Made by a program: the position numbers and the translations under genes | Part shown: positions 1 to 64,000 of the stretch, in pieces | How the letters are laid out: the number at the start of each line of letters is the position of its first letter | Numbering within the stretch: position 1 is the first letter of the stretch | Notes under the pieces: generated by a model | What the model was told of the DNA's origin: nothing | Seen by the model: the letters and a program-made list of their open reading frames with translations, nothing else | Databases searched by the model: none | Assembly: GCF_023169945.1 (NCBI RefSeq) | Contig: NZ_AP025591.1 | Coordinates: forward strand, 6,246,501 to 6,310,500 | Direction of reading: 5' to 3' | Length of the DNA: 64,000 nt | DNA from: Anaeromyxobacter oryzae | Lineage (GTDB): Bacteria; Myxococcota; Myxococcia; Myxococcales; Anaeromyxobacteraceae

Positions 1-96
1 ACCGCCGCGACGGTGCGCCGCGGCACACAAACCCGGGCTGGGACGGAGCTTTCCACGCGCTTGGGAGAGGGTAACCCAACGAGGGGGGTGGGGGCC

Positions 97-126
97 TTGA
101 CTCGGTGCATTCGGGGGCGCGATATA
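97..126 (+). promoter_or_regulatory. possible promoter of the small Cys-rich gene
   Basis: TTGACT at 97-102 and GATATA at 121-126 are 18 bases apart, in the otherwise featureless first 291 bases. The -10 match is weak. If used, the mRNA would have a leader of about 160 nt before the GTG at 292. Confidence 0.3.
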
Positions 127-261
127 GCCCGCGTTCTCCAGCCGTCCAGGCGGCCGGACGTACGCTTTTGCATTCTCAACATTGCTGGGCGGCTGGCCGG
201 GCTTCGGAGAGGGGGCCGGGTCACGACGGGAGGGGGCCACGACGTACCGTCGCGCCGCTTT

Positions 262-278
262 GGATGGCTCTGCCATCC
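262..278 (+). other. hairpin just upstream of a ribosome binding site
   Basis: GGATGGC (262-268) and GCCATCC (272-278) form a perfect 7-bp stem with a 3-nt loop. It ends two bases before the AGGAG at 281-285 that serves the GTG at 292. It could influence translation or mRNA stability, but no known motif is recognised. Confidence 0.4.
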
Positions 279-291
279 GGAGGAGTCCATC

Positions 292-516
292 GTGCTCGCC
301 AAGCCTTGTCCCACGGAGCTCACCGCGCCCATCAACCCGGATCGCGGTGTCGAGGGACACCGCAACCTGTTCTGCAACTTCTACGACAGCTGCCTCGACG
401 AGGCGGTGAAGAAGGGCTGGAACAGCTGGACGTGCACGCGTTGCCCGCTCCACGCGGACGAGCCGGAGGTCGAGGGCGGGATCGAGAGCTACGCGACGCA
501 GCGACGCCTCGTATGA
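292..516 (+). CDS. small cysteine-rich protein, probably metal-binding
   Basis: 74-residue protein of unknown function. The GTG at 292 is chosen because AGGAG (281-285) lies at ideal spacing; the frame stays open upstream but looks non-coding there. Four cysteines are arranged C28-x5-C34-x13-C48-x2-C51 inside a compact stretch with Phe, Tyr and two Trp (CNFYDSCLDEAV, then WNSWTCTRC), plus an isolated C6. This resembles the four-Cys knuckles of small deltaproteobacterial proteins and suggests a zinc or other metal site. That is inference; no enzyme motif is visible. The protein is hydrophilic with no signal peptide, so cytoplasmic. It converges on the CAP-domain gene with 16 bases between them. 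Confidence 0.7.
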   Translation: MLAKPCPTELTAPINPDRGVEGHRNLFCNFYDSCLDEAVKKGWNSWTCTRCPLHADEPEVEGGIESYATQRRLV

Positions 517-532
517 CGCGCGCGCGCACCCG

Positions 533-2143
533 TCAGTCCGTGTAGATCACCGCGATGAACAGCCGGCCGGGGCCGAACCGGCGGCTGTCGCCGGTCGCCA
601 CGCCGACGCCTACTCGCCGGAACCGCCGATCCCTCAGGTTCGCCGAGCGGACCGCGTCCTCCGGCGCGCTCGCCACGAAGACATCCACCGCCGCGAGCGT
701 CCTGCGGAGCGCGAGCGCACGCGCGTCGAGATCGCCGGGGTCCGTCGCGTCGCGCGCCCGCATGTCCTCCGCCGCCGCCGCCGCGAGCGCGTCGAGGGCG
801 TCGTCCGCGGTGAGCGGCGCCTGGCCGAGGCGAGCGCGCTCGCGCCAGAGCGCGTCGCGAATGCGCGCCGCCGGGCGGAGCGGGCTGTCCGCGCCGTCGT
901 CCGGCGGCTCGACCAGGATCTCCGTGAGGTAGACCGCGGGACCGCCCGAAGGCAGCTGCCCGCGCGCGATCCCCACCCCGACGCGCGTCGCGCGGGGCTG
1001 CAGCATGTTCCCGCGGTGCGCGGGGCTCTCCTCGGCCGCCTCGTGCGCCGCGAGCGCGGTCCCGCCGCGCGCGACGTTCTCGTACGCGCGCCGGTACGGG
1101 ACGGACGCGGCGCGGAGCCGGTCCGACAGCTCGCCCGAGCCGGGGAGCACGTGCGCGATGCGCCCGGCGTCGCGCATGCGGTCGCTGTGCCGGCGTGCCG
1201 CGGCGGCGAGCGCGGGCGCGCTCCGGACCGGAGAAAGCCCGTGCGCAGCCCGGAGGGCGTTCAGCGCGCGGATCACCGCCGCCTCCGCGTCGGCGTCCCC
1301 TGCGACCTCCCCGGGCGCGGCAGCGCGCAGAGCCGGACCGGCCGCCGCGGTCGCTCCCGCGTCCACCGCGAGGAGCGCCGCGACCTCCGGGCCGCCTCGC
1401 CCGTCGGCGACGACCTCGAGTACCCAGCGGCCCGCGGCCGAGAACGTCACGGGCGCCCGGAACGCGGCGTCGCCGCTCGCGTCCAGCTCCCGGACGTCGC
1501 CCGACGGGAGCGTCGCGAAGACGCGCGCGCGCCGCAGACCGCCCTCGAGCGCGCCGGACAGCGTCACCGTCGCGCCCGGCGCGACGGACCGCGGGAAGGG
1601 CGAGAGCCGCGCCTTCCGGACGGAGGCCAGCAGCACGAGGACGGTCGAGCCGTCCACCTCCGCGGCGCCGACCCCCACGTGGCTCGCGGTCACGCCGGTG
1701 ACCGCGTCGGCGAGCGCCGCCGGCAACCCGTCCGCCCGTCCCCGCACGAGGAACGCGGCGGGCGCGGGGTCGTAGGCGAGGCCGTCCGCCATCGCGGCGC
1801 GGCGCCCGGCGGGTCCGATGGGTTCGGCCACGCCCTCCGCGGCGCGCCGGGCCAGCGCGCGCGCGGCGAGCGCGAGCGCCCCGGACGGACGGGGCGGTCG
1901 ACCAGACGCGGCGAGCCGCTCGCGGACGGCGTCGAGCGCCGCCGACTCCACCGGCGCGAGCGCGACCGTCGGCTCCTCTCCGTAGCGGGGGGCGGCGGCG
2001 GCCGGAGGGGCTGCGGGGGAACGCTCGTCGAGGGTGGCGGGCGTCGCCGGGGCGGAGGCGCGTGCAGCGGAAGCGCGCGCGCACCCGCAGCAGAGCGCGA
2101 TCGCTGCAGCGAGCGATCGAGCCGCGGGCGACACGGGTCTCAC
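533..2143 (-). CDS. CAP/SCP-domain lipoprotein
   Basis: 536-residue exported protein. The GTG at 2143 overlaps the upstream DUF721 stop as GTGA, so the two are translationally coupled. The N-terminus (RSLAAAIALCCGC) looks like a lipoprotein signal with Cys near residues 18-21. Residues 30-285 are Ala/Pro-rich, with a beta-type segment that may be an extracellular binding domain. Residues about 287-412 form a CAP domain: an ALNALRAAHGL helix, a RHSDRMRDAGRIAHVLPG segment, a YENVARG loop and SPAHRGNML, the usual CAP signatures. Residues 426-536 look like a second, degenerate CAP-type repeat (RIRDALWRERARLGQAPL). Bacterial CAP proteins of this type are of uncertain function; no substrate can be assigned. 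Confidence 0.75.
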   Translation of the reverse strand: MRPVSPAARSLAAAIALCCGCARASAARASAPATPATLDERSPAAPPAAAAPRYGEEPTVALAPVESAALDAVRERLAASGRPPRPSGALALAARALARRAAEGVAEPIGPAGRRAAMADGLAYDPAPAAFLVRGRADGLPAALADAVTGVTASHVGVGAAEVDGSTVLVLLASVRKARLSPFPRSVAPGATVTLSGALEGGLRRARVFATLPSGDVRELDASGDAAFRAPVTFSAAGRWVLEVVADGRGGPEVAALLAVDAGATAAAGPALRAAAPGEVAGDADAEAAVIRALNALRAAHGLSPVRSAPALAAAARRHSDRMRDAGRIAHVLPGSGELSDRLRAASVPYRRAYENVARGGTALAAHEAAEESPAHRGNMLQPRATRVGVGIARGQLPSGGPAVYLTEILVEPPDDGADSPLRPAARIRDALWRERARLGQAPLTADDALDALAAAAAEDMRARDATDPGDLDARALALRRTLAAVDVFVASAPEDAVRSANLRDRRFRRVGVGVATGDSRRFGPGRLFIAVIYTD

Positions 2144-2436
2144 CGCGGCGGATCCACGCGGACGTCGAGCCCGAGCGCGATCTTCCGTCCGAGCCGGGCG
2201 TTGACCCGGTCGCACACCATCGCCTCGTTCGCGACGAGCTGCGCGGCCCAGGCATCGGACCGGACGAGGACCAGCAGGCGGCCGTCGCGCATGAGGCCGC
2301 GCATGGACGCCTCGCGCGCCAGCCGCGGCCCGCAGGCGTCCGCGAAGGCGGCCGCGAGCGCCGGCGCCTGCGCCTCCGGTCGCCGCCCGAGGATCTCGGC
2401 GAGCGCTGCGGCGGCGGTCTTCCGGCGGCCTCTCAT
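2140..2436 (-). CDS. DUF721 (DciA-like) protein
   Basis: 98-residue protein of the DUF721 family, whose best-studied member DciA helps load the replicative helicase. Family features seen are the basic N-terminal helix (AAALAEILGRRP), the central LARHA-like segment (GPRLAREASMRGLMRDGRLLV) and the SDAWAAQLVANEAMVCDRVN stretch near the C-terminus. It is at the short end for the family. It is first in a two-gene unit with the CAP-domain gene (4-base overlap) and has its own promoter at 2446-2475. A role in replication initiation is inferred from the family only. Confidence 0.8.
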   Translation of the reverse strand: MRGRRKTAAAALAEILGRRPEAQAPALAAAFADACGPRLAREASMRGLMRDGRLLVLVRSDAWAAQLVANEAMVCDRVNARLGRKIALGLDVRVDPPR

Positions 2437-2445
2437 CGGCGGCGG

Positions 2446-2475
2446 AACCTAAGGGGGCACCGGCACACGCGTCAA
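2446..2475 (-). promoter_or_regulatory. sigma70-type promoter abutting the DUF721 start codon
   Basis: On the minus strand TTGACG (2475-2470) and TAGGTT (2451-2446) are separated by 18 bases. The ATG follows the -10 hexamer by only 9 bases, so the predicted transcript begins at or within a few bases of the start codon. No Shine-Dalgarno sequence fits in that space. Confidence 0.6.
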
Positions 2476-2556
2476 GACCGACTGCGACAACGGGTCGCGC
2501 CTGCCGCCGGGGTGCGGCGCTGTGCTAACGTCTCTCCCGTTCCGGGGGCGACGTTC

Positions 2557-3918
2557 GTGTCTTTCATCTCGACGGTCGCGGGTGAGTCACCCGCACAGGC
2601 CCACACGCCTGCATCAGCCGGTCGCGCGATCGGCCGCGAGCAGCGCGGGCGCCTGAACCTTTCCTGGCTCGTCCAGCTTCACTGGTGGGCGATTCTCGGC
2701 CAGGGGGTCATCATCACGGGGGCGGCAGCCTGGACGCACATCGGCCTGCCCGTGATCACGCTGATCGTCCTGCTCGGGCTGGAGGTCGCAGGCAACGTGG
2801 CGCTCGGCGCATGGGCCAGGCGGGCGCACGTGACGGACGGCGCCATCGCGGTCGTCATGCTGCTCGACGCGGTGGTCCTCACGGTCCTGCTCGATCTCAC
2901 CGGCGGCGCCTCCAACCCGTTCTCGACGCTCTACCTCGTGAACGTCGCGCTCGCGGCCGTGCTGCTCCCGCCGCGCTGGTCGTGGCTGCTCATGGGCGCG
3001 AGCCTCGCGGGCTTCGGCTCGCTCTTCGTCCACGAAAAGTTCTTCGGGCCGAGCCACCACATCCGCTCGACCATGGATCACGCGCAGATGATGGCGGCGC
3101 ACCTGCGGGGCATGTGGGTCGCGTTCGCGCTCGCCGCCGTGTTCGTGGTCTTCTTCGTCCAGCGCGTCACGCGGGCGCTCGGGGATCGCGAGCGGGAGCT
3201 GCAGACCGCGCGCGGCCGCGCCCAGCGCCGGGAGAAGCTCGCGTCGCTCGCGACGCTCGCGGCGGGCGCGGCGCACGAGCTCTCGACGCCGCTCGCGACG
3301 ATCGCGATCGTCGCGAAGGAGCTCCAGCGCTCGCTGCCCGAGGACGCGTCCCAGGAGGTCCGGTACGATCTCACGCTCGTGCGCGAGCAGGTCGCGCGGT
3401 GCCGGGAGATCCTGGACCGCATGTCCGTCAACGCCGGCGAGAACGTCGGCGAGCCCATCGCGATGCTGCCGGTCCGGGACTGGATCGGCGCCGCGCTCGA
3501 GGGGCTGAACGGGCGCGAGCGCGTGAACGTGCAGGTCGCGGACGACGCCGGGGAAGCGGTGCTGTCCGGTCCGCCGCGCGGGCTCGCGGATGCACTCAGA
3601 GGATTGCTCAAGAACGCGCTGCAGGCGTCCTCGCCGGGCGAGACGGTGGACTTCCGCGCGTTCCCATCGGGCGAATACATCCGGCTCGCGGTGGTGGACC
3701 GCGGTCGGGGGATGACGCCGGAGGTGCTCTCCCGCGTCGGGGAGCCGTTCTTCACCACGAAGGTTCCGGGGGAGGGCATGGGGCTGGGCCTCTTCCTCAC
3801 CCGGGCGCTGGCCGAGAATCTCGGCGGCGAGTTTCACATCACCTCCACCCCGGGGGAGGGGACGGAGGCACGCATCGACCTGCCGGCGAGCACCGCTGGC
3901 GACAGGAGGACCGCATGA
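2557..3918 (+). CDS. RegB/PrrB-type redox sensor histidine kinase
   Basis: 453-residue membrane histidine kinase. Residues about 35-205 hold roughly six hydrophobic helices and the motif GGASNPF (117-123), matching the quinone-binding GGxxNPF of RegB. The phospho-acceptor is H240 in AAGAAHELSTPLATIAI, typical of RegB-class H boxes. C282 in QVARCREIL sits where RegB carries its redox-active cysteine. The C-terminal HATPase has an N box (LLKNALQASSPGE), DRGRGM and GMGLGLFL. The GTG start at 2557 follows GGGGGCG. The stop overlaps the ATG of the response regulator by 4 bases. In proteobacteria RegB senses quinone and thiol redox state to switch respiratory genes; the same role here is inferred. 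Confidence 0.88.
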   Translation: MSFISTVAGESPAQAHTPASAGRAIGREQRGRLNLSWLVQLHWWAILGQGVIITGAAAWTHIGLPVITLIVLLGLEVAGNVALGAWARRAHVTDGAIAVVMLLDAVVLTVLLDLTGGASNPFSTLYLVNVALAAVLLPPRWSWLLMGASLAGFGSLFVHEKFFGPSHHIRSTMDHAQMMAAHLRGMWVAFALAAVFVVFFVQRVTRALGDRERELQTARGRAQRREKLASLATLAAGAAHELSTPLATIAIVAKELQRSLPEDASQEVRYDLTLVREQVARCREILDRMSVNAGENVGEPIAMLPVRDWIGAALEGLNGRERVNVQVADDAGEAVLSGPPRGLADALRGLLKNALQASSPGETVDFRAFPSGEYIRLAVVDRGRGMTPEVLSRVGEPFFTTKVPGEGMGLGLFLTRALAENLGGEFHITSTPGEGTEARIDLPASTAGDRRTA

Positions 3919-4472
3919 CGACGACGACGTCCGAAGTGACTCACGAGACCCTGCCGAGCATCCTGCTCGTCGACGATGACGAGGTGCTGCGCGAGCGCCT
4001 CGCTACCGCGATCCGCGCGCGGGGCTACGAGGTGCGGACGGCCGGCAGCGCCGACGAGGCGATGCGCGAGGCGACGCGCGAGTCGCCCGAGATGGCGGTG
4101 CTCGACCTGCGCATGCCGGGCGGCTCGGGCCTCGAGATCCTGCGCGAGCTCCGCAAGCAGGACCCGTCCACCCGCGTGCTCATGCTGACGGGCTACGGGA
4201 GCATCTCGACGGCGGTCGAGGCGGTCCGCGAGGGCGCGGTCGGCTACCTGCCGAAGCCCGCCGACGCTGACGAGATCCTCGCCGCGCTGAACGGCACGAA
4301 CACCGCGAAGGAGAAGGGCATCGAGACGCCCTCGCTCGCGCGGGCGGAGTGGGAGCACATCCAGCGGGTGCTGACGGACTGCGGCGGGAACATCTCGGAG
4401 GCGGCGCGCCGCCTCGGGATCCACCGTCGATCGCTGCAGCGCAAGCTCCACAAGTACCCGCCGGCGCGCTGA
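3915..4472 (+). CDS. RegA/PrrA/ActR-type response regulator
   Basis: 185-residue response regulator paired with the kinase just upstream (ATGA overlap; AGGAGG at 3904-3909). The receiver domain (residues about 14-130) has the acidic pocket VDDDE, phospho-acceptor D64 in AVLDLRMPG, the Thr of LMLTGYG and the Lys of YLPKPA. The C-terminal Fis-type helix-turn-helix (CGGNISEAARRLGIHRRSLQ) closely matches the invariant RegA DNA-binding helix. It lacks the AAA+ domain of NtrC regulators, which fits the RegA family. It probably controls respiratory or redox genes from the cytoplasm; targets are unknown. Confidence 0.88.
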   Translation: MTTTTSEVTHETLPSILLVDDDEVLRERLATAIRARGYEVRTAGSADEAMREATRESPEMAVLDLRMPGGSGLEILRELRKQDPSTRVLMLTGYGSISTAVEAVREGAVGYLPKPADADEILAALNGTNTAKEKGIETPSLARAEWEHIQRVLTDCGGNISEAARRLGIHRRSLQRKLHKYPPAR

Positions 4473-4682
4473 TCGCTCGCCGCTCCGTCAGCCGGCCTGC
4501 CAGCCGCGCGCCCCCGCCGGGGTCGCCGCGCGGCCGGCTGTGCTCGTGTTGGCGCCGAAGATCTCCACCTCCGCCGCTCCGCCCCGCGCGGGACGAATCC
4601 TTTTCGCCGGGCGAGGGTCTCGACTAAGTGAACCGGGCGCGGCACGCCGATGGACGGCGGGCGCCTCGAGGGAACGAGAGAC

Positions 4683-5072
4683 ATGGGCGAAGCGACGACC
4701 ACGGTCGAGATCAACCCGCAGAACTTCAAGCAGGTCGTGGAGAAGGACGGGATCGTCCTCATCGACTGGTGGGCGCCGTGGTGCGGCCCCTGCCGGATGT
4801 TCGCTCCCACGTACGAGAAGGTCGCGAAGAAGCACCCCGACATCACGTTCGCGAAGGTGAACACCGAGGCGGAGCCCGACCTCGCGGGCTCGTTCGAGAT
4901 CCGCTCCATCCCGACGCTGATGATCCTGCGCGATCGCGTGCTGCTCTTCTCGCAGGCCGGCGCGCTGCCGGAGGCCGGGCTCGAGGATCTCATCCGCCAG
5001 GTCCGCGCGCTCGACATGGACAAGGTCCGGGCGGACATCGCGGCGCAGGAGAAGACCGCCGAGGCGTCATAG
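4683..5072 (+). CDS. thioredoxin
   Basis: 129-residue thioredoxin fold with the canonical active site WCGPC at residues 33-37 and the cis-proline region RSIPTLMILRD. It is about 20 residues longer than a classical thioredoxin because of a short charged C-terminal tail. There is no signal peptide, so it acts in the cytoplasm, reducing disulfides. The ATG at 4683 is preferred because upstream sequence is Arg-rich and poorly conserved in style; an in-frame ATG at 4650 is the alternative. It follows the RegB/RegA pair by 210 bases with no obvious promoter. It ends just before a strong bidirectional terminator. Confidence 0.88.
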   Translation: MGEATTTVEINPQNFKQVVEKDGIVLIDWWAPWCGPCRMFAPTYEKVAKKHPDITFAKVNTEAEPDLAGSFEIRSIPTLMILRDRVLLFSQAGALPEAGLEDLIRQVRALDMDKVRADIAAQEKTAEAS

Positions 5073-5092
5073 GCAGTGCGCGCGAAGAAGAG

Positions 5093-5126
5093 CGAAGGGC
5101 GGGTGGCTCGCGCCGCCCGCCCTTCG
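5093..5126. terminator. bidirectional hairpin terminator
   Basis: CGAAGGGCGGG (5093-5103) and CCCGCCCTTCG (5116-5126) make a perfect 11-bp stem with a 12-nt loop between the thioredoxin gene and the convergent Ser-rich gene. The T-run on the plus side is poor, as is common at this GC content. Confidence 0.7.
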
Positions 5127-5156
5127 TCGTTCCAGCGGTCGTGTTGCGCGCCGCCC

Positions 5157-6074
5157 CTACTTGGTTCCGGTGTCCGTCGTCGAGCCTCCGGTCGAGCTGC
5201 CGGCCGCGCCGGAGCTGCCGCCCATCGTCGTGTCCGTCGAGCCGGCCGACGAGCCGGTCGTGTCGGACTTCGAGCCCGACGTCGTCCCCGACGTGCCCGA
5301 GGAGGTGGAGTGCTTCTTCGCCTTCTTCTTGGTGGTGGTGCCGGTCGACTTCTCGGTTCCCGTCGCGCCGGAGGACATGACCTCGAGCCGGTTCACCTGC
5401 AGCGTGTCTCCGGTGCCCGAGTAGCTCGCGCGGACCTGGTCGCCTTCCTTGATGTCGCTGATCGAGCCCTGCTGCCCGTCCTTCATGATCTGCGTGTCGT
5501 CGCTGACGCGGAGCTTCTTGTCGGAGTCGGAGAGCGTCAGCTCCTTCGAGTCCTTGTCGAACTTCTTGACCGTGCCGGTGAGCTGCTGGCTCGTCGCGGA
5601 GCTCGAGCCCATCTCACCACTCTTGGAGGCGGACGCGCCGGAGGAGCCGGTCCCCATGTCGCTCGAGCCGGTCTTGCCCATCGAACCGGTCTTCGCGCCG
5701 GTGCTGTCGCTCGTCCCCGCGGCGGAGCCCGTCGACGTGTCGCTCGACGCCGCGCCGCTGCCGGTGCCACCCATCGTCCCGCTGCTCGAGCCCATCGATC
5801 CGCGGCTCGAGTCGTCCGTCTTCGTCGAGCTGCTCGAGCCCGGCGAGGTCGTGTCCGGGCTGGTCGAGCCGGCGCCGGTGCCGTACTTCGAGCTCGAAGA
5901 GGAGCCCGCGTCGGGAGACGTCGAGGTGCTGCTGCCGGAGCCGCCCATCTTGTCGGTGGACGTCTGGCCCGATGTCGAGGACCCCGTTCCCGATTGCGCG
6001 TGCGCCGGCGGCGCCGCGACGAGCAGCCCAGCCATCGCGAGGCTGGCCGCCGTACCCCATCCGAAATACCTCAT
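5157..6074 (-). CDS. secreted Ser/Gly/Thr-rich low-complexity protein with a central beta domain
   Basis: 305-residue exported protein of unknown function. The ATG at 6074 follows AGGGGAGGATGG. Residues 1-26 are a clear signal peptide ending APPAHA-Q. Residues 27-160 and 235-305 are almost entirely Ser, Gly, Thr, Asp and Ala, and look unstructured. Between them, residues about 162-230 form an ordered segment (QQLTGTVKKFDKDSKELTLS, then KLRVSDDTQIMKDG and IKEGDQVRASYSG). This resembles the small OB-like DUF5666-type domains of secreted proteins. A lysine cluster (TKKKAKKH) precedes the C-terminal tail. It is probably periplasmic or surface-associated. No enzyme motif is present. Confidence 0.75.
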   Translation of the reverse strand: MRYFGWGTAASLAMAGLLVAAPPAHAQSGTGSSTSGQTSTDKMGGSGSSTSTSPDAGSSSSSKYGTGAGSTSPDTTSPGSSSSTKTDDSSRGSMGSSSGTMGGTGSGAASSDTSTGSAAGTSDSTGAKTGSMGKTGSSDMGTGSSGASASKSGEMGSSSATSQQLTGTVKKFDKDSKELTLSDSDKKLRVSDDTQIMKDGQQGSISDIKEGDQVRASYSGTGDTLQVNRLEVMSSGATGTEKSTGTTTKKKAKKHSTSSGTSGTTSGSKSDTTGSSAGSTDTTMGGSSGAAGSSTGGSTTDTGTK

Positions 6075-6286
6075 TCCATCCTCCCCTGAATCGGTCCGTC
6101 GGTTTTCGTTGGAAGCCCGGCTGCGAGGCCGCGGCTCGTGCGTGTTGGCTTCAATACGGTAGTGACCCGCTCCCGCCAGGGCAGTGGCGGCCCCCGAGGG
6201 TTCCGCGCGCTGCGGGGCGTGCCCTCGCGCGAGGGGCATCGCGCGACGGGCTCGCTCGGCGGGTCGGTTGTCAGACCGGCTTGCTA

Positions 6287-6303
6287 CCTGAACGGCCGAG
6301 CAG
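6287..6303 (-). promoter_or_regulatory. candidate LexA (SOS) box upstream of imuA
   Basis: The minus strand reads CTGCTCGGCCGTTCAGG, matching 15 of 17 positions of the Myxococcus-type LexA motif CTRHAMRYBYGTTCAGS as I recall it. It lies 24 bases before the imuA start codon. The sequence TTGCTA (6281-6286) directly precedes it, so the box would fill a 17-base promoter spacer, although no good -10 hexamer follows. The position fits repression of the imuA-imuB-dnaE2 cassette by LexA. Confidence 0.55.
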
Positions 6304-6327
6304 TTATCGTGAGGCCGGAGCCGGCGG

Positions 6328-7008
6328 ATGGAATCCAGGGAGCGCCATGTCGTCCTCGCGGAGCTGCGCGACGCGATCCGGAAGATCGAGCGGAGGCCGT
6401 CGCGGCGTGATGGATGCGTCGCGTGCGGCCGGCCGGAGATCGACCGCGTCTTGCCGGGAGGGGGTTTCCCGAGGGGCGCGCTCACCGAGCTCGCGGGCGG
6501 GCCGGCGAGCGGGAAGACCGCCGTCGTGCTGTCCCTCTTCTCGGCGCTCGGTGCCGAGGACCTGTTCGCATGGATCGACTCGCGCGGCGAGCTGTATCCC
6601 CCGGCGGCCGCGGCGCTCGGCGTCGATCTCGGCCGCCTCCTGCTCGTCCGCCCGACGGCAGGCCCGACCGCGGCGGATCCGGAGCGATCCCTCGCCGCGG
6701 TGCTCTGGGCGGCGGAGGCGCTCCTCGCGTCTGGCGCGTTCGCGGCCGTGGCGGTGGATGCGCCGGCGGGGCGGCTCGCGCGCGGGGCAGACGCGGTCGC
6801 GCGGCGGCTCCAGGGGGCGGCGGAGAAGGGCGGGGCGGTCGGGCTCTGGCTCGCCGGCCCGGGGGCGGCGATACGGATCCCGGCGGCGCTGAGGCTCGAG
6901 CTCTCGACGGACGCGGGGCGGATCGTCGCCTCGCGGACGTTCGGCGTGCCCGCGGACGGCGTGGAGCGCTTCGTGCGCCGCGCGGGCGGGGGCGGGCATG
7001 CAGCGTGA
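6328..7008 (+). CDS. imuA: ImuA-like RecA-fold protein
   Basis: 226-residue RecA-like protein, first gene of the SOS mutagenesis cassette. The P-loop GGPASGKT is at residues 57-64, preceded by a RecA/ImuA-style CGRPEIDRVLPGGGFPRGALTE segment. The second half keeps the RecA core fold but is shorter than RecA itself. ImuA supports translesion synthesis by ImuB and DnaE2 in many bacteria lacking pol V. The ATG at 6328 gives the usual N-terminus; the ribosome site is weak. It overlaps imuB by 11 bases and is preceded by a LexA-box candidate, so SOS induction is likely. Confidence 0.85.
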   Translation: MESRERHVVLAELRDAIRKIERRPSRRDGCVACGRPEIDRVLPGGGFPRGALTELAGGPASGKTAVVLSLFSALGAEDLFAWIDSRGELYPPAAAALGVDLGRLLLVRPTAGPTAADPERSLAAVLWAAEALLASGAFAAVAVDAPAGRLARGADAVARRLQGAAEKGGAVGLWLAGPGAAIRIPAALRLELSTDAGRIVASRTFGVPADGVERFVRRAGGGGHAA

Positions 7009-8599
7009 CCGCTCCGCTCCGCGCGTCCTCGCGCTCCACCTGCCGGAGTTCCCGCTGCAGCGGCTGCAGCGGACGCGGGAGTCACTACCCGGCGATCGGC
7101 CGATCGCGATCATGGAGGACGGCCGCGTGGTCTGCTGCGACGCGGCCGCGCGCGCGTCGGGCGTTCGCCCCGGGGCGACGGCCGCGGAGGCGCTCGCCGC
7201 GTGCGGTCGGATCGAGGGAGTCGCGCGCGATCGGGCCGCTGAGCGGAGCGCGCTCCAGGCGCTCGCCGAGGCGCTCCTCGCGCTCGCTCCAGCGGTCGAG
7301 GTCTCCGCTCCGGACGTCCTGCTGCTCGACGCCGGCGCCGCCCATCTCCTCGCGCCGCGCCCGGCAGCGCCGGGCACCGCCCGCGGAGCGAGCGGCGAGG
7401 CCGGCATGGACGAGGCGGACGGCACGGCGGCGGGCGAGCAGGTGCTCGCGGAGCGAGCGGTCGTGGTCGCGGCGGACATGGGCTACGCCGCGCGGGCGGT
7501 GATCGCGACCGGCCGCGGGCCGACGCGGGCGCTCGCCGCCGCGACCGCGGAGGTGGGCGCGGGCCGGGTGATCCGGGTGCCGCAGGCGGCGACGGCGCGG
7601 GCGCTGGCACACCTCCCGGTGACCGCGCTCGGCCTGCCACCCGCGGTCGCCGCGCGCCTCGCCGCCCTCGGGGTCTCCGACGCTGGCGCCCTCGCGCGGC
7701 TCCCGGCGGGGACGCTCGCGCACCGGTTCGGCGCGGAGGGGACGGCCGCGGCGCGCCTCGCGCGCGGCGAGGACGACTCGCCGCTCGTCCCGTACGTCCC
7801 CGCGACGCTCCCGGAGGAGGGCGTCGAGCTCGAGGCTCCGGCGGAGACCGCGGAGCCGCTCCTGTTCGCGCTGAAGCGGCTCGCGGATCGCGTGGCGGCG
7901 CGCCTGGCCGGGCGCGGCCTCGGCGCGAGCCGGCTGAAGCTGGTCCTGAAGCTCGACCCGCGCGGCGAGGAGCGGATCCTCGTCCCGCTCGCGCAGCCGT
8001 CGGCCTCCGCCGGCCGGTGGCTCGTGCCGATGAAGGAGCACCTCTTCGCGATGCGGCTGCCGGCGGCGGTGATCGCGCTCCGCCTCGTCGCGGTCGAGGT
8101 GGCGGTCGTGGCCGCGGAGCAGCTCGCGTTCGGCGATCGGCCGGAGGCGGTCGCCGCGCTCGAGGGCGTCCTCACGCGGCTCGCGGTGCGGCTCGGGGAC
8201 GGGGCGCTGTTCGCGGCGGAGCCGGTCGAGCGGTACCGGCCGGAGGGCGCCTACCGCGCCGTGCCGTTCCGCCCCGCGGAGCGGCGCGGGAATGGGCTCG
8301 CGCGCGACGACACCGGGCCGTCCGCGCCGGCGCCCCGGCCGACCCGGCCGACCCGGCTGCTCGCGGCGCCGCAGCTCGTCGTCGCGGAGGGGGAGGGCGG
8401 ACGGCTGACGGCGCTGCGCGTCGGCGGCCGCGACCGGGCGGTGCTCGCGTTCGACGGCCCGGAGCGCCTCCGGGGCGAGTGGTGGGCGGGCGCGTTCGAC
8501 CGCGACTACTACCGCGTGCGGCTCGACGGGCTCGGCGACTGCTGGGTGTACCGGGACGGCGCCGACGGGCGGCTCTACCTGCACGGGTTCTTCGACTGA
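6998..8599 (+). CDS. imuB: ImuB, catalytically inactive Y-family polymerase homologue
   Basis: 533-residue Y-family DNA polymerase-like protein. The N-terminus (RVLALHLPEFPLQRLQR) aligns with the polymerase palm, but the metal-binding acid residues of DinB (DxDxFF and the later DE) are missing: LHLPEF and LLLDAGAAHL occupy those positions. That loss is diagnostic of ImuB, which acts as an adaptor between the beta clamp, ImuA and DnaE2. A little-finger-like segment follows (residues about 250-370). The C-terminal region ends with WWAGAFDRDYYRVRLDG, a conserved ImuB tail. It overlaps imuA by 11 bases and ends 2 bases before dnaE2. Confidence 0.88.
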   Translation: MQRDRSAPRVLALHLPEFPLQRLQRTRESLPGDRPIAIMEDGRVVCCDAAARASGVRPGATAAEALAACGRIEGVARDRAAERSALQALAEALLALAPAVEVSAPDVLLLDAGAAHLLAPRPAAPGTARGASGEAGMDEADGTAAGEQVLAERAVVVAADMGYAARAVIATGRGPTRALAAATAEVGAGRVIRVPQAATARALAHLPVTALGLPPAVAARLAALGVSDAGALARLPAGTLAHRFGAEGTAAARLARGEDDSPLVPYVPATLPEEGVELEAPAETAEPLLFALKRLADRVAARLAGRGLGASRLKLVLKLDPRGEERILVPLAQPSASAGRWLVPMKEHLFAMRLPAAVIALRLVAVEVAVVAAEQLAFGDRPEAVAALEGVLTRLAVRLGDGALFAAEPVERYRPEGAYRAVPFRPAERRGNGLARDDTGPSAPAPRPTRPTRLLAAPQLVVAEGEGGRLTALRVGGRDRAVLAFDGPERLRGEWWAGAFDRDYYRVRLDGLGDCWVYRDGADGRLYLHGFFD

Positions 8600-8601
8600 C
8601 C

Positions 8602-11600
8602 ATGGCCTCGTCCGCGCGATACGCCGAGCTCCGGGCGAAGTCCTGCTTCTCCTTCCTCGAGGGCGCGAGCCAGCCGGAGGAGCTGGTCGGCCGCGCCGCC
8701 GAGCTCGGCCTCTCGGCGCTCGCCCTCGCGGACGTGAACGGGTTGTACGGCATCGTCCGCGCGCACGCGGAGGCGAAGCGGCAGGGACTGCCGCTGGTCG
8801 TCGGCGCCGAGCTCGTCGTCTCGGGGCTCGTGCCCGGCCGGGCGTCGCGGCTGGTGCTGCTCGCGCTGGACCGCGAGGGGTACGCGAGCCTCTGCCGCCT
8901 CACCACCCGCGCCCACTGCGGCGAGGGCTGGACCGGCGCACCGGACCGGCGCGAGAAGGACGCCGTGGAGGTGCCGCTCGAGGTCCTGGCGGACCGGTCC
9001 CGGGGGCTCTTCGCGCTCTACCCCGGCGCGGACGGTGACGCCGCGGGGCGGCTCAAGGACGCGTTCGGCCGCCGCGTCGCGCTCGCGGTGTCCCGGCACC
9101 GCGTCGCCGGCGAGGAGGCGCGCGTGCTCGCGGCGCGCGCGGCCGGCCGCCGGCTGGGAATCCCGGTCGCGGTCACGAACGAGGTGCACACCCACGAGCG
9201 CCGCCGGCAGGTGCTGCAGGACGTCCTCACCTGCGTGCGCCACGGGACCACCGTGGAGAAGGCGGGCCGGCGGCTGTTCCCGAACGCGGAGCGGACGCTG
9301 AAGGGGCCGGAAGAGATGCTGCGGCTCTGGAGCGACTTCCCGGAGGGCCTGGAGGCCGCCGCCGAGATCGCGGACCAGTGCCGCTTCCGGATGGAGGAGA
9401 TCCGCGGCGAGCACCCGCTGCCCCCCGTGGTGCTGGACCGGCGCGCGCTCGCCGCCACCGCGGGCGTCGCGACGTCGAGCCCGGCGCAGGCGGCGCGGGA
9501 GGCGGCGCCCACCCCGAACCACCGGCTCCGGACGACGATCGCGCCCGCGGCGGCGACGGAGGAGCCCGGGGGCGCGGCCGTGGGCCCGGAGTCGACCAGG
9601 GACGCGGTGGTGGACGGGGTGAAGCTGGGCGAGGCGCACCCCGACGCCACGGCGAGCGAGACGGCGGTCACCGGGATGGCCTTGCTCCGCGAGCTGGTGC
9701 GGGAGGGGGCGCGGTGGCGGTACGGCGGGGAGCCGCCGGAGGACGTGCGCCGTCAGCTCGCGAAGGAGCTCGACCTCGTCGATGCGCTCGGGTACGCGAG
9801 CTACTTCCTCACCGTCTGGGACATCGTCCGGTTCGCCCGGTCGCGCGGGATCCTCTGCCAGGGCCGCGGCAGCGCGGCGAACTCGGCCGTCTGCTACGTC
9901 CTCGGGATCACCTCGATCGACCCGGTGCGGATGGGACTCCTCTTCGAGCGCTTCATCTCCGCCGAGCGCGGCGAGCCGCCGGACATCGACGTGGACTTCG
10001 AGCACGAGCGGCGCGAGGAGGTGATCCAGTACGTCTACGAGCGGTACGGGCGGGAGCGCGCCGGCATGGTGTGCGAGGTGATCACGTACCGCGGGAAGTC
10101 CGCGCTGCGCGACGTCGGGAAGGCGCTCGGGCTGTCGCTCGCGCAGGTGGACCGGCTCGCGAAGCTCGTGGGCGCCTACGAGGACCTCGCGCAGGTCGGG
10201 CCGGAGATCCTCGCCCACGCCGGCCTGGACGGCGCCGCGTCGGAGCGGGTGCGGCTGACGCTCGAGCTCGCCCGCGAGCTGCAAGGCTTCCCCCGCCACC
10301 TCTCGATCCACGTGGGCGGCTTCGTGGTGACGCGCCGGCCCCTCTGCGAGACGGTGCCCATCGAGCCCGCCGCGATGCCGGGGCGCACCATCGTGCAGTG
10401 GGACAAGGACGACCTCGCGGAGCTGGATCTCCTGAAGGTCGACCTCCTCGGCCTCGGCATGCTGACCGCGCTCTCGCGGAACCTCGCGCTCCTCGCGCGC
10501 CACCGCCCCGCGCCCGCGTCGCCGACGGCGGTGCCGCACCCGGACTCGCTCGCCACCATCCCGGCGGAGGACCCCGCCGTCTACGACATGCTCTGCCAGG
10601 CGGACTCGATCGGCGTCTTCCAGGTGGAGTCGCGGGCGCAGATGTCGCTCGCGCCGCGGCTCAAGCCCCGGAACTTCTACGACCTCGTGATCTCGGTCGC
10701 CATCATCCGGCCCGGACCGATCCAGGGCGGGATGGTCCACCCGTACCTCCGTCGCCGCGACGGCAAGGAGCAGGTTCGCTACCCGTACGCGCCGCTCGAG
10801 CCGGTCCTCGCGAAGACCCTGGGCGTGCCGCTGTTCCAGGAGCAGGCGATGCGGCTCGCGGTCGTCGCGGCGGGGTTCACTCCGGGCGAGGCCGACGAGC
10901 TCCGCCGCGTGATGACGCACCGCCGGTCGCACGAGAAGCTCGCCGCGATGAAGGCGCGGCTCGTCGCCGGGATGGCCGAGCGGAGCATCTCCGGGGCCGA
11001 TGCCGAGCAGATCTTCAAGCAGCTGCTCGGGTTCGCCGGGTACGGCTTCCCGGAGTCGCACGCGGCGTCGTTCGCGCTCCTCGTCTACGCCTCGGCCTGG
11101 CTGAAGCGGTACCACCCCGCCGCGTTCGCCTGCGCCCTCCTGAACAGCCAGCCGATGGGGTTCTACGCGCCGCACACGCTCGTCGAGGACGCGAAGCGGC
11201 ACGGCGTCGAGGTCCGCGGCGTCGACGTCGGCGCGAGCGGCTGGGAGAGCGGGCTCGAGGGGCCCACGCCGGGGCGGGCCTGCGCGCCGGGCGAGGCGCC
11301 GGTGCTCCGGGTCGGGCTGCACGCCATCCGAGGGCTGCCGCGGGGGGTCGGGGACGCGGTGCTCGCCGCGCGGGCGGCGGCGCCGTTCGCGTCGCTCGCC
11401 GATCTGGTCCGCCGCGCGCGCCTCTCCCGCGCGTGGCTCGTCCGGCTCGCGGAGGCGGGCGCGCTCGGCGCCCTCGCCCCGGATCGCCGGGACGCGATCT
11501 GGCGGAGCCTCGGCGTCGAGGCTGACGGCGGCGACCTGTTCGCCGGGCTGGCCCCTCCGGAGCCGCCGCCGGTGCTCCCCGCCGCGACTGCCGCGGAGGA

Positions 11601-12003
11601 GGTCTCCGCGGACTTCGCCACGACCGGCCTCTCGGTGCGCGGCCATCCGATGGCGGTCATGCGCCCCGGCCTCGGCAGCGGCCGCATCCGGACGGCGCGC
11701 GAGCTCGTGCGGTTGCCGGACCGGTCGCCGGTCGAGGTGGCCGGGCTCGTCATCGTCCGGCAGCGGCCGGAGACGGCCGCGGGGATCGTCTTCGTCTCGC
11801 TCGAGGACGAGACCGGGATCGCGAACCTGGTCGTGATGCCGGACGTGTACGAGCGGTTCCGGCCGGTGGTGCGCGGCTCGCCGTTCCTGCTCGCGCGCGG
11901 GCGGGTCGAGCGGAGCGGAAAGGTCGTGAACGTCCGGGTGGACTCGGTGGCGCCGCTCGCGCTCGCGCCCGCCGTCGGGAACCGCGCACGGGACTTTCAC
12001 TGA
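8602..12003 (+). CDS. dnaE2: error-prone DNA polymerase DnaE2
   Basis: 1133-residue C-family polymerase, the catalytic member of the mutagenesis cassette. The PHP domain (residues about 5-270) begins YAELRAKSCFSFLEGAS, where the HxH metal pair of DnaE1 is replaced, as in other DnaE2 proteins. The polymerase active site PPDIDVDFEH is at about residues 457-466. A helix-hairpin-helix region and a C-terminal OB fold (AGLVIVRQRPETAAGIVFVS) follow. Residues about 275-352, between PHP and palm, are an Ala/Pro/Thr-rich insert not typical of the family, which explains the extra length over roughly 1050 residues. The ATG lies 2 bases after the imuB stop. Confidence 0.92.
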   Translation: MASSARYAELRAKSCFSFLEGASQPEELVGRAAELGLSALALADVNGLYGIVRAHAEAKRQGLPLVVGAELVVSGLVPGRASRLVLLALDREGYASLCRLTTRAHCGEGWTGAPDRREKDAVEVPLEVLADRSRGLFALYPGADGDAAGRLKDAFGRRVALAVSRHRVAGEEARVLAARAAGRRLGIPVAVTNEVHTHERRRQVLQDVLTCVRHGTTVEKAGRRLFPNAERTLKGPEEMLRLWSDFPEGLEAAAEIADQCRFRMEEIRGEHPLPPVVLDRRALAATAGVATSSPAQAAREAAPTPNHRLRTTIAPAAATEEPGGAAVGPESTRDAVVDGVKLGEAHPDATASETAVTGMALLRELVREGARWRYGGEPPEDVRRQLAKELDLVDALGYASYFLTVWDIVRFARSRGILCQGRGSAANSAVCYVLGITSIDPVRMGLLFERFISAERGEPPDIDVDFEHERREEVIQYVYERYGRERAGMVCEVITYRGKSALRDVGKALGLSLAQVDRLAKLVGAYEDLAQVGPEILAHAGLDGAASERVRLTLELARELQGFPRHLSIHVGGFVVTRRPLCETVPIEPAAMPGRTIVQWDKDDLAELDLLKVDLLGLGMLTALSRNLALLARHRPAPASPTAVPHPDSLATIPAEDPAVYDMLCQADSIGVFQVESRAQMSLAPRLKPRNFYDLVISVAIIRPGPIQGGMVHPYLRRRDGKEQVRYPYAPLEPVLAKTLGVPLFQEQAMRLAVVAAGFTPGEADELRRVMTHRRSHEKLAAMKARLVAGMAERSISGADAEQIFKQLLGFAGYGFPESHAASFALLVYASAWLKRYHPAAFACALLNSQPMGFYAPHTLVEDAKRHGVEVRGVDVGASGWESGLEGPTPGRACAPGEAPVLRVGLHAIRGLPRGVGDAVLAARAAAPFASLADLVRRARLSRAWLVRLAEAGALGALAPDRRDAIWRSLGVEADGGDLFAGLAPPEPPPVLPAATAAEEVSADFATTGLSVRGHPMAVMRPGLGSGRIRTARELVRLPDRSPVEVAGLVIVRQRPETAAGIVFVSLEDETGIANLVVMPDVYERFRPVVRGSPFLLARGRVERSGKVVNVRVDSVAPLALAPAVGNRARDFH

Positions 12004-12111
12004 CCACGCGCGGCGCGCGCCCGGGGCCCTCGCGGCAGCGCCTCCGGCCCCCCCGCTCGACGCCGCGGGAGAGGCGGCGGCCCCGCCCGGGGCGCGGGGC
12101 GCCGGAAAGGG

Positions 12112-12142
12112 GAACGCCCGGGACGAGCCGTCCCGGGCGTTC
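12112..12142. terminator. bidirectional hairpin terminator between dnaE2 and nrdJ
   Basis: GAACGCCCGGGACG (12112-12125) and CGTCCCGGGCGTTC (12129-12142) form a perfect 14-bp stem with a 3-nt AGC loop. It sits between two convergent genes and is the strongest hairpin in the window. The T-tract is short on either side. Confidence 0.75.
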
Positions 12143-12197
12143 GCTCTTCACGATGATCGTAGCCGGCGCGGCGCGCTCGCCGGCCCGAGGCATCCCG

Positions 12198-14966
12198 CTA
12201 GCTGCAGCCCGTCGTCGAGCCGCAGTTCACGCACTTGTAGCAGGCCCCGTTCCGGACGGTGATGGACCCGCAGGTCGGGCAGGGCGGCGCGTCGGAGTCG
12301 GTCACGTGCGTCCCGTTCACGCCGTTCGAGGTCGAGCTCGACGACTTCTCCGGGAGGGGGAGGGGCAGCACGACCTGCCCGGTGGCGCGCTGGTTCGGCG
12401 CCTCGCCCGGGTTGAGGAGCGCGGGCTGCTTCGTCCCATCCTCGCTCGGGAGGAACTTGAGCGAGAGCCAGCGGAAGATGTAGTCCGTGATCGACTTGGC
12501 GATCGGGATGTCCGGGTTCCCGGTGAAGCCGGACGGCTCGTAGCGGGTGTGGCTGAACTTGTCGCAGAGGATCTTGAGCGGCACGCCGTACTGGAGCGCC
12601 ATCGAGACGCTGGTCGCGAAGCTGTCCATGAGGCCCGACACCACCGAGCCCTCCTTCGCCATCGTCACGAAGAGCTCGCCGGGCGTCCCGTCGTCGTACA
12701 TGCCGACGGTCATGTAGCCCTCGTGGCCGCCGATCGAGAACTTGTGCGTGATCGAGCGGCGCTCGTCCGGCAGCCGGCGGCGGGCGAGGCGGGCCTCGGT
12801 CTCCGGGTCGAGCTTCGCCTCCTCCTCCTTGCTCGTGTTGAGCGGCTGGCTCCGCTTGCAGCCGTCGCGGTAGATGGCGACGGCCTTCAGGCCGAGCTTC
12901 CACGACTCGACGTAGGCCGTCTCGATGTCCTCGGCCGTCGCGGACGTCGGCATGTTGACGGTCTTCGAGATCGCACCCGAGAGGAAGGGCTGCACCGCGC
13001 CCATCATGCGGATGTGGCCCATGTAGTGGATGGAGCGGGTGCCGTTGCGGGCCTTGAACGCACAGTCGAAGACGGGGAGGTGCTCGGCCTTCACGGCCGG
13101 CGCGCCCTCGATGGTCTCCATCTCGTCGATGAACTGGAGCGCGGTGGTGATCGCGTCGGCGGAGTAGCCGAGCTTCTGGAGCGCGAGCGGGACCGTGTTG
13201 TTCACGATCTTGAGGACGCCGCCGCCGACCAGCTTCTTGTACTTGACCAGCGCGATGTCCGGCTCGATGCCGGTCGTGTCGCAGTCCATCATGAAGCCGA
13301 TGGTGCCGGTCGGCGCGAGGACGGTGACCTGTGCGTTCCGGTAGCCGGTCTCGGAGCCCTGGTGCAGGGCCTCGCCCCAGGCGTCGCGCGCGGCGGAGAG
13401 GAGATCGGCCTCGACGAGGGTCGGGTCGATCCGCTCCACGTGCTGCGCGTGCTTGCGGATCACGCCGAGGAACGGGTCGCGGTTCCGCTCGTACCCCGCG
13501 AACGGCCCCATCCGCTCCGCGATGCGCGCGCTCATGGCGTACGCCTCGCCCGTCATGAGCGCCGTGATCGCGGCGGCGGCGGCCCGGCCGCCGTCGGAGT
13601 CGTACGGGAGCCCGCTCGCCATGAGGAGCGCGCCGAGGTTCGCGTAGCCGAGCCCGAGCGGCCGGTAGTCCTCGCTGTTCTTGCCGATGGCCTGCGTCGG
13701 GTACTTCGCGTTGGAGACGAGGATCTCCTGCGCGAGCACGGTGAGGTCGACCGCGTGCCGGAACGAGTCGATGTCGAACCCACCGTCGATGGACCGGAAG
13801 TGCATCAGGTTCAGCGACGCGAGGTTGCAGGCGGAGTCGTCGAGAAACATGTACTCCGAGCACGGGTTCGACGCGTTGATGCGATCGGAGCTCGGGCAGG
13901 TGTGCCAGGCGTTGATCGTCGTGTCGAACTGCATGCCCGGGTCGCCGCAGGTCCAGGCGGCCTCGGTGATCCGCTTCATGAGCTCGCGGGCGCGGATGGT
14001 CTCGAGCGCCTTCCCGTCGGTCCGCGCCGTGAGCTGCCACTCGCGGTCCTCGAGCACGGCACGCATGAACGCGTCGGTGACCCGGATCGAGTGGTTCGCG
14101 TTCTGGAAGAAGACGGAGTCGTACGCGCCGCCCTTGACGTTGAAGCCGCCGTCGTAGCCGGCCTCGATGAGCGCCCAGGCCTTCTTCTCCTCGTCGGCCT
14201 TGCAGGAGACGAACTCGACGACGTCGGGGTGATCGGCGTCGAGGATCACCATCTTCGCGGCGCGGCGGGTCTTCCCGCCGGACTTGATGACGCCGGCGAA
14301 CGCGTCGAACCCACGCATGAACGAGACGGGGCCAGAGGCCTCTCCGCCGCCGGAGAGCCGCTCCTTCGAGGAGCGGATCTTCGAGAGGTTCGAGCCCGCG
14401 CCCGACCCGTACTTGAAGAGCATGCCCTCGGTGTGGGCGAGCTTCAGGATCGAGTCCATCGAGTCGCCGACGGCGTTGATGAAGCACGCCGAGCACTGCG
14501 GATGCTCCTCGACCCCGACGTTGAACCACACCGGGGAGTTGAAGCTCATCTTCTGGCGGTAGACGAGGTGCGCGAGCTCGGCCTCGAAGGCGTGCGCGTC
14601 CTCCTCCGTCCCGAAGTAGCCGTCCTTCCGTCCCCAGAGCGCGATGGTCTTCACGACGCGCGACACGAGCTGGCGGACGGAGCGCTCGCGGGTGGGGGAT
14701 CCGAGCGAACCGCGGAAGTACTTGGAGGCGACGACGTTGGTCGCTAGGAGCGACCAGCTCTTCGGGACCTCGACGTCCTTCTGCTCGAAGATGACCGCGC
14801 CACCCTCGCCGGTGATCTGGGCGGTGCGGGTCTCCCAGGCGACCTCGTCGGCCGGGTCGACACCGCGGGTGGTGAAGTACCGCTCCACCGCGAGGCCCTT
14901 CTTCGCGAGCTTCTTGGACGCCTTCGCGGCGCGCGCCTTCTGTCCCGTGACTTCACGCTCCATCAT
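12198..14966 (-). CDS. nrdJ: adenosylcobalamin-dependent (class II) ribonucleotide reductase
   Basis: 922-residue class II reductase that makes deoxynucleotides using coenzyme B12, independent of oxygen. Seen are FNSPVWFNVG, QCSACFINAVGDSMDSI, the active-site loop NPCSEYM (about residue 366), DSACNLASLNLM and APTGTIGFMMDCDTTG. A C-terminal zinc-ribbon tail (CPTCG, then CYKCVNCG, residues about 896-922) is typical of the long NrdJ subclass and may shuttle reducing equivalents. The ATG at 14966 is chosen over an upstream in-frame ATG at 15017 because GGAGGG lies 7 bases before it. It is controlled from the minus-strand promoter at 15226-15253 next to NrdR-box candidates. Confidence 0.92.
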   Translation of the reverse strand: MMEREVTGQKARAAKASKKLAKKGLAVERYFTTRGVDPADEVAWETRTAQITGEGGAVIFEQKDVEVPKSWSLLATNVVASKYFRGSLGSPTRERSVRQLVSRVVKTIALWGRKDGYFGTEEDAHAFEAELAHLVYRQKMSFNSPVWFNVGVEEHPQCSACFINAVGDSMDSILKLAHTEGMLFKYGSGAGSNLSKIRSSKERLSGGGEASGPVSFMRGFDAFAGVIKSGGKTRRAAKMVILDADHPDVVEFVSCKADEEKKAWALIEAGYDGGFNVKGGAYDSVFFQNANHSIRVTDAFMRAVLEDREWQLTARTDGKALETIRARELMKRITEAAWTCGDPGMQFDTTINAWHTCPSSDRINASNPCSEYMFLDDSACNLASLNLMHFRSIDGGFDIDSFRHAVDLTVLAQEILVSNAKYPTQAIGKNSEDYRPLGLGYANLGALLMASGLPYDSDGGRAAAAAITALMTGEAYAMSARIAERMGPFAGYERNRDPFLGVIRKHAQHVERIDPTLVEADLLSAARDAWGEALHQGSETGYRNAQVTVLAPTGTIGFMMDCDTTGIEPDIALVKYKKLVGGGVLKIVNNTVPLALQKLGYSADAITTALQFIDEMETIEGAPAVKAEHLPVFDCAFKARNGTRSIHYMGHIRMMGAVQPFLSGAISKTVNMPTSATAEDIETAYVESWKLGLKAVAIYRDGCKRSQPLNTSKEEEAKLDPETEARLARRRLPDERRSITHKFSIGGHEGYMTVGMYDDGTPGELFVTMAKEGSVVSGLMDSFATSVSMALQYGVPLKILCDKFSHTRYEPSGFTGNPDIPIAKSITDYIFRWLSLKFLPSEDGTKQPALLNPGEAPNQRATGQVVLPLPLPEKSSSSTSNGVNGTHVTDSDAPPCPTCGSITVRNGACYKCVNCGSTTGCS

Positions 14967-15225
14967 CGAACGACCCTCCGCCCCGTGGGCCCTTGGCCGC
15001 GCCGTGGCAAACACCATCCCCTTCGGGCGCGCGATATCGCGCGTCCGCTCGCACGTGCCCCCGGCCGGCTCGCGTTAGTTGCCGGAGGTGTTACCGAATC
15101 GATCTGACATTGGGCCGGCGCCCCCCTGCCACGCCGGCAAAGTCCTGAAATCCCCCGAGATCCTTTCGCCCGACCCGCCCATCCCGCCCGACCTCCCGCT
15201 GCACGTCGCCGTGCCGCGAAGATGC
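14967..15225 (-). other. long untranslated leader of nrdJ
   Basis: About 250 nt separate the predicted nrdJ promoter from its start codon. I looked for a cobalamin riboswitch because the enzyme needs B12, but found no recognisable B12 box or the conserved core. The stretch contains GC-rich hairpin-forming sequence and no convincing small gene. Confidence 0.4.
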
Positions 15226-15253
15226 ACTCTACCAGCCGAGTGCCTGGTGTCAA
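15226..15253 (-). promoter_or_regulatory. promoter of nrdJ
   Basis: On the minus strand a perfect -35 TTGACA (15253-15248) and TAGAGT (15231-15226) are separated by 16 bases. The NrdR-box candidates begin 8 bases upstream of the -35, a position suited to repressor interference with RNA polymerase. Confidence 0.6.
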
Positions 15254-15260
15254 CGCGTGA

Positions 15261-15307
15261 CCACAACATATTGTGGCGTACACGTATGGCAACACAACAT
15301 ACGGATA
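15261..15307. promoter_or_regulatory. pair of NrdR-box candidates
   Basis: CCACAACATATTGTGG (15261-15276) is an almost perfect palindrome matching 13 of 16 positions of the NrdR-box consensus. A second, weaker copy ACACAACATACGGATA occupies 15292-15307. The two begin exactly 31 bases apart, the three-helical-turn spacing normal for NrdR boxes. They lie in the intergenic region between nrdJ and lepA, immediately upstream of the nrdJ promoter. NrdR is the ATP/dATP-sensing repressor of ribonucleotide reductase genes; its own gene is not in this window. Confidence 0.65.
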
Positions 15308-15455
15308 ATTCTGGGGTGTCTTTAGGGTGATCGGGCTTGATCACGACCCCCTTACCCCATCAGGGACGATTCCGGTCGGTATCGCCGGTGGCACGCGGCC
15401 GGCGGCCCGCGGCGTAGCCGCCCCGCGCGGCGCATGTTAGAAGCCTCACGCTCCG

Positions 15456-17261
15456 ATGGCCGAAAAGAACACGCACATCCGCAACTTCTCCATCATCGCG
15501 CACATCGATCATGGGAAGTCGACGCTCGCCGACCGCCTCCTCGAGCACACCGGAACGGTGACCAAGCGCGAGGCCCAGGCGCAGTTCCTCGACAACATGG
15601 ACCTCGAGCGCGAGCGGGGGATCACCATCAAGGCCCAGACCGTCCGCATGAAGTACCGCGCGAAGGACGGAAAGGACTACGAGCTCAACCTCATCGACAC
15701 CCCGGGTCACGTGGACTTCGCGTACGAGGTGTCGCGCTCCCTCGCCGCGTGCGAGGGCGCGATCCTCGTCGTGGACGCGACGCAGGGCGTGGAGGCGCAG
15801 ACGCTCGCGAACGTCTACCAGGCGCTCGACCACGACCTCGAGATCATCCCGGTCATCAACAAGATCGACCTGCCCTCCGCGAACGTGGACGAGGTGCGGC
15901 GCGAGATCGAGGACGTCATCGGCCTCGACGCGTCCGAAGCGGTCCCGGCGTCCGCGAAGGAGGGGATCGGCATCGGGGACATCCTCGAGCAGATCGTGAA
16001 GAAGGTGCCGCCGCCCGAGGGTGATCCCGACGCGCCTCTCAAGGCGATCGTGTTCGACTCCTGGTACGATTCCTACCGCGGCGTCGTCATGCTCGTGCGC
16101 GTGTTCGAGGGCACGATCCGGCCGAAGCAGGACATCCGGCTCTGGTCCAACGGCAAGGAGTTCCAGGTCCAGGAGCTCGGGTACTTCGCCCCGTTCGCCA
16201 CGCCCGTGCAGGAGCTCCAGGCGGGCGAGGTCGGCATCTGCGTCGCGAACGTGAAGGACGTCCACGACGCGAAGGTGGGCGACACCATCACCGAGGCGCG
16301 CCGCCCGACGGCGGAGCCTTTCCCGGACTTCAAGGTCGTGAAGCCGATGGTGTTCAGCGGCGTCTTCCCGGTCGACGCCGCCGACTACGAGCAGCTCCGC
16401 GACGCGCTCGAGAAGCTCCGGCTCAACGACTCCGCGTTCACCTACGAGCCCGAGACCTCGCAGGCGCTCGGCTTCGGGTACCGCTGCGGCTATCTCGGCC
16501 TCCTGCACATGGAGATCGTCCAGGAGCGGCTCGAGCGCGAGTACAACCTCACGCTCATCACGACGGCGCCGTCGGTCGTCTACCGGGTCACGGACACGCA
16601 GGGGAAGGTCGAGGAGATCGACAATCCCGCGAAGCTCCCGCCGGTGCAGAAGATCGCGAAGATGGAGGAGCCGCACCTCACCTGCCACATCCACGCGCGC
16701 ACCGAGGACGTCGGCGCGATCCTCAAGCTCTGCCAGGACCGGCGCGGCATCCAGCGCGACATGAAGTACATCGGCACGAAGCGGGTCCAGATCACCTACG
16801 ACATCCCGCTCGCCGAGGTCGTGTTCGACTTCTTCGACAAGCTGAAGAGCGTCTCGCGCGGCTACGCGTCGCTCGACTACGAGCTCAAGGGCTACGAGGA
16901 GGCCGACCTCGTGAAGCTCGACATCCTCATCAACGGCGAGCCGGTGGACGCGCTCTCCGTGATCGTCCACCGCGAGCACGCGTACCAGCGCGGCCGCGAT
17001 CTCTGCCAGAAGCTCCGCGAGGTCATCCCGAAGCAGATGTACGAGGTCGCGATCCAGGCCGCGATCGGCGCGAAGATCATCTCGCGCGAGACCGTGAAGG
17101 CCTACCGCAAGAACGTGCTCGCGAAGTGCTACGGCGGCGACATCAGCCGCAAGCGGAAGCTCCTCGAGAAGCAGAAGGAGGGCAAGAAGCGGATGAAGCA
17201 GGTGGGGTCGGTCGAGATCCCGCAGGAGGCCTTCCTCGCCGTGCTGAAGGTGGAGGGGTAG
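15456..17261 (+). CDS. lepA: elongation factor 4 (LepA), ribosome-associated GTPase
   Basis: 601-residue translational GTPase of normal length. G1 is AHIDHGKST (residues 15-23), followed by the switch [11 protein letters not shown]3 DTPGHVDF, G4 NKID and a complete set of EF-G-like domains. The LepA-specific C-terminal domain includes the [21 protein letters not shown] ending. EF4 acts on stalled or assembling ribosomes. A -10-like TAGAAG (15438-15443) lies 12 bases before the ATG. The gene leads directly into lepB (6-base gap), the classical lepA-lepB order. Confidence 0.95.
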
Positions 17262-17267
17262 CCCGGG

Positions 17268-18281
17268 GTGGCCGATCCCGTCCGCCGGCTCGAGCGGGCG
17301 CGCGCCGACGCGCGCCGGTTCGCGCGGGAGGCGCGACGCCTGGCCCGGCGCCACGCGCGCGCGCTCGGCGACGATCGGACGACGGTCGACGCCGCCGCGG
17401 ACGAGGTGGACGCGGCCGCAGACGCCGACGACGCCGATCGGCTGTCGGCCGCGCTCCGGCACCTCGACGCGCTCTGGGAGGCCCACCTCGCGCGGCGCGT
17501 GAAGTCGCCGTGGCGCGAGTACGCGGAGTCGACCCTCGCCGCGGTCGTGTTCGCGCTCCTCGTCCGCGCGTTCGTGCTGGACGCCTTCCGGATCCCCTCC
17601 GGGTCCATGGCGCCGACGCTGATCGCCGGCGACTTCATCTTCGTGTCGAAGACCGCCTACGCGGTGCGCATCCCGTTCACGAGCGTTCGCGTCGTGGACA
17701 CCGGCACGCCGCGGCGCGGGGACGTGATCGTCTTCCAGAGCCCCCGCGAGCCCTCGAGCAACTACGTGAAGCGCGTCATCGGCATCCCGGGCGACGTGGT
17801 GGAGCTCCGGGACGAGGTGCTGTACGTGAACGGCGTCCAGCAGCCCAGGACGCCCCGGGGCGACTTCGCCTACTCCGAGCGGAACGAGGACACGGGGACC
17901 GTGGTCCCGGAGTCGTGCCGGCGGTACCGGGAGGCCCTCGCGAAGGGCGCGCTGCCCGCGATGGCGAGCGCCGACGCCGGCTGGACGTGGCAGGTGGCCG
18001 CGGCCGCGGGGGTCGCCAGCTACGACGTGCTCCAGTGCCGGCACGTCCGCCTCTCCGCGCGCGAGGGGCCGTTCGAGGTGGTGAAGCCCGGGCACGTGTT
18101 CGTGATGGGCGACAACCGCGACCTCTCGTCGGACAGCCGCAGGTCCGGCGGATGGCAGGTGCCGTTCGGCCACATCCGCGGGCGCGCCGCGGTCGTCTTC
18201 TGGAGCTGGGGCGATGGCGGCCTGTCGTTCCGCCGCGGCGCCGGCGTCCGTCTCGAGCGGCTTTTCAAACGCATCGAGTAG
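17268..18281 (+). CDS. lepB: signal peptidase I with an N-terminal extension
   Basis: 337-residue type I signal peptidase, which removes signal peptides at the outer face of the inner membrane. A single membrane segment (residues about 88-105) precedes the catalytic serine S113 in RIPSGSMAPTL. The general base is K168 in NYVKRVIGIPGD, and the GDNRD box lies near residue 280. The first 80 residues are an unusual charged, Ala/Arg/Asp-rich helical stretch on the cytoplasmic side, possibly coiled-coil, absent from most LepB. The GTG at 17268 follows GGAGGGG with the lepA stop between. Confidence 0.9.
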   Translation: MADPVRRLERARADARRFAREARRLARRHARALGDDRTTVDAAADEVDAAADADDADRLSAALRHLDALWEAHLARRVKSPWREYAESTLAAVVFALLVRAFVLDAFRIPSGSMAPTLIAGDFIFVSKTAYAVRIPFTSVRVVDTGTPRRGDVIVFQSPREPSSNYVKRVIGIPGDVVELRDEVLYVNGVQQPRTPRGDFAYSERNEDTGTVVPESCRRYREALAKGALPAMASADAGWTWQVAAAAGVASYDVLQCRHVRLSAREGPFEVVKPGHVFVMGDNRDLSSDSRRSGGWQVPFGHIRGRAAVVFWSWGDGGLSFRRGAGVRLERLFKRIE

Positions 18282-18291
18282 CTGCTACATA
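18262..18291 (+). promoter_or_regulatory. possible internal promoter before the membrane protein and pyr genes
   Basis: TTTTCA (18262-18267) and TACATA (18286-18291) are 18 bases apart at the very end of lepB. The ATG at 18301 follows 9 bases later, so the transcript would be almost leaderless. It could separate expression of the pyr genes from lepA-lepB. Confidence 0.45.
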
Positions 18292-18300
18292 CTGCCCCCG

Positions 18301-18771
18301 ATGCGCCGCCCTCTGCCGTCCCGGCCCCGCGCCGCGCGCGGGCAGATCACCTGGGTCACCGTCTTCCTCATCCTCGCTGTCGGAGGGGGCGGGTACATGG
18401 GCTGGGTCTGGATTCCCGTCTACATCTACAAGTTCCAGGCGGAGCAGGTCGTCCGGGACTTCATGAACCAGGCGGTCAAGAACAGGGCCGACCGGATGCT
18501 CGTCGAGAACATGGTCCGCAAGCTCCGGTCCCTCGGCACGGTGGAGCTCGCCGGCGAGGACGGGACGCGCAAGCCGCGACCGGCGGTGGACGTGACCCCG
18601 AACGACATCACCTGGGAGCGCGACGCGCGCGCGACGCCGCCCACCCTCCACGTGGCGTTCGACTACACGGCGCGCGTCGAGTACCCGTGGCTCGAGCGGC
18701 AGGACGAGAAGCTCGTGTCCATCGACCTCACCCAGGACATCTCGATCCCGGACTGGGGACCTTCTCGATAG
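18301..18771 (+). CDS. single-pass membrane protein of unknown function
   Basis: 156-residue protein with a basic N-terminus ([14 protein letters not shown]), one transmembrane helix (about residues 15-37) and a soluble, probably periplasmic, domain. A small pilin-like or DUF4845-like protein often follows lepB in proteobacteria, and the size, single N-terminal helix and position agree, but sequence similarity is too vague to name it. No Cys or catalytic motif is seen. It lies 19 bases after lepB and 8 bases before pyrR. Confidence 0.7.
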
Positions 18772-18779
18772 GGGGCGGC

Positions 18780-19312
<533 letters not shown>

Positions 19313-19316
<4 letters not shown>

Positions 19317-20257
19317 TCGGACGCCACAAGCACTGCATCGCGCTCGCCGAGTACGGCCGCGACGACATCCTCGAGGTCCTGGACCTCGCGGTGTCGATGA
19401 AGGAGGTCCTGCAGCGGCCCATCAAGAAGGTGCCGTCGCTGCGCGGCAAGTCCATCGTGAACCTCTTCTTCGAGGCCTCCACGCGGACGCGCAGCTCCTT
19501 CGAGATCGCCGCGAAGGTCCTCTCGGCGGACGCCCTCAACTGGACCGCGAGCGCGTCGTCGGTGACGAAGGGCGAGACGCTCGTCGACACCGCCAAGAAC
19601 CTGGAGGCGATGCGCCCGGACGTGCTCGTCATCCGGCACTCCGCGAGCGGCGCGCCGCGCCTCGTCGCCGAGCGCGTCGGCTGCTCGGTCGTGTCGGCCG
19701 GCGATGGCGCGCACGAGCACCCGAGCCAGGGGCTCCTCGACTGCTTCACGCTCCGCGAGAAGCTCGGCACGCTCGAGGGCAAGACCGTCGCCATCGTCGG
19801 CGACATCAGCCACTCGCGCGTGGCCCGGTCCGACCTCCACTCCATGCCGAAGCTCGGCGCGAAGGTCCGGCTGTGCGGGCCGCCCACGATGATCCCGGCC
19901 GGCGTCGAGGCGCTCGGCGCGACCGTCCACTACGATCTGCGCGAGGCGGTCCAGGACGCCGACGCGGTCGTCATGCTCCGCATCCAGCACGAGCGCATCG
20001 GCGACCCGCTCATCCCGGGCACGCGCGAGTACTCGAAGTACTGGGGCCTCAACGCGAAGAAGGCGGAGGAGTGGCTGAAGCCCTCCTGCGTGATCCTCCA
20101 CCCGGGCCCCATCAATCGCGGCGTGGAGCTCTCTCCGGAGGTCGCCGACGGGCCGCGGTCGGTGATCCTGGACCAGGTGCAGAACGGCGTCGCGGTCCGG
20201 ATGGCGATCCTGTACCTGCTCGCGGGCGGTGGCGCGGAGTCGGAGGCCAAGGCATGA
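19313..20257 (+). CDS. pyrB: aspartate carbamoyltransferase catalytic subunit
   Basis: 314-residue enzyme joining carbamoyl phosphate and aspartate, the committed step of pyrimidine synthesis. The carbamoyl-phosphate motif STRTR is at residues 56-60 in [13 protein letters not shown]. The HPSQ motif ([12 protein letters not shown]) and the C-terminal [10 protein letters not shown] loop are intact. The GTG at 19313 overlaps the pyrR stop (GTGA) after GGGGAGG. The stop overlaps pyrC (ATGA). No regulatory pyrI follows. Confidence 0.95.
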
Positions 20258-21555
20258 CCGACGTGATCTTCATCGAGGGCGGGCGCGTCATCGACCCCGC
20301 GAGCGGCGTCGATGGCGTACGGACGGTCGTCGTCCGGGACGGCAAGGTCGCAGACGTCGCCGAGCGCGTGGAGCGTCCGCGCGACGCCCGCGCCATCGAC
20401 GCGCGCGGCCGGTGGGTGACGCCCGGCCTCATCGACCTGCACGTGCACCTGCGCGAGCCGGGCCAGGAGTACAAGGAGACCGTGGCGACCGGCGCCCGCG
20501 CCGCCGTCGCGGGCGGCTTCACCGCCGTGTGCGCGATGCCGAACACGAAGCCGGTGAACGACAACGCGTCCGTGACCGAGCTCGTGCTCGCGCGCGCCGC
20601 CGCCGCCGGGCTCGCGCGCGTCTACCCGGTGGGTGCCATCTCGAAGGGCTCGGCCGGCGAGGAGCTCGCTGAGTTCGGCGAGCTCAAGGCAGCCGGCTGC
20701 GTGGCGCTCTCGGACGACGGGCGGCCGGTGATGAACGCGGGCCTGATGCGCCGCGCGCTCGAGTACGCCAAGGCGTTCGGCCTGCCGCTCACGGTCCACG
20801 AGGAGGATCTGCAGCTGGTGGGCAAGGGCGTCATGCACGAGGGTGCCGTGGCGACGCGGCTCGGGCTCAAGGGGATCCCGGGGCAGGCCGAGGACGTCAT
20901 GGTCCTCCGCGACCTCGCCCTGCTCGAGCTCACCGGCGGGCGGCTCCACCTCGCGCACGTCTCCACCGCGGGCGCCGTCCGCGCGGTCCGCGAGGCGAAG
21001 CGGCGCGGCCTCGCGGTCACCGCCGAGGTCACCCCGCACCACCTCGCCCTCACGGACGAGGACGTCGCGGCGTCCGGCTACTCGACCGACTACAAGATGA
21101 ACCCGCCGCTCCGGTCCGCCGACGATGTGCGGGCGTGCCGGGAGGGGCTCGCCGACGGCACCATCGACGCCATCGCGACGGATCACGCCCCGCACTCCGC
21201 GGTCGAGAAGGACCTCGAGTTCGACGCGGCGCTGAACGGGATCATCGGGCTCGAGACCGCCTTCCCGGTCTGCCTCGCGCTCGTGAAGAAGGGGCTCCTC
21301 ACGGAGCGGCGCCTCGTCGAGGCGCTCACCACCTCGCCGGCGAAGGCGTTCGGCCTCCCCGGCGGCACGCTCGCTCGCGGCGCGGTCGCGGACCTCGCGG
21401 TCCTCGATCCCGCGGCGGAGTGGGTGGTGGACCCGGCCCGGCTCCACTCGAAGAGCCGGAACACGCCGTGGAAGGGAAAGCGGCTCGCCGGGCGTTGCAC
21501 CCACACGATCGTGGGCGGTCGCATCGTCCACGAGGAGGGCAGGTCGGAACGATGA
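20254..21555 (+). CDS. pyrC: dihydroorotase
   Basis: 433-residue amidohydrolase of the long (class I) dihydroorotase type, cyclising carbamoyl aspartate. Metal ligands are seen as HVH in [16 protein letters not shown] (residues 63 and 65), the later AHVSTAGAV and TPHHL histidines, and ATDHAPHS with the catalytic Asp. The C-terminus ends in the normal amidohydrolase beta domain. It is coupled to pyrB and carA by 4-base overlaps. Confidence 0.95.
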
Positions 21556-22676
21556 CGAAGCAGGCCATCCTGGCGCTGGCGGACGGTACGACGTTCGAGG
21601 GCGTCTCCCTCGGAGCGACGGGCGAGACGACCGGCGAGGTCGTCTTCAACACGTCCATGACTGGGTACCAGGAGATCCTGACCGATCCGTCGTACGTCGG
21701 TCAGATGATCTGCATGACGTACCCCGAGCAGGGGAACTACGGCGTGAACCGCGCCGACGAGGAGTCCGAGCGCCCGCACGCCACCGGCTTCATCGTCCGC
21801 CATTTCGCCGAGGAGCCCTCGAGCTTCCGCGCCGAGCAGAGCCTGGACGGCTACCTGAAGGCGAACGGGATCGTCGGCATCTCCGGCATCGACACGCGCC
21901 GCCTCACGAAGCACATCCGGACGGCCGGCGCACAGATGGGCGTCATCGCCACGGAGGGCAGCGCGAAGGCGCTGGTCGAGCGGGCGCGCGCTCTGCCGGG
22001 CATGGAGGGCCAGGATCTCGCGACCCGGATCTCGACGGTGGCCCGCTACGAGTGGCGCGAGAAGGGCGCCGACGCATGGACGGCGGGCGAGCGCACCGAG
22101 GAGACGAAGCCTCGCTTCCACGTCGTCGCCTACGACTGGGGGCTCAAGCGCGCCATGCTCAGGCTCCTCGCGGAGGCCGGCTGCCGCGTGACGGTGGTGC
22201 CGTCCCGCACGACGGCCGCCGAGACGCTCGCGCTGAAGCCCGACGGGGTGTTCCTCACCAACGGCCCGGGCGATCCCGACGCGGTGGTCGGCGCGCGCGA
22301 GACGGTGGCGGCGCTCCTCGGCAAGGTCCCGGTGTTCGGGATCTGCCTCGGGCACCAGATCCTCGCGCTCGCCATCGGCGCCCGGACCTACAAGCTCAAG
22401 TTCGGGCACCGCGGCGCGAACCAGCCGGTGAAGGAGCTCGCCACCGGCAAGGTCGACATCACCGCCCAGAACCACGGGTTCGCAGTGGACGACGCGAGCC
22501 TCGGGAAGCGGGCGAAGGTCACCCACGTGAACCTGAACGACGGGACGGTGGAGGGCATCGAGGTCCTCGACGCGCCGGCGTTCAGCGTCCAGTACCACCC
22601 CGAGTCGTCCCCCGGGCCCCACGACGCCCGCGCTCTGTTCGGCCGGTTCGTCGCCCTGATGGAGCACGCGCGATGA
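21552..22676 (+). CDS. carA: carbamoyl-phosphate synthase small (glutaminase) subunit
   Basis: 374-residue glutamine amidotransferase subunit that supplies ammonia to CarB. The N-terminal CPSase domain ([20 protein letters not shown]) is followed by a class I glutaminase domain with nucleophile C265 in FGICLGHQ and the HPE dyad in [12 protein letters not shown]. It is of normal length. carB does not follow; the next gene is a hypothetical protein, so the large subunit must be encoded elsewhere. It overlaps both neighbours by 4 bases. Confidence 0.95.
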
Positions 22677-23365
22677 CGCTGCAGCAGCTCCACGAGAGGC
22701 TCCTCTCGTGGGCGACCGCCGAGCCGCGGAAAGATGACGTCCTCGCCGCGCGGCATGCCCACTTCGGCGGCTATGGCGAGCCGCACGAGGAGGACCGCAC
22801 CTACGAGGTCCGCCTCAACGGCATGCTCGACTTCTACCTGTACGAGTGGCGGTCGCCCGGCGGGCAGACGTCGATCGAGCGGTTCCTCGAGGCCGAGGGG
22901 CCGAGCCTCTCGGCGGAGGACGTCGCGCAGTATCAGGACCTCGCGAAGAACGTCCATGGGCTGTTCGAGGTCCGGAAGATCAAGGAAGGCCAGATCCGCG
23001 TCCGCGACGTCTTCGGCGGCGGCGACTACGACGTGACGGAGCGCCGGCAGGTCGCCGGCCTCGAGAAGGGCGACGTGCTCGAGGCGCGGCTCCTGCCCTT
23101 CGACGGGACCCTGTTCTTCTCCGGCGCGTTCCTGTACCACCCGCGCGAGGCGCGAAAGGCGATCCTCTCCGAGGTGAAGCGGCTCAAGAAGGCGGCCGGC
23201 AAGGGCGGCACGCCCGACATCCCCGCCTTCCTCGCGCTCCTCTCCCGGATGGCGCTCAAGCTCGAGCGCTACCGGAACGTTCGGCTCGAGGCCATCTACG
23301 ACTTCTCGCCGGACACCCGGACGATGACGCCGCCCGGCGGCCTGAGGCCCCTCGGCCCGCGCTAG
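22673..23365 (+). CDS. conserved-looking hypothetical protein at the end of the pyr operon
   Basis: 230-residue soluble protein that I do not recognise. It is translationally coupled to carA (ATGA). A mixed alpha/beta middle section ([20 protein letters not shown], then [20 protein letters not shown]) looks like a small beta-barrel, followed by a basic helix ([11 protein letters not shown]). There is no signal peptide or catalytic motif. Its stop shares CTAG (23362-23365) with the stop of the convergent DUF151 gene. Confidence 0.75.
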
Positions 23366-23910
23366 AGCCGGAGGCCGTGCGATCCGTCGGCGATCCGGTC
23401 GCGCGCCTTCACGAGGTCGTCGGGCGAGAGCCCCGACTGCTCCATCACCTTCCGCGTCGTGACGATCGGAACGCCCGCCGCCACCGCGAGCGCGACCGAC
23501 TCGGACGGCCGCGCCGCCACCTCCAGCTGCCGACCTCCCTGCGCGAGCCGGATGAGAGCGCCGTCGGGCGTCTCCTCCGCCTCCGCGATCTCGACCTCCC
23601 GGACGCGGCCCCCGAGCTTCTCGATCGCGTCGGCGAGCACGCCGTGGCGCTTGTGCTCCGCGATCGTCCGCGACAGGTCGCGCGCCGCGGCGCCCGAGAC
23701 GAGCACCGGGACGATCGTCTTCGCGCCCTTCTCCCGGAGCACCAGGATCGAGGACGTGCCCTCGGCCATCGGGAGTAGCCCGGCGACCTCCAGCTCGACG
23801 CGCGCCGGACGGGGCGGGCTCGCCTGCGCCGCCCCCACCACCAGCACGAGGACGCTCGCGGCCACCGCGAGGGGCAGGGCGAGCGTTCCGCTGGCGGGCA
23901 CCCGGGTCAT
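23362..23910 (-). CDS. exported DUF151 (bifunctional nuclease-like) protein
   Basis: 182-residue protein with a DUF151 domain (residues about 40-165; segments SSILVLREKGAKTIVPVLVS, HKRHGVLADAIEKLGG and ARPSESVALAVAAGVPI). Plant and bacterial homologues are called bifunctional nucleases. Unusually it begins with a hydrophobic segment (residues 9-30, ending GAAQA-S) that looks like a signal peptide, so it would be periplasmic. The ATG at 23910 is chosen because it places this segment at the N-terminus. The C-terminus is a UVR-like or lid helix. Confidence 0.8.
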   Translation of the reverse strand: MTRVPASGTLALPLAVAASVLVLVVGAAQASPPRPARVELEVAGLLPMAEGTSSILVLREKGAKTIVPVLVSGAAARDLSRTIAEHKRHGVLADAIEKLGGRVREVEIAEAEETPDGALIRLAQGGRQLEVAARPSESVALAVAAGVPIVTTRKVMEQSGLSPDDLVKARDRIADGSHGLRL

Positions 23911-23972
23911 GGAGGCGGGCAACGGCGCGTCCGTGGCGCCTCGCCCGTCCCCACAATCTGGGGTGCACGGTC

Positions 23973-25208
23973 GTGGCGCGGCCACACCGGACCGCGACGA
24001 GGGGCGACCCCGCCGCCGGCCCGCCCGGACCGTCACCAGGCAGGGCTTTCCTCGGGGCGGGCGGTGCCGCATCTCGTAAGGGCGTGGACTTCTCGCTCCT
24101 CGACTCGGTGCCGGACGCGATGGTCATCGCGGACGAGGGCGGCGTCATCATGTGGGCCAACGGGAACGCCGAGCGGCTGTTCGGCTATCCGAAGGCGGAG
24201 CTCGTCGGCAAGCCCGTCGAGGTCCTGCTCCCCGCGCGGTTCCGCGCGATGCACCAGGTCCACCGCGGCGGCTACACGGCCGCGCCGCGCACCCGGCCGA
24301 TGGGGCTCGGCCTGGACCTCTCCGGCCTCCGCCGCGACGGCGCCGAGTTCCCGGCGGAGATCAGCCTCTCCCCCATCCACGTGGACGGGAAGACCTGCAT
24401 CATCGCCGCGGTGCGGGACGTGACCGAGCGGAAGAAGATCGAGGGCCGCGCCCGGCTCTGGCGGAAGGCGCAGGAGGAGGTGCGCGAGCGGGACGAGTTC
24501 CTCTCCGTCGCCTCGCACGAGCTCCGGACGCCGGTCACGGCGCTGCAGCTGCAGCTCCAGCTCCTGCAACGCGCGGCGCAGCGGTCGGTGGCGGAGCTGC
24601 CCGGCCTCGTCGGCGACAAGGTGGAGGCGCTCGAGCGGCAGACGAGGCGGATCGCGCTGCTCGTGAACGAGCTCCTCGACGTCTCGCGGATGCGCCTCGG
24701 GAAGCTCCAGCTTCGCCTCGAGGCGCTGGATCTGGCCGAGCTCGCGCGCGACGCGACCGAGCACCTCGGCCCGGAGGTGGAGCGGTCCGGCTCGTCGCTG
24801 GCGCTGGACCTCGTGCCCACGACGGGGCAGTGGGACCGGATGCGGATGGAGCAGGTCTTCACGAACCTGCTCGTGAACGCGGCGAAGTTCGGGGAGGGGA
24901 AGCCCGTCGCGCTCCGCGTCCGCCCGGCGGGTGAGCTCGCGCGCATCGAGGTGACGGACGAGGGCATCGGGATCGCGCCCGAGCACCAGTCGCGCGTCTT
25001 CGAGCGGTTCGAGCGCGCGGTCCCCGCGCAGAACTTCGGTGGCCTCGGCCTCGGGCTCTACATCGTGCGGCAGATCGTGGAGGCGCACGGCGGCACCATC
25101 GCCGTCTCGAGCGCTCCCGGGACGGGCACCACGTTCACCGTCGAGCTCCCGCGCGAGCCGCCTGCCGCGCCGCCTCCGTCGCTCGACCCGGCCGAGGCCG
25201 TACACTAG
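23973..25208 (+). CDS. PAS-domain sensor histidine kinase
   Basis: About 411 residues, no membrane segment. A PAS domain (residues 40-155: DSVPDAMVIADEGGVIMWAN, then NAERLFGY, and the VRDVTERKKIEG exit) is followed by a HisKA domain with H182 in SVASHELRTPVTAL and a HATPase with NLLVNAAKFGEG, DEGIGIAPEHQ and GGLGLGLYI. It is a cytoplasmic kinase with unknown signal; no response regulator is adjacent, so it is an orphan. The start is uncertain: GTG 23973 gives a Pro/Gly/Arg-rich leader, while GTG 24084 would start right at the PAS domain. Confidence 0.85.
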   Translation: MARPHRTATRGDPAAGPPGPSPGRAFLGAGGAASRKGVDFSLLDSVPDAMVIADEGGVIMWANGNAERLFGYPKAELVGKPVEVLLPARFRAMHQVHRGGYTAAPRTRPMGLGLDLSGLRRDGAEFPAEISLSPIHVDGKTCIIAAVRDVTERKKIEGRARLWRKAQEEVRERDEFLSVASHELRTPVTALQLQLQLLQRAAQRSVAELPGLVGDKVEALERQTRRIALLVNELLDVSRMRLGKLQLRLEALDLAELARDATEHLGPEVERSGSSLALDLVPTTGQWDRMRMEQVFTNLLVNAAKFGEGKPVALRVRPAGELARIEVTDEGIGIAPEHQSRVFERFERAVPAQNFGGLGLGLYIVRQIVEAHGGTIAVSSAPGTGTTFTVELPREPPAAPPPSLDPAEAVH

Positions 25209-25328
25209 CGCCGCTTGACGCGCGGACGCCGCGCAGGACACGCTCGCGGCGCCTCCACGCCCCGGCCCTCCCCACGCGATGAAGCCGCGCGGGGGAGAGG
25301 CAGCACGAACGAAGGAAGCGAGGTCGCA

Positions 25329-26018
25329 GTGAAGCGGCTCATCGTCAACGCCGACGACCTGGGCTACGACCCCGAGATCGATCGCGGCATCCTCGAGGCC
25401 CACACGCACGGGCTCGTGACCAGCGCGACGGCGATGGTGGAGACGCCGTTCGCGGCGGACGCGCTCCGCGCCGCGCCGGGGACGCTCGGGGTGGGGCTGC
25501 ACGTCGTCGTCGATCCGCGCGCGGATCGGGCCGAGGCGGAGGCGGCGCTCCTGCGGCAGCTCGCGCGCTTCGAGGCGCTCCGCGGCGCGCCGCCCACTCA
25601 CCTCGATAGCCACAAGCACGCACACGCGTCCGGGGCGGTGCTGGACGCCTTCGTCGCCGTCGCCGCCGCCCGGGGGCTACCGGTGCGCGCGATCGACGAC
25701 CGGATGCGGGCCGAGCTCCGGGCCCGCGGCGTCGCGACGCCGGACCGGTTCCTCGGCGACGCGGCGCTCCGGCCGGCGTGGACGGCCGAGCGCCTGATCG
25801 CCGTGCTCGCGACGATCGGGGAGGGCGTGACCGAGATCATGTCACACCCCGGCCACGCGCCCTCGCACGCGCGCACGAGCTTCGGCGTGGAGCGCGAGGA
25901 AGAGTTGCGGGCCCTGTGCGATGCGCGCGCGCGCGCAGTCGTGCAGCGCGTCCGGATCCGGCTCTGCGGGTACGCGGACGCGTGGGCACACGCGCGCGGC
26001 GCGCCGCCGAGAGGTTGA
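25329..26018 (+). CDS. ChbG/YdjC-type carbohydrate deacetylase
   Basis: 229-residue ChbG/YdjC family protein. Members remove acetyl groups from chito-oligosaccharides or related glycans using a divalent metal. The motif LIVNADDLGYD carries the catalytic Asp pair (D9, D10), THLDSHKHAHA supplies the metal histidines, and MSHPGHAPSHARTS is the usual C-terminal motif. The GTG at 25329 gives a standard N-terminus after AGGAAG. There is no signal peptide. The exact substrate cannot be told. Confidence 0.82.
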   Translation: MKRLIVNADDLGYDPEIDRGILEAHTHGLVTSATAMVETPFAADALRAAPGTLGVGLHVVVDPRADRAEAEAALLRQLARFEALRGAPPTHLDSHKHAHASGAVLDAFVAVAAARGLPVRAIDDRMRAELRARGVATPDRFLGDAALRPAWTAERLIAVLATIGEGVTEIMSHPGHAPSHARTSFGVEREEELRALCDARARAVVQRVRIRLCGYADAWAHARGAPPRG

Positions 26019-26079
26019 CCGTCAGCGTCATCGTCGACCGATGCGGTCGTCAAAAAGCCGAATATTTACGCTGGCAACC

Positions 26080-26108
26080 TTGACATACCCACACCGGTCG
26101 CAGCATCG
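26080..26108 (+). promoter_or_regulatory. weak promoter candidate for the sdh operon
   Basis: A perfect -35 hexamer TTGACA is at 26080-26085 in a locally AT-rich stretch (26050-26070). The hexamer 17 bases downstream, GCATCG, is a poor -10, so this is tentative. Confidence 0.3.
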
Positions 26109-26190
26109 TGCTGCCCCGCGCACGCGTCTCCGTTGCGCACTCGTCGCGACCTCGACGGCGGCCTCTCATCCACGACGAAGGAAGGGCTCA

Positions 26191-26850
26191 ATGCGACTGT
26201 TCTCGGACTCGATCGGAAGAAAGGTGCTGATGGCGGTCACGGGCCTGCTCATGGTCCTGTTCGTCGTCGGCCACCTGCTCGGCAACCTCACCATCTTCGC
26301 CGGGCCGAACGGCATCAACTCCTACGCGGAGCATCTCCACTCACTCGCGCCGCTCGTGTGGGGCACGCGGCTCGTGATGGGCGCCGCGGTCCTCATCCAC
26401 CTGTTCCTCTCCATCCAGATCACGATGGAGAACTCGGCTGCGAAGCCGGAGAAGTACGCGCGCGCGAACTATCTGCGCGCCACGATCGGCAGCCGGACCA
26501 TGATCTGGACCGGCGTCATCATGGCGATCTTCATCGGCTACCATCTGGTCCAGTTCACGTTCCGCCCGGGCTTCACCATCGGCGCCGACGCGCTGAACCG
26601 TCCCGACGTCTTCGCGATGGTGGTCGCCGGCCTCGGCCGGACGCTCGTCGCTCTCGTCTACGTGGTGGCGATGGTCTCGCTCGCCCTGCACCTGTCGCAC
26701 GGCATCCAGAGCGCGTTCCAGACGCTGGGCCTCGCGAACCCGCGGTGGCTGCCGCGGTTCAGCGGCACGGCGAAGGTCGCGGCCGGCATCTTCCTGGTCG
26801 GCTTCGGGGCGATCCCCGTCGCCATTCTCGTTGGCATCCTGACCAAGTAA
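26191..26850 (+). CDS. sdhC: succinate dehydrogenase cytochrome b558 subunit
   Basis: 219-residue membrane anchor of the Bacillus/epsilon-type succinate dehydrogenase (one large anchor with five membrane helices, instead of SdhC plus SdhD). Helices lie near residues 12-30, 60-78, 103-125, 145-170 and 195-217. Histidines suited to binding haem b occur in VGHLLGN, AEHLHSL, LIHLFLS, GYHLVQF and [11 protein letters not shown]. It carries electrons to quinone. The ATG at 26191 follows GAAGGAAGGG. sdhA follows after 10 bases. Confidence 0.9.
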
Positions 26851-26860
26851 GGGGAACACC

Positions 26861-29589
<2,729 letters not shown>

Positions 29590-29617
29590 CCACCTTCGAG
29601 CAGCACGTCGGACCGCG

Positions 29618-29661
29618 ACGGGGCAGGGGCAACGCGTCCCTGCCCCGTTTCCTTTTCCCTT
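29618..29661 (+). terminator. rho-independent terminator of sdhCAB
   Basis: ACGGGGCAGGG (29618-29628) pairs with CCCTGCCCCGT (29638-29648) in a perfect 11-bp stem, followed by the T-rich tract TTCCTTTTCCCTT. This is the clearest intrinsic terminator in the window. Confidence 0.85.
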
Positions 29662-29674
29662 CACTGGAGAGACC

Positions 29675-30565
29675 GTGAGCCTCGATCCGGAACTCACCGC
29701 TCAGCTGAAGCGCGTGCTCTCGTCGCTCGAGCCGCTCCTGCCGAAGCCGGTCCAGAAGATCGACTGGGCCACCTGCCACGCGGCCAACTGGCACCGCAGC
29801 ACCTACTCCGGGACGATGGAGCCCGTCCCGAGCATCGAGGCGATGCATCTCGACGACCTCCTCGGCATCGAGTCGCAGAAGCGCATCGTGGAGGAGAACA
29901 CGCGGCAGTTCCTCGAGGGCCTGCCCGCGAACAACGCGCTCCTCTGGGGCACGCGCGGTACCGGGAAGTCGTCCCTGGTGCGCGCGCTGCTCCACGCGTA
30001 CGCCGCGAAGGGGCTGCGTATCGTCCAGGTCGACAAGGACGATCTCGTGAGCCTCCCCGCCATCGTCGACGAACTGAAGGCGCAGCCGTTCCGGTTCATC
30101 GTGTTCTCCGACGACCTGTCCTTCGAGACCGGCGACGCCAGCTACAAGGTCCTGAAGAGCGCGCTCGACGGCTCGGTCTACGCGCTGCCCGACAACGTCC
30201 TCATTTACGTCACCTCGAACCGCCGGCACCTCGTCCCGGAGTACGAGAGCGACAACCGCGGGGCGATGCTGGTGAACGGCGAGGTCCACCACGGGGAGGC
30301 CGTCGAGGAGAAGATCTCGCTGTCCGGCCGGTTCGGGCTCTGGGTCGGCTTCCATCCGTTCAGCCAGGACCTGTACGTCGACGTCGTCCGGCGCTGGGTG
30401 GACAAGCTCGGCCGGAAGGTGGGGGGCGCGGTGGAGTGGACGCGGGACGCGGAGACCGAGGCGATCCTGTGGTCCCAGCGGAAGGGCGACCGCAGCGGGC
30501 GGATCGCCTACCAGTTCGCCTGCGACTTCGTGGGGCGGGCGCTCATGTCGCGCGAGCGCCGCTGA
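29675..30565 (+). CDS. DUF815-family AAA ATPase
   Basis: 296-residue P-loop ATPase of the DUF815 family. The Walker A motif [10 protein letters not shown] is near residue 91 and a Walker B-like [10 protein letters not shown] follows. The N-terminal lead-in ([34 protein letters not shown]) and [12 protein letters not shown] are typical of the family. Its cellular role is not established. Starts at GTG 29675, just after the sdh terminator, and stands alone between sdhB and icd. Confidence 0.85.
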
Positions 30566-30765
30566 GCCGACCGCGGCGGCGGGCCGCGTCGGAGAGGGCG
30601 CGCCACCTGCCGGGTGAAGCGACCGGCTCCCGCCGATCCCGGACCGGCGCGGTCATCCAAAAACCGGGCCGTTACGGGCCGTTGGCCCCGGTTGCTGCCT
30701 TTACAGCGTACGCCGACCGCGATAAGAGCCCGTATCTTCCCTCCTCTCACACGAGGTCACCTGTC

Positions 30766-32079
30766 ATGGCCGACGCGAAGCCCGTGGTGCCGAAGGATGG
30801 CGCGAAGATCACGCTCGTCAACGGGAAGCTGAACGTGCCGGACCGGCCCATCCTCCCGTTCATCGAGGGCGACGGGACCGGTCGCGACATCTGGCGCGCG
30901 AGCGTCCGCGTGCTCGATGCCGCGGTCGAGAAGGCCTACAAGGGGAAGCGGAAGATCGCCTGGACCGAGGTGTACGCCGGCGAGAAGGCGTTCACGAAGT
31001 TCAACAACTGGTTGCCCGACGAGACCGTCGAGGCCTTCCGCGAGTACATCATCGGCATCAAGGGCCCGCTCACCACGCCGATCGGCGGCGGGATCCGGTC
31101 CCTCAACGTCGCGCTGCGGCAGCTCCTCGATCTGTACGTCTGCCTGAGGCCCGTCCGCTGGTTCAAGGGCGTGCCGTCGCCCGTGAAGAACCCGCAGAAG
31201 GTCGACATGGTGATCTTCCGCGAGAACACGGAGGACATCTACGCCGGGATCGAGTGGGAGGCCGGGTCCGAGCAGGTGAAGAAGATCCTCTCGTTCCTGG
31301 AGAAGGAGTTCCCGAAGGAGTTCAAGAAGATCCGCTTCCCGGGCTCCGCCGGCATCGGCATCAAGGCCGTCTCGCGCGAGGGCACCGAGCGGCTCGTCCG
31401 CGCGGCGATCGAGTACGCGCTCCGCCTCAAGCGGAAGAGCGTGACCTTCGTGCACAAGGGCAACATCATGAAGTTCACCGAGGGCGCGTTCCGGAACTGG
31501 GGCTACGCCCTCGCCGAGAAGGAGTTCGGGGACCGGGTCTACACGTGGGAACAGTGGGAGCGCACGAAGGCGTCGAAGGGCGAGGAGGCCGCCAACGCCG
31601 AGCAGAAGGCCGCGCTCGGGTCGGGCAAGCTGCTCGTGAAGGACGCCATCGCGGACATCACGCTCCAGCAGGTGCTCACGCGCCCCGAGGAGTTCGACGT
31701 GGTCGCGACGCTCAACCTGAACGGCGACTACCTCTCCGACGCCCTCGCCGCGCAGGTGGGCGGCATCGGCATCGCCCCCGGCGGCAACGCGAACTACATG
31801 ACGGGCCACGCCATCTTCGAGGCGACGCACGGCACCGCGCCGAAGTACGCCGACCTCGACAAGGTGAACCCGGGCTCGGTGATCCTGTCCGGCGAGATGA
31901 TGTTCCGACACCTCGGGTGGAACGAGGCGGCCGACCTCATCATCAAGGGCATGGACGGCGCCATCGCCGCGCACCGGGTCACGTACGACTTCGCCCGACT
32001 CATGAAGGCGGAGGGGGTGTCGGACACGGTCGAGGTGAAGTGCTCGGAGTTCGGGGACGAGATCATCAAGCACATGTAG
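30766..32079 (+). CDS. icd: NADP-type isocitrate dehydrogenase
   Basis: 437-residue homodimeric isocitrate dehydrogenase of the E. coli type, giving 2-oxoglutarate and CO2. Substrate motif [26 protein letters not shown] includes the serine that is the IDH-kinase target in enterics. [41 protein letters not shown] and [17 protein letters not shown] are all intact. The N-terminus is about 20 residues longer than E. coli Icd. The leader (30566-30765) contains a short direct repeat GGGCCGTT near 30666-30682 but no clear promoter. Confidence 0.95.
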
Positions 32080-33051
<972 letters not shown>

Positions 33052-33127
33052 TGGGAACGGCGAGCCGGCATCGCCGGCGCCATCGCAACGGACCGGGTGC
33101 ACGCCAGGCCCGAGGAGCACCAGCCGG

Positions 33128-34294
33128 GTGAAGATCCACGAGTACCAGGCGAAGGAGATCCTGCGGAGGTTCGGGGTCGCCGTCCCGCGCGGCTACCTCG
33201 CCGTGACCCCGCTCGAGGCCGAGGGGGCCGCCCGCCAGCTCGGGGGCGGCATCTCCGCCGTGAAGGCGCAGATCCACGCGGGCGGGCGAGGGAAGGGGGG
33301 CGGGGTCAAGCTCGCCCGCTCGCCCGACGAGGCGCGGCAGCACGCCGAGGCGATGCTCGGCATGATGCTGAAGACGCCGCAGACCGGTCCGGACGGGCAG
33401 GAGGTCCGGAAGGTGTACATCGAGGAGGGCTGCCGGATCGCGCGGGAGCTCTACCTCGGGATGACGCTCGACCGGGAGATGGGCCGGCTCGCCGTCATGG
33501 CGTCGGTGGAGGGTGGCGTCGACATCGAGGAGGTGGCGGCGAAGCACCCGGAGAAGATCCTCCGCGAGTGGATCTCGCCGCTCACCGGCCTCATGCCGTT
33601 CCAGGCGCGCCGCCTCGCGTTCGGCCTCGGGCTGCAGGGGGACTCGGTCTCCGCATTCGTCCGCTTCGCGACCGGGCTCTACAACGCCTACGTCGCGACG
33701 GACGCCTCGCTCGCCGAGATCAACCCGCTCGTGATCACCGTGGGCGGCGAGGTGCTCGCGCTCGACGCGAAGATGAACTTCGACGACAACGCGCTGTACC
33801 GGCACCCGGACATCGCCGCGATGCGGGATCCCGACGAGGAGGATCCCAAGGAGACGCAGGCGAAGGAGTACGATCTCTCGTACATCGCCCTCGACGGCGA
33901 CATCGGCTGCATGGTGAACGGGGCCGGCCTCGCGATGGCGACGATGGACGTCATCAAGCTGTCGGGGGGCGCGCCGGCGAACTTCCTCGACGTGGGCGGC
34001 GGCGCCGACGAGGAGAAGGTGACGGCCGCGTTCAAGATCATCCTCTCCGATCCGCACGTGAAGGCCGTGCTCGTGAACATCTTCGGCGGGATCATGAAGT
34101 GCGACGTCATCGCGAACGGCATCGTCGCGGCGGCGAAGCAGGTCGGGCTCTCGATCCCGCTCGTCGTGCGCCTCGAGGGGACGAACGTCGAGCTCGGGAA
34201 GGACATCCTGGCCCAGAGCGAGCTCAAGATCATCCCCGCCGACGACCTCGGAGACGCCGCACGGAAGGTGGTCAACGCCGCGCGGGCCGCGTAG
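33128..34294 (+). CDS. sucC: succinyl-CoA synthetase beta subunit
   Basis: 388-residue ATP-grasp subunit, normal length. It begins [19 protein letters not shown] with the family lysine, and carries [17 protein letters not shown] for nucleotide binding, EINPLVIT for metal and [19 protein letters not shown] start at 33128. With SucD it makes succinate from succinyl-CoA with substrate-level phosphorylation. Confidence 0.95.
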
Positions 34295-34336
34295 AAACAC
34301 GGGCTCGGACGTCGACCAGGGAGCGGGAGGCAGCAC

Positions 34337-35362
34337 TTGAGCGTCTTCGTCGATCGCAACACGCGGGTCCTCGTCCAGGGCATCACCGGGTCCGCGGGCA
34401 GCTTCCACACCGAGCAGATGCTCGCCTACGGGACCAACGTGGTGGCGGGCGTCACGCCGAACCGCGGCGGGACGCGCTTCCAGGGCACCGTCCCGATCTT
34501 CCACACCGTCGCGGACGCCGTCCGAGAGACCGGCGCGAACGCCGCGGCGATCTTCGTTCCGCCGCCGTTCGCGGCGGACGCGATCATCGAGGCGGCGGAG
34601 TCGGACCTCCCGCTCATCGTCACGATCACCGAGGGCATCCCGATCCTCGACATGGTCCGGGTGCGCCGGTACGTGGAGAGCCGCCCGAAGTCGCGCCTCG
34701 TCGGGCCGAACTGCCCGGGCGTGATCACGCCGGGGCAGTGCAAGATCGGGATCATGCCCGGGCATATCCACCGGCCGGGGCGCATCGGCGTCGTCTCGCG
34801 ATCCGGCACGCTGACCTACGAGGCGGTGAAGCAGCTCACGGATCTCGGGCTCGGCCAGTCGACGGCGGTCGGCATCGGCGGCGACCCGGTGCACGGCACG
34901 GACTTCGTGGACGTCCTCCGCGCGTTCGAGGCGGATCCCGAGACCGAGGCGATCATCATGATCGGCGAGATCGGGGGCGGCGAGGAGGAGAAGGGCGCCG
35001 CGTTCGTCCGGGACCACATGACCAAGCCGGTGGTGGGCTTCATCGCCGGCCGGACGGCGCCGCCCGGGAAGCGGATGGGCCACGCCGGCGCGGTGATCTC
35101 GGGCGGCACCGGCACCGCCGAGGCGAAGATGGCCGCCATGCGGGAGGCGGGGATCACGGTCGTCGACAGTCCCCACCTGCTCGGGCGGGCGATGAAGGAC
35201 GCGCTCGGCCGGCGCGCGAAGCCGAAGCCGGTCCCGGTCACGACCGGGAAGCGCCCGGCGGCGGCGACGCCGCCGAAGAAGGGCGCTGCGGTCCGGAGCG
35301 CGGCGCCGTCGCAGCGCGGCGGCAAGGCGACCAAGAAGGCCGCGAAGGGCGAGCGCGACTAG
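34337..35362 (+). CDS. sucD: succinyl-CoA synthetase alpha subunit with a basic tail
   Basis: 341-residue CoA-binding subunit. The active-site histidine that is phosphorylated is H249 in [41 protein letters not shown] and [11 protein letters not shown] are the CoA-binding and catalytic loops. Residues about 291-341 form a Lys/Ala/Pro-rich basic tail not found in typical SucD of about 290 residues. The start is TTG at 34337, supported by GGGAGG at 34325-34330. Confidence 0.93.
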
Positions 35363-35403
35363 CTCGCCGACGAACATCAACCTCGGGCGCGACGGTCCGG
35401 GCG

Positions 35404-35444
35404 GGCTCACGGTGAGCCGCCGTCCGACAGGCTCACGGTGAGCC
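35404..35444. repeat. tandem pair of palindromic GGCTCACGGTGAGCC elements
   Basis: The 15-base dyad GGCTCACGGTGAGCC occurs at 35404-35418 and again at 35430-35444, exactly 26 bases apart, in the sucD-ndk gap. Each copy is a perfect inverted repeat around one base. They could be operators, or members of a dispersed repeat family. Confidence 0.7.
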
Positions 35445-35482
35445 GGGCCGCCACACCCGATCATCCAGCAGAGGAGCAGTCC

Positions 35483-35920
35483 ATGGCGATCGAGCGCACG
35501 CTGTCCATCATCAAGCCCGACGGCGTCGAGAAGGGCATCATCGGGAAGGTCATCGCCCGGTTCGAGGAGAAGGGGCTGAAGCCGGTGGCGATCCGCCTCG
35601 CGCAGCTGTCGAAGGCGGAGGCCGAGGGCTTCTACGCGGTCCACAAGGCGCGCCCGTTCTTCGCGGACCTCGTGAAGTTCATGACGAGCGGCCCGGTGGT
35701 CCTGATGGTCCTCGAGGGCGAGGGCGCGGTCGCGAAGAACCGCGAGATCATGGGGGCGACGGACCCCGCGAAGGCGGCTCCCGGCACCATCCGGAAGGAC
35801 TTCGCGACGAACATCGAGAAGAACACCGTCCACGGGTCGGACAGCCCCGAGAACGCGAAGATCGAGGTCTCGTACTTCTTCCCCGAGGTGCAGATCCACG
35901 CGTACGAGTGGAAGAAGTAG
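35483..35920 (+). CDS. ndk: nucleoside diphosphate kinase
   Basis: 145-residue kinase that balances nucleoside triphosphates. Begins [15 protein letters not shown]; the phospho-histidine is H117 in [26 protein letters not shown] is intact. The ATG at 35483 follows GAGGAG. Its usual bacterial association with sucCD is kept. Confidence 0.95.
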
Positions 35921-35946
35921 GCGTAACCCCGCGAGATCACGGAGGA

Positions 35947-35980
35947 CGAGCGGACGTTCCCCCGACCGGAAGTCCGCTCG
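35947..35980 (+). terminator. hairpin after ndk
   Basis: CGAGCGGAC (35947-35955) pairs with GTCCGCTCG (35972-35980), a 9-bp stem with a 16-nt loop, without a T-run. It probably stabilises or partly terminates the ndk message upstream of the stronger hairpin at 36009. Confidence 0.4.
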
Positions 35981-36008
35981 CTCTGCCGCTTCGGGTTAGA
36001 ATGACGTT

Positions 36009-36043
36009 GCCCGTCCCTCTCCGGGGACGGGCTTCGTCGTTTT
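36009..36043 (+). terminator. intrinsic terminator between ndk and the CNNM gene
   Basis: GCCCGTCCC (36009-36017) and GGGACGGGC (36024-36032) form a 9-bp stem followed by TTCGTCGTTTT. A -10-like TAGAAT (35997-36002) lies just before it, so the hairpin might instead be a leader attenuator for the downstream gene. Confidence 0.6.
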
Positions 36044-36065
36044 CTGGAGCGAAGGAGAGGCGTCT

Positions 36066-37445
36066 TTGGAGTCAGCAGTACCGGCGTGGAAGTGGATCGT
36101 CGCGGTCGTCTTCCTGCTCGGGTCGGCGTTCTGCTCCGGCACCGAGACGGCGCTCACGGCGCTGGGCGAGGCGCGGGCGCGGCAGCTGCGGGACGGCGGC
36201 GGCCGGCGCGCGCGCCTGCTCGGGATCTGGATCGACCATCCGGAGCGGGTCCTCTCCACGCTCCTCATCGGCAACACCCTCGTGAACATCGGGGCCGGCG
36301 CGCTCGCGGCGTCGCTCGCCGGGGACCTCGCCGCCTGGACCGGCTGGAACCTTCCGACCGTCGTCGCCGCGACCACCGCGGTGACGACGCTCGTCATCCT
36401 CTTCTTCGGGGAGATCATCCCGAAGACGCTCGGGAAGCGGCACCCGGTGCGGTTCTCGCTCGCCGCGATCCCGCTCGCACGGACCCTGTCCGTGCTGCTC
36501 TGGCCGGTCTCCGCCTTCGTGACCCGCGCGACGGGCGCGCTGTTCGCGGTGTTCGGCGGCGGCAAGGCCGGCGCGGCCGGCCCGGCGGTGACGAGCGAGG
36601 AGATCGAGTACCTCATCGAGATGGGCACGCGCGAGGGCGTCCTCGACGAGGTGAAGGAGGAGCTGCTGAACAGCGTCCTCGAGTTCGCCGACCGCGTCGC
36701 GAAGGAGATCATGGTCCCGCGGACGCGGATGGTGGCCATCGACCGGGAGGCCGCCCCCGAGGACCTCGTCCGGATCGTGACGGAGAACCCGTACAGCCGC
36801 ATGCCGGTGTACGAGGGCTCCGTCGACAACATCGTCGGGATCCTCCTCGTCCGCGAGATCATCCAGGAGGTCCGGCATCCCCAGAAGACGATCGCGCTCG
36901 AGCGGTACCTGAAGCCGGCGTTCTTCGTGCCGGAGGGGATGAAGATCTCGCGGCTCCTGAAAGAGATGCAGCGCCGCCGGACGCACCTCGCCGTCGTGGT
37001 GGACGAGTTCGGCGGGACGAGCGGCCTGGTGACCCTCGAGGACGTGATCGAGGAGATCGTCGGCGAGATCCAGGACGAGGCGGACGTCGAGGCGGCGCCG
37101 GTGAAGGCCGTCGCCGCCGGCGTGTGGCTCGCGGACGCCGCGGTGCCGCTGCACGACCTCGAGGCGTTCCTGAACGAGCGGCTGGGCGAGACGCCGGCCG
37201 GGCAGGAGGGGGCGCGGCCGCCCGAGATCCGGTTCCCCGAGGAAGGCGACTACGAGACGCTGGGCGGGTTCGTGACCGCCACCGCCGGGCGCGTCCCGGC
37301 CGTCGGCGCGATCCTGACCTGGGACGGGCTCACCTTCACGGTGCGCGCCGGCGACGAGCGCCGGGTCACCCGCGTCGAGATCGCCCGGCGCGCGGACGCC
37401 CCGGGGGCGGCGCACGAGGTCGCGCAGCCCGCGGCCCGGGCTTAA
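36066..37445 (+). CDS. CNNM/CorC-family membrane protein with CBS domains
   Basis: 459-residue protein in the HlyC/CorC (CNNM) family, implicated in magnesium or cobalt efflux. The N-terminal DUF21 domain (residues 1-140) has several membrane helices and FCSGTETALTALGEARARQL, the family ion-site stretch. Paired CBS domains follow (residues about 215-340: EIMVPRTRMVAIDREAAPED, then VVVDEFGGTSGLVTLEDV). The CorC_HlyC domain is at about 350-445. The start is TTG at 36066 after AGGAGAGG. Confidence 0.85.
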   Translation: MESAVPAWKWIVAVVFLLGSAFCSGTETALTALGEARARQLRDGGGRRARLLGIWIDHPERVLSTLLIGNTLVNIGAGALAASLAGDLAAWTGWNLPTVVAATTAVTTLVILFFGEIIPKTLGKRHPVRFSLAAIPLARTLSVLLWPVSAFVTRATGALFAVFGGGKAGAAGPAVTSEEIEYLIEMGTREGVLDEVKEELLNSVLEFADRVAKEIMVPRTRMVAIDREAAPEDLVRIVTENPYSRMPVYEGSVDNIVGILLVREIIQEVRHPQKTIALERYLKPAFFVPEGMKISRLLKEMQRRRTHLAVVVDEFGGTSGLVTLEDVIEEIVGEIQDEADVEAAPVKAVAAGVWLADAAVPLHDLEAFLNERLGETPAGQEGARPPEIRFPEEGDYETLGGFVTATAGRVPAVGAILTWDGLTFTVRAGDERRVTRVEIARRADAPGAAHEVAQPAARA

Positions 37446-37456
37446 GAGAGGACGCG

Positions 37457-38584
37457 ATGGAGCACCCCGACCTCGCGAGGCCCGACCTCCGGTCCCTCCC
37501 CCCCGAGCACCTCGCGGCGCTCGTCGCGGCGCTCGGCGAGCGGCCGTTCCGGGCCCGGCAGCTCTACCGCTGGCTCCACCTGAAGGGCGCGGCGACGCTC
37601 GACGAGATAACGGACGTCCCCCGCGCGCTCCGCGACGCGCTGGCGGCGCGGACCGAGCTGGTGACGCTCGAGCGCGCGACCGAGCAGCGGTCCGTCGACG
37701 GCACCATCAAGTGGACCTGGCGCACCGCCGACGGGAAGCTGGTCGAGTCCGTCTACATGCCCGAGTCCGACCGGAAGACGCTCTGCGTCTCGTCCCAGGT
37801 CGGCTGCGCCGTCGGCTGCACGTTCTGCCTCACCGGGACGATGGGGCTCGCCCGGAACCTCACCCCGGGGGAGATCGTCGACCAGGTGCACCGGGCGAAC
37901 CGGCGGCTCGTGGAGCTCGGCGAGGGGGAGGGGCCGCGCCCTCTCACGAACCTCGTGTTCATGGGCATGGGCGAGCCGCTCGCGAACTACCGCAGCCTGA
38001 AGGCGGCGCTCGACATCCTCCTCTCCGAGGACGGCCCGAACTTCTCCCATCGACACGTGACGGTCTCCACCTCCGGCCTCGTCCCGGTGATGCGCCGGCT
38101 GGGAGAGGAGACGCAGGTGAAGCTCGCGGTGTCGCTGAACGCGACGACGGACGCCCAGCGCGACGCGCTGATGCCGATCAACCGGCGGTACCCGCTCGCC
38201 GAGCTGCTCCGCGCCTGCCGCGAGTTCCCGATGAAGCAGGGAAGGCGGATCACGTTCGAGTACGTGCTCCTCGGCGGCGTGAACGACGCCTCGGAGGACG
38301 CGGAGCGGCTCGCGCGCCTCCTTCGCGGCATCCCGGCCAAGGTGAACCTCATCCCGTACAACGAGAACCCGGGGCTCGGCTTCGGCGCCCCCGCGCCGGA
38401 GCGGGTCGAGGCGTTCCAGGCGGTGCTGGTCGCGCGGAACGTCACGGCGGTCATCCGCAAGAACCGCGGCCGTGACATCTCGGCCGCCTGCGGCCAGCTC
38501 GCGGCGGAGGGCGGCCCCGGCGACCCGCGGCGGCGGGCCACCCCGGACGGCGAGCCGTTGACCCGCGCGCCGGCGGCGGGCTAG
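37457..38584 (+). CDS. rlmN: dual-specificity 23S rRNA/tRNA methyltransferase RlmN
   Basis: 375-residue radical-SAM enzyme that methylates C2 of A2503 in 23S rRNA and A37 in some tRNAs. The 4Fe-4S cysteines are C117, C121 and C124 in GCAVGCTFCLTG. The methyl-carrying cysteine is C345 in SAACGQL. VFMGMGEPLANY and LAVSLNATTD are family motifs. A short Pro/Arg tail follows the core. The ATG lies 11 bases after the CNNM stop. Confidence 0.94.
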   Translation: MEHPDLARPDLRSLPPEHLAALVAALGERPFRARQLYRWLHLKGAATLDEITDVPRALRDALAARTELVTLERATEQRSVDGTIKWTWRTADGKLVESVYMPESDRKTLCVSSQVGCAVGCTFCLTGTMGLARNLTPGEIVDQVHRANRRLVELGEGEGPRPLTNLVFMGMGEPLANYRSLKAALDILLSEDGPNFSHRHVTVSTSGLVPVMRRLGEETQVKLAVSLNATTDAQRDALMPINRRYPLAELLRACREFPMKQGRRITFEYVLLGGVNDASEDAERLARLLRGIPAKVNLIPYNENPGLGFGAPAPERVEAFQAVLVARNVTAVIRKNRGRDISAACGQLAAEGGPGDPRRRATPDGEPLTRAPAAG

Positions 38585-38635
38585 GAAGAGCCCGCTCCCA
38601 CGCTCCCGCGGCGCCCCCGCGCCGAAAGGTCCCGC

Positions 38636-39580
38636 ATGTCCCTCCTCGTCGTCGGCTCCGTCGCGCTCGACTCCCTCGAGACCCCCTTCGGCCGCCGGGA
38701 GGACGTGCTCGGCGGCTCCGCGTCGTACTTCTCGACGTGCGCGAGCTTCTTCGGGCCGACGCGCGTGGTCGCCGTGGTCGGGGAGGATTTCCCCGAGGAG
38801 CACGTCCGGTTCCTCGGGTCCCGCGGCATCGACCTCGCCGGGCTGGTCCGCCGCCCCGGCCGGACGTTCCGGTGGAAGGGTCGCTACGAGTTCGACCTCA
38901 ACACCGCGCACACCCTGGACACGCAGCTCAACGTGTTCGCCACGTTCCAGCCCGAGCTTCCGGCGCACTACCGGGACTCGGAGTACGTGTTCCTCGGGAA
39001 CATCGACCCGGACCTGCAGCGCGCGGTCCTCGACCAGGTGAAGGGCCCGAGGTTCGTCGGCTGCGACACCATGAACTACTGGATCACGTCGAAGCGCGAG
39101 AGCCTGCTCCGGACGCTCGAGCGCGTCGACATGCTCTTCGTGAACGACGCCGAGGCGCGCCAGCTCGCGGGCGAGCACAACGTCGTGAAGGCGGCGCGGA
39201 AGATCCTGTCCTTCGGCCCCCGCGCGATCGTGATCAAGCGCGGCGAGTACGGGGCCCTCTTCTTCTCCGGCGACGAGGTCTTCGCGGCCTGCGCCGTGCC
39301 GCTCGCGTCCGTCTTCGACCCGACCGGCGCCGGTGACAGCTTCGCGGGTGGGTTCATGGGCTACCTCGCCCGCTGCGGCGGGCACGATCACGCGACCATG
39401 CGCCGCGCCATCGTGCTCGGGAGCGTGCTCGCGAGCTTCACCGTCGAGCAGTTCTCCCTCGACCGGCTGCGCACGCTCACGCCGGAGGAGATCCGCAGCC
39501 GGTACGCCGAGGCGCGCACGCTCGCCCACTTCGACGAGCTCGAGGCGGACCTGTTCAACGGGAGTGGAACCCCCCGTTGA
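38636..39580 (+). CDS. PfkB-family sugar or nucleoside kinase
   Basis: 314-residue ribokinase-fold kinase. The PfkB signature DPTGAGDSFAGGFMG is at residues 228-242 with catalytic D234. The N-terminus VVGSVALDSLETPFG and GGSASYFSTCASFFG fit the family substrate lid. Substrate unknown; adenosine, ribose or another sugar are possible. The ATG at 38636 follows a GC-rich leader. Confidence 0.85.
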   Translation: MSLLVVGSVALDSLETPFGRREDVLGGSASYFSTCASFFGPTRVVAVVGEDFPEEHVRFLGSRGIDLAGLVRRPGRTFRWKGRYEFDLNTAHTLDTQLNVFATFQPELPAHYRDSEYVFLGNIDPDLQRAVLDQVKGPRFVGCDTMNYWITSKRESLLRTLERVDMLFVNDAEARQLAGEHNVVKAARKILSFGPRAIVIKRGEYGALFFSGDEVFAACAVPLASVFDPTGAGDSFAGGFMGYLARCGGHDHATMRRAIVLGSVLASFTVEQFSLDRLRTLTPEEIRSRYAEARTLAHFDELEADLFNGSGTPR

Positions 39581-39606
39581 CGCGCATTCGGCCCCGCGGC
39601 TACCAT
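39577..39606 (+). promoter_or_regulatory. promoter of the phosphoesterase gene
   Basis: TTGACG (39577-39582) and TACCAT (39601-39606) are separated by 18 bases. The -35 overlaps the stop codon of the preceding kinase gene. The ATG at 39627 follows the -10 by 20 bases, leaving a very short leader. Confidence 0.55.
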
Positions 39607-39626
39607 CCGCCGCGCCGGGCCCGCGA

Positions 39627-40361
39627 ATGCGCATCGGGATCATCTCCGACATCCACTCGAACCTCGAGGCGCTGACCGAGACGCTCGCCGCGCTCGAGCG
39701 ACACCGTCCGGACCGGATCGTGTGCCTGGGCGACGTCGTCGGCTACGGCGCGAGCGTGAACGAGTGCTGCGCGCTGGTGCGGAAGGTCTCCGCGGTCACG
39801 CTGCTCGGGAACCACGACGCGGCCGTGTCGGGGCGGATGGACTACAGCTTCTACTATGACGCCGCCCGGCACGCGCTCGACTGGACGGCGTCCCGCATCG
39901 ACCCCGATCACCTGGAGTGGCTGCGGACGCTCTCGTACGTCCACGCGCTCGACGGCGCCACGTTCAGCCACGGGAACCCGGTGAACCCCGAGGCGTACGA
40001 GTACGTGTTCGCGATGGAGCAGGCGAAGGAGCTCCTCCCGCACGCCGCGCGCCTCGCCGACGTGAGCTTCGTGGGGCACTCGCACCTCTGCAAGACGTTC
40101 GCGCTGCAGCCCGGGGGCGAGGTGAACGAGGTCGTCGCGGCGAAGTTCGGGCTCCGCCGGGGTCACAAGTACGTCGTCTCGGTGGGCTCCGTCGGGCAGC
40201 CGCGCGACTGCGACAACCGCGCGTGCTACGTGCTCTACGACAGCGAGGCACGCACGGTCGAGTACCACCGGGTGCCGTACGACATCGAGACCTCCGCGCA
40301 GAAGATCTTCGACGCGGATCTCGCCCTGAACTTCGGGAAGCGGCTGTTCCTCGGCGTGTAG
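39627..40361 (+). CDS. metallophosphoesterase (YfcE/MJ0936-like)
   Basis: 244-residue calcineurin-like phosphoesterase. Metal ligands are D8 and H10 in IISDIHSNLEAL, D36 in CLGDVVGYG, N62 and H63 in GNHD, and histidines in VGHSH. It begins at the first beta strand, so the ATG at 39627 is well placed; upstream frame is non-coding. Substrate (phosphodiester or nucleotide) is unknown. It ends 12 bases before the convergent beta-propeller gene. Confidence 0.87.
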   Translation: MRIGIISDIHSNLEALTETLAALERHRPDRIVCLGDVVGYGASVNECCALVRKVSAVTLLGNHDAAVSGRMDYSFYYDAARHALDWTASRIDPDHLEWLRTLSYVHALDGATFSHGNPVNPEAYEYVFAMEQAKELLPHAARLADVSFVGHSHLCKTFALQPGGEVNEVVAAKFGLRRGHKYVVSVGSVGQPRDCDNRACYVLYDSEARTVEYHRVPYDIETSAQKIFDADLALNFGKRLFLGV

Positions 40362-40373
40362 CCCCCGCGCGCG

Positions 40374-42605
40374 TCACGGCGCGACGACGCTGAGGTGCGT
40401 CGCGAGCCCGAGCACCGTCACCACGCCGTCCGCGTCCATCGCCGCGAGCCTGAGCGCGCCGTCGGAGAAGAGCCGCACCGGCGCGACGCCGGGGATCGCG
40501 CCGAGCAACTCGCCGGACTCTGCGTCGAGGCAAGCGACGCCCTCGCCCGAGACGAGGAGGAGCCCGCGCGCCGCGACCGGCGCCGCCGCGTCCGGCGGTG
40601 GGGGGCCGGGCGCGGCGGGGCGCGACCACGACGCGCTCCCGTCGCGCCCGAGCGCCACGAGCGCGCCGGAAGCGCCGCGGACGGCGAGCAGGGCGCCGAT
40701 CGGGGCGAGCCTTGGCGCGCCGTCGAGGTCCGGCGCGGCGGTCCACGCGGAGGCGCCGGTCCGCTCGAGCACGGTGACCGCCGGATCGCCGCCGACCGTG
40801 CCGCCCACCGCCACGCGCCGGCCCCACGCGACGGGCGGCCCCGCCGGCAGGAGCTCCAGCGGCGCTTCCCAGAGGCGCACGCCGGACGCAGGGTCGACGG
40901 CGAGGAGCGCGGATCCGGCGCCCGCCTCCGCCAGCGCCAGGCAGGCCCCGGCCGCCGCGGCGGCCCCGCCGAGGAACGGTCCCGGTCCGCGCACCCGCCA
41001 CGCGTTCCGCCCGGCGGCGTCCACGCCGTAGAGGAAGCCGGTGTCGGCCGTCACGGCGGCGATGCCGCCGAAGGCGCGCGCGGAGAGCGCGCCGGCCGCG
41101 GGCGGCGCGAACCGCCAGAGCGTCCGCCCTGTGCCGGGGTCGACGCCCGTGAGCGCGCCGCGCTCGGCGATCGCCCAGGGCCCGCGCGCCAGCGCGATCG
41201 CGGCGGTCGGGGCGGCGCCGGGGAGCGGCCGCGACCAGAGCAGCCGCCCGCCGCGCAGCGCGTGCGCGGCGAGCCGGTCGCCGCGCACGACGAGGACCGC
41301 TCCGGGCAGCGCCGCGGCGAAGTCGCACCCGTCGGCGCGCCACGCGACGGTGCCGCCGGCGAGGTCCACCGCGGCGAGCCCGTCCGCGCCCGCCGCCACG
41401 ACGAGGCGCCCCACCGCGACGAGCCCCGCGCCCGCCGGCCGCCCGACGTCGAGCGCGAGCCGGCGGCGGAACGCGAGCCGCCGGAGCCGGCCCGGACCGA
41501 GCGGCTCCTGCGAGGGTGTTCGCGGCGCAGGGGACCGTGCGGACGTGACGGCGGCGCCGGTGCGATCGCCGCCCGCGAGCTCCTCGGCGAGCGCGAGCCG
41601 ATCGGCGGCGGAGGCCTCGAGCTCGACGAGGAACGCGTTCTCGGCCTGGCGCGGGTTGAGCGCGCGGGCCGCCCGGCCGAGCTCGAGGGCGGCGCTGGCG
41701 ACGGCGCGCACGAGGTCGAGGGGCGGGCAGGGCGCCTCGACACCGCCGGCGGAGACCCGGCCGCCCGCGAGGTCGAGCGCCACCGGCAGCGGGCCGCCAC
41801 GGCCGGGGCGGGCGAGCGTCGCGACGTGCCGCGCCTCGCCGCGCTGGAGCGCCCGGAGCACGTCGCGCGCGACCGCGGTGAGATCGCGGAGGGCGAGGAA
41901 GGGGAACCCCGGCATCGTGAGGATCTCGGTGCCGTCCGCCGCGCGCAGCGTGACCGTTCCGGGGGCGAGGAGCGAGCCGAGGTCCGCCCGGCCGCCGGGA
42001 TACGCCCGCAGGACGCCGTCGTCGTCGTGCAGCTCGAACAGGCAGGCGACCGGCCCGCCGCGGCCGGCGCGCGGCCGGGGGGCGCGGCCGCTCGGCGCAG
42101 GCGCCGGGGCGGGCGCCGCCTCGACGCGGCGGAGGTCGCGGGCGGCCGCCCGGAGCCGCCGGGCGCCCCCGGTCGCGTCCGGCGCCACCTCGGCGAGCTC
42201 GCGGCAGAAGTCCGCCGCCGCGTCGAGAGCGGCCGCGGAGAGCGCCTCCAGCTCGACCTCCACGTCCCGGGCGAGGACGCGCGACGGCCGCGCCACCGAC
42301 ACGATCGTGAGGAGCGCGCTGCCGCCGCGGCGCCGGACGAAGAGCTCGAGCCCGCCGTCCGGGAACGCCACGGTCGCGTGCGACGCGCCGCCGATCACGC
42401 GCGCGACGGCGCGCAGGAGCGCCTCGAGCGACGGCAGGAGCGGGCCCTCCGCGCGCCCGGCGGCGAGGTCCACCCCGTCCACCTCGATGGCGAGGGCGTC
42501 CACGATGGATCGGACGGTCGCCTGACCGGCCGTGCGCACCCGCCCCAGCATCGCGGGGAGCCGCGGGTCGTGACGCCAGGCAGTGCCGGTGCGGATCCGG
42601 ATCAT
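40374..42605 (-). CDS. PQQ-type beta-propeller repeat protein
   Basis: 743-residue protein. The N-terminal 350 residues are Ala/Arg-rich and unrecognised. The C-terminal half (about 380-743) is a seven- or eight-bladed propeller with Trp-docking repeats: GGTVAWRADG, GGRLLWSRPL, TGRTLWRFAPP, AGRNAWRVRG, SGVRLWEAPL, GASAWTAAPD and DGSASWSRP. Such blades resemble PQQ/BamB-type propellers, usually in exported proteins, but no signal peptide is present. The start at 42605 follows a locally AT-rich region. Confidence 0.72.
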   Translation of the reverse strand: MIRIRTGTAWRHDPRLPAMLGRVRTAGQATVRSIVDALAIEVDGVDLAAGRAEGPLLPSLEALLRAVARVIGGASHATVAFPDGGLELFVRRRGGSALLTIVSVARPSRVLARDVEVELEALSAAALDAAADFCRELAEVAPDATGGARRLRAAARDLRRVEAAPAPAPAPSGRAPRPRAGRGGPVACLFELHDDDGVLRAYPGGRADLGSLLAPGTVTLRAADGTEILTMPGFPFLALRDLTAVARDVLRALQRGEARHVATLARPGRGGPLPVALDLAGGRVSAGGVEAPCPPLDLVRAVASAALELGRAARALNPRQAENAFLVELEASAADRLALAEELAGGDRTGAAVTSARSPAPRTPSQEPLGPGRLRRLAFRRRLALDVGRPAGAGLVAVGRLVVAAGADGLAAVDLAGGTVAWRADGCDFAAALPGAVLVVRGDRLAAHALRGGRLLWSRPLPGAAPTAAIALARGPWAIAERGALTGVDPGTGRTLWRFAPPAAGALSARAFGGIAAVTADTGFLYGVDAAGRNAWRVRGPGPFLGGAAAAAGACLALAEAGAGSALLAVDPASGVRLWEAPLELLPAGPPVAWGRRVAVGGTVGGDPAVTVLERTGASAWTAAPDLDGAPRLAPIGALLAVRGASGALVALGRDGSASWSRPAAPGPPPPDAAAPVAARGLLLVSGEGVACLDAESGELLGAIPGVAPVRLFSDGALRLAAMDADGVVTVLGLATHLSVVAP

Positions 42606-42657
42606 GAGATCTCTAGAATCTTCGCGGAATCAGGAGCACTTTCAACATTGACAGGGC

Positions 42658-42686
42658 GCCAGGTGGGCATGAAGATGTCGGCTTCC
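42658..42686 (+). promoter_or_regulatory. promoter candidate of the HARE/Mrr-like gene
   Basis: TTGACA (42658-42663) is 17 bases from GAAGAT (42681-42686). On the opposite strand TTGAAA (rc of TTTCAA, 42650-42655) points toward the propeller gene, so two -35 elements lie back to back. The leader to the ATG at 42762 is about 70 nt. Confidence 0.4.
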
Positions 42687-42761
42687 GCGCGGCCCCGGGC
42701 GGCGCTTCGTTCGCCCGCGTGGCCCCGACACCTTGCAAGACCTCCTACCTCAGGGACGTAC

Positions 42762-44603
42762 ATGACCTTCACCGAAGCCGCCATCGAGGTGCTGCGGCGC
42801 GAGGGGAAGCCTCTCCACTTCAAGAAGATCGCGGAGATCGCCGCCCGGGAGAACCTGCTCGACCACGTGGGCAAGATCCCCGAGGAGACGATGGCGGATC
42901 AGCTCGCCGCGCACTGTCGCCTGCCCCATCCGGACCGGCGGCTCTGGGCCGTCCAGCAGGGCACCTTCGCGCTCGCGGAGTGGGGACTCGACGAGGACCC
43001 GCAGGGGCTCGACAGCCTGGTCGAGCCCCCGCCGGAGGGTGAGCTACCCTACCGGGGCAACGAGCGACACCCGATCCCGTCCCGCGAGCTCGCTCGTGCC
43101 ACCGGGCGCGGCGAGGGCCGCGCCCGCCGCCGCGAGGAGGGCGAGGAGCGCCGGAAGCGCTTCCCGCCACCGGCCGAGGTCGCCTACGAGATCCTCGCCG
43201 GCGCCGCGCGGCCGCTCTCGGTCGTCGAGATCGCGACGCAGGGCGCCGAGCGCGCGCTCATGCCGGACGCGTTCGTGCGCGACCTCTCGTCGCTCTCGAG
43301 CGCGCTCGCGGAGGACAACCGCCGCCGCGAGTCGGCGGGCCGCCGCCCGCTGTTCCAGCTCGAGGGCGACACGGTGACGCTCGTCGCGCAGCCCGAGCCC
43401 GGCGAGCGGCCGGTGGCCGTGCCGGCGCGCGCGGTCGCCGCAGCGCCCGGCGACCTCCGCCGCGCCGCGCTCGCCGCGCTCCGGAAGCGGCTCCGCGAGT
43501 GCGACGGCCCCACGGTGGAGCACGTCGCCGCGCGGATGCTCGAGAAGCTCGGGTTCCGCGAGCTCAAGGTCGCGAAGCGCGGGCGCGAGCACGTCATCTA
43601 CACGGGGCGCCGGAAGCTCGGGCTCGCGGACGTTCGCCACGGCATCCGCATCCTGCGGACCGGCGCGGACGCCGGACGGCGCGACGTCACCGACCTGCGC
43701 CGCGACCTCGGCCACTACGGCGCGCAGATCGGCGTCGTCGTCACGGCGGGCGACGCCGCGCGCGACGCCCGCGGCGACGCGAGCGCGGCCGGGCAGCTCC
43801 CCGTGCTGCTCCTCTGCGGCGAGGCGCTCGCCGAGGCATTCGCGGACGCCGGCGTCGGGTGTGTGCCGGTGGTCGTCCCCGAGATCGACGAGCCGTTCTT
43901 CAAGACCGCCGCGGAGGCCGCCGAGAAGGAGGAGGCGGCCCGGCGCGCCCGGCGCGAGGAGCGCGACGAGCGGGAGCGGCGCGAGGGCGGTGGCGGCGAG
44001 CGGCGCGAGGAGCGCGATCGCGACCGCCGGGAGGACCGCGAGCCGCGCGAGCGCCGCGAGCGCCGCGAGGAGCGCGCGCCGGGGACCGTGGAGACGGTGT
44101 CCCTGACGGCCGATGCGGCTGCCGAGTCCGGCGCCGCGGCGGAGCCCGGACCGAGCATCGTCGTCGTCGCGGCCGAGCTGCCCGCGGAGTCTCCCGCGGT
44201 GGTCGCGACGGAGGTCGCCGGGTCCGACGAGGACGGCGACGAGGGTCCGGAGGGCGACGAGGGCGAGGAGGGGGAGGGCGAGGAGGGAACCGCCGAGGGC
44301 GGCGTCGCCGCCCAGGCCGCCCCCGGCGCCGAGCCCGGCGCCGCGGGCGAGCGCCGCCGCCGCCGCCGTCGCCGCCGCCGCCGCGGTGGACGCGGGCGGG
44401 GCCGCGAGGGAGCCGCCGCCGCGGCGGGCGCTCCGGCCGCCGGGACGCCGCCGGGTCCCGAGGGGGACGCTGCGAGCGCGGCCGCCGGACCGGGCGCGGA
44501 CGCGCCTCCGGCGCCGCCGGCCGAGTCGCCCGCCGGCGAGGCTCAGGTGTCTCCACCCCCGCTGCCGCCGCCGCTGCCGGGCGAGGGCAGCGACGGGGGA
44601 TGA
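42762..44603 (+). CDS. HARE-HTH / Mrr-like restriction-fold protein with Arg-rich tail
   Basis: 613-residue protein. Residues 1-75 are a HARE-HTH winged helix (TEAAIEVLRREGKPLHFKKI, then LWAVQQGTFALAEW), a DNA-binding module found in eukaryotic ASXL and bacterial restriction-like proteins. Residues 138-208 look like a second HARE-type domain. Residues about 232-378 resemble an Mrr-type restriction-endonuclease fold, but a clean D-(E/Q)xK active site is not visible. The rest is low-complexity: a charged E/R stretch (385-440), an acidic patch (478-520), a run of arginines (about 540-555) and a Pro-rich end. It may sense or silence DNA; function unknown. ATG at 42762. Confidence 0.7.
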   Translation: MTFTEAAIEVLRREGKPLHFKKIAEIAARENLLDHVGKIPEETMADQLAAHCRLPHPDRRLWAVQQGTFALAEWGLDEDPQGLDSLVEPPPEGELPYRGNERHPIPSRELARATGRGEGRARRREEGEERRKRFPPPAEVAYEILAGAARPLSVVEIATQGAERALMPDAFVRDLSSLSSALAEDNRRRESAGRRPLFQLEGDTVTLVAQPEPGERPVAVPARAVAAAPGDLRRAALAALRKRLRECDGPTVEHVAARMLEKLGFRELKVAKRGREHVIYTGRRKLGLADVRHGIRILRTGADAGRRDVTDLRRDLGHYGAQIGVVVTAGDAARDARGDASAAGQLPVLLLCGEALAEAFADAGVGCVPVVVPEIDEPFFKTAAEAAEKEEAARRARREERDERERREGGGGERREERDRDRREDREPRERRERREERAPGTVETVSLTADAAAESGAAAEPGPSIVVVAAELPAESPAVVATEVAGSDEDGDEGPEGDEGEEGEGEEGTAEGGVAAQAAPGAEPGAAGERRRRRRRRRRRGGRGRGREGAAAAAGAPAAGTPPGPEGDAASAAAGPGADAPPAPPAESPAGEAQVSPPPLPPPLPGEGSDGG

Positions 44604-44610
44604 CCGCCTG

Positions 44611-45498
44611 ATGCGCCCCGCCCTCCACGCCACCGTCTGGCTCGCGGCCGCGCTGGTCGCCGTCGCGAGCGGCTGTCACCGGACCCCGGCCGTCGAGGTC
44701 GGCGCGATCCGGGTCGCACAGGGCGCGCTCGCGGATCCGCTGCGCGAAGCGGGCCTGGACGAGGGCACCCTCGAACGCGCGGCGCGGGACGCGCTCGGCG
44801 CCTCCGGCTTCCGCGGCGGTGATCCGCGGACGGCGCACCGCGCCCGAGTCGACGTGCTCACGGTGAAGGTGACGCCCGCGCACGGGGGCGGCGGGCTCGT
44901 GGCCGAGGTGACCGTCGAGCTCGAGCTCGCGCCCGCCGAGGGCGCCTCCGGCTTCACGGCGCGAGAGTCCGGCACCGGGGCGGCGCCGCTCGGCGGGTCC
45001 GCTCCCGCCGAGGGCTGGTCTCGAGCGCTCGCCGCGGCGGCCCGCGAGGCGGCGGGCGGGCTTGCGATCGCCCGGGCGGAGGCGGTGAAGCCCATGCGCG
45101 AGGTGATCGCCGACCTGGCGTCGCCGGACTCGCGCCTCCGGGGCCACGCGGTGCGCGCGCTCGCCGAGCGGCGCGATCCGGCGGCCGTCCCCGCGCTCGT
45201 CCAGCGGCTCTCGGATCCCGACCCCGACGTCGTGCACCGCACGGTCGGCGCGCTGGCCCAGATCCACGATCCGCGCGCCGTCGGGCCGCTCATCGACGTC
45301 TCCCGCAAGGGCGACGACGCGCTCGCGGCGCGCGTGGCGCGGATCATCGGGGACATCGGCGGCCCGGAGGCGCGCGGGTACCTGCTCACGGTCGAGGCCG
45401 GCCACCCCGACCCGCGCGTCCAGCGCGCCGCGCGCGAGGCGCTCGAGGAGATGCGCGCGCGCGACCGCGAGGCGGCGCGCGTCGCCGCGGAGCGGTGA
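44611..45498 (+). CDS. lipoprotein with HEAT repeats
   Basis: 295-residue exported protein with lipobox VASGC (C22) after a hydrophobic signal. The first half is a beta-rich unrecognised domain. Residues about 155-265 carry three HEAT/PBS-type repeats (DSRLRGHAVRALAERRDPAA, then DPDVVHRTVGALAQIHDPRA and further). It is anchored in the periplasm or outer membrane, presumably scaffolding protein contacts. It begins 7 bases after the HARE/Mrr-like gene. Confidence 0.8.
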   Translation: MRPALHATVWLAAALVAVASGCHRTPAVEVGAIRVAQGALADPLREAGLDEGTLERAARDALGASGFRGGDPRTAHRARVDVLTVKVTPAHGGGGLVAEVTVELELAPAEGASGFTARESGTGAAPLGGSAPAEGWSRALAAAAREAAGGLAIARAEAVKPMREVIADLASPDSRLRGHAVRALAERRDPAAVPALVQRLSDPDPDVVHRTVGALAQIHDPRAVGPLIDVSRKGDDALAARVARIIGDIGGPEARGYLLTVEAGHPDPRVQRAAREALEEMRARDREAARVAAER

Positions 45499-45567
45499 GC
45501 GGCCCCCGCCCGGCCGCCCGCGAGTGGGTGTCGCCGTCCGGCCCCCGCGCTCCCGGTTTCCGCTAAG

Positions 45568-46182
45568 ATGCGCCCCGTGATGACGCTCCGCTCTGCGCTC
45601 CCGCTCCTCGCGCTCGCCGCCGCGTGCGCCCACGGTCCGTCGGCCGCGACGCCCGCCGCGACGCGCGCCGGCGCCGCCGGCCCGGCGCCCGCCGACTACT
45701 TCCCGCTCGCCGTCGGCCACGCCTGGACCTACGTCGACGAGTCGCCCGCCCTCCCGCCAGGGAGCCGCGGCGAGACCCGCACCGTCCGGATCCTCGAGCG
45801 CACCGCTGACGGCTACTTCCGCGACAACGAGCGCGGCGAGCTCCGCGCGGATCGCGACTGCGTCCACGATCGGCTGCGGCGGCTGCTCTGCGCGCCGCTC
45901 GAGAAGGGCGCCGCGTGGTCGTCGGTCGTGTCGGTGAGCTCGACCGAGCGCTTCGAGATCGCGGGCGTCGGTGAGACCGTCGCCACGCCGGCCGGGACGT
46001 TCGACGGCTGCGTCCGCGTGCGGGCGCACAACCGCGCGAGCGCGGAGACGGATCACGTGCTCGAGATCACGTACGCGCCGGGCGTGGGCCCCGTGCGGAT
46101 CGAGACGTTCGCGGTGGTGAAGGGCGAGGTCACGCCGCAGGTCCGGGCGGTGCTCAAGGCTTACCAGGTCGGGGGGCGATAG
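45568..46182 (+). CDS. lipoprotein of unknown function
   Basis: 204-residue exported protein with lipobox LAAAC (C20). The mature part (DYFPLAVGHAWTYVDE, then ERFEIAGVGETVATPAGTFDG) is a beta-sandwich-like fold seen in some secreted proteins of unknown role. The start is ambiguous: the ATG at 45568 lies inside TAAGAT (45564-45569), a -10-like hexamer, so translation may begin at GTG 45577 or ATG 45580, still giving a full signal peptide. It ends 2 bases before the homoserine dehydrogenase. Confidence 0.78.
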   Translation: MRPVMTLRSALPLLALAAACAHGPSAATPAATRAGAAGPAPADYFPLAVGHAWTYVDESPALPPGSRGETRTVRILERTADGYFRDNERGELRADRDCVHDRLRRLLCAPLEKGAAWSSVVSVSSTERFEIAGVGETVATPAGTFDGCVRVRAHNRASAETDHVLEITYAPGVGPVRIETFAVVKGEVTPQVRAVLKAYQVGGR

Positions 46183-46184
46183 CG

Positions 46185-47495
46185 ATGCGCGAGGTCGGGA
46201 TCGGGATCGCCGGGTTCGGCGTGGTCGGCGGGGGCGTGCTCTCCATCCTCCGCAAGCACGCGGGGGACATCGAGGCGCGCCTCGGGGCCCGGATCGTCGT
46301 CCGCCGGATCGCGCTGCGAGACCCGGAGAAGGGGCGGCCCCTCGACGTGGACCGCGCGCTCCTCACGACGCGCCTCGAGGACCTCGTCGAGGATCCGGAG
46401 ATCGCCGTGGTGGTCGAGCTCATCGGCGGCGTCGATCAGGCCTTCGACCTCGTCCGGAGCGCGCTCGAGCGCGGCAAGCACGTCGTCACGGCGAACAAGG
46501 CGCTCCTCGCGGCGCGCGGCGAGGAGATCTTCCGGCTCGCCCGCGAGAAGGGCGTGGACGTCTACTACGAAGCCGCCGTCTGCGGCGGCGTGCCGATCAT
46601 CCGCACGCTCCGCGAGGCGCTCGCGTCCGACCGGATCAACGCGCTGCACGGCATCGTGAACGGCACGACCAACTTCATCCTCACCGCGATGGCCGAGCGC
46701 GGCGAGCCCATCGAGACCGCCCTCGCCGAGGCGCAGCGGCTCGGGTACGCCGAGGCGGACCCGACCCTGGACGTGTCGGGCGGCGACGCCGCGCAGAAGC
46801 TCTGCGTGCTCGCCCAGCTCGCCTTCGGCGCCCGGATCCGCCCGCAGGACGTGCTCACCGAGGGCATCATGTCGCTCAAGCCGGAGGACTTCCGGTGGGC
46901 GCGCGAGTTCGGCTACGCCCTGAAGCTCCTCGCCGTCGCGCGGCGCACGTCGTCGAACGGCGGCCCGGACCAGCTCGAGGCGCGCGTCCACCCGGCGTTC
47001 ATCCCGGCCGGCTCGCTCCTCGCGGGCGTCCGCGGCGCGATGAACGCGGTGGTGCTCCAGTCCGAGGCGCTCGGCCCGTCGATGCTCTACGGCCAGGGCG
47101 CGGGCGCGATGCCCACCGGGAGCGCGGTGGTGTCCGACATCATCGATCTCACCCGGAACATCCTCGCCGGCAGCCCGGGCCGCGTGCCGCTCCCGCCCGC
47201 GAAGCCGCTCGTCGGGCTCCGGCCGCACGACGAGGTGCGCTGCGCGTACTACCTGCACTTCTCGGTGCAGGACGCGCCGGGCGTGCTCGCGCGGATCGCG
47301 TCCCAGCTCGCCGCTCACAAGATCTCCATCGCCGCGGTGCAGCAGCGCGAGCAGAACGATCAGGGCAAGCCGGTGCCGCTCGTCATCGTCACGCACGTCG
47401 CGCGCGAGGCGGATCTCAGGGCGGCCATCGCGCTCATCGATCGGGATCCGACCACGCTCGCGCCGACGCGCCTCATCCGCATCGAGAGCGCATAG
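46185..47495 (+). CDS. hom: homoserine dehydrogenase with ACT domain
   Basis: 436-residue NAD(P) homoserine dehydrogenase for threonine and methionine synthesis. The Rossmann motif GIAGFGVVGGGVLSIL, VVTANKALLA, GIVNGTTNFILT and AQRLGYAEADPTLDVSGGDAAQK are diagnostic. A C-terminal ACT domain (residues about 350-436, HFSVQDAPGVLARIASQLAA) suggests feedback control by threonine. It belongs to the Gram-positive and deltaproteobacterial monofunctional type, not fused to aspartokinase. Confidence 0.94.
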   Translation: MREVGIGIAGFGVVGGGVLSILRKHAGDIEARLGARIVVRRIALRDPEKGRPLDVDRALLTTRLEDLVEDPEIAVVVELIGGVDQAFDLVRSALERGKHVVTANKALLAARGEEIFRLAREKGVDVYYEAAVCGGVPIIRTLREALASDRINALHGIVNGTTNFILTAMAERGEPIETALAEAQRLGYAEADPTLDVSGGDAAQKLCVLAQLAFGARIRPQDVLTEGIMSLKPEDFRWAREFGYALKLLAVARRTSSNGGPDQLEARVHPAFIPAGSLLAGVRGAMNAVVLQSEALGPSMLYGQGAGAMPTGSAVVSDIIDLTRNILAGSPGRVPLPPAKPLVGLRPHDEVRCAYYLHFSVQDAPGVLARIASQLAAHKISIAAVQQREQNDQGKPVPLVIVTHVAREADLRAAIALIDRDPTTLAPTRLIRIESA

Positions 47496-47552
47496 CGGAC
47501 GCGCACGCCGCGTCTCGTGCCGCCGGCGCCGAGCCGGCCGGGAGAGCCTGCC

Positions 47553-47975
47553 GTGGTCAAGACCGAGCTCCGCGTCATCTACGGCGACACCGACCAGATG
47601 GGCGTCGTCTACTACGCGAACTACCTCCGCTACTTCGAGGCCGGGCGGAACGAGTTCATCCGCGCCAAGGGGCTCCGCTACCGCGACTTCGAGGCGAGCT
47701 ACCGGCTCCGCCTCCCGGTCGCCGAGGTGGGCGTGAGCTACAAGCTCCCGGCCCGGTACGACGACCTCGTCGCCGTCGAGACCTCGCTCGTCGAGGCGCG
47801 GCGCGCCTCCGCGCGCTTCGGCTACCGGCTCGTGCGCGGCGACGATCTCCTCGCCACCGGCTTCACCGTCCACGCGTGCATCGACCTCGAGGGCCGTGTC
47901 CAGCGGCTGCCGCGCGAGCTGCTCGACCGGCTCTCGTCGGGCGAGGCGCTCTCCGGCGCCGTGTCGAAGGAGTGA
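47553..47975 (+). CDS. YbgC/FadM-type acyl-CoA thioesterase
   Basis: 140-residue hotdog-fold thioesterase. YGDTDQMGVVYYANYLRYFE contains the catalytic Asp and the 4HBT signature. The GTG at 47553 is preferred because GGGAGA sits 8 bases upstream and it gives the family length; GTG at 47517 is the alternative with a Pro/Ala leader. It hydrolyses acyl-CoA or acyl-ACP; substrate unknown. glpX follows 2 bases later. Confidence 0.85.
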   Translation: MVKTELRVIYGDTDQMGVVYYANYLRYFEAGRNEFIRAKGLRYRDFEASYRLRLPVAEVGVSYKLPARYDDLVAVETSLVEARRASARFGYRLVRGDDLLATGFTVHACIDLEGRVQRLPRELLDRLSSGEALSGAVSKE

Positions 47976-47977
47976 GC

Positions 47978-48943
47978 ATGGATCGCAACCTCGCGCTGGA
48001 AGTGGTCCGCGTCACCGAGGCCGCCGCGCTCGCGTCCGCGCGCCTCATGGGCCGCGGCGACAAGAACGGCGCCGACCAGGCCGCGGTCGAGGCGATGCGG
48101 CAGGCGTTCGCCGACATCGCCATCAAGGGCGAGGTCGTCATCGGCGAGGGCGAGCAGGACGAGGCGCCGATGCTGTACATCGGCGAGAAGGTCGGCCGCG
48201 GCCGCGACGGCGACCAGGAGCTCGAGATCGCGGTGGACCCGCTCGAGGGCACGAACCTCTGCGCCACCGGCGCGCCGAACGCGATCAGCGTCATCGCCAT
48301 GGGGGAGAAGGGCAGGCTCCTGCACGCGCCCGACACCAACATGGAGAAGATCGCCGTGGGACCCGGCGCGCGGGGCGCGGTGGACCTGCGGCGGAGCCCG
48401 ACCGAGAACCTGCGCCGCGTCGCCGCGGCGCTCGGCAAGTACGTCGAGGACCTCACCGTGGTGGTCCTCGACCGCCCGCGTCACGACGCGCTCGTGCGCG
48501 AGATCCGCGCGGCGGGTGCCCGCATCAAGCTCATCGGGGACGGCGACGTCGCCGGCGCGCTCAACACGTGCCTCCCGGACACGGGCGTCGACGTCCTCAT
48601 GGGAATCGGCGGCGCGCCGGAGGGCGTCATCTCCGCCGCCGGGATCCGCTGCCTGGGCGGCGACATGCAGGGCCGGCTCCAGTTCCGGAACGACGAGGAG
48701 CGCGAGCGCGCCCGCCGGTACGGGATGAAGGACCTCGACCGCGTGATGACGGCGGAGGAGCTGGCGGGCGGCAACGTGATGTTCGCGGCGACCGGGGTGA
48801 CGAACGGCGACTTCCTGAAGGGCGTCCGCTTCACCGGCGACGGCGCCCGGACCCACTCGGTGGTCATGCGGTCGAAGACGGGGACCGTGCGGTACATCGA
48901 GACGATCCACCACTTCACGCGGAGCCCCAACTACGGGTGGTAG
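47978..48943 (+). CDS. glpX: class II fructose-1,6-bisphosphatase
   Basis: 321-residue GlpX enzyme releasing phosphate from fructose-1,6-bisphosphate in gluconeogenesis. GRGDKNGADQAAVEAMR, GEVVIGEGEQDEAPMLYIGE (metal site), DPLEGTNLCATG and MGIGGAPEGV are family motifs. Length is normal. ATG at 47978 follows AAGGAG. Confidence 0.94.
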   Translation: MDRNLALEVVRVTEAAALASARLMGRGDKNGADQAAVEAMRQAFADIAIKGEVVIGEGEQDEAPMLYIGEKVGRGRDGDQELEIAVDPLEGTNLCATGAPNAISVIAMGEKGRLLHAPDTNMEKIAVGPGARGAVDLRRSPTENLRRVAAALGKYVEDLTVVVLDRPRHDALVREIRAAGARIKLIGDGDVAGALNTCLPDTGVDVLMGIGGAPEGVISAAGIRCLGGDMQGRLQFRNDEERERARRYGMKDLDRVMTAEELAGGNVMFAATGVTNGDFLKGVRFTGDGARTHSVVMRSKTGTVRYIETIHHFTRSPNYGW

Positions 48944-49027
48944 CGGCGGGGCGCGACGAGGCCAGGTCGCGGCGCGCGCCTGGCCGGGTTAGACCCGAGG
49001 CGCCCGGGCAGGGCGCGAGGAGCGGAC

Positions 49028-49471
49028 ATGGCGGCGGTCACGGAGGAGATCCTCATCGAGGTGCCGGTCGAGCGGTTCTACGACGTCATCGTCGACTACG
49101 CGCGGTACCCCGAGTTCGTGCCGGGCATCAAGGCGTGCCGTCCGCGCGAGGAGCGGGCGGGCATCCGCGAGGTCGAGTACGAGCTCGACCTCGGCATCAA
49201 GCGGATCCGCTACCTGCTCCGGCACGAGGAGCTGCGCCCCTCGCGCGTGGCGTGGTCGCTCGTGTCCGGCGAGCTGATGAAGGTCTCGAACGGCTCATGG
49301 GAGCTCGCGCCGGAGGGCTCCCGCACGCGCGCGCGGTACTCGGTCGAGGTGCACCTCTCGAAGCCGCCGCTCGTCCCCCAGTCCGTGATCGATCGCGTCA
49401 GCGACGAGCTCACGAGGGTCCAGCTCCCGCGCACCCTGCACGCGTTCAAGCGACGCGCCGAGGAGGGATGA
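49028..49471 (+). CDS. SRPBCC (polyketide-cyclase/RatA-like) protein
   Basis: 147-residue START/SRPBCC-fold protein of the RatA/Coq10-like group (EEILIEVPVERFYDVIVDYA, PEFVPGIKACRPRE). RatA affects ribosome association in E. coli and Coq10 binds quinone; which role applies cannot be decided. RBS GAGGAG precedes the ATG. The region before it holds a small hairpin (48960-48985) and a TTAGAC motif. Confidence 0.8.
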   Translation: MAAVTEEILIEVPVERFYDVIVDYARYPEFVPGIKACRPREERAGIREVEYELDLGIKRIRYLLRHEELRPSRVAWSLVSGELMKVSNGSWELAPEGSRTRARYSVEVHLSKPPLVPQSVIDRVSDELTRVQLPRTLHAFKRRAEEG

Positions 49472-49795
49472 CGCCGTCGTCCAAGAGCGTCACCCGTTCG
49501 CGCCGGTCACGCCCTGAGCGCCGCTTGAGCAACCCCTGAGCAACCTTTGCATGCCCGCTCGCACGCCACCGGTGCATGCGCACGGCGTACCGGCGCGTCG
49601 TCTTGACACCCCTGGAGGACCGGGTGTTTCCTAGATATGCGGTCCCAGGCAGGGGCTCTTGAATCGTGCAGCGCTCCGCGGAGTCGTTATGAGTAGCGGC
49701 ACGTGCACCGGAGGAGGGAAGGCACCCGCGGAGGAACGCGGATTGCAGCCGAAGTGACTCGGGCAGACCCGGCGAGACGTGGCACGGAGAGAGCG
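49472..49795 (+). promoter_or_regulatory. 324-base intergenic region with a promoter/operator candidate
   Basis: A perfect -35 TTGACA is at 49603-49608. It overlaps an inverted repeat ACACCC (49606-49611) / GGGTGT (49622-49627). The nearest -10-like sequence, TAGATA (49632-49637), is 23 bases away, longer than usual, so a MerR-type twisted spacer is conceivable but unproven. Tandem GAGCAACC copies occur near 49525-49545. No gene is visible in this stretch. Confidence 0.35.
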
Positions 49796-49975
49796 ATGCT
49801 GGACGCCTACGTCATCGAGGAGATCAAGCGGCGCGAACGCCAGAAGGAGCGCGACGACCGCCCGGTCGTCGAGCTGCCCGTCCCGTCCGCGCCCGCCGAG
49901 CCGCGGGACCGCCACGACGACGATCGCGACGAGGATCGGGACCGCGGCGTCGTCATCATCGACTACTCCGGGTAG
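49796..49975 (+). CDS. 59-residue highly charged small protein
   Basis: Small protein of unknown function beginning MLDAYVIEEIKRRERQKERD, with a central Pro/Val stretch (RPVVELPVPSAP), an Asp/Arg/His-rich run (DRHDDDRDEDRDR) and the ending GVVIIDYSG. The ATG is preceded by GGAGAGAG. More than half of its residues are charged, so it is likely disordered. Conserved small proteins of this style occur in myxobacteria, but I cannot name it. It is preceded by a regulated-looking intergenic region. Confidence 0.6.
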   Translation: MLDAYVIEEIKRRERQKERDDRPVVELPVPSAPAEPRDRHDDDRDEDRDRGVVIIDYSG

Positions 49976-53026
<3,051 letters not shown>

Positions 53027-53062
53027 GCGGCGGGCGCCCTTCGGGCTCCTCCGTGGGCCCGG

Positions 53063-53081
53063 CGGCCTCGGCCGGAGGCCG
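53063..53081. terminator. hairpin between thiC and the rhodanese gene
   Basis: CGGCCTC (53063-53069) pairs with GAGGCCG (53075-53081), a 7-bp stem with a 5-nt loop, between two convergent genes. Without a T-run it is only a modest terminator candidate. Confidence 0.4.
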
Positions 53082-53084
53082 GCG

Positions 53085-53498
53085 CTACCCGCCGCCCTTC
53101 TCCACCGCCTTCCCGGCGGCGACCCACCCGTCGATGCCCGCCTCCATCACGAACACGTTCTTCCAGCCGAGCTCGGCCGCCCGCCGGGCGGCCTGGTGGC
53201 TCGCGGTTCAATACGTGTTCTTGCAGTAGAAGACGAGGCGCGCGCCGCGGTCCGCGGGCAGGTCCTTCTCCGACAGTGACTTGTAGGACACGTGGACCGC
53301 GCCGGGAACGTGCGCGGCGTCGTACACGGGCTTTCCGTTCACATCCAGGACGTGGAACCCGGGTGCCCCGAGCTGGCGCTCGACCTCGTCGACCGACGCG
53401 AGCAAGAACGGCTCGCCGGCGCGCGCGGATGGAGCGAGAAACAGGGTCGCCGCGGCCCCGAGGGCGGCGGAGAGGCGAGCGAGGCGGACCGTGATCAC
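53085..53498 (-). CDS. periplasmic rhodanese-like protein with in-frame TGA, probable selenoprotein
   Basis: 137 residues if TGA is read as selenocysteine (U). The GTG at 53498 is chosen for the GGAGGAGG 8-10 bases upstream. Residues 1-27 are a signal peptide (ending PSARA-G), so the protein acts outside the cytoplasm. A rhodanese domain follows: [20 protein letters not shown], then the active-site loop [11 protein letters not shown]. The TGA (53210-53208) is codon 97, five residues after the Cys in YC. Related rhodaneses have a second Cys there (YCxNxxCxASHxAA). Translation after it gives [31 protein letters not shown] and a TAG at 53087-53085, a normal domain end. A nonsense mutation is the alternative, but the placement and intact downstream frame favour recoding. 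Confidence 0.75.
53175..53193 (-). promoter_or_regulatory. candidate bacterial SECIS hairpin
   Basis: Starting 15 nt after the TGA on the minus strand, GGCCGCCC (53193-53186), loop GGC (53185-53183) and GGGCGGCC (53182-53175) form a perfect 8-bp stem. The loop lies 23-25 nt downstream of the TGA and has G at its first two positions, matching the position and loop rule of bacterial SECIS elements read by SelB. High GC makes chance hairpins common, so this supports rather than proves recoding. Confidence 0.5.
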
Positions 53499-53631
53499 GA
53501 TGGAACCTCCTCCCTCCGTGTAATCCCGGGGGGTCCGCGCCGCACCGGCGGCGAGCTCGCCCCACGCGGGATCCGCGGGAGCGTCACGCCGCGGCGGTTC
53601 GAGAGGCCGATCGGGATTAGGATCCGGGCGC

Positions 53632-54561
53632 ATGGGACGGCGGGTGACGGTCTACGAGGTCGGACCGCGCGACGGGCTCCAGAACGAGGCGGCCGCGGTC
53701 GCGACGGGCGACAAGCTCGCGCTCGTGGCCGCCCTCGCCGGGGCCGGCCTGTCCCGCATCGAGGCGACGAGCTTCGTGTCGCCGCGATGGATCCCCCAGC
53801 TCGCCGATGGAGCCGACGTCGTCGCGGGCCTGCCCTCGGTGCCGGGCGTCTCGTACGTCGTCCTCGTCCCGAACGCGAAGGGTCTCGACCGGCTCGTGGA
53901 GGCGCTCGGGCGGGCGGGCGCGGGTCACCCGCCCGTCGCCGCGGCGGTGTTCCTCTCCGCCTCCGAGACGCACAACCGCAAGAACCTCAACCGGACGCCG
54001 GACGAGACGCTCCGCGACCTCGAGTCGCTCGTGCCCGCCGCGCGCGGGATGGGGCTCGACGTCCGCGGCTACGTCTCGACGGTGTGGGGCTGCCCGTACG
54101 AGGGCGCGGTGGACCCGGCGCGCGCCGCCTCGATCGTGGAGCGCCTCCTCGCGCTCGGGTGCCACCAGGTCTCGCTCGGGGACACGATCGGCGTCGGGAA
54201 CCCGGAACAGACCCGCCGGATCCTGGAGCGGCTGCTGCGGGTGGCCCGGCCGGACCAGCTCGCGCTCCACATGCACGACACCCGCGGGACCGCCCTCGCG
54301 AACGTGCTCGCCGGGCTCGACGCCGGGATCACCACCTTCGACGCATCGATCGGCGGGCTGGGCGGCTGCCCCTACGCGCCGGGCGCGTCCGGCAACCTCG
54401 CGACCGAGGATCTCGTCTACATGCTGCACGGGATGGGGTACGAGACCGGGATCGACTGGACGAAGCTCATCGCCGCGGGCGCGCTCGCGGAGAGGCTCGT
54501 CGGGCGCCGCCTGCCCGGGAAGGCGCTGCAGGCGGAGCTCGCGCGGGCGGAGGCTCGTTGA
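53632..54561 (+). CDS. hydroxymethylglutaryl-CoA lyase
   Basis: 309-residue HMG-CoA lyase splitting HMG-CoA into acetoacetate and acetyl-CoA, the last step of leucine breakdown. [45 protein letters not shown] and the catalytic Cys in [20 protein letters not shown] are seen. TAGGAT (53618-53623) lies 8 bases before the ATG. The gene is divergent from the rhodanese. It heads a four-gene CoA-ester operon. Confidence 0.92.
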
Positions 54562-54563
54562 CC

Positions 54564-55337
54564 ATGGAGTTCCGGATCGAGCGGAGGGGCGGGATCGAGG
54601 CCTGGACGATCGACGGCGAGGACCGCCGGAACGCGATCTCGATGGCGATGCTGCGGGAGCTGCGCGAGCACCTCGCCCGCGCCGCGGCGGATCGCGGGCT
54701 GCGGGTGGTGATCGTGACCGGCGCCGGCGACAAGGCGTTCTGCGCGGGCGCCGACCTGAAGGAACGCGCCCGGATGAGCGCGGAGGACGTCCGCGCGTTC
54801 CACGACGGGCTCCGGCGCGCCCTCCGCGGCATCGAGGAGGCGCCGCAGCCGTTCGTCGCGGCGATCAACGGCGCGGCGCTCGGCGGCGGCCTCGAGCTCG
54901 CGCTCGCGTGCGATCTCCGGATCGCCTCGGACGCGGCGCAGCTCGGCTTGCCGGAGGTGTCGCTCGGCATCATCCCGGGCGGCGGCGGCACGCAGCGGCT
55001 CGCGCGGCTCGTCGGCGTCGCCCGCGCGAAGGACCTCGTGCTGACGGCGCGGCGGTTCGGGGCCGCCGAGGCGCTCGCGATGGGGCTCGTCTCCCAGCTC
55101 GCGCCGCCACAGCGGCTCCGGGAGGACGCCTTCGCGCTGGCGGAGCGGATCGCGCGAAACGCGCCCGTCTCGCTGCGACAGGCGAAGCGGGCGATCGACG
55201 GCGGGTTTCATCTGCCGCTCGAGGAGGCCCTCGAGCTCGAGAACCGGATGTACCAGGACTGCCTCGGCACGAAGGACCGCGTGGAGGCGCTCCGCGCCTT
55301 CGCGGAGAAGCGCCCGCCGGTGTTCACCGGCGAGTGA
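54564..55337 (+). CDS. enoyl-CoA hydratase, possibly methylglutaconyl-CoA hydratase
   Basis: 257-residue crotonase. [14 protein letters not shown] and [20 protein letters not shown] form the oxyanion hole, and [21 protein letters not shown] carries the catalytic Glu. Its place between HMG-CoA lyase and the carboxyltransferase suggests methylglutaconyl-CoA hydratase in leucine degradation; a general enoyl-CoA hydratase cannot be excluded. ATG at 54564 is 2 bases after the lyase stop. Confidence 0.85.
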
Positions 55338-55363
55338 CCCCGATGGCCACACGAGAGGGCGAC

Positions 55364-56938
55364 ATGGACGCGGAGGGAACGCCCGGAGGGGGCGCGGTGC
55401 AGCCGGAGGAGACGCCGGACCAGCGGATCGCGCGCGAGCTCGCCCGCGTGGAGCAGGGCGGCGCGGAGAAGTACCACCGGAAGAACCTCGAGCAGGGGAA
55501 GCTCTTCGTCCGCGACCGGCTCCGGCTCCTGCTGGACGAGGGCTCGTTCGTGGAGGACGGGGCGCTCGCGAACGCGCTCGACCCGGAGCTGCCGGCGGAC
55601 GGCGTGGTGACCGGCCTCGGCACCATCGACGGCCGGGCCGTGTGCGTCATGGCGAACGACTCGACGGTGAAGGCGGGGAGCTGGGGCGCGCGCACCGTGG
55701 AGAAGATCCTCCGCATCCAGGAGGTCGCCGCCGACCGCAAGCTCCCGCTCTTCTACCTCGTGGACTCCGCGGGAGCGCGCATCACCGACCAGGTGGAGAT
55801 GTTCCCGGGCCGCCGGGGCGCCGCCCGGATCTTCCACAACGAGGTGCACCTCTCCGGGGTCGTCCCGCAGATCTGCCTGCTCTTCGGCCCGTCCGCGGCG
55901 GGGGGCGCGTACATCCCCGCGTTCTGCGACGTCGTCGTCATGGTCGAGGGGAACGCGTCGATGTACCTCGGCTCGCCGCGGATGGCCGAGATGGTCATCG
56001 GCGAGAAGGTCACGCTCGAGGAGCTGGGCGGCGCGCGGATGCACTGCGCCGTCTCCGGCTGCGGGGACTTCCTCGTGAAGACGGAGGAGGAGGCCATCGC
56101 GCTGGCGCGGCGCTGGTTCTCGTACCTCCCGCAGAACCACCGGAGGCTCCCGCCGGAGGCGCCGGGACGGTGGCCCCGCGCCGGCGGGCGGCACCTCGAC
56201 GAGATCATCCCGCGCGACCAGAACCGGCCGTTCGACATGGCCGAGCTCGTCGAGGCGATCGTCGACGAGGGCTCCTTCCTCGAGGTGAAGAAGCTCTGGG
56301 CGGGCGAGCTCCTCACGGGCCTCGCGCGCCTCGACGGGCGGGTCGTCGGGATCGTCGCGAACCAGCCGAAGGTGAAGGGCGGCGTGCTGTTCGTCGACTC
56401 CGCCGACAAGGCGGCGCGGTTCATCTGGCTGTGCGACGCGTTCAACGTGCCGCTGCTGTACCTCGCGGACGTGCCCGGGTTCATGATCGGCACGAAGGTG
56501 GAGCGGGCCGGGATCATCCGGGCGGGCGCGAAGATGATCAGCGCCGTCTCCGAGGCGAGCGTCCCACGGATCTGCGTCGTGGTCCGCAAGGCTTACGGCG
56601 CGGGGCTCTACGCCATGGACGGGCCGGGCTTCGGCCCGTCGGCGACCCTGGCGTTGCCGCAGGCGATGATCGCGGTGATGGGGCCGGAGGCGGCGGTGAA
56701 CGCCGTCTACTTCAACAAGATCCAGGAGCGGCCGGAGGGCGAGCGGGCGGGGTACGTCGCCGCGCTCCGGGACGAATACCGGCGCGACATCGATCTCGTG
56801 AAGCTCGCGAGCGAGCTGGTCGTCGACGCCGTCGTCCCCGGGGCGGAGCTGCGCCACGAGCTCGCGCGCCGGTTCCGCCTGTACGCCGAGAGCCATGAGC
56901 CGCCGCGCGAGCGCAAGCGCGGCGTCCTCCCCGTCTAG
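55364..56938 (+). CDS. acyl-CoA carboxylase carboxyltransferase subunit
   Basis: 524-residue biotin-dependent carboxyltransferase (beta subunit). DQRIARELARVEQGGAEKYH opens the family; FYLVDSAGARITDQVEMFPG, FGPSAAGGAYIPAFCDVVVM, YLGSPRMAEMVIGEK and CVVVRKAYGAGLYAM are signature stretches. Sequence style is closest to the propionyl/acyl-CoA carboxylases as well as methylcrotonyl-CoA carboxylase, so the substrate is not certain. The biotin carboxylase/carrier subunit is not in the window. The ATG at 55364 has GAGAGGG upstream; ATG 55343 is the alternative. Confidence 0.88.
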   Translation: MDAEGTPGGGAVQPEETPDQRIARELARVEQGGAEKYHRKNLEQGKLFVRDRLRLLLDEGSFVEDGALANALDPELPADGVVTGLGTIDGRAVCVMANDSTVKAGSWGARTVEKILRIQEVAADRKLPLFYLVDSAGARITDQVEMFPGRRGAARIFHNEVHLSGVVPQICLLFGPSAAGGAYIPAFCDVVVMVEGNASMYLGSPRMAEMVIGEKVTLEELGGARMHCAVSGCGDFLVKTEEEAIALARRWFSYLPQNHRRLPPEAPGRWPRAGGRHLDEIIPRDQNRPFDMAELVEAIVDEGSFLEVKKLWAGELLTGLARLDGRVVGIVANQPKVKGGVLFVDSADKAARFIWLCDAFNVPLLYLADVPGFMIGTKVERAGIIRAGAKMISAVSEASVPRICVVVRKAYGAGLYAMDGPGFGPSATLALPQAMIAVMGPEAAVNAVYFNKIQERPEGERAGYVAALRDEYRRDIDLVKLASELVVDAVVPGAELRHELARRFRLYAESHEPPRERKRGVLPV

Positions 56939-56950
56939 GAGACCGCCCCG

Positions 56951-58090
56951 ATGGACTTCGAGCTTCCCGCGGAGCTGCAGGAGATCCAGCGCACCGTCCG
57001 CACGTTCTGCGAGGCGGAGGTGAAGCCTCACGCCCGCGCGTGGGACGAGGCGGGCACCTTCCCGGGCGACCTCGTCGGCCGGCTCGGCGAGCTCGGCATC
57101 ATGGGGATCGCGGTGCCGGAGGAGTACGGCGGCGCCGGGCTCGGGGCGCTCGCGGTGGCGACGGTCGTCGAGGAGGTCGCGCGCTTCGACGGCTCGCTCG
57201 CGCTCACCGTCGCGAGCCACAACGGCCTCGGCACCGGGCACATCGTCCGCTTCGGCACCGAGGAGCAGCGCCGGCGGTGGCTGCCGGGGCTCGCGCGGGG
57301 CGAGAAGCTCGCCGCTTGGGCGCTGACGGAGCCGGGCAGCGGGTCCGACGCGGCGGGGATGCGGACGACGGCCGTGCGCAGGGGCGACGCCTGGGTGCTG
57401 TCCGGGTCGAAGACCTTCATCACCCAGGGGACCGTCGGCGGGACCTTCGTCGTCCTCGCCAGGACCGATCCGGAGCGGAAGCAGCACGGGATCACCGCGT
57501 TCGTCCTCGAGCCCGGGATGCGCGGTTTCACGCAGCGCGCCATCCACGGCAAGCTCGGGATGCGCAGCTCCGACACGGCCGAGCTGTTCCTCGACGAGGT
57601 CGAGGTCCCCGACGACCGGCGGCTCGGCGGCGTCGGCGAGGGCTTCCTGAACACGCTGCAGATCCTCGACCGCGGCCGGATCACCATCGGGGCGCTCGCC
57701 GTCGGGCTCGCCCGCGGAGCGCTCGAGGAGGCGCGTGCCTACGCGAAGGAGCGCCGGGCGTTCGGGAGGCCCATCGCCGACTTCCAGGCCATCGGGTTCA
57801 TGCTCGCGGACATGTCGACGGAGCTCGCCGCGGCGCGGCTCCTGGTGCAGCGCGCCGCCGCGCTGTGCGACGCGGGCCTACCCTTCGGGAAGGAGGCCTC
57901 GATGGCGAAGCTCTTCGCGAGCGAGGCCGCGATGCGCGCCACGTCGAAGGCCATCCAGATCCACGGGGGCTACGGCTACACGAAGGACTTCCCGGTCGAG
58001 CGGTACTTCCGCGACGCGAAGCTCTGCGAGATCGGCGAGGGGACGAGCGAGGTGCAGCGGATGGTCATCGCCCGCTCGGTCCTGAGCTGA
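56951..58090 (+). CDS. acyl-CoA dehydrogenase
   Basis: 379-residue FAD acyl-CoA dehydrogenase of normal length. AWALTEPGSGSDAAGMRTTA and FITQGTVGG bind FAD and substrate; QIHGGYGYTKDFPVERYFRD and IGEGTSEVQRMVIARS end the protein. The Glu in GEGT is the catalytic base position of short-chain enzymes. Isovaleryl-CoA dehydrogenases have Ala there (GAGT), so despite the leucine-like neighbourhood this is better called a short- or branched-chain dehydrogenase. Confidence 0.9.
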   Translation: MDFELPAELQEIQRTVRTFCEAEVKPHARAWDEAGTFPGDLVGRLGELGIMGIAVPEEYGGAGLGALAVATVVEEVARFDGSLALTVASHNGLGTGHIVRFGTEEQRRRWLPGLARGEKLAAWALTEPGSGSDAAGMRTTAVRRGDAWVLSGSKTFITQGTVGGTFVVLARTDPERKQHGITAFVLEPGMRGFTQRAIHGKLGMRSSDTAELFLDEVEVPDDRRLGGVGEGFLNTLQILDRGRITIGALAVGLARGALEEARAYAKERRAFGRPIADFQAIGFMLADMSTELAAARLLVQRAAALCDAGLPFGKEASMAKLFASEAAMRATSKAIQIHGGYGYTKDFPVERYFRDAKLCEIGEGTSEVQRMVIARSVLS

Positions 58091-58190
58091 TCGCCGAAGG
58101 ATCGAGGACCAGCGACCCCCCGCAAGGAGAAGCCCCGCCCACCGGGAGGCGAGCGGGGCGTACTGCGTTCGGGCTCTGCCTGCTGGGAGA

Positions 58191-58209
58191 CCTCGGCTCG
58201 CAGCCGAGG
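58191..58209. terminator. bidirectional hairpin between acyl-CoA dehydrogenase and HAF gene
   Basis: CCTCGGCT (58191-58198) and AGCCGAGG (58202-58209) form a perfect 8-bp stem with a CGC loop between convergent genes. A second weaker stem, GCCCCGC (58132-58138) with GCGGGGC (58153-58159), lies just upstream. Confidence 0.5.
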
Positions 58210-58221
58210 CAGGGATCGCGC

Positions 58222-59331
58222 CTACGGGCATGTGACCGGCGACAGCAGGACGCCCTGGTTCTCCCACGTCGTCGTGTCGACGCCGTACACGGTGATCTGT
58301 CCGACCGAGTTGATGTTCGACGCGTAGAAGAGGATCAGGTCCGGGCTGGCGTCCAGGATCCGCGTGTTCAGATCGATGATCCCTTCGGCGCTGCTCCAGA
58401 CGAACGGGTGCCACCACCAATCGTTGCCCAGCGTGACCCCGACCGCGATTCCGGTGTCGCTGACGTCCATGCACATGCTCCAGGGCGACTCGCCCTCGGG
58501 CGGCTCGAGCGCCCCCAGGTCCGTCATCGTGCCGTCCCGGTAGAGGAACCCGTGATACCCGCCGGGCGCGTCGGCGGCGCCACAGACCACCCCGGCGCTG
58601 TTGACCTTGTAGGCCCGGCTGCTCGTCCCTGCGCCGTCGATGGTCCCGATCTTCTGCATCGGCCGTCCCGCGGGGATCAGGAACGCCTGCCAGACGCCGT
58701 TGTCGGCGTCCACCAATCCGACGCCCACGATGTCGCCCGCGTCGTTCACACCGTTCGCGTAGGTGTCCCCGCCCGTCGGGATGGTCCCGAGGTCGATGAC
58801 CTGGCCGCGCCGGAACGCGACCGCGTGGGCCGTGCCGCCCTTCGAGGCGGTGCCGACCGCCAGGCCGAGGTCGTTGACGTCCATGGACCAGCTGCTCCCG
58901 TCCGGCTCGAGCGCGCCGAGCTCGGCCGCGGCGCCCTTGTAGAACGACGCCGCCCTGTACATCCCGTCCGCGGTCTTGGATCCGCCCACGGCGAGGCCTC
59001 GCGCGTTCACGGCGCGCACGTCGCTCAGGCCGCCGCCCAGATCGCCGACCGGCGACGGCGTCCCGTTCTCGAACACGAATCCCCTGCGCTCGTCGCCGTA
59101 CCCCCGTGTTCCGACGACGGCTCCCTGGGGACCAAGGCCCAGGGTCTGCAGGTCGACGCCCTCGAAGTACACCGGTCCGAGACCCTGGACCGTGTAGCAG
59201 ACACCGGTCGTTGCGCTGAGCGGCGAGGCGGCGGCGCGTACGTGAGCCGTTGGCTCGCTGCCGCAGCCCGAGACGAGTACCAGACAGCAGATACGAGCCA
59301 GCTCGATGCACGGCGACTTGCGCGAAATCAT
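58222..59331 (-). CDS. HAF-repeat extracellular lipoprotein
   Basis: 369-residue exported protein. The ATG at 59331 follows AAGGGAG and gives a lipoprotein signal with Cys at residue 23 (LVLVSGC). It contains about five HAF-type repeats of the form DLG...A..VN..G..VG: GDLGGGLSDVRAVNARGLAV, LGALEPDGSSWSMDVNDLGL, DLGTIPTGGDTYANGVNDAG, IGTIDGAGTSSRAYKVNSAG and LGALEPPEGESPWSMCMDVS. Such proteins are surface or secreted and of unknown role, probably propeller-like. Its base composition is visibly less GC-rich than its neighbours, suggesting recent transfer. Confidence 0.85.
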   Translation of the reverse strand: MISRKSPCIELARICCLVLVSGCGSEPTAHVRAAASPLSATTGVCYTVQGLGPVYFEGVDLQTLGLGPQGAVVGTRGYGDERRGFVFENGTPSPVGDLGGGLSDVRAVNARGLAVGGSKTADGMYRAASFYKGAAAELGALEPDGSSWSMDVNDLGLAVGTASKGGTAHAVAFRRGQVIDLGTIPTGGDTYANGVNDAGDIVGVGLVDADNGVWQAFLIPAGRPMQKIGTIDGAGTSSRAYKVNSAGVVCGAADAPGGYHGFLYRDGTMTDLGALEPPEGESPWSMCMDVSDTGIAVGVTLGNDWWWHPFVWSSAEGIIDLNTRILDASPDLILFYASNINSVGQITVYGVDTTTWENQGVLLSPVTCP

Positions 59332-59814
59332 AGTGCTCGCTCCCTTCCAGCCGACGCCCGGCGCCTCCGTTTCGAGGCCCCGGGGCTTCCACTTTCCGTG
59401 ATTGACGGCTGGAGTGATTCGATGCTCGGCGACGGCATCAGTCAGCAAGTCACTGGGGTTTCCGCAATGTGTTTAAGGCCGGCTGGTGCTCCGAAGGCGC
59501 GCGTGTGATGCGGCCCGGGCCATGGTGGCAGGAGGGGCGGAGCGCGAGCTCTCGGCGCGTCCACGGAGCGGGTGTAAGGGGATCTCCGGCGGCGAAGCGA
59601 GCAGGAGGACCCGCGGCGAGGCGAAGCGTTGGGCCAGCGCAATCCCGCAGACGGCGGACGCAACGTACGTCCCTGCGGGCGGACACGGACGAGTCGCCGT
59701 CGATACCAGGGGTCATGCACGGCGCCATCGGGCCTGAGAGCCGGCGCTCGCGCCCCTGCCGGCATGCGGCGCCCGGGTCATGAGCCGGATAGGAGCTGAA
59801 CCGGAAGTCTCCGG
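59332..59814. other. intergenic region of foreign or decayed sequence
   Basis: About 480 bases upstream of the HAF gene without a convincing reading frame. Composition is lower in GC at 59390-59480 (leader or promoter of the HAF gene) and returns to normal toward 59800. Small open frames here lack codon bias. It appears to be decayed sequence brought in with, or broken by, the HAF gene. Confidence 0.4.
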
Positions 59815-59865
59815 TCCACCGAGGTGCAGCGGATGGTCATCTCGCGCGAGATTCCGAGATTCTGA
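59815..59865 (+). pseudogene. remnant of an acyl-CoA dehydrogenase C-terminus
   Basis: The 21 bases 59821-59841 are identical to 58049-58069 near the end of the intact acyl-CoA dehydrogenase. In frame the fragment reads STEVQRMVISREIPRF followed by TGA (59863-59865), which is the normal ending of this family (compare TSEVQRMVIARS in the intact gene). No upstream part of the gene survives. It is probably the scar of a lost paralogue or a duplication associated with arrival of the HAF gene. Confidence 0.6.
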
Positions 59866-59884
59866 GGTAGTCTGTCGCGCCGCA

Positions 59885-61195
59885 ATGTCCGAAGGCGAAC
59901 ACACCATCATCGGGAAGATCCCGCGGGAGCGTCTGAACCAGATCGCGTCCCGCAAGCTCTCCGCGCTCGGGGTCCCGGTGCGGCTGGCCGCCGACCGGGA
60001 GACGCTCGAGGGCGAGCTCGCCTTCTCCGGACGCGTCGTCCACCCCGCCACCGGCCAGCCGCTCGCGCGTGGCCGCTTCGTCGTCGTCGGCCACGACAAG
60101 CTCCGGTTCGTCGACCCGCCTCTCGCGAGCGTCGGCGAGCTGAACTTCTACGAGCACGAGCGCAGCACGTCCCTCGAGCAGGCTCTCGCGCAGGCGCTGG
60201 CGCGCCATGCGGCGGCGCTGCAGGACGTCGCCGCCCGGATGCGGGCGCTCAGGCTCGAGGCGGCGCTCGATCCGGAACGCCTCGCAGCGCGCGCGGTGGT
60301 GAAGACCGCGACCCACGCGTTCGAGATCCTCGGCGGCGTCGACGCGGTGCGGGTGTCGCGCGTCGCGCCGGTCGGCGGTCAGCCGTTCGAGGTTGCCCCG
60401 GGGTTCCCGCCGCTCGAGCTGTCCGAGTATGCGTCGCCGACGGACCTCGAGATCTACCTCGTGAACGCCGTCCCGCGGATGCAGGCGGCCCCCGCGCCGG
60501 TCCGCGCCGCCGCGACGCCGCCCGGCGCCGTGGTCGCGACGCCGCCGCCGCGGAACGCGCTCACCCTCGCGGCGCTCGCGCGCGTGTTCGGCGAGGACGC
60601 GATCCTCGCCCCGAACGCGATGGTCGAGCTCGTCCAGGAGTTCGTCTACGGCAACACGCGCCTCCGGTTCGTCGCCGCGCGCGAGGTGGGGACGCGGTTC
60701 AAGGGCCGCCTCATCGGCCCGAACGGCGACGTCTGGGCGGACCGATTCGAGCTCGAGAACTTCCCCGGGACGCGGAAGGTGGTGGCGCTCGCGCTGGGCG
60801 CGCCGGACGTCGAGGCCGCGCCGGAGGAGGGCGCCCCGCCGGCCGGAGGCGGGGCGGGGGCGCAGGTCCCGAGCCACCTCATGCCCCACGCCGGCGAGGT
60901 CTGGGTGATGAACGTGGTGGTGGAGGAAGCCGGGCAGGACGAGGTCCGGTACGTCGGCACCGACATCGACGGGAAGCCGTACGGCGCCGCGCGCGTCCTC
61001 AAGCGCTCGGACTTCGAGGCCGTCTTCTCGCAGGAGCGCGGCGGATGGCGCCTCCTCATCCAGATCGATCAGGTCCAGGAGGGCCACGTGATCTACCGAC
61101 AGCTGGATCGACAGCGGCAGCCCATGGGCGCGCCGCGGAAGATGTCCGCCGCGATCCTGGTCGCGAACTTCGTCCCCGAGGCGGCGGCGTACTGA
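59885..61195 (+). CDS. protein of unknown function
   Basis: 436-residue soluble protein I do not recognise. The ATG at 59885 is chosen because the longer frame would run through the acyl-CoA dehydrogenase remnant. TAGTCT (59868-59873) lies 11 bases before it. The N-terminal half holds an Arg/Ala-rich helix near residues 95-135. The C-terminal half is beta-rich (RFVAAREVGTRFKGRLIGPN, then DEVRYVGTDIDGKPYGAARV). No signal, membrane segment or catalytic motif is seen. Its stop overlaps the meaB ATG by one base, so they are cotranscribed. Confidence 0.7.
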   Translation: MSEGEHTIIGKIPRERLNQIASRKLSALGVPVRLAADRETLEGELAFSGRVVHPATGQPLARGRFVVVGHDKLRFVDPPLASVGELNFYEHERSTSLEQALAQALARHAAALQDVAARMRALRLEAALDPERLAARAVVKTATHAFEILGGVDAVRVSRVAPVGGQPFEVAPGFPPLELSEYASPTDLEIYLVNAVPRMQAAPAPVRAAATPPGAVVATPPPRNALTLAALARVFGEDAILAPNAMVELVQEFVYGNTRLRFVAAREVGTRFKGRLIGPNGDVWADRFELENFPGTRKVVALALGAPDVEAAPEEGAPPAGGGAGAQVPSHLMPHAGEVWVMNVVVEEAGQDEVRYVGTDIDGKPYGAARVLKRSDFEAVFSQERGGWRLLIQIDQVQEGHVIYRQLDRQRQPMGAPRKMSAAILVANFVPEAAAY

Positions 61196-62232
61196 TGGGC
61201 GCCAACGGCATCGCGGACCGGGTCCTCGCCGGCGACGTGCGGTCCGCCGCGCGCCTGATGCGCGACCTCGACGACCGCCTGCCCGAGGCGGAGACGGCGC
61301 TCCGCGCGCTCTTCCCGAGGACCGGCCGCGCGTACGTCATCGGCCTCACGGGCGCCCCCGGCGCGGGGAAGTCGTCGCTGACCGACCGGCTGATCGGCCA
61401 CTACCGGCGCGCCGGCAAGACCGTGGGCGTCGTGGCGGTCGATCCCACGAGCCCCTTCACCGGCGGCGCGATCCTCGGCGACCGGATCCGGATGCAGGAC
61501 CACGCGCTCGACGAGGGCGTCTTCATCCGGTCGCTCGGCACCCGCGGCCACCTGGGTGGGCTGTCGCGTTCCACCTCCGACCTCGTCCAGGTGATGGACG
61601 CGATGGGCAAGGACGTCGTGATCGTCGAGACCGTCGGCGTCGGGCAGGACGAGATCGAGGTCGCCTCGCTCGCCCACACCGTCGTGGTGGTGGCAGTCCC
61701 GGGCCTCGGCGACGACGTGCAGGCGATCAAGGCAGGCGTCCTCGAGATCGCCGACGTCTTCGCCGTGAACAAGGCCGACCGCGAGGGCGCGGACCGCACG
61801 GTCCGGGACCTGCAGGGCATGCTCGAGCTGCGGCGGACGGTGCTGGGCCGGCCGCTCGATCACGACGCGGTCCACCGGTTCCACGGCGCGCCGATCGCGG
61901 CGCCGGTCCCGTCCGGCGAGTGGGAGCCGCCGATCGTGAAGACCGTCGCCGTGAAGGACGAGGGCGTCGACGAGCTGGTGCGAGCCATCGAGGGGCACCG
62001 GGCGCACCTCGAATCGTCGGGCGAGCGGCGCACCCGCGAGGTCGCGCGGGCGCGGGCCGGCTTCGTGACGGTGCTGCGGGAGCGGCTGCTCGCCGGCGCG
62101 CTCGCGCGGCTCGAGGCGGAGATGGGGCGGCTCGACGCGGTCGCGGCGCGGATCGCCGCCCGCGAGGCAGACCCGTACCAGCTCGCCGAGGAGCTCGCGG
62201 CGCGCCTCGCGGCCCCCGGGGAGGCGCGGTGA
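61195..62232 (+). CDS. meaB: methylmalonyl-CoA mutase-associated GTPase (MeaB/ArgK)
   Basis: 345-residue P-loop GTPase that protects and loads B12 into methylmalonyl-CoA mutase. Walker A GAPGAGKS is at residues 53-60. [53 protein letters not shown] and NKAD (G4) are family motifs. The N-terminal helix and C-terminal dimerisation arm are present. The mutase gene is not in the window. Confidence 0.9.
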
Positions 62233-63332
62233 GCGACGACGGCAGGCCCCCCGGCGCGCCCGCGGATCCCGTCGCGGCGCTGGAGGCGCGCCTCGGGCTC
62301 GCCTTCCGCGACCGGGCGCTGGCGCTCGCGGCCATCACGCACAAGTCCTACGTGAACGAGCACCGCGACGAGACCGGGCTACAGGACAACGAGCGGCTCG
62401 AGTTCCTCGGGGACGCGGTGATCGACCTCGCGGTGTCGCACCGGCTCATGGAGCGGTTCCCGGGGGCGCGCGAGGGCGAGCTCTCGAAGATGCGCGCCGC
62501 CGTCGTGGACGAGCAGGGGCTCTCGGAGATGGCACGCGCGCTCGAGCTCGGCGAGCTGCTCCGGCTCGGCCGCGGGGAGGAGCTGACCGGCGGACGGAAG
62601 AAGGCGTCACTGCTCGCGGACGCGATGGAGGCCGTGGTCGCGGCGGTGTTCCTGCAGCTCGGGCTCCTCCCGGTGCTCGGGATCGTGGACCGGTTCCTCC
62701 AGGAGGCGTTCGCGCGCGCCACCGCGGGCACCCTCGATCGCGACTTCAAGACCCAGCTCCAGGAGTTCACGCAGAACCGCCTCCGGGCCACCCCGCGCTA
62801 CCGCGTCGTCGCGGAGCACGGCCCCGACCACTCGAAGACGTTCGAGGTCGAGACCGACCTGCGCGGCGAGGTGCTCGGCCGGGGTGCCGGTCGCTCGAAG
62901 AAGGACGCCGAGCAGGCGGCCGCGAAGCTCGCGCTCGACGCGCTCGGGCGCCGGTACGGAGAGCCGGCCGGGCCAAACGGGGCGACCGCGCGTGCGGTGA
63001 CGGCCCCGGTCCCGCTGGCGGCCATGGCGGTCGCGATCGAGTCGCCGCCGCCTCCGGAGGCCGAGGTGGCGCCGTCCGGAGCCCACCCCGAGCCGCCCGC
63101 CGAGCCGGCCGCGACGGCGCCGCCCCGGTCCGAGCCCCCAGGCGCTCCCGCCAGTGCGGGCCCGCCCGCGGAGCCGGCGGGGACCGCGCCGGCCCCCGAG
63201 CGGCGGCGGCGCGAGCGCTCCCGGCCCGCGAAGCCGCCCCGCGCGCGGGCGGCGACGGCCGCGGGCCGCGCGCGGACCTCCCCCCGCAAGGCGGCGCCGA
63301 AGGCCCGCAAAGGGACGCGTCCCAAGCGCTGA
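62229..63332 (+). CDS. rnc: ribonuclease III with long Pro/Ala/Arg tail
   Basis: 367-residue RNase III cleaving double-stranded RNA in rRNA and mRNA processing. The catalytic signature [16 protein letters not shown] is near residues 54-69, and the dsRNA-binding domain ([20 protein letters not shown], then [19 protein letters not shown]) covers about 178-240. Residues about 245-367 are a Pro/Ala/Glu-rich then Arg/Lys-rich tail that is unusual; typical RNase III is about 230 residues. GTG start overlaps the meaB stop (GTGA). Confidence 0.92.
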
Positions 63333-63345
63333 AGACGCTTTCCAT

Positions 63346-63374
63346 TTGCCGCAGGGGGGGGCCGCGGCTAGCAT
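63346..63374 (+). promoter_or_regulatory. promoter of the cyclophilin gene
   Basis: TTGCCG (63346-63351) and TAGCAT (63369-63374) are 17 bases apart. The ATG at 63383 comes only 8 bases after the -10, so the transcript should be leaderless or nearly so. Confidence 0.55.
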
Positions 63375-63382
63375 CCCGCCGC

Positions 63383-64000
63383 ATGACGAGACCGACCCTC
63401 TCCGCGATCGCGCTCGCGGCGCTCGCATTCGCCACGACTGCGCGCGCCCAGGCGCCGCAGAACGAGCCGAAGGCCGGCAAGCCCGCCGCGCAGGCGGCCG
63501 CCTCCAGGGACCTCTACGCGGTGTTCCAGACGTCCCGCGGCAAGATCGGCGTGAAGCTCCTCCCGAGCGAGGCGCCGATCACCGTGGCGAACTTCGTCGA
63601 GCTCGCCACCGGCAAGAAGACCTACAAGGATCCCTTCACGAACGAGCAGAAGAAGGGGCCGTACTTCGACGGCACGCTCTTCCACCGCGTCATCCCCGGG
63701 TTCATGATCCAGGGTGGCGACCCGGCGACGAAGAGCGCCGCGTTCGGCACCTCGGGCGTGCAGGGGCTCCCGTTCGGCGTCTCCGGCCCCGGCTACAAGT
63801 TCGACGACGAGCTGCCGAAGCCGGGCACGACCCTCTTCGAGAAGCCGTGCGTGCTCGCGATGGCCAACTCCGGCCCGAACACCAACGGCTCGCAGTTCTT
63901 CATCACCGAGGGCTACGGCGCCCGCGTCCCGCAGCTGGAGCCGCGCGCCTGCGACTCGAAGTCGGGCGTGTGCGGCTACACGCGGTTCGGTCAGGGCGTC
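63383..64000 (+). CDS. secreted peptidyl-prolyl isomerase (cyclophilin), partial at window end
   Basis: At least 206 residues; the gene runs off the window at 64000. A signal peptide (residues 1-22, ending TTARA-Q) directs it to the periplasm. The cyclophilin fold begins with [20 protein letters not shown], contains [20 protein letters not shown] with the catalytic Arg, and [20 protein letters not shown] with Gln and Phe of the active site. An insert with Cys residues ([11 protein letters not shown]) precedes the last strands. It catalyses proline isomerisation during protein folding. Confidence 0.9.

Follow-up and report, generated by a model that had tools for sequence, protein, structure and literature searches.

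The gene on the minus strand at 53085..53498 of the window, by which we mean the whole 64-kb stretch of DNA that was analysed, is almost certainly a selenoprotein gene in which an in-frame TGA at codon 97 is read as selenocysteine (Sec), as judged from comparison with related sequences. The case for selenocysteine goes beyond chance because the TGA is conserved and because Sec and Cys genes differ in the stem that follows this codon, and not because of the hairpin in the window gene by itself. The initial annotation had described a Sec-containing rhodanese, and this reading is supported save for the corrections given below.

A rhodanese gene with an in-frame TGA

The coding sequence starts with a GTG at 53496-53498, ends with a TAG at 53085-53087 and, when the TGA is read as Sec, codes for 137 amino acids, of which residue 97 is the only U. 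The TGA (53208..53210, minus strand) is in a column that is TGA or Cys in relatives and it gives the motif U97-T-A-S100. It lies five codons past Cys92 (codon at 53223..53225, minus strand), with which the catalytic loop of rhodaneses begins; this residue is Cys in the relatives and follows the strand 87-91 in the structural model. The single TGA is at the second active-site position (CxxxxU), and the frame is open past it up to the TAG, as was noted initially. No strand was given in the initial annotation; the gene lies on the minus one, and its product matches PF00581 at 8.9e-16 (58.6 bits against a cut-off of 22.2). It had also been predicted that standard gene calling would truncate the gene, and the ordinary ORF list does end it at the TGA, the part before the TGA being a legal ORF alone.

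An AGGAGG that by eye resembles a ribosome-binding site is found 7 nt 5' of the GTG (53506..53511, minus strand). Residues 1-27 (53418..53498, minus strand), which end in SARA, resemble a signal peptide by eye, as do the N-termini of the orthologues, and on this N-terminus the rhodanese is a putative exported protein. The neighbours are thiC (51632..53026, plus strand; PF01964, 2.7e-192), which is convergent, and an HMG-CoA-lyase-like gene (53632..54561, plus strand; PF00682, 1.1e-44), which is divergent. Scans of the 64-kb window with Rfam at gathering scores and for tRNAs gave no matches.

Conservation of the TGA among relatives

A rhodanese match with an internal TGA was found in all the genomes of the genus (9/9), and a rhodanese match of some kind in 22 of the 24 genomes of the family. 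The orthologue group covers 10 of these 24 genomes in four genera, and its 10 rows form one clade with TGA in 10/10. Five genomes, including that of the window, carry a second Sec rhodanese with TGA in the same column; in the genome of the window this second gene (G000:C1:1426525-1426887) reads FYCRGMGUSLSRSAAVAA around the Sec and has a hairpin with a GGTC loop 3' of the TGA. Of the 147 genomes of the class, at least 35 carry a match containing one TGA, which is at the codon-97 column in those examined at the sequence level. The Sec form is therefore not uncommon in myxobacteria, contrary to what had been suggested in the initial annotation.

When genome contigs were scanned with a pattern for the Sec-coded core, 71 matches were obtained in 69 stretches, and against the profile 57 of these scored at least 60 bits and 14 scored 8 bits or less. 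The 57 high scorers are from records labelled Myxococcota/Deltaproteobacteria, Thermodesulfobacteriota, Binatota, and Pseudomonadota, the majority being MAGs. In the phylum of the Pseudodesulfovibrio MAG that is described below, at least 66 of 395 sampled genomes match at 1e-20 and several of 29 loci examined carry Sec at the codon-97 column. A scan of genome contigs for close relatives with the read-through protein confirmed none; one of the patterns used had Cys in place of the Sec codon. A tblastn search against plasmids gave seven records with none covering 80% of the query.

The set of relatives was made from 170 rows with at least 60 bits, from which 52 duplicates and one row outside the motif filter were removed to leave 117. 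At the codon-97 column, where the filter allowed any residue, 75 of these 117 non-redundant relatives have TGA, the other 42 have Cys, and no further residue is seen; the sequence beyond it is conserved, which answers the alignment of homologues that had been called for. At the Cys92 position, where the filter allowed only C or U, Cys is present in 117/117. In the single row that the filter excluded, the Cys92 place and the Sec column are both Cys. In a tree of the 117 rows, built on 126 columns, which are few for that many rows, and with a bootstrap that had not settled, the Sec/Cys label switches 10 times and at least five of these switches are forced by well-supported branches.

Selenocysteine decoding machinery in the same genome

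The genome that holds the window is a single contig of 6.72 Mb with a completeness of 100% and a contamination of 5.01%. A search for the Sec machinery had been proposed, and all four components were found in this genome above their cut-offs, namely, tRNA-Sec (76.9 bits, cut-off 47), which ARAGORN reports as tRNA-SeC with the anticodon tca, SelB (312 bits, cut-off 242), SelA (525 bits, cut-off 268), and SelD (382 bits, cut-off 125). At weak thresholds the controls match in many genomes, but of the 14 controls only five pass the cut-off for tRNA-Sec, two that for SelB, one that for SelA, and two that for SelD. The SelD gene (G000:C1:4449674-4450603) has one in-frame TGA, and SelD of this genome is probably itself a selenoprotein.

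The hairpin that follows the TGA

The hairpin GGCCGCCC-GGC-GGGCGGCC, which is the proposed bacterial SECIS element, is at 53175..53193 on the minus strand, 15-33 nt past the TGA. Its perfect 8-bp stem, its GGC loop and its place are as first described, but on its own it is weak evidence. Of 5000 synonymous recodings of the window gene, 9.3% form a stem of 8 bp or longer at that place and 21.6% one of 6 bp or longer, and the folding of the hairpin was equalled by 10 of 200 dinucleotide shuffles (z -1.89). Taken alone, the window hairpin is not exceptional and proves little. A test in which the loop was free over a wide range gave a mean z of -0.56 for 71 Sec genes; 49 genes were below 0, and in 3/71 the synonymous-null fraction was at most 0.05.

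In the fixed-place test, which was devised after the sequences had been inspected, the loop had to start at nt 21-23 with a G within its first two bases, and the same rule was used for the Cys genes. A stem of at least 6 bp was found in 66/75 Sec genes but only in 2/42 Cys genes (Fisher 4e-20, which is overstated as the sequences are related). For the Sec genes, the observed 88% compares with a mean of 21.6% and a maximum of 37% in 500 synonymous sets, whereas for the Cys genes 4.8% was observed and 3.1% was expected. The exceptions among the 75 Sec genes are four that have a 2-bp stem at the fixed place but form another hairpin, of 8 bp, around a loop at nt 27, and five with a 5-bp stem.

In 58 distinct sequences 95.6% of the cells were paired, a percentage that is biased upward, the pair counts being those of the 61 of 75 Sec rows in which the best hairpin has its centre at nt 24. 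Two-sided changes were seen in five of the seven stem pairs, none of 500 shuffles reached as high a value, and slid partners paired at 21-58%. In four genes, GCC/GCG has been replaced jointly by GCT/GCA at the Ala codons +6 and +10, and both changes are silent. Where Ala is present at both sites, GCG at codon +6 was found in 0/71 Sec genes against 21/39 Cys genes, and Arg at +8 is CGT in 26/53 Sec cases and 0/13 Cys cases, compared with 7% of background Arg codons. Since the stem follows Sec, covaries, and goes with a codon bias at +6 and +8, the alignments point to selection acting on the RNA hairpin across the Sec family.

Fold, gene neighbourhood and possible role

The AlphaFold2 model was built from 38 sequences, which are the window protein and 37 of 43 domains from the pattern scan, and the same set was used in later searches. 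It is a rhodanese with a mean pLDDT of 90.7 that is high from about residue 31, and in it residues 92-98 form the loop that joins the strand 87-91 to the helix 99-109. The PDB matches of the model are mainly rhodaneses. Among them are the rhodanese domain of YgaP (5hbl, 2mrm) and the Wolinella polysulfide-sulfur transferase (1qxn), which shares the fold with a TMq of 0.63 at 19% identity. The Wolinella transferase is a periplasmic protein that works for polysulfide reductase, and neither it nor YgaP is known to contain Sec.

The thiC gene is beside the rhodanese gene in 8/10 orthologue loci, being convergent in seven and co-directional in one, and an HMG-CoA-lyase-like gene is beside it in 4/10; in one locus the contig ends right beside the gene. 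That thiC adjoins the gene was weighed as a functional clue and dropped because 7/8 of the adjoining loci are convergent. The neighbours of the window gene, thiC and HMG-CoA lyase, give no hint at the function. In a Pseudodesulfovibrio MAG, the Sec rhodanese gene is downstream of genes for a molybdopterin oxidoreductase, a 4Fe-4S protein, and a cytochrome-b-like (by eye) membrane protein, and it codes for three rhodanese domains with Sec in the first. This operon hints at polysulfide or thiosulfate reduction, in a phylum other than that of the window gene. Among 53 loci that were screened for recurrent neighbours, 10 share a cluster of ORFs near the Sec rhodanese, with an OPT transporter among its members (the MAG loci L115 and L130 are examples), this assignment having been made with Pfam at one locus of the cluster.

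We propose that SelB, guided by the hairpin directly past the UGA, would insert Sec at codon 97 and that the product would be an exported single-domain rhodanese of 137 amino acids. Cys92 and Sec97 would flank the loop that holds the catalytic residue in rhodaneses. Cys92 would accept sulfane sulfur, with thiosulfate, polysulfide or a persulfide as the donor, and Sec97 would attack the Cys92 persulfide and hand the sulfur on; alternatively, sulfide would be released and a Cys92-Sec97 selenenylsulfide would be formed, which a periplasmic thiol system could reduce. A role in sulfane-sulfur redox or transfer is put forward tentatively because of the fold, the loop cysteine and the distant Pseudodesulfovibrio operon, and the exact cycle of Cys92 and Sec97 as drawn here is doubtful. 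A further and rather unlikely reading is that the exported C-xxxx-U rhodaneses of Myxococcota, Desulfobacterota, Binatota, and allied MAGs are a broad lineage that forms a sulfane-sulfur (or selenium) redox class, where Sec would resolve the persulfide of the loop and so make a reductase of a transferase.

The protein may instead be a selenoprotein that is not a sulfur enzyme, acting in the periplasm as a thiol-disulfide or peroxide-reducing couple, or handling selenite or tellurite, and we consider this possible without favouring it. The TsoB model, which describes a rhodanese/DsbD-like fusion with the motif UxxxxU, matches 38/38 members scanned at E <=0.001, and predicted selenoproteins are mostly thought to be redox proteins according to the available part of a 2026 review (PMC13188914). 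Also, the rhodanese gene extH adjoins a Geobacter porin gene that is needed for selenite reduction, and ExtH is given as 49 kDa, in the portion of PMC5877670 consulted. On the other hand, the loop cysteine is kept throughout, as would be expected for sulfur transfer, and the genes beside the Desulfobacterota form fit sulfur respiration. Frames of about 470-480 amino acids with Sec in a rhodanese domain were seen at three loci (L247, L253, and L254), and these are in the size range of ExtH by length alone.

Readings without selenocysteine

It is very improbable that an amino acid other than Sec is inserted at the TGA or that the truncated product of 96 residues is the functional one with incidental read-through. 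Although the frame before the TGA could stand as an ORF, residues of the fold beyond the TGA are invariant (S100, A103, A104, G111, G121, and W125), the residue at the TGA is replaced by Cys only, and tRNA-Sec and SelB are present. The dN/dS of the window gene against its relative L010 is 0.72 before the TGA and 0.86 after it, which is not clearly below 1, and the values after the TGA in the five other pairs that gave one are 0.14-0.43; dS after the TGA is low because RNA constraint and base composition hold it down. This weak dN/dS, and the ease with which this protein reaches such a hairpin on synonymous recoding, would suit a pseudogene or a sequencing error, in which the TGA would truly end the protein early or would be a Cys codon that was misread, with the hairpin as a by-product of Ala and Arg codons in a G+C-rich genome, but this too is highly improbable and largely refuted already by the Sec/Cys pattern, because a TGA at the same codon recurs in separate genomes and assemblies of several families and phyla with Cys as the sole alternative, and because the stem tracks Sec and not Cys, at synonymous sites as well.

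Relation to known rhodanese-like selenoproteins

Five forms of rhodanese-like selenoproteins are tabulated in the part of PMC13188914 that was available, and form 1 in its Table 1 is given as PF00581 with UxxS (WP_010941598.1) and is credited to Zhang and Gladyshev 2005. With its rhodanese domain and a Sec that precedes Ser by three residues, the window protein agrees with form 1 in its motif. It resembles TsoB (NF045694) in the five-residue step between the two reactive residues of the rhodanese part and scores 35.7 bits over profile positions 101-158 of 572, but it is without the DsbD-like part, has Cys for the first Sec, and is far under the 805-bit cut-off. Similarly, it matches rhodanese_LYCAU (NF041203, form 3), a rhodanese-related (seleno)protein, with 37.9 bits, but this is under the 115-bit cut-off and its motif is CxxxxU whereas CxU is listed. 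For the 38 members of the model set, the best E-values against these two NCBIfam Sec-rhodanese models were 5.8e-11 and 1.8e-18, with estimated scores well below the cut-offs. Since no NCBIfam model was found that fits the C-xxxx-U rhodaneses, their genes are probably truncated in public annotation.

The portion of PMC1794560 consulted lists 11 selenoproteins of A. dehalogenans, and a rhodanese is not among these. Sec sulfurtransferases are listed in the excerpts of two marine surveys (PMC1088965, PMC2398784), and those of a 2016 survey (PMC5029168) give counts of 24 and 25 for a 'sulfurtransferase homologous to a rhodanese-like protein'. No description of the window protein was found in the open-licence literature on selenoprotein rhodaneses of Anaeromyxobacter or Myxococcota. 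Rhodanese-like selenoproteins have been predicted before as a kind, to which the window gene adds a well-supported new member, and the lineage of Sec rhodaneses looks larger than the surveyed literature suggests. In that literature, as far as the consulted parts go, these proteins have so far been table entries without an assayed function. The Sec rhodaneses described here are widespread in myxobacteria and their relatives, have a clear RNA signal and include natural Sec/Cys pairs, which make it a testable question why selenium is used in a sulfurtransferase, and the family flags genes that standard ORF lists split.

Such pairs were seen at L089, L102, and L129 (and L227), where a Sec rhodanese gene is followed about 580 bases on by a Cys rhodanese gene on the same strand. 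Four loci of Thermodesulfobacteriota MAGs (L085, L112, L146, and L229) have tandem rhodaneses with Sec in two successive domains, and the tandem rhodanese at L137 has Sec in the first domain and Cys in the second. At L241, L245, and L249, a related Sec rhodanese has UPFT past the loop instead of UxxS and is followed by a Cys rhodanese domain.
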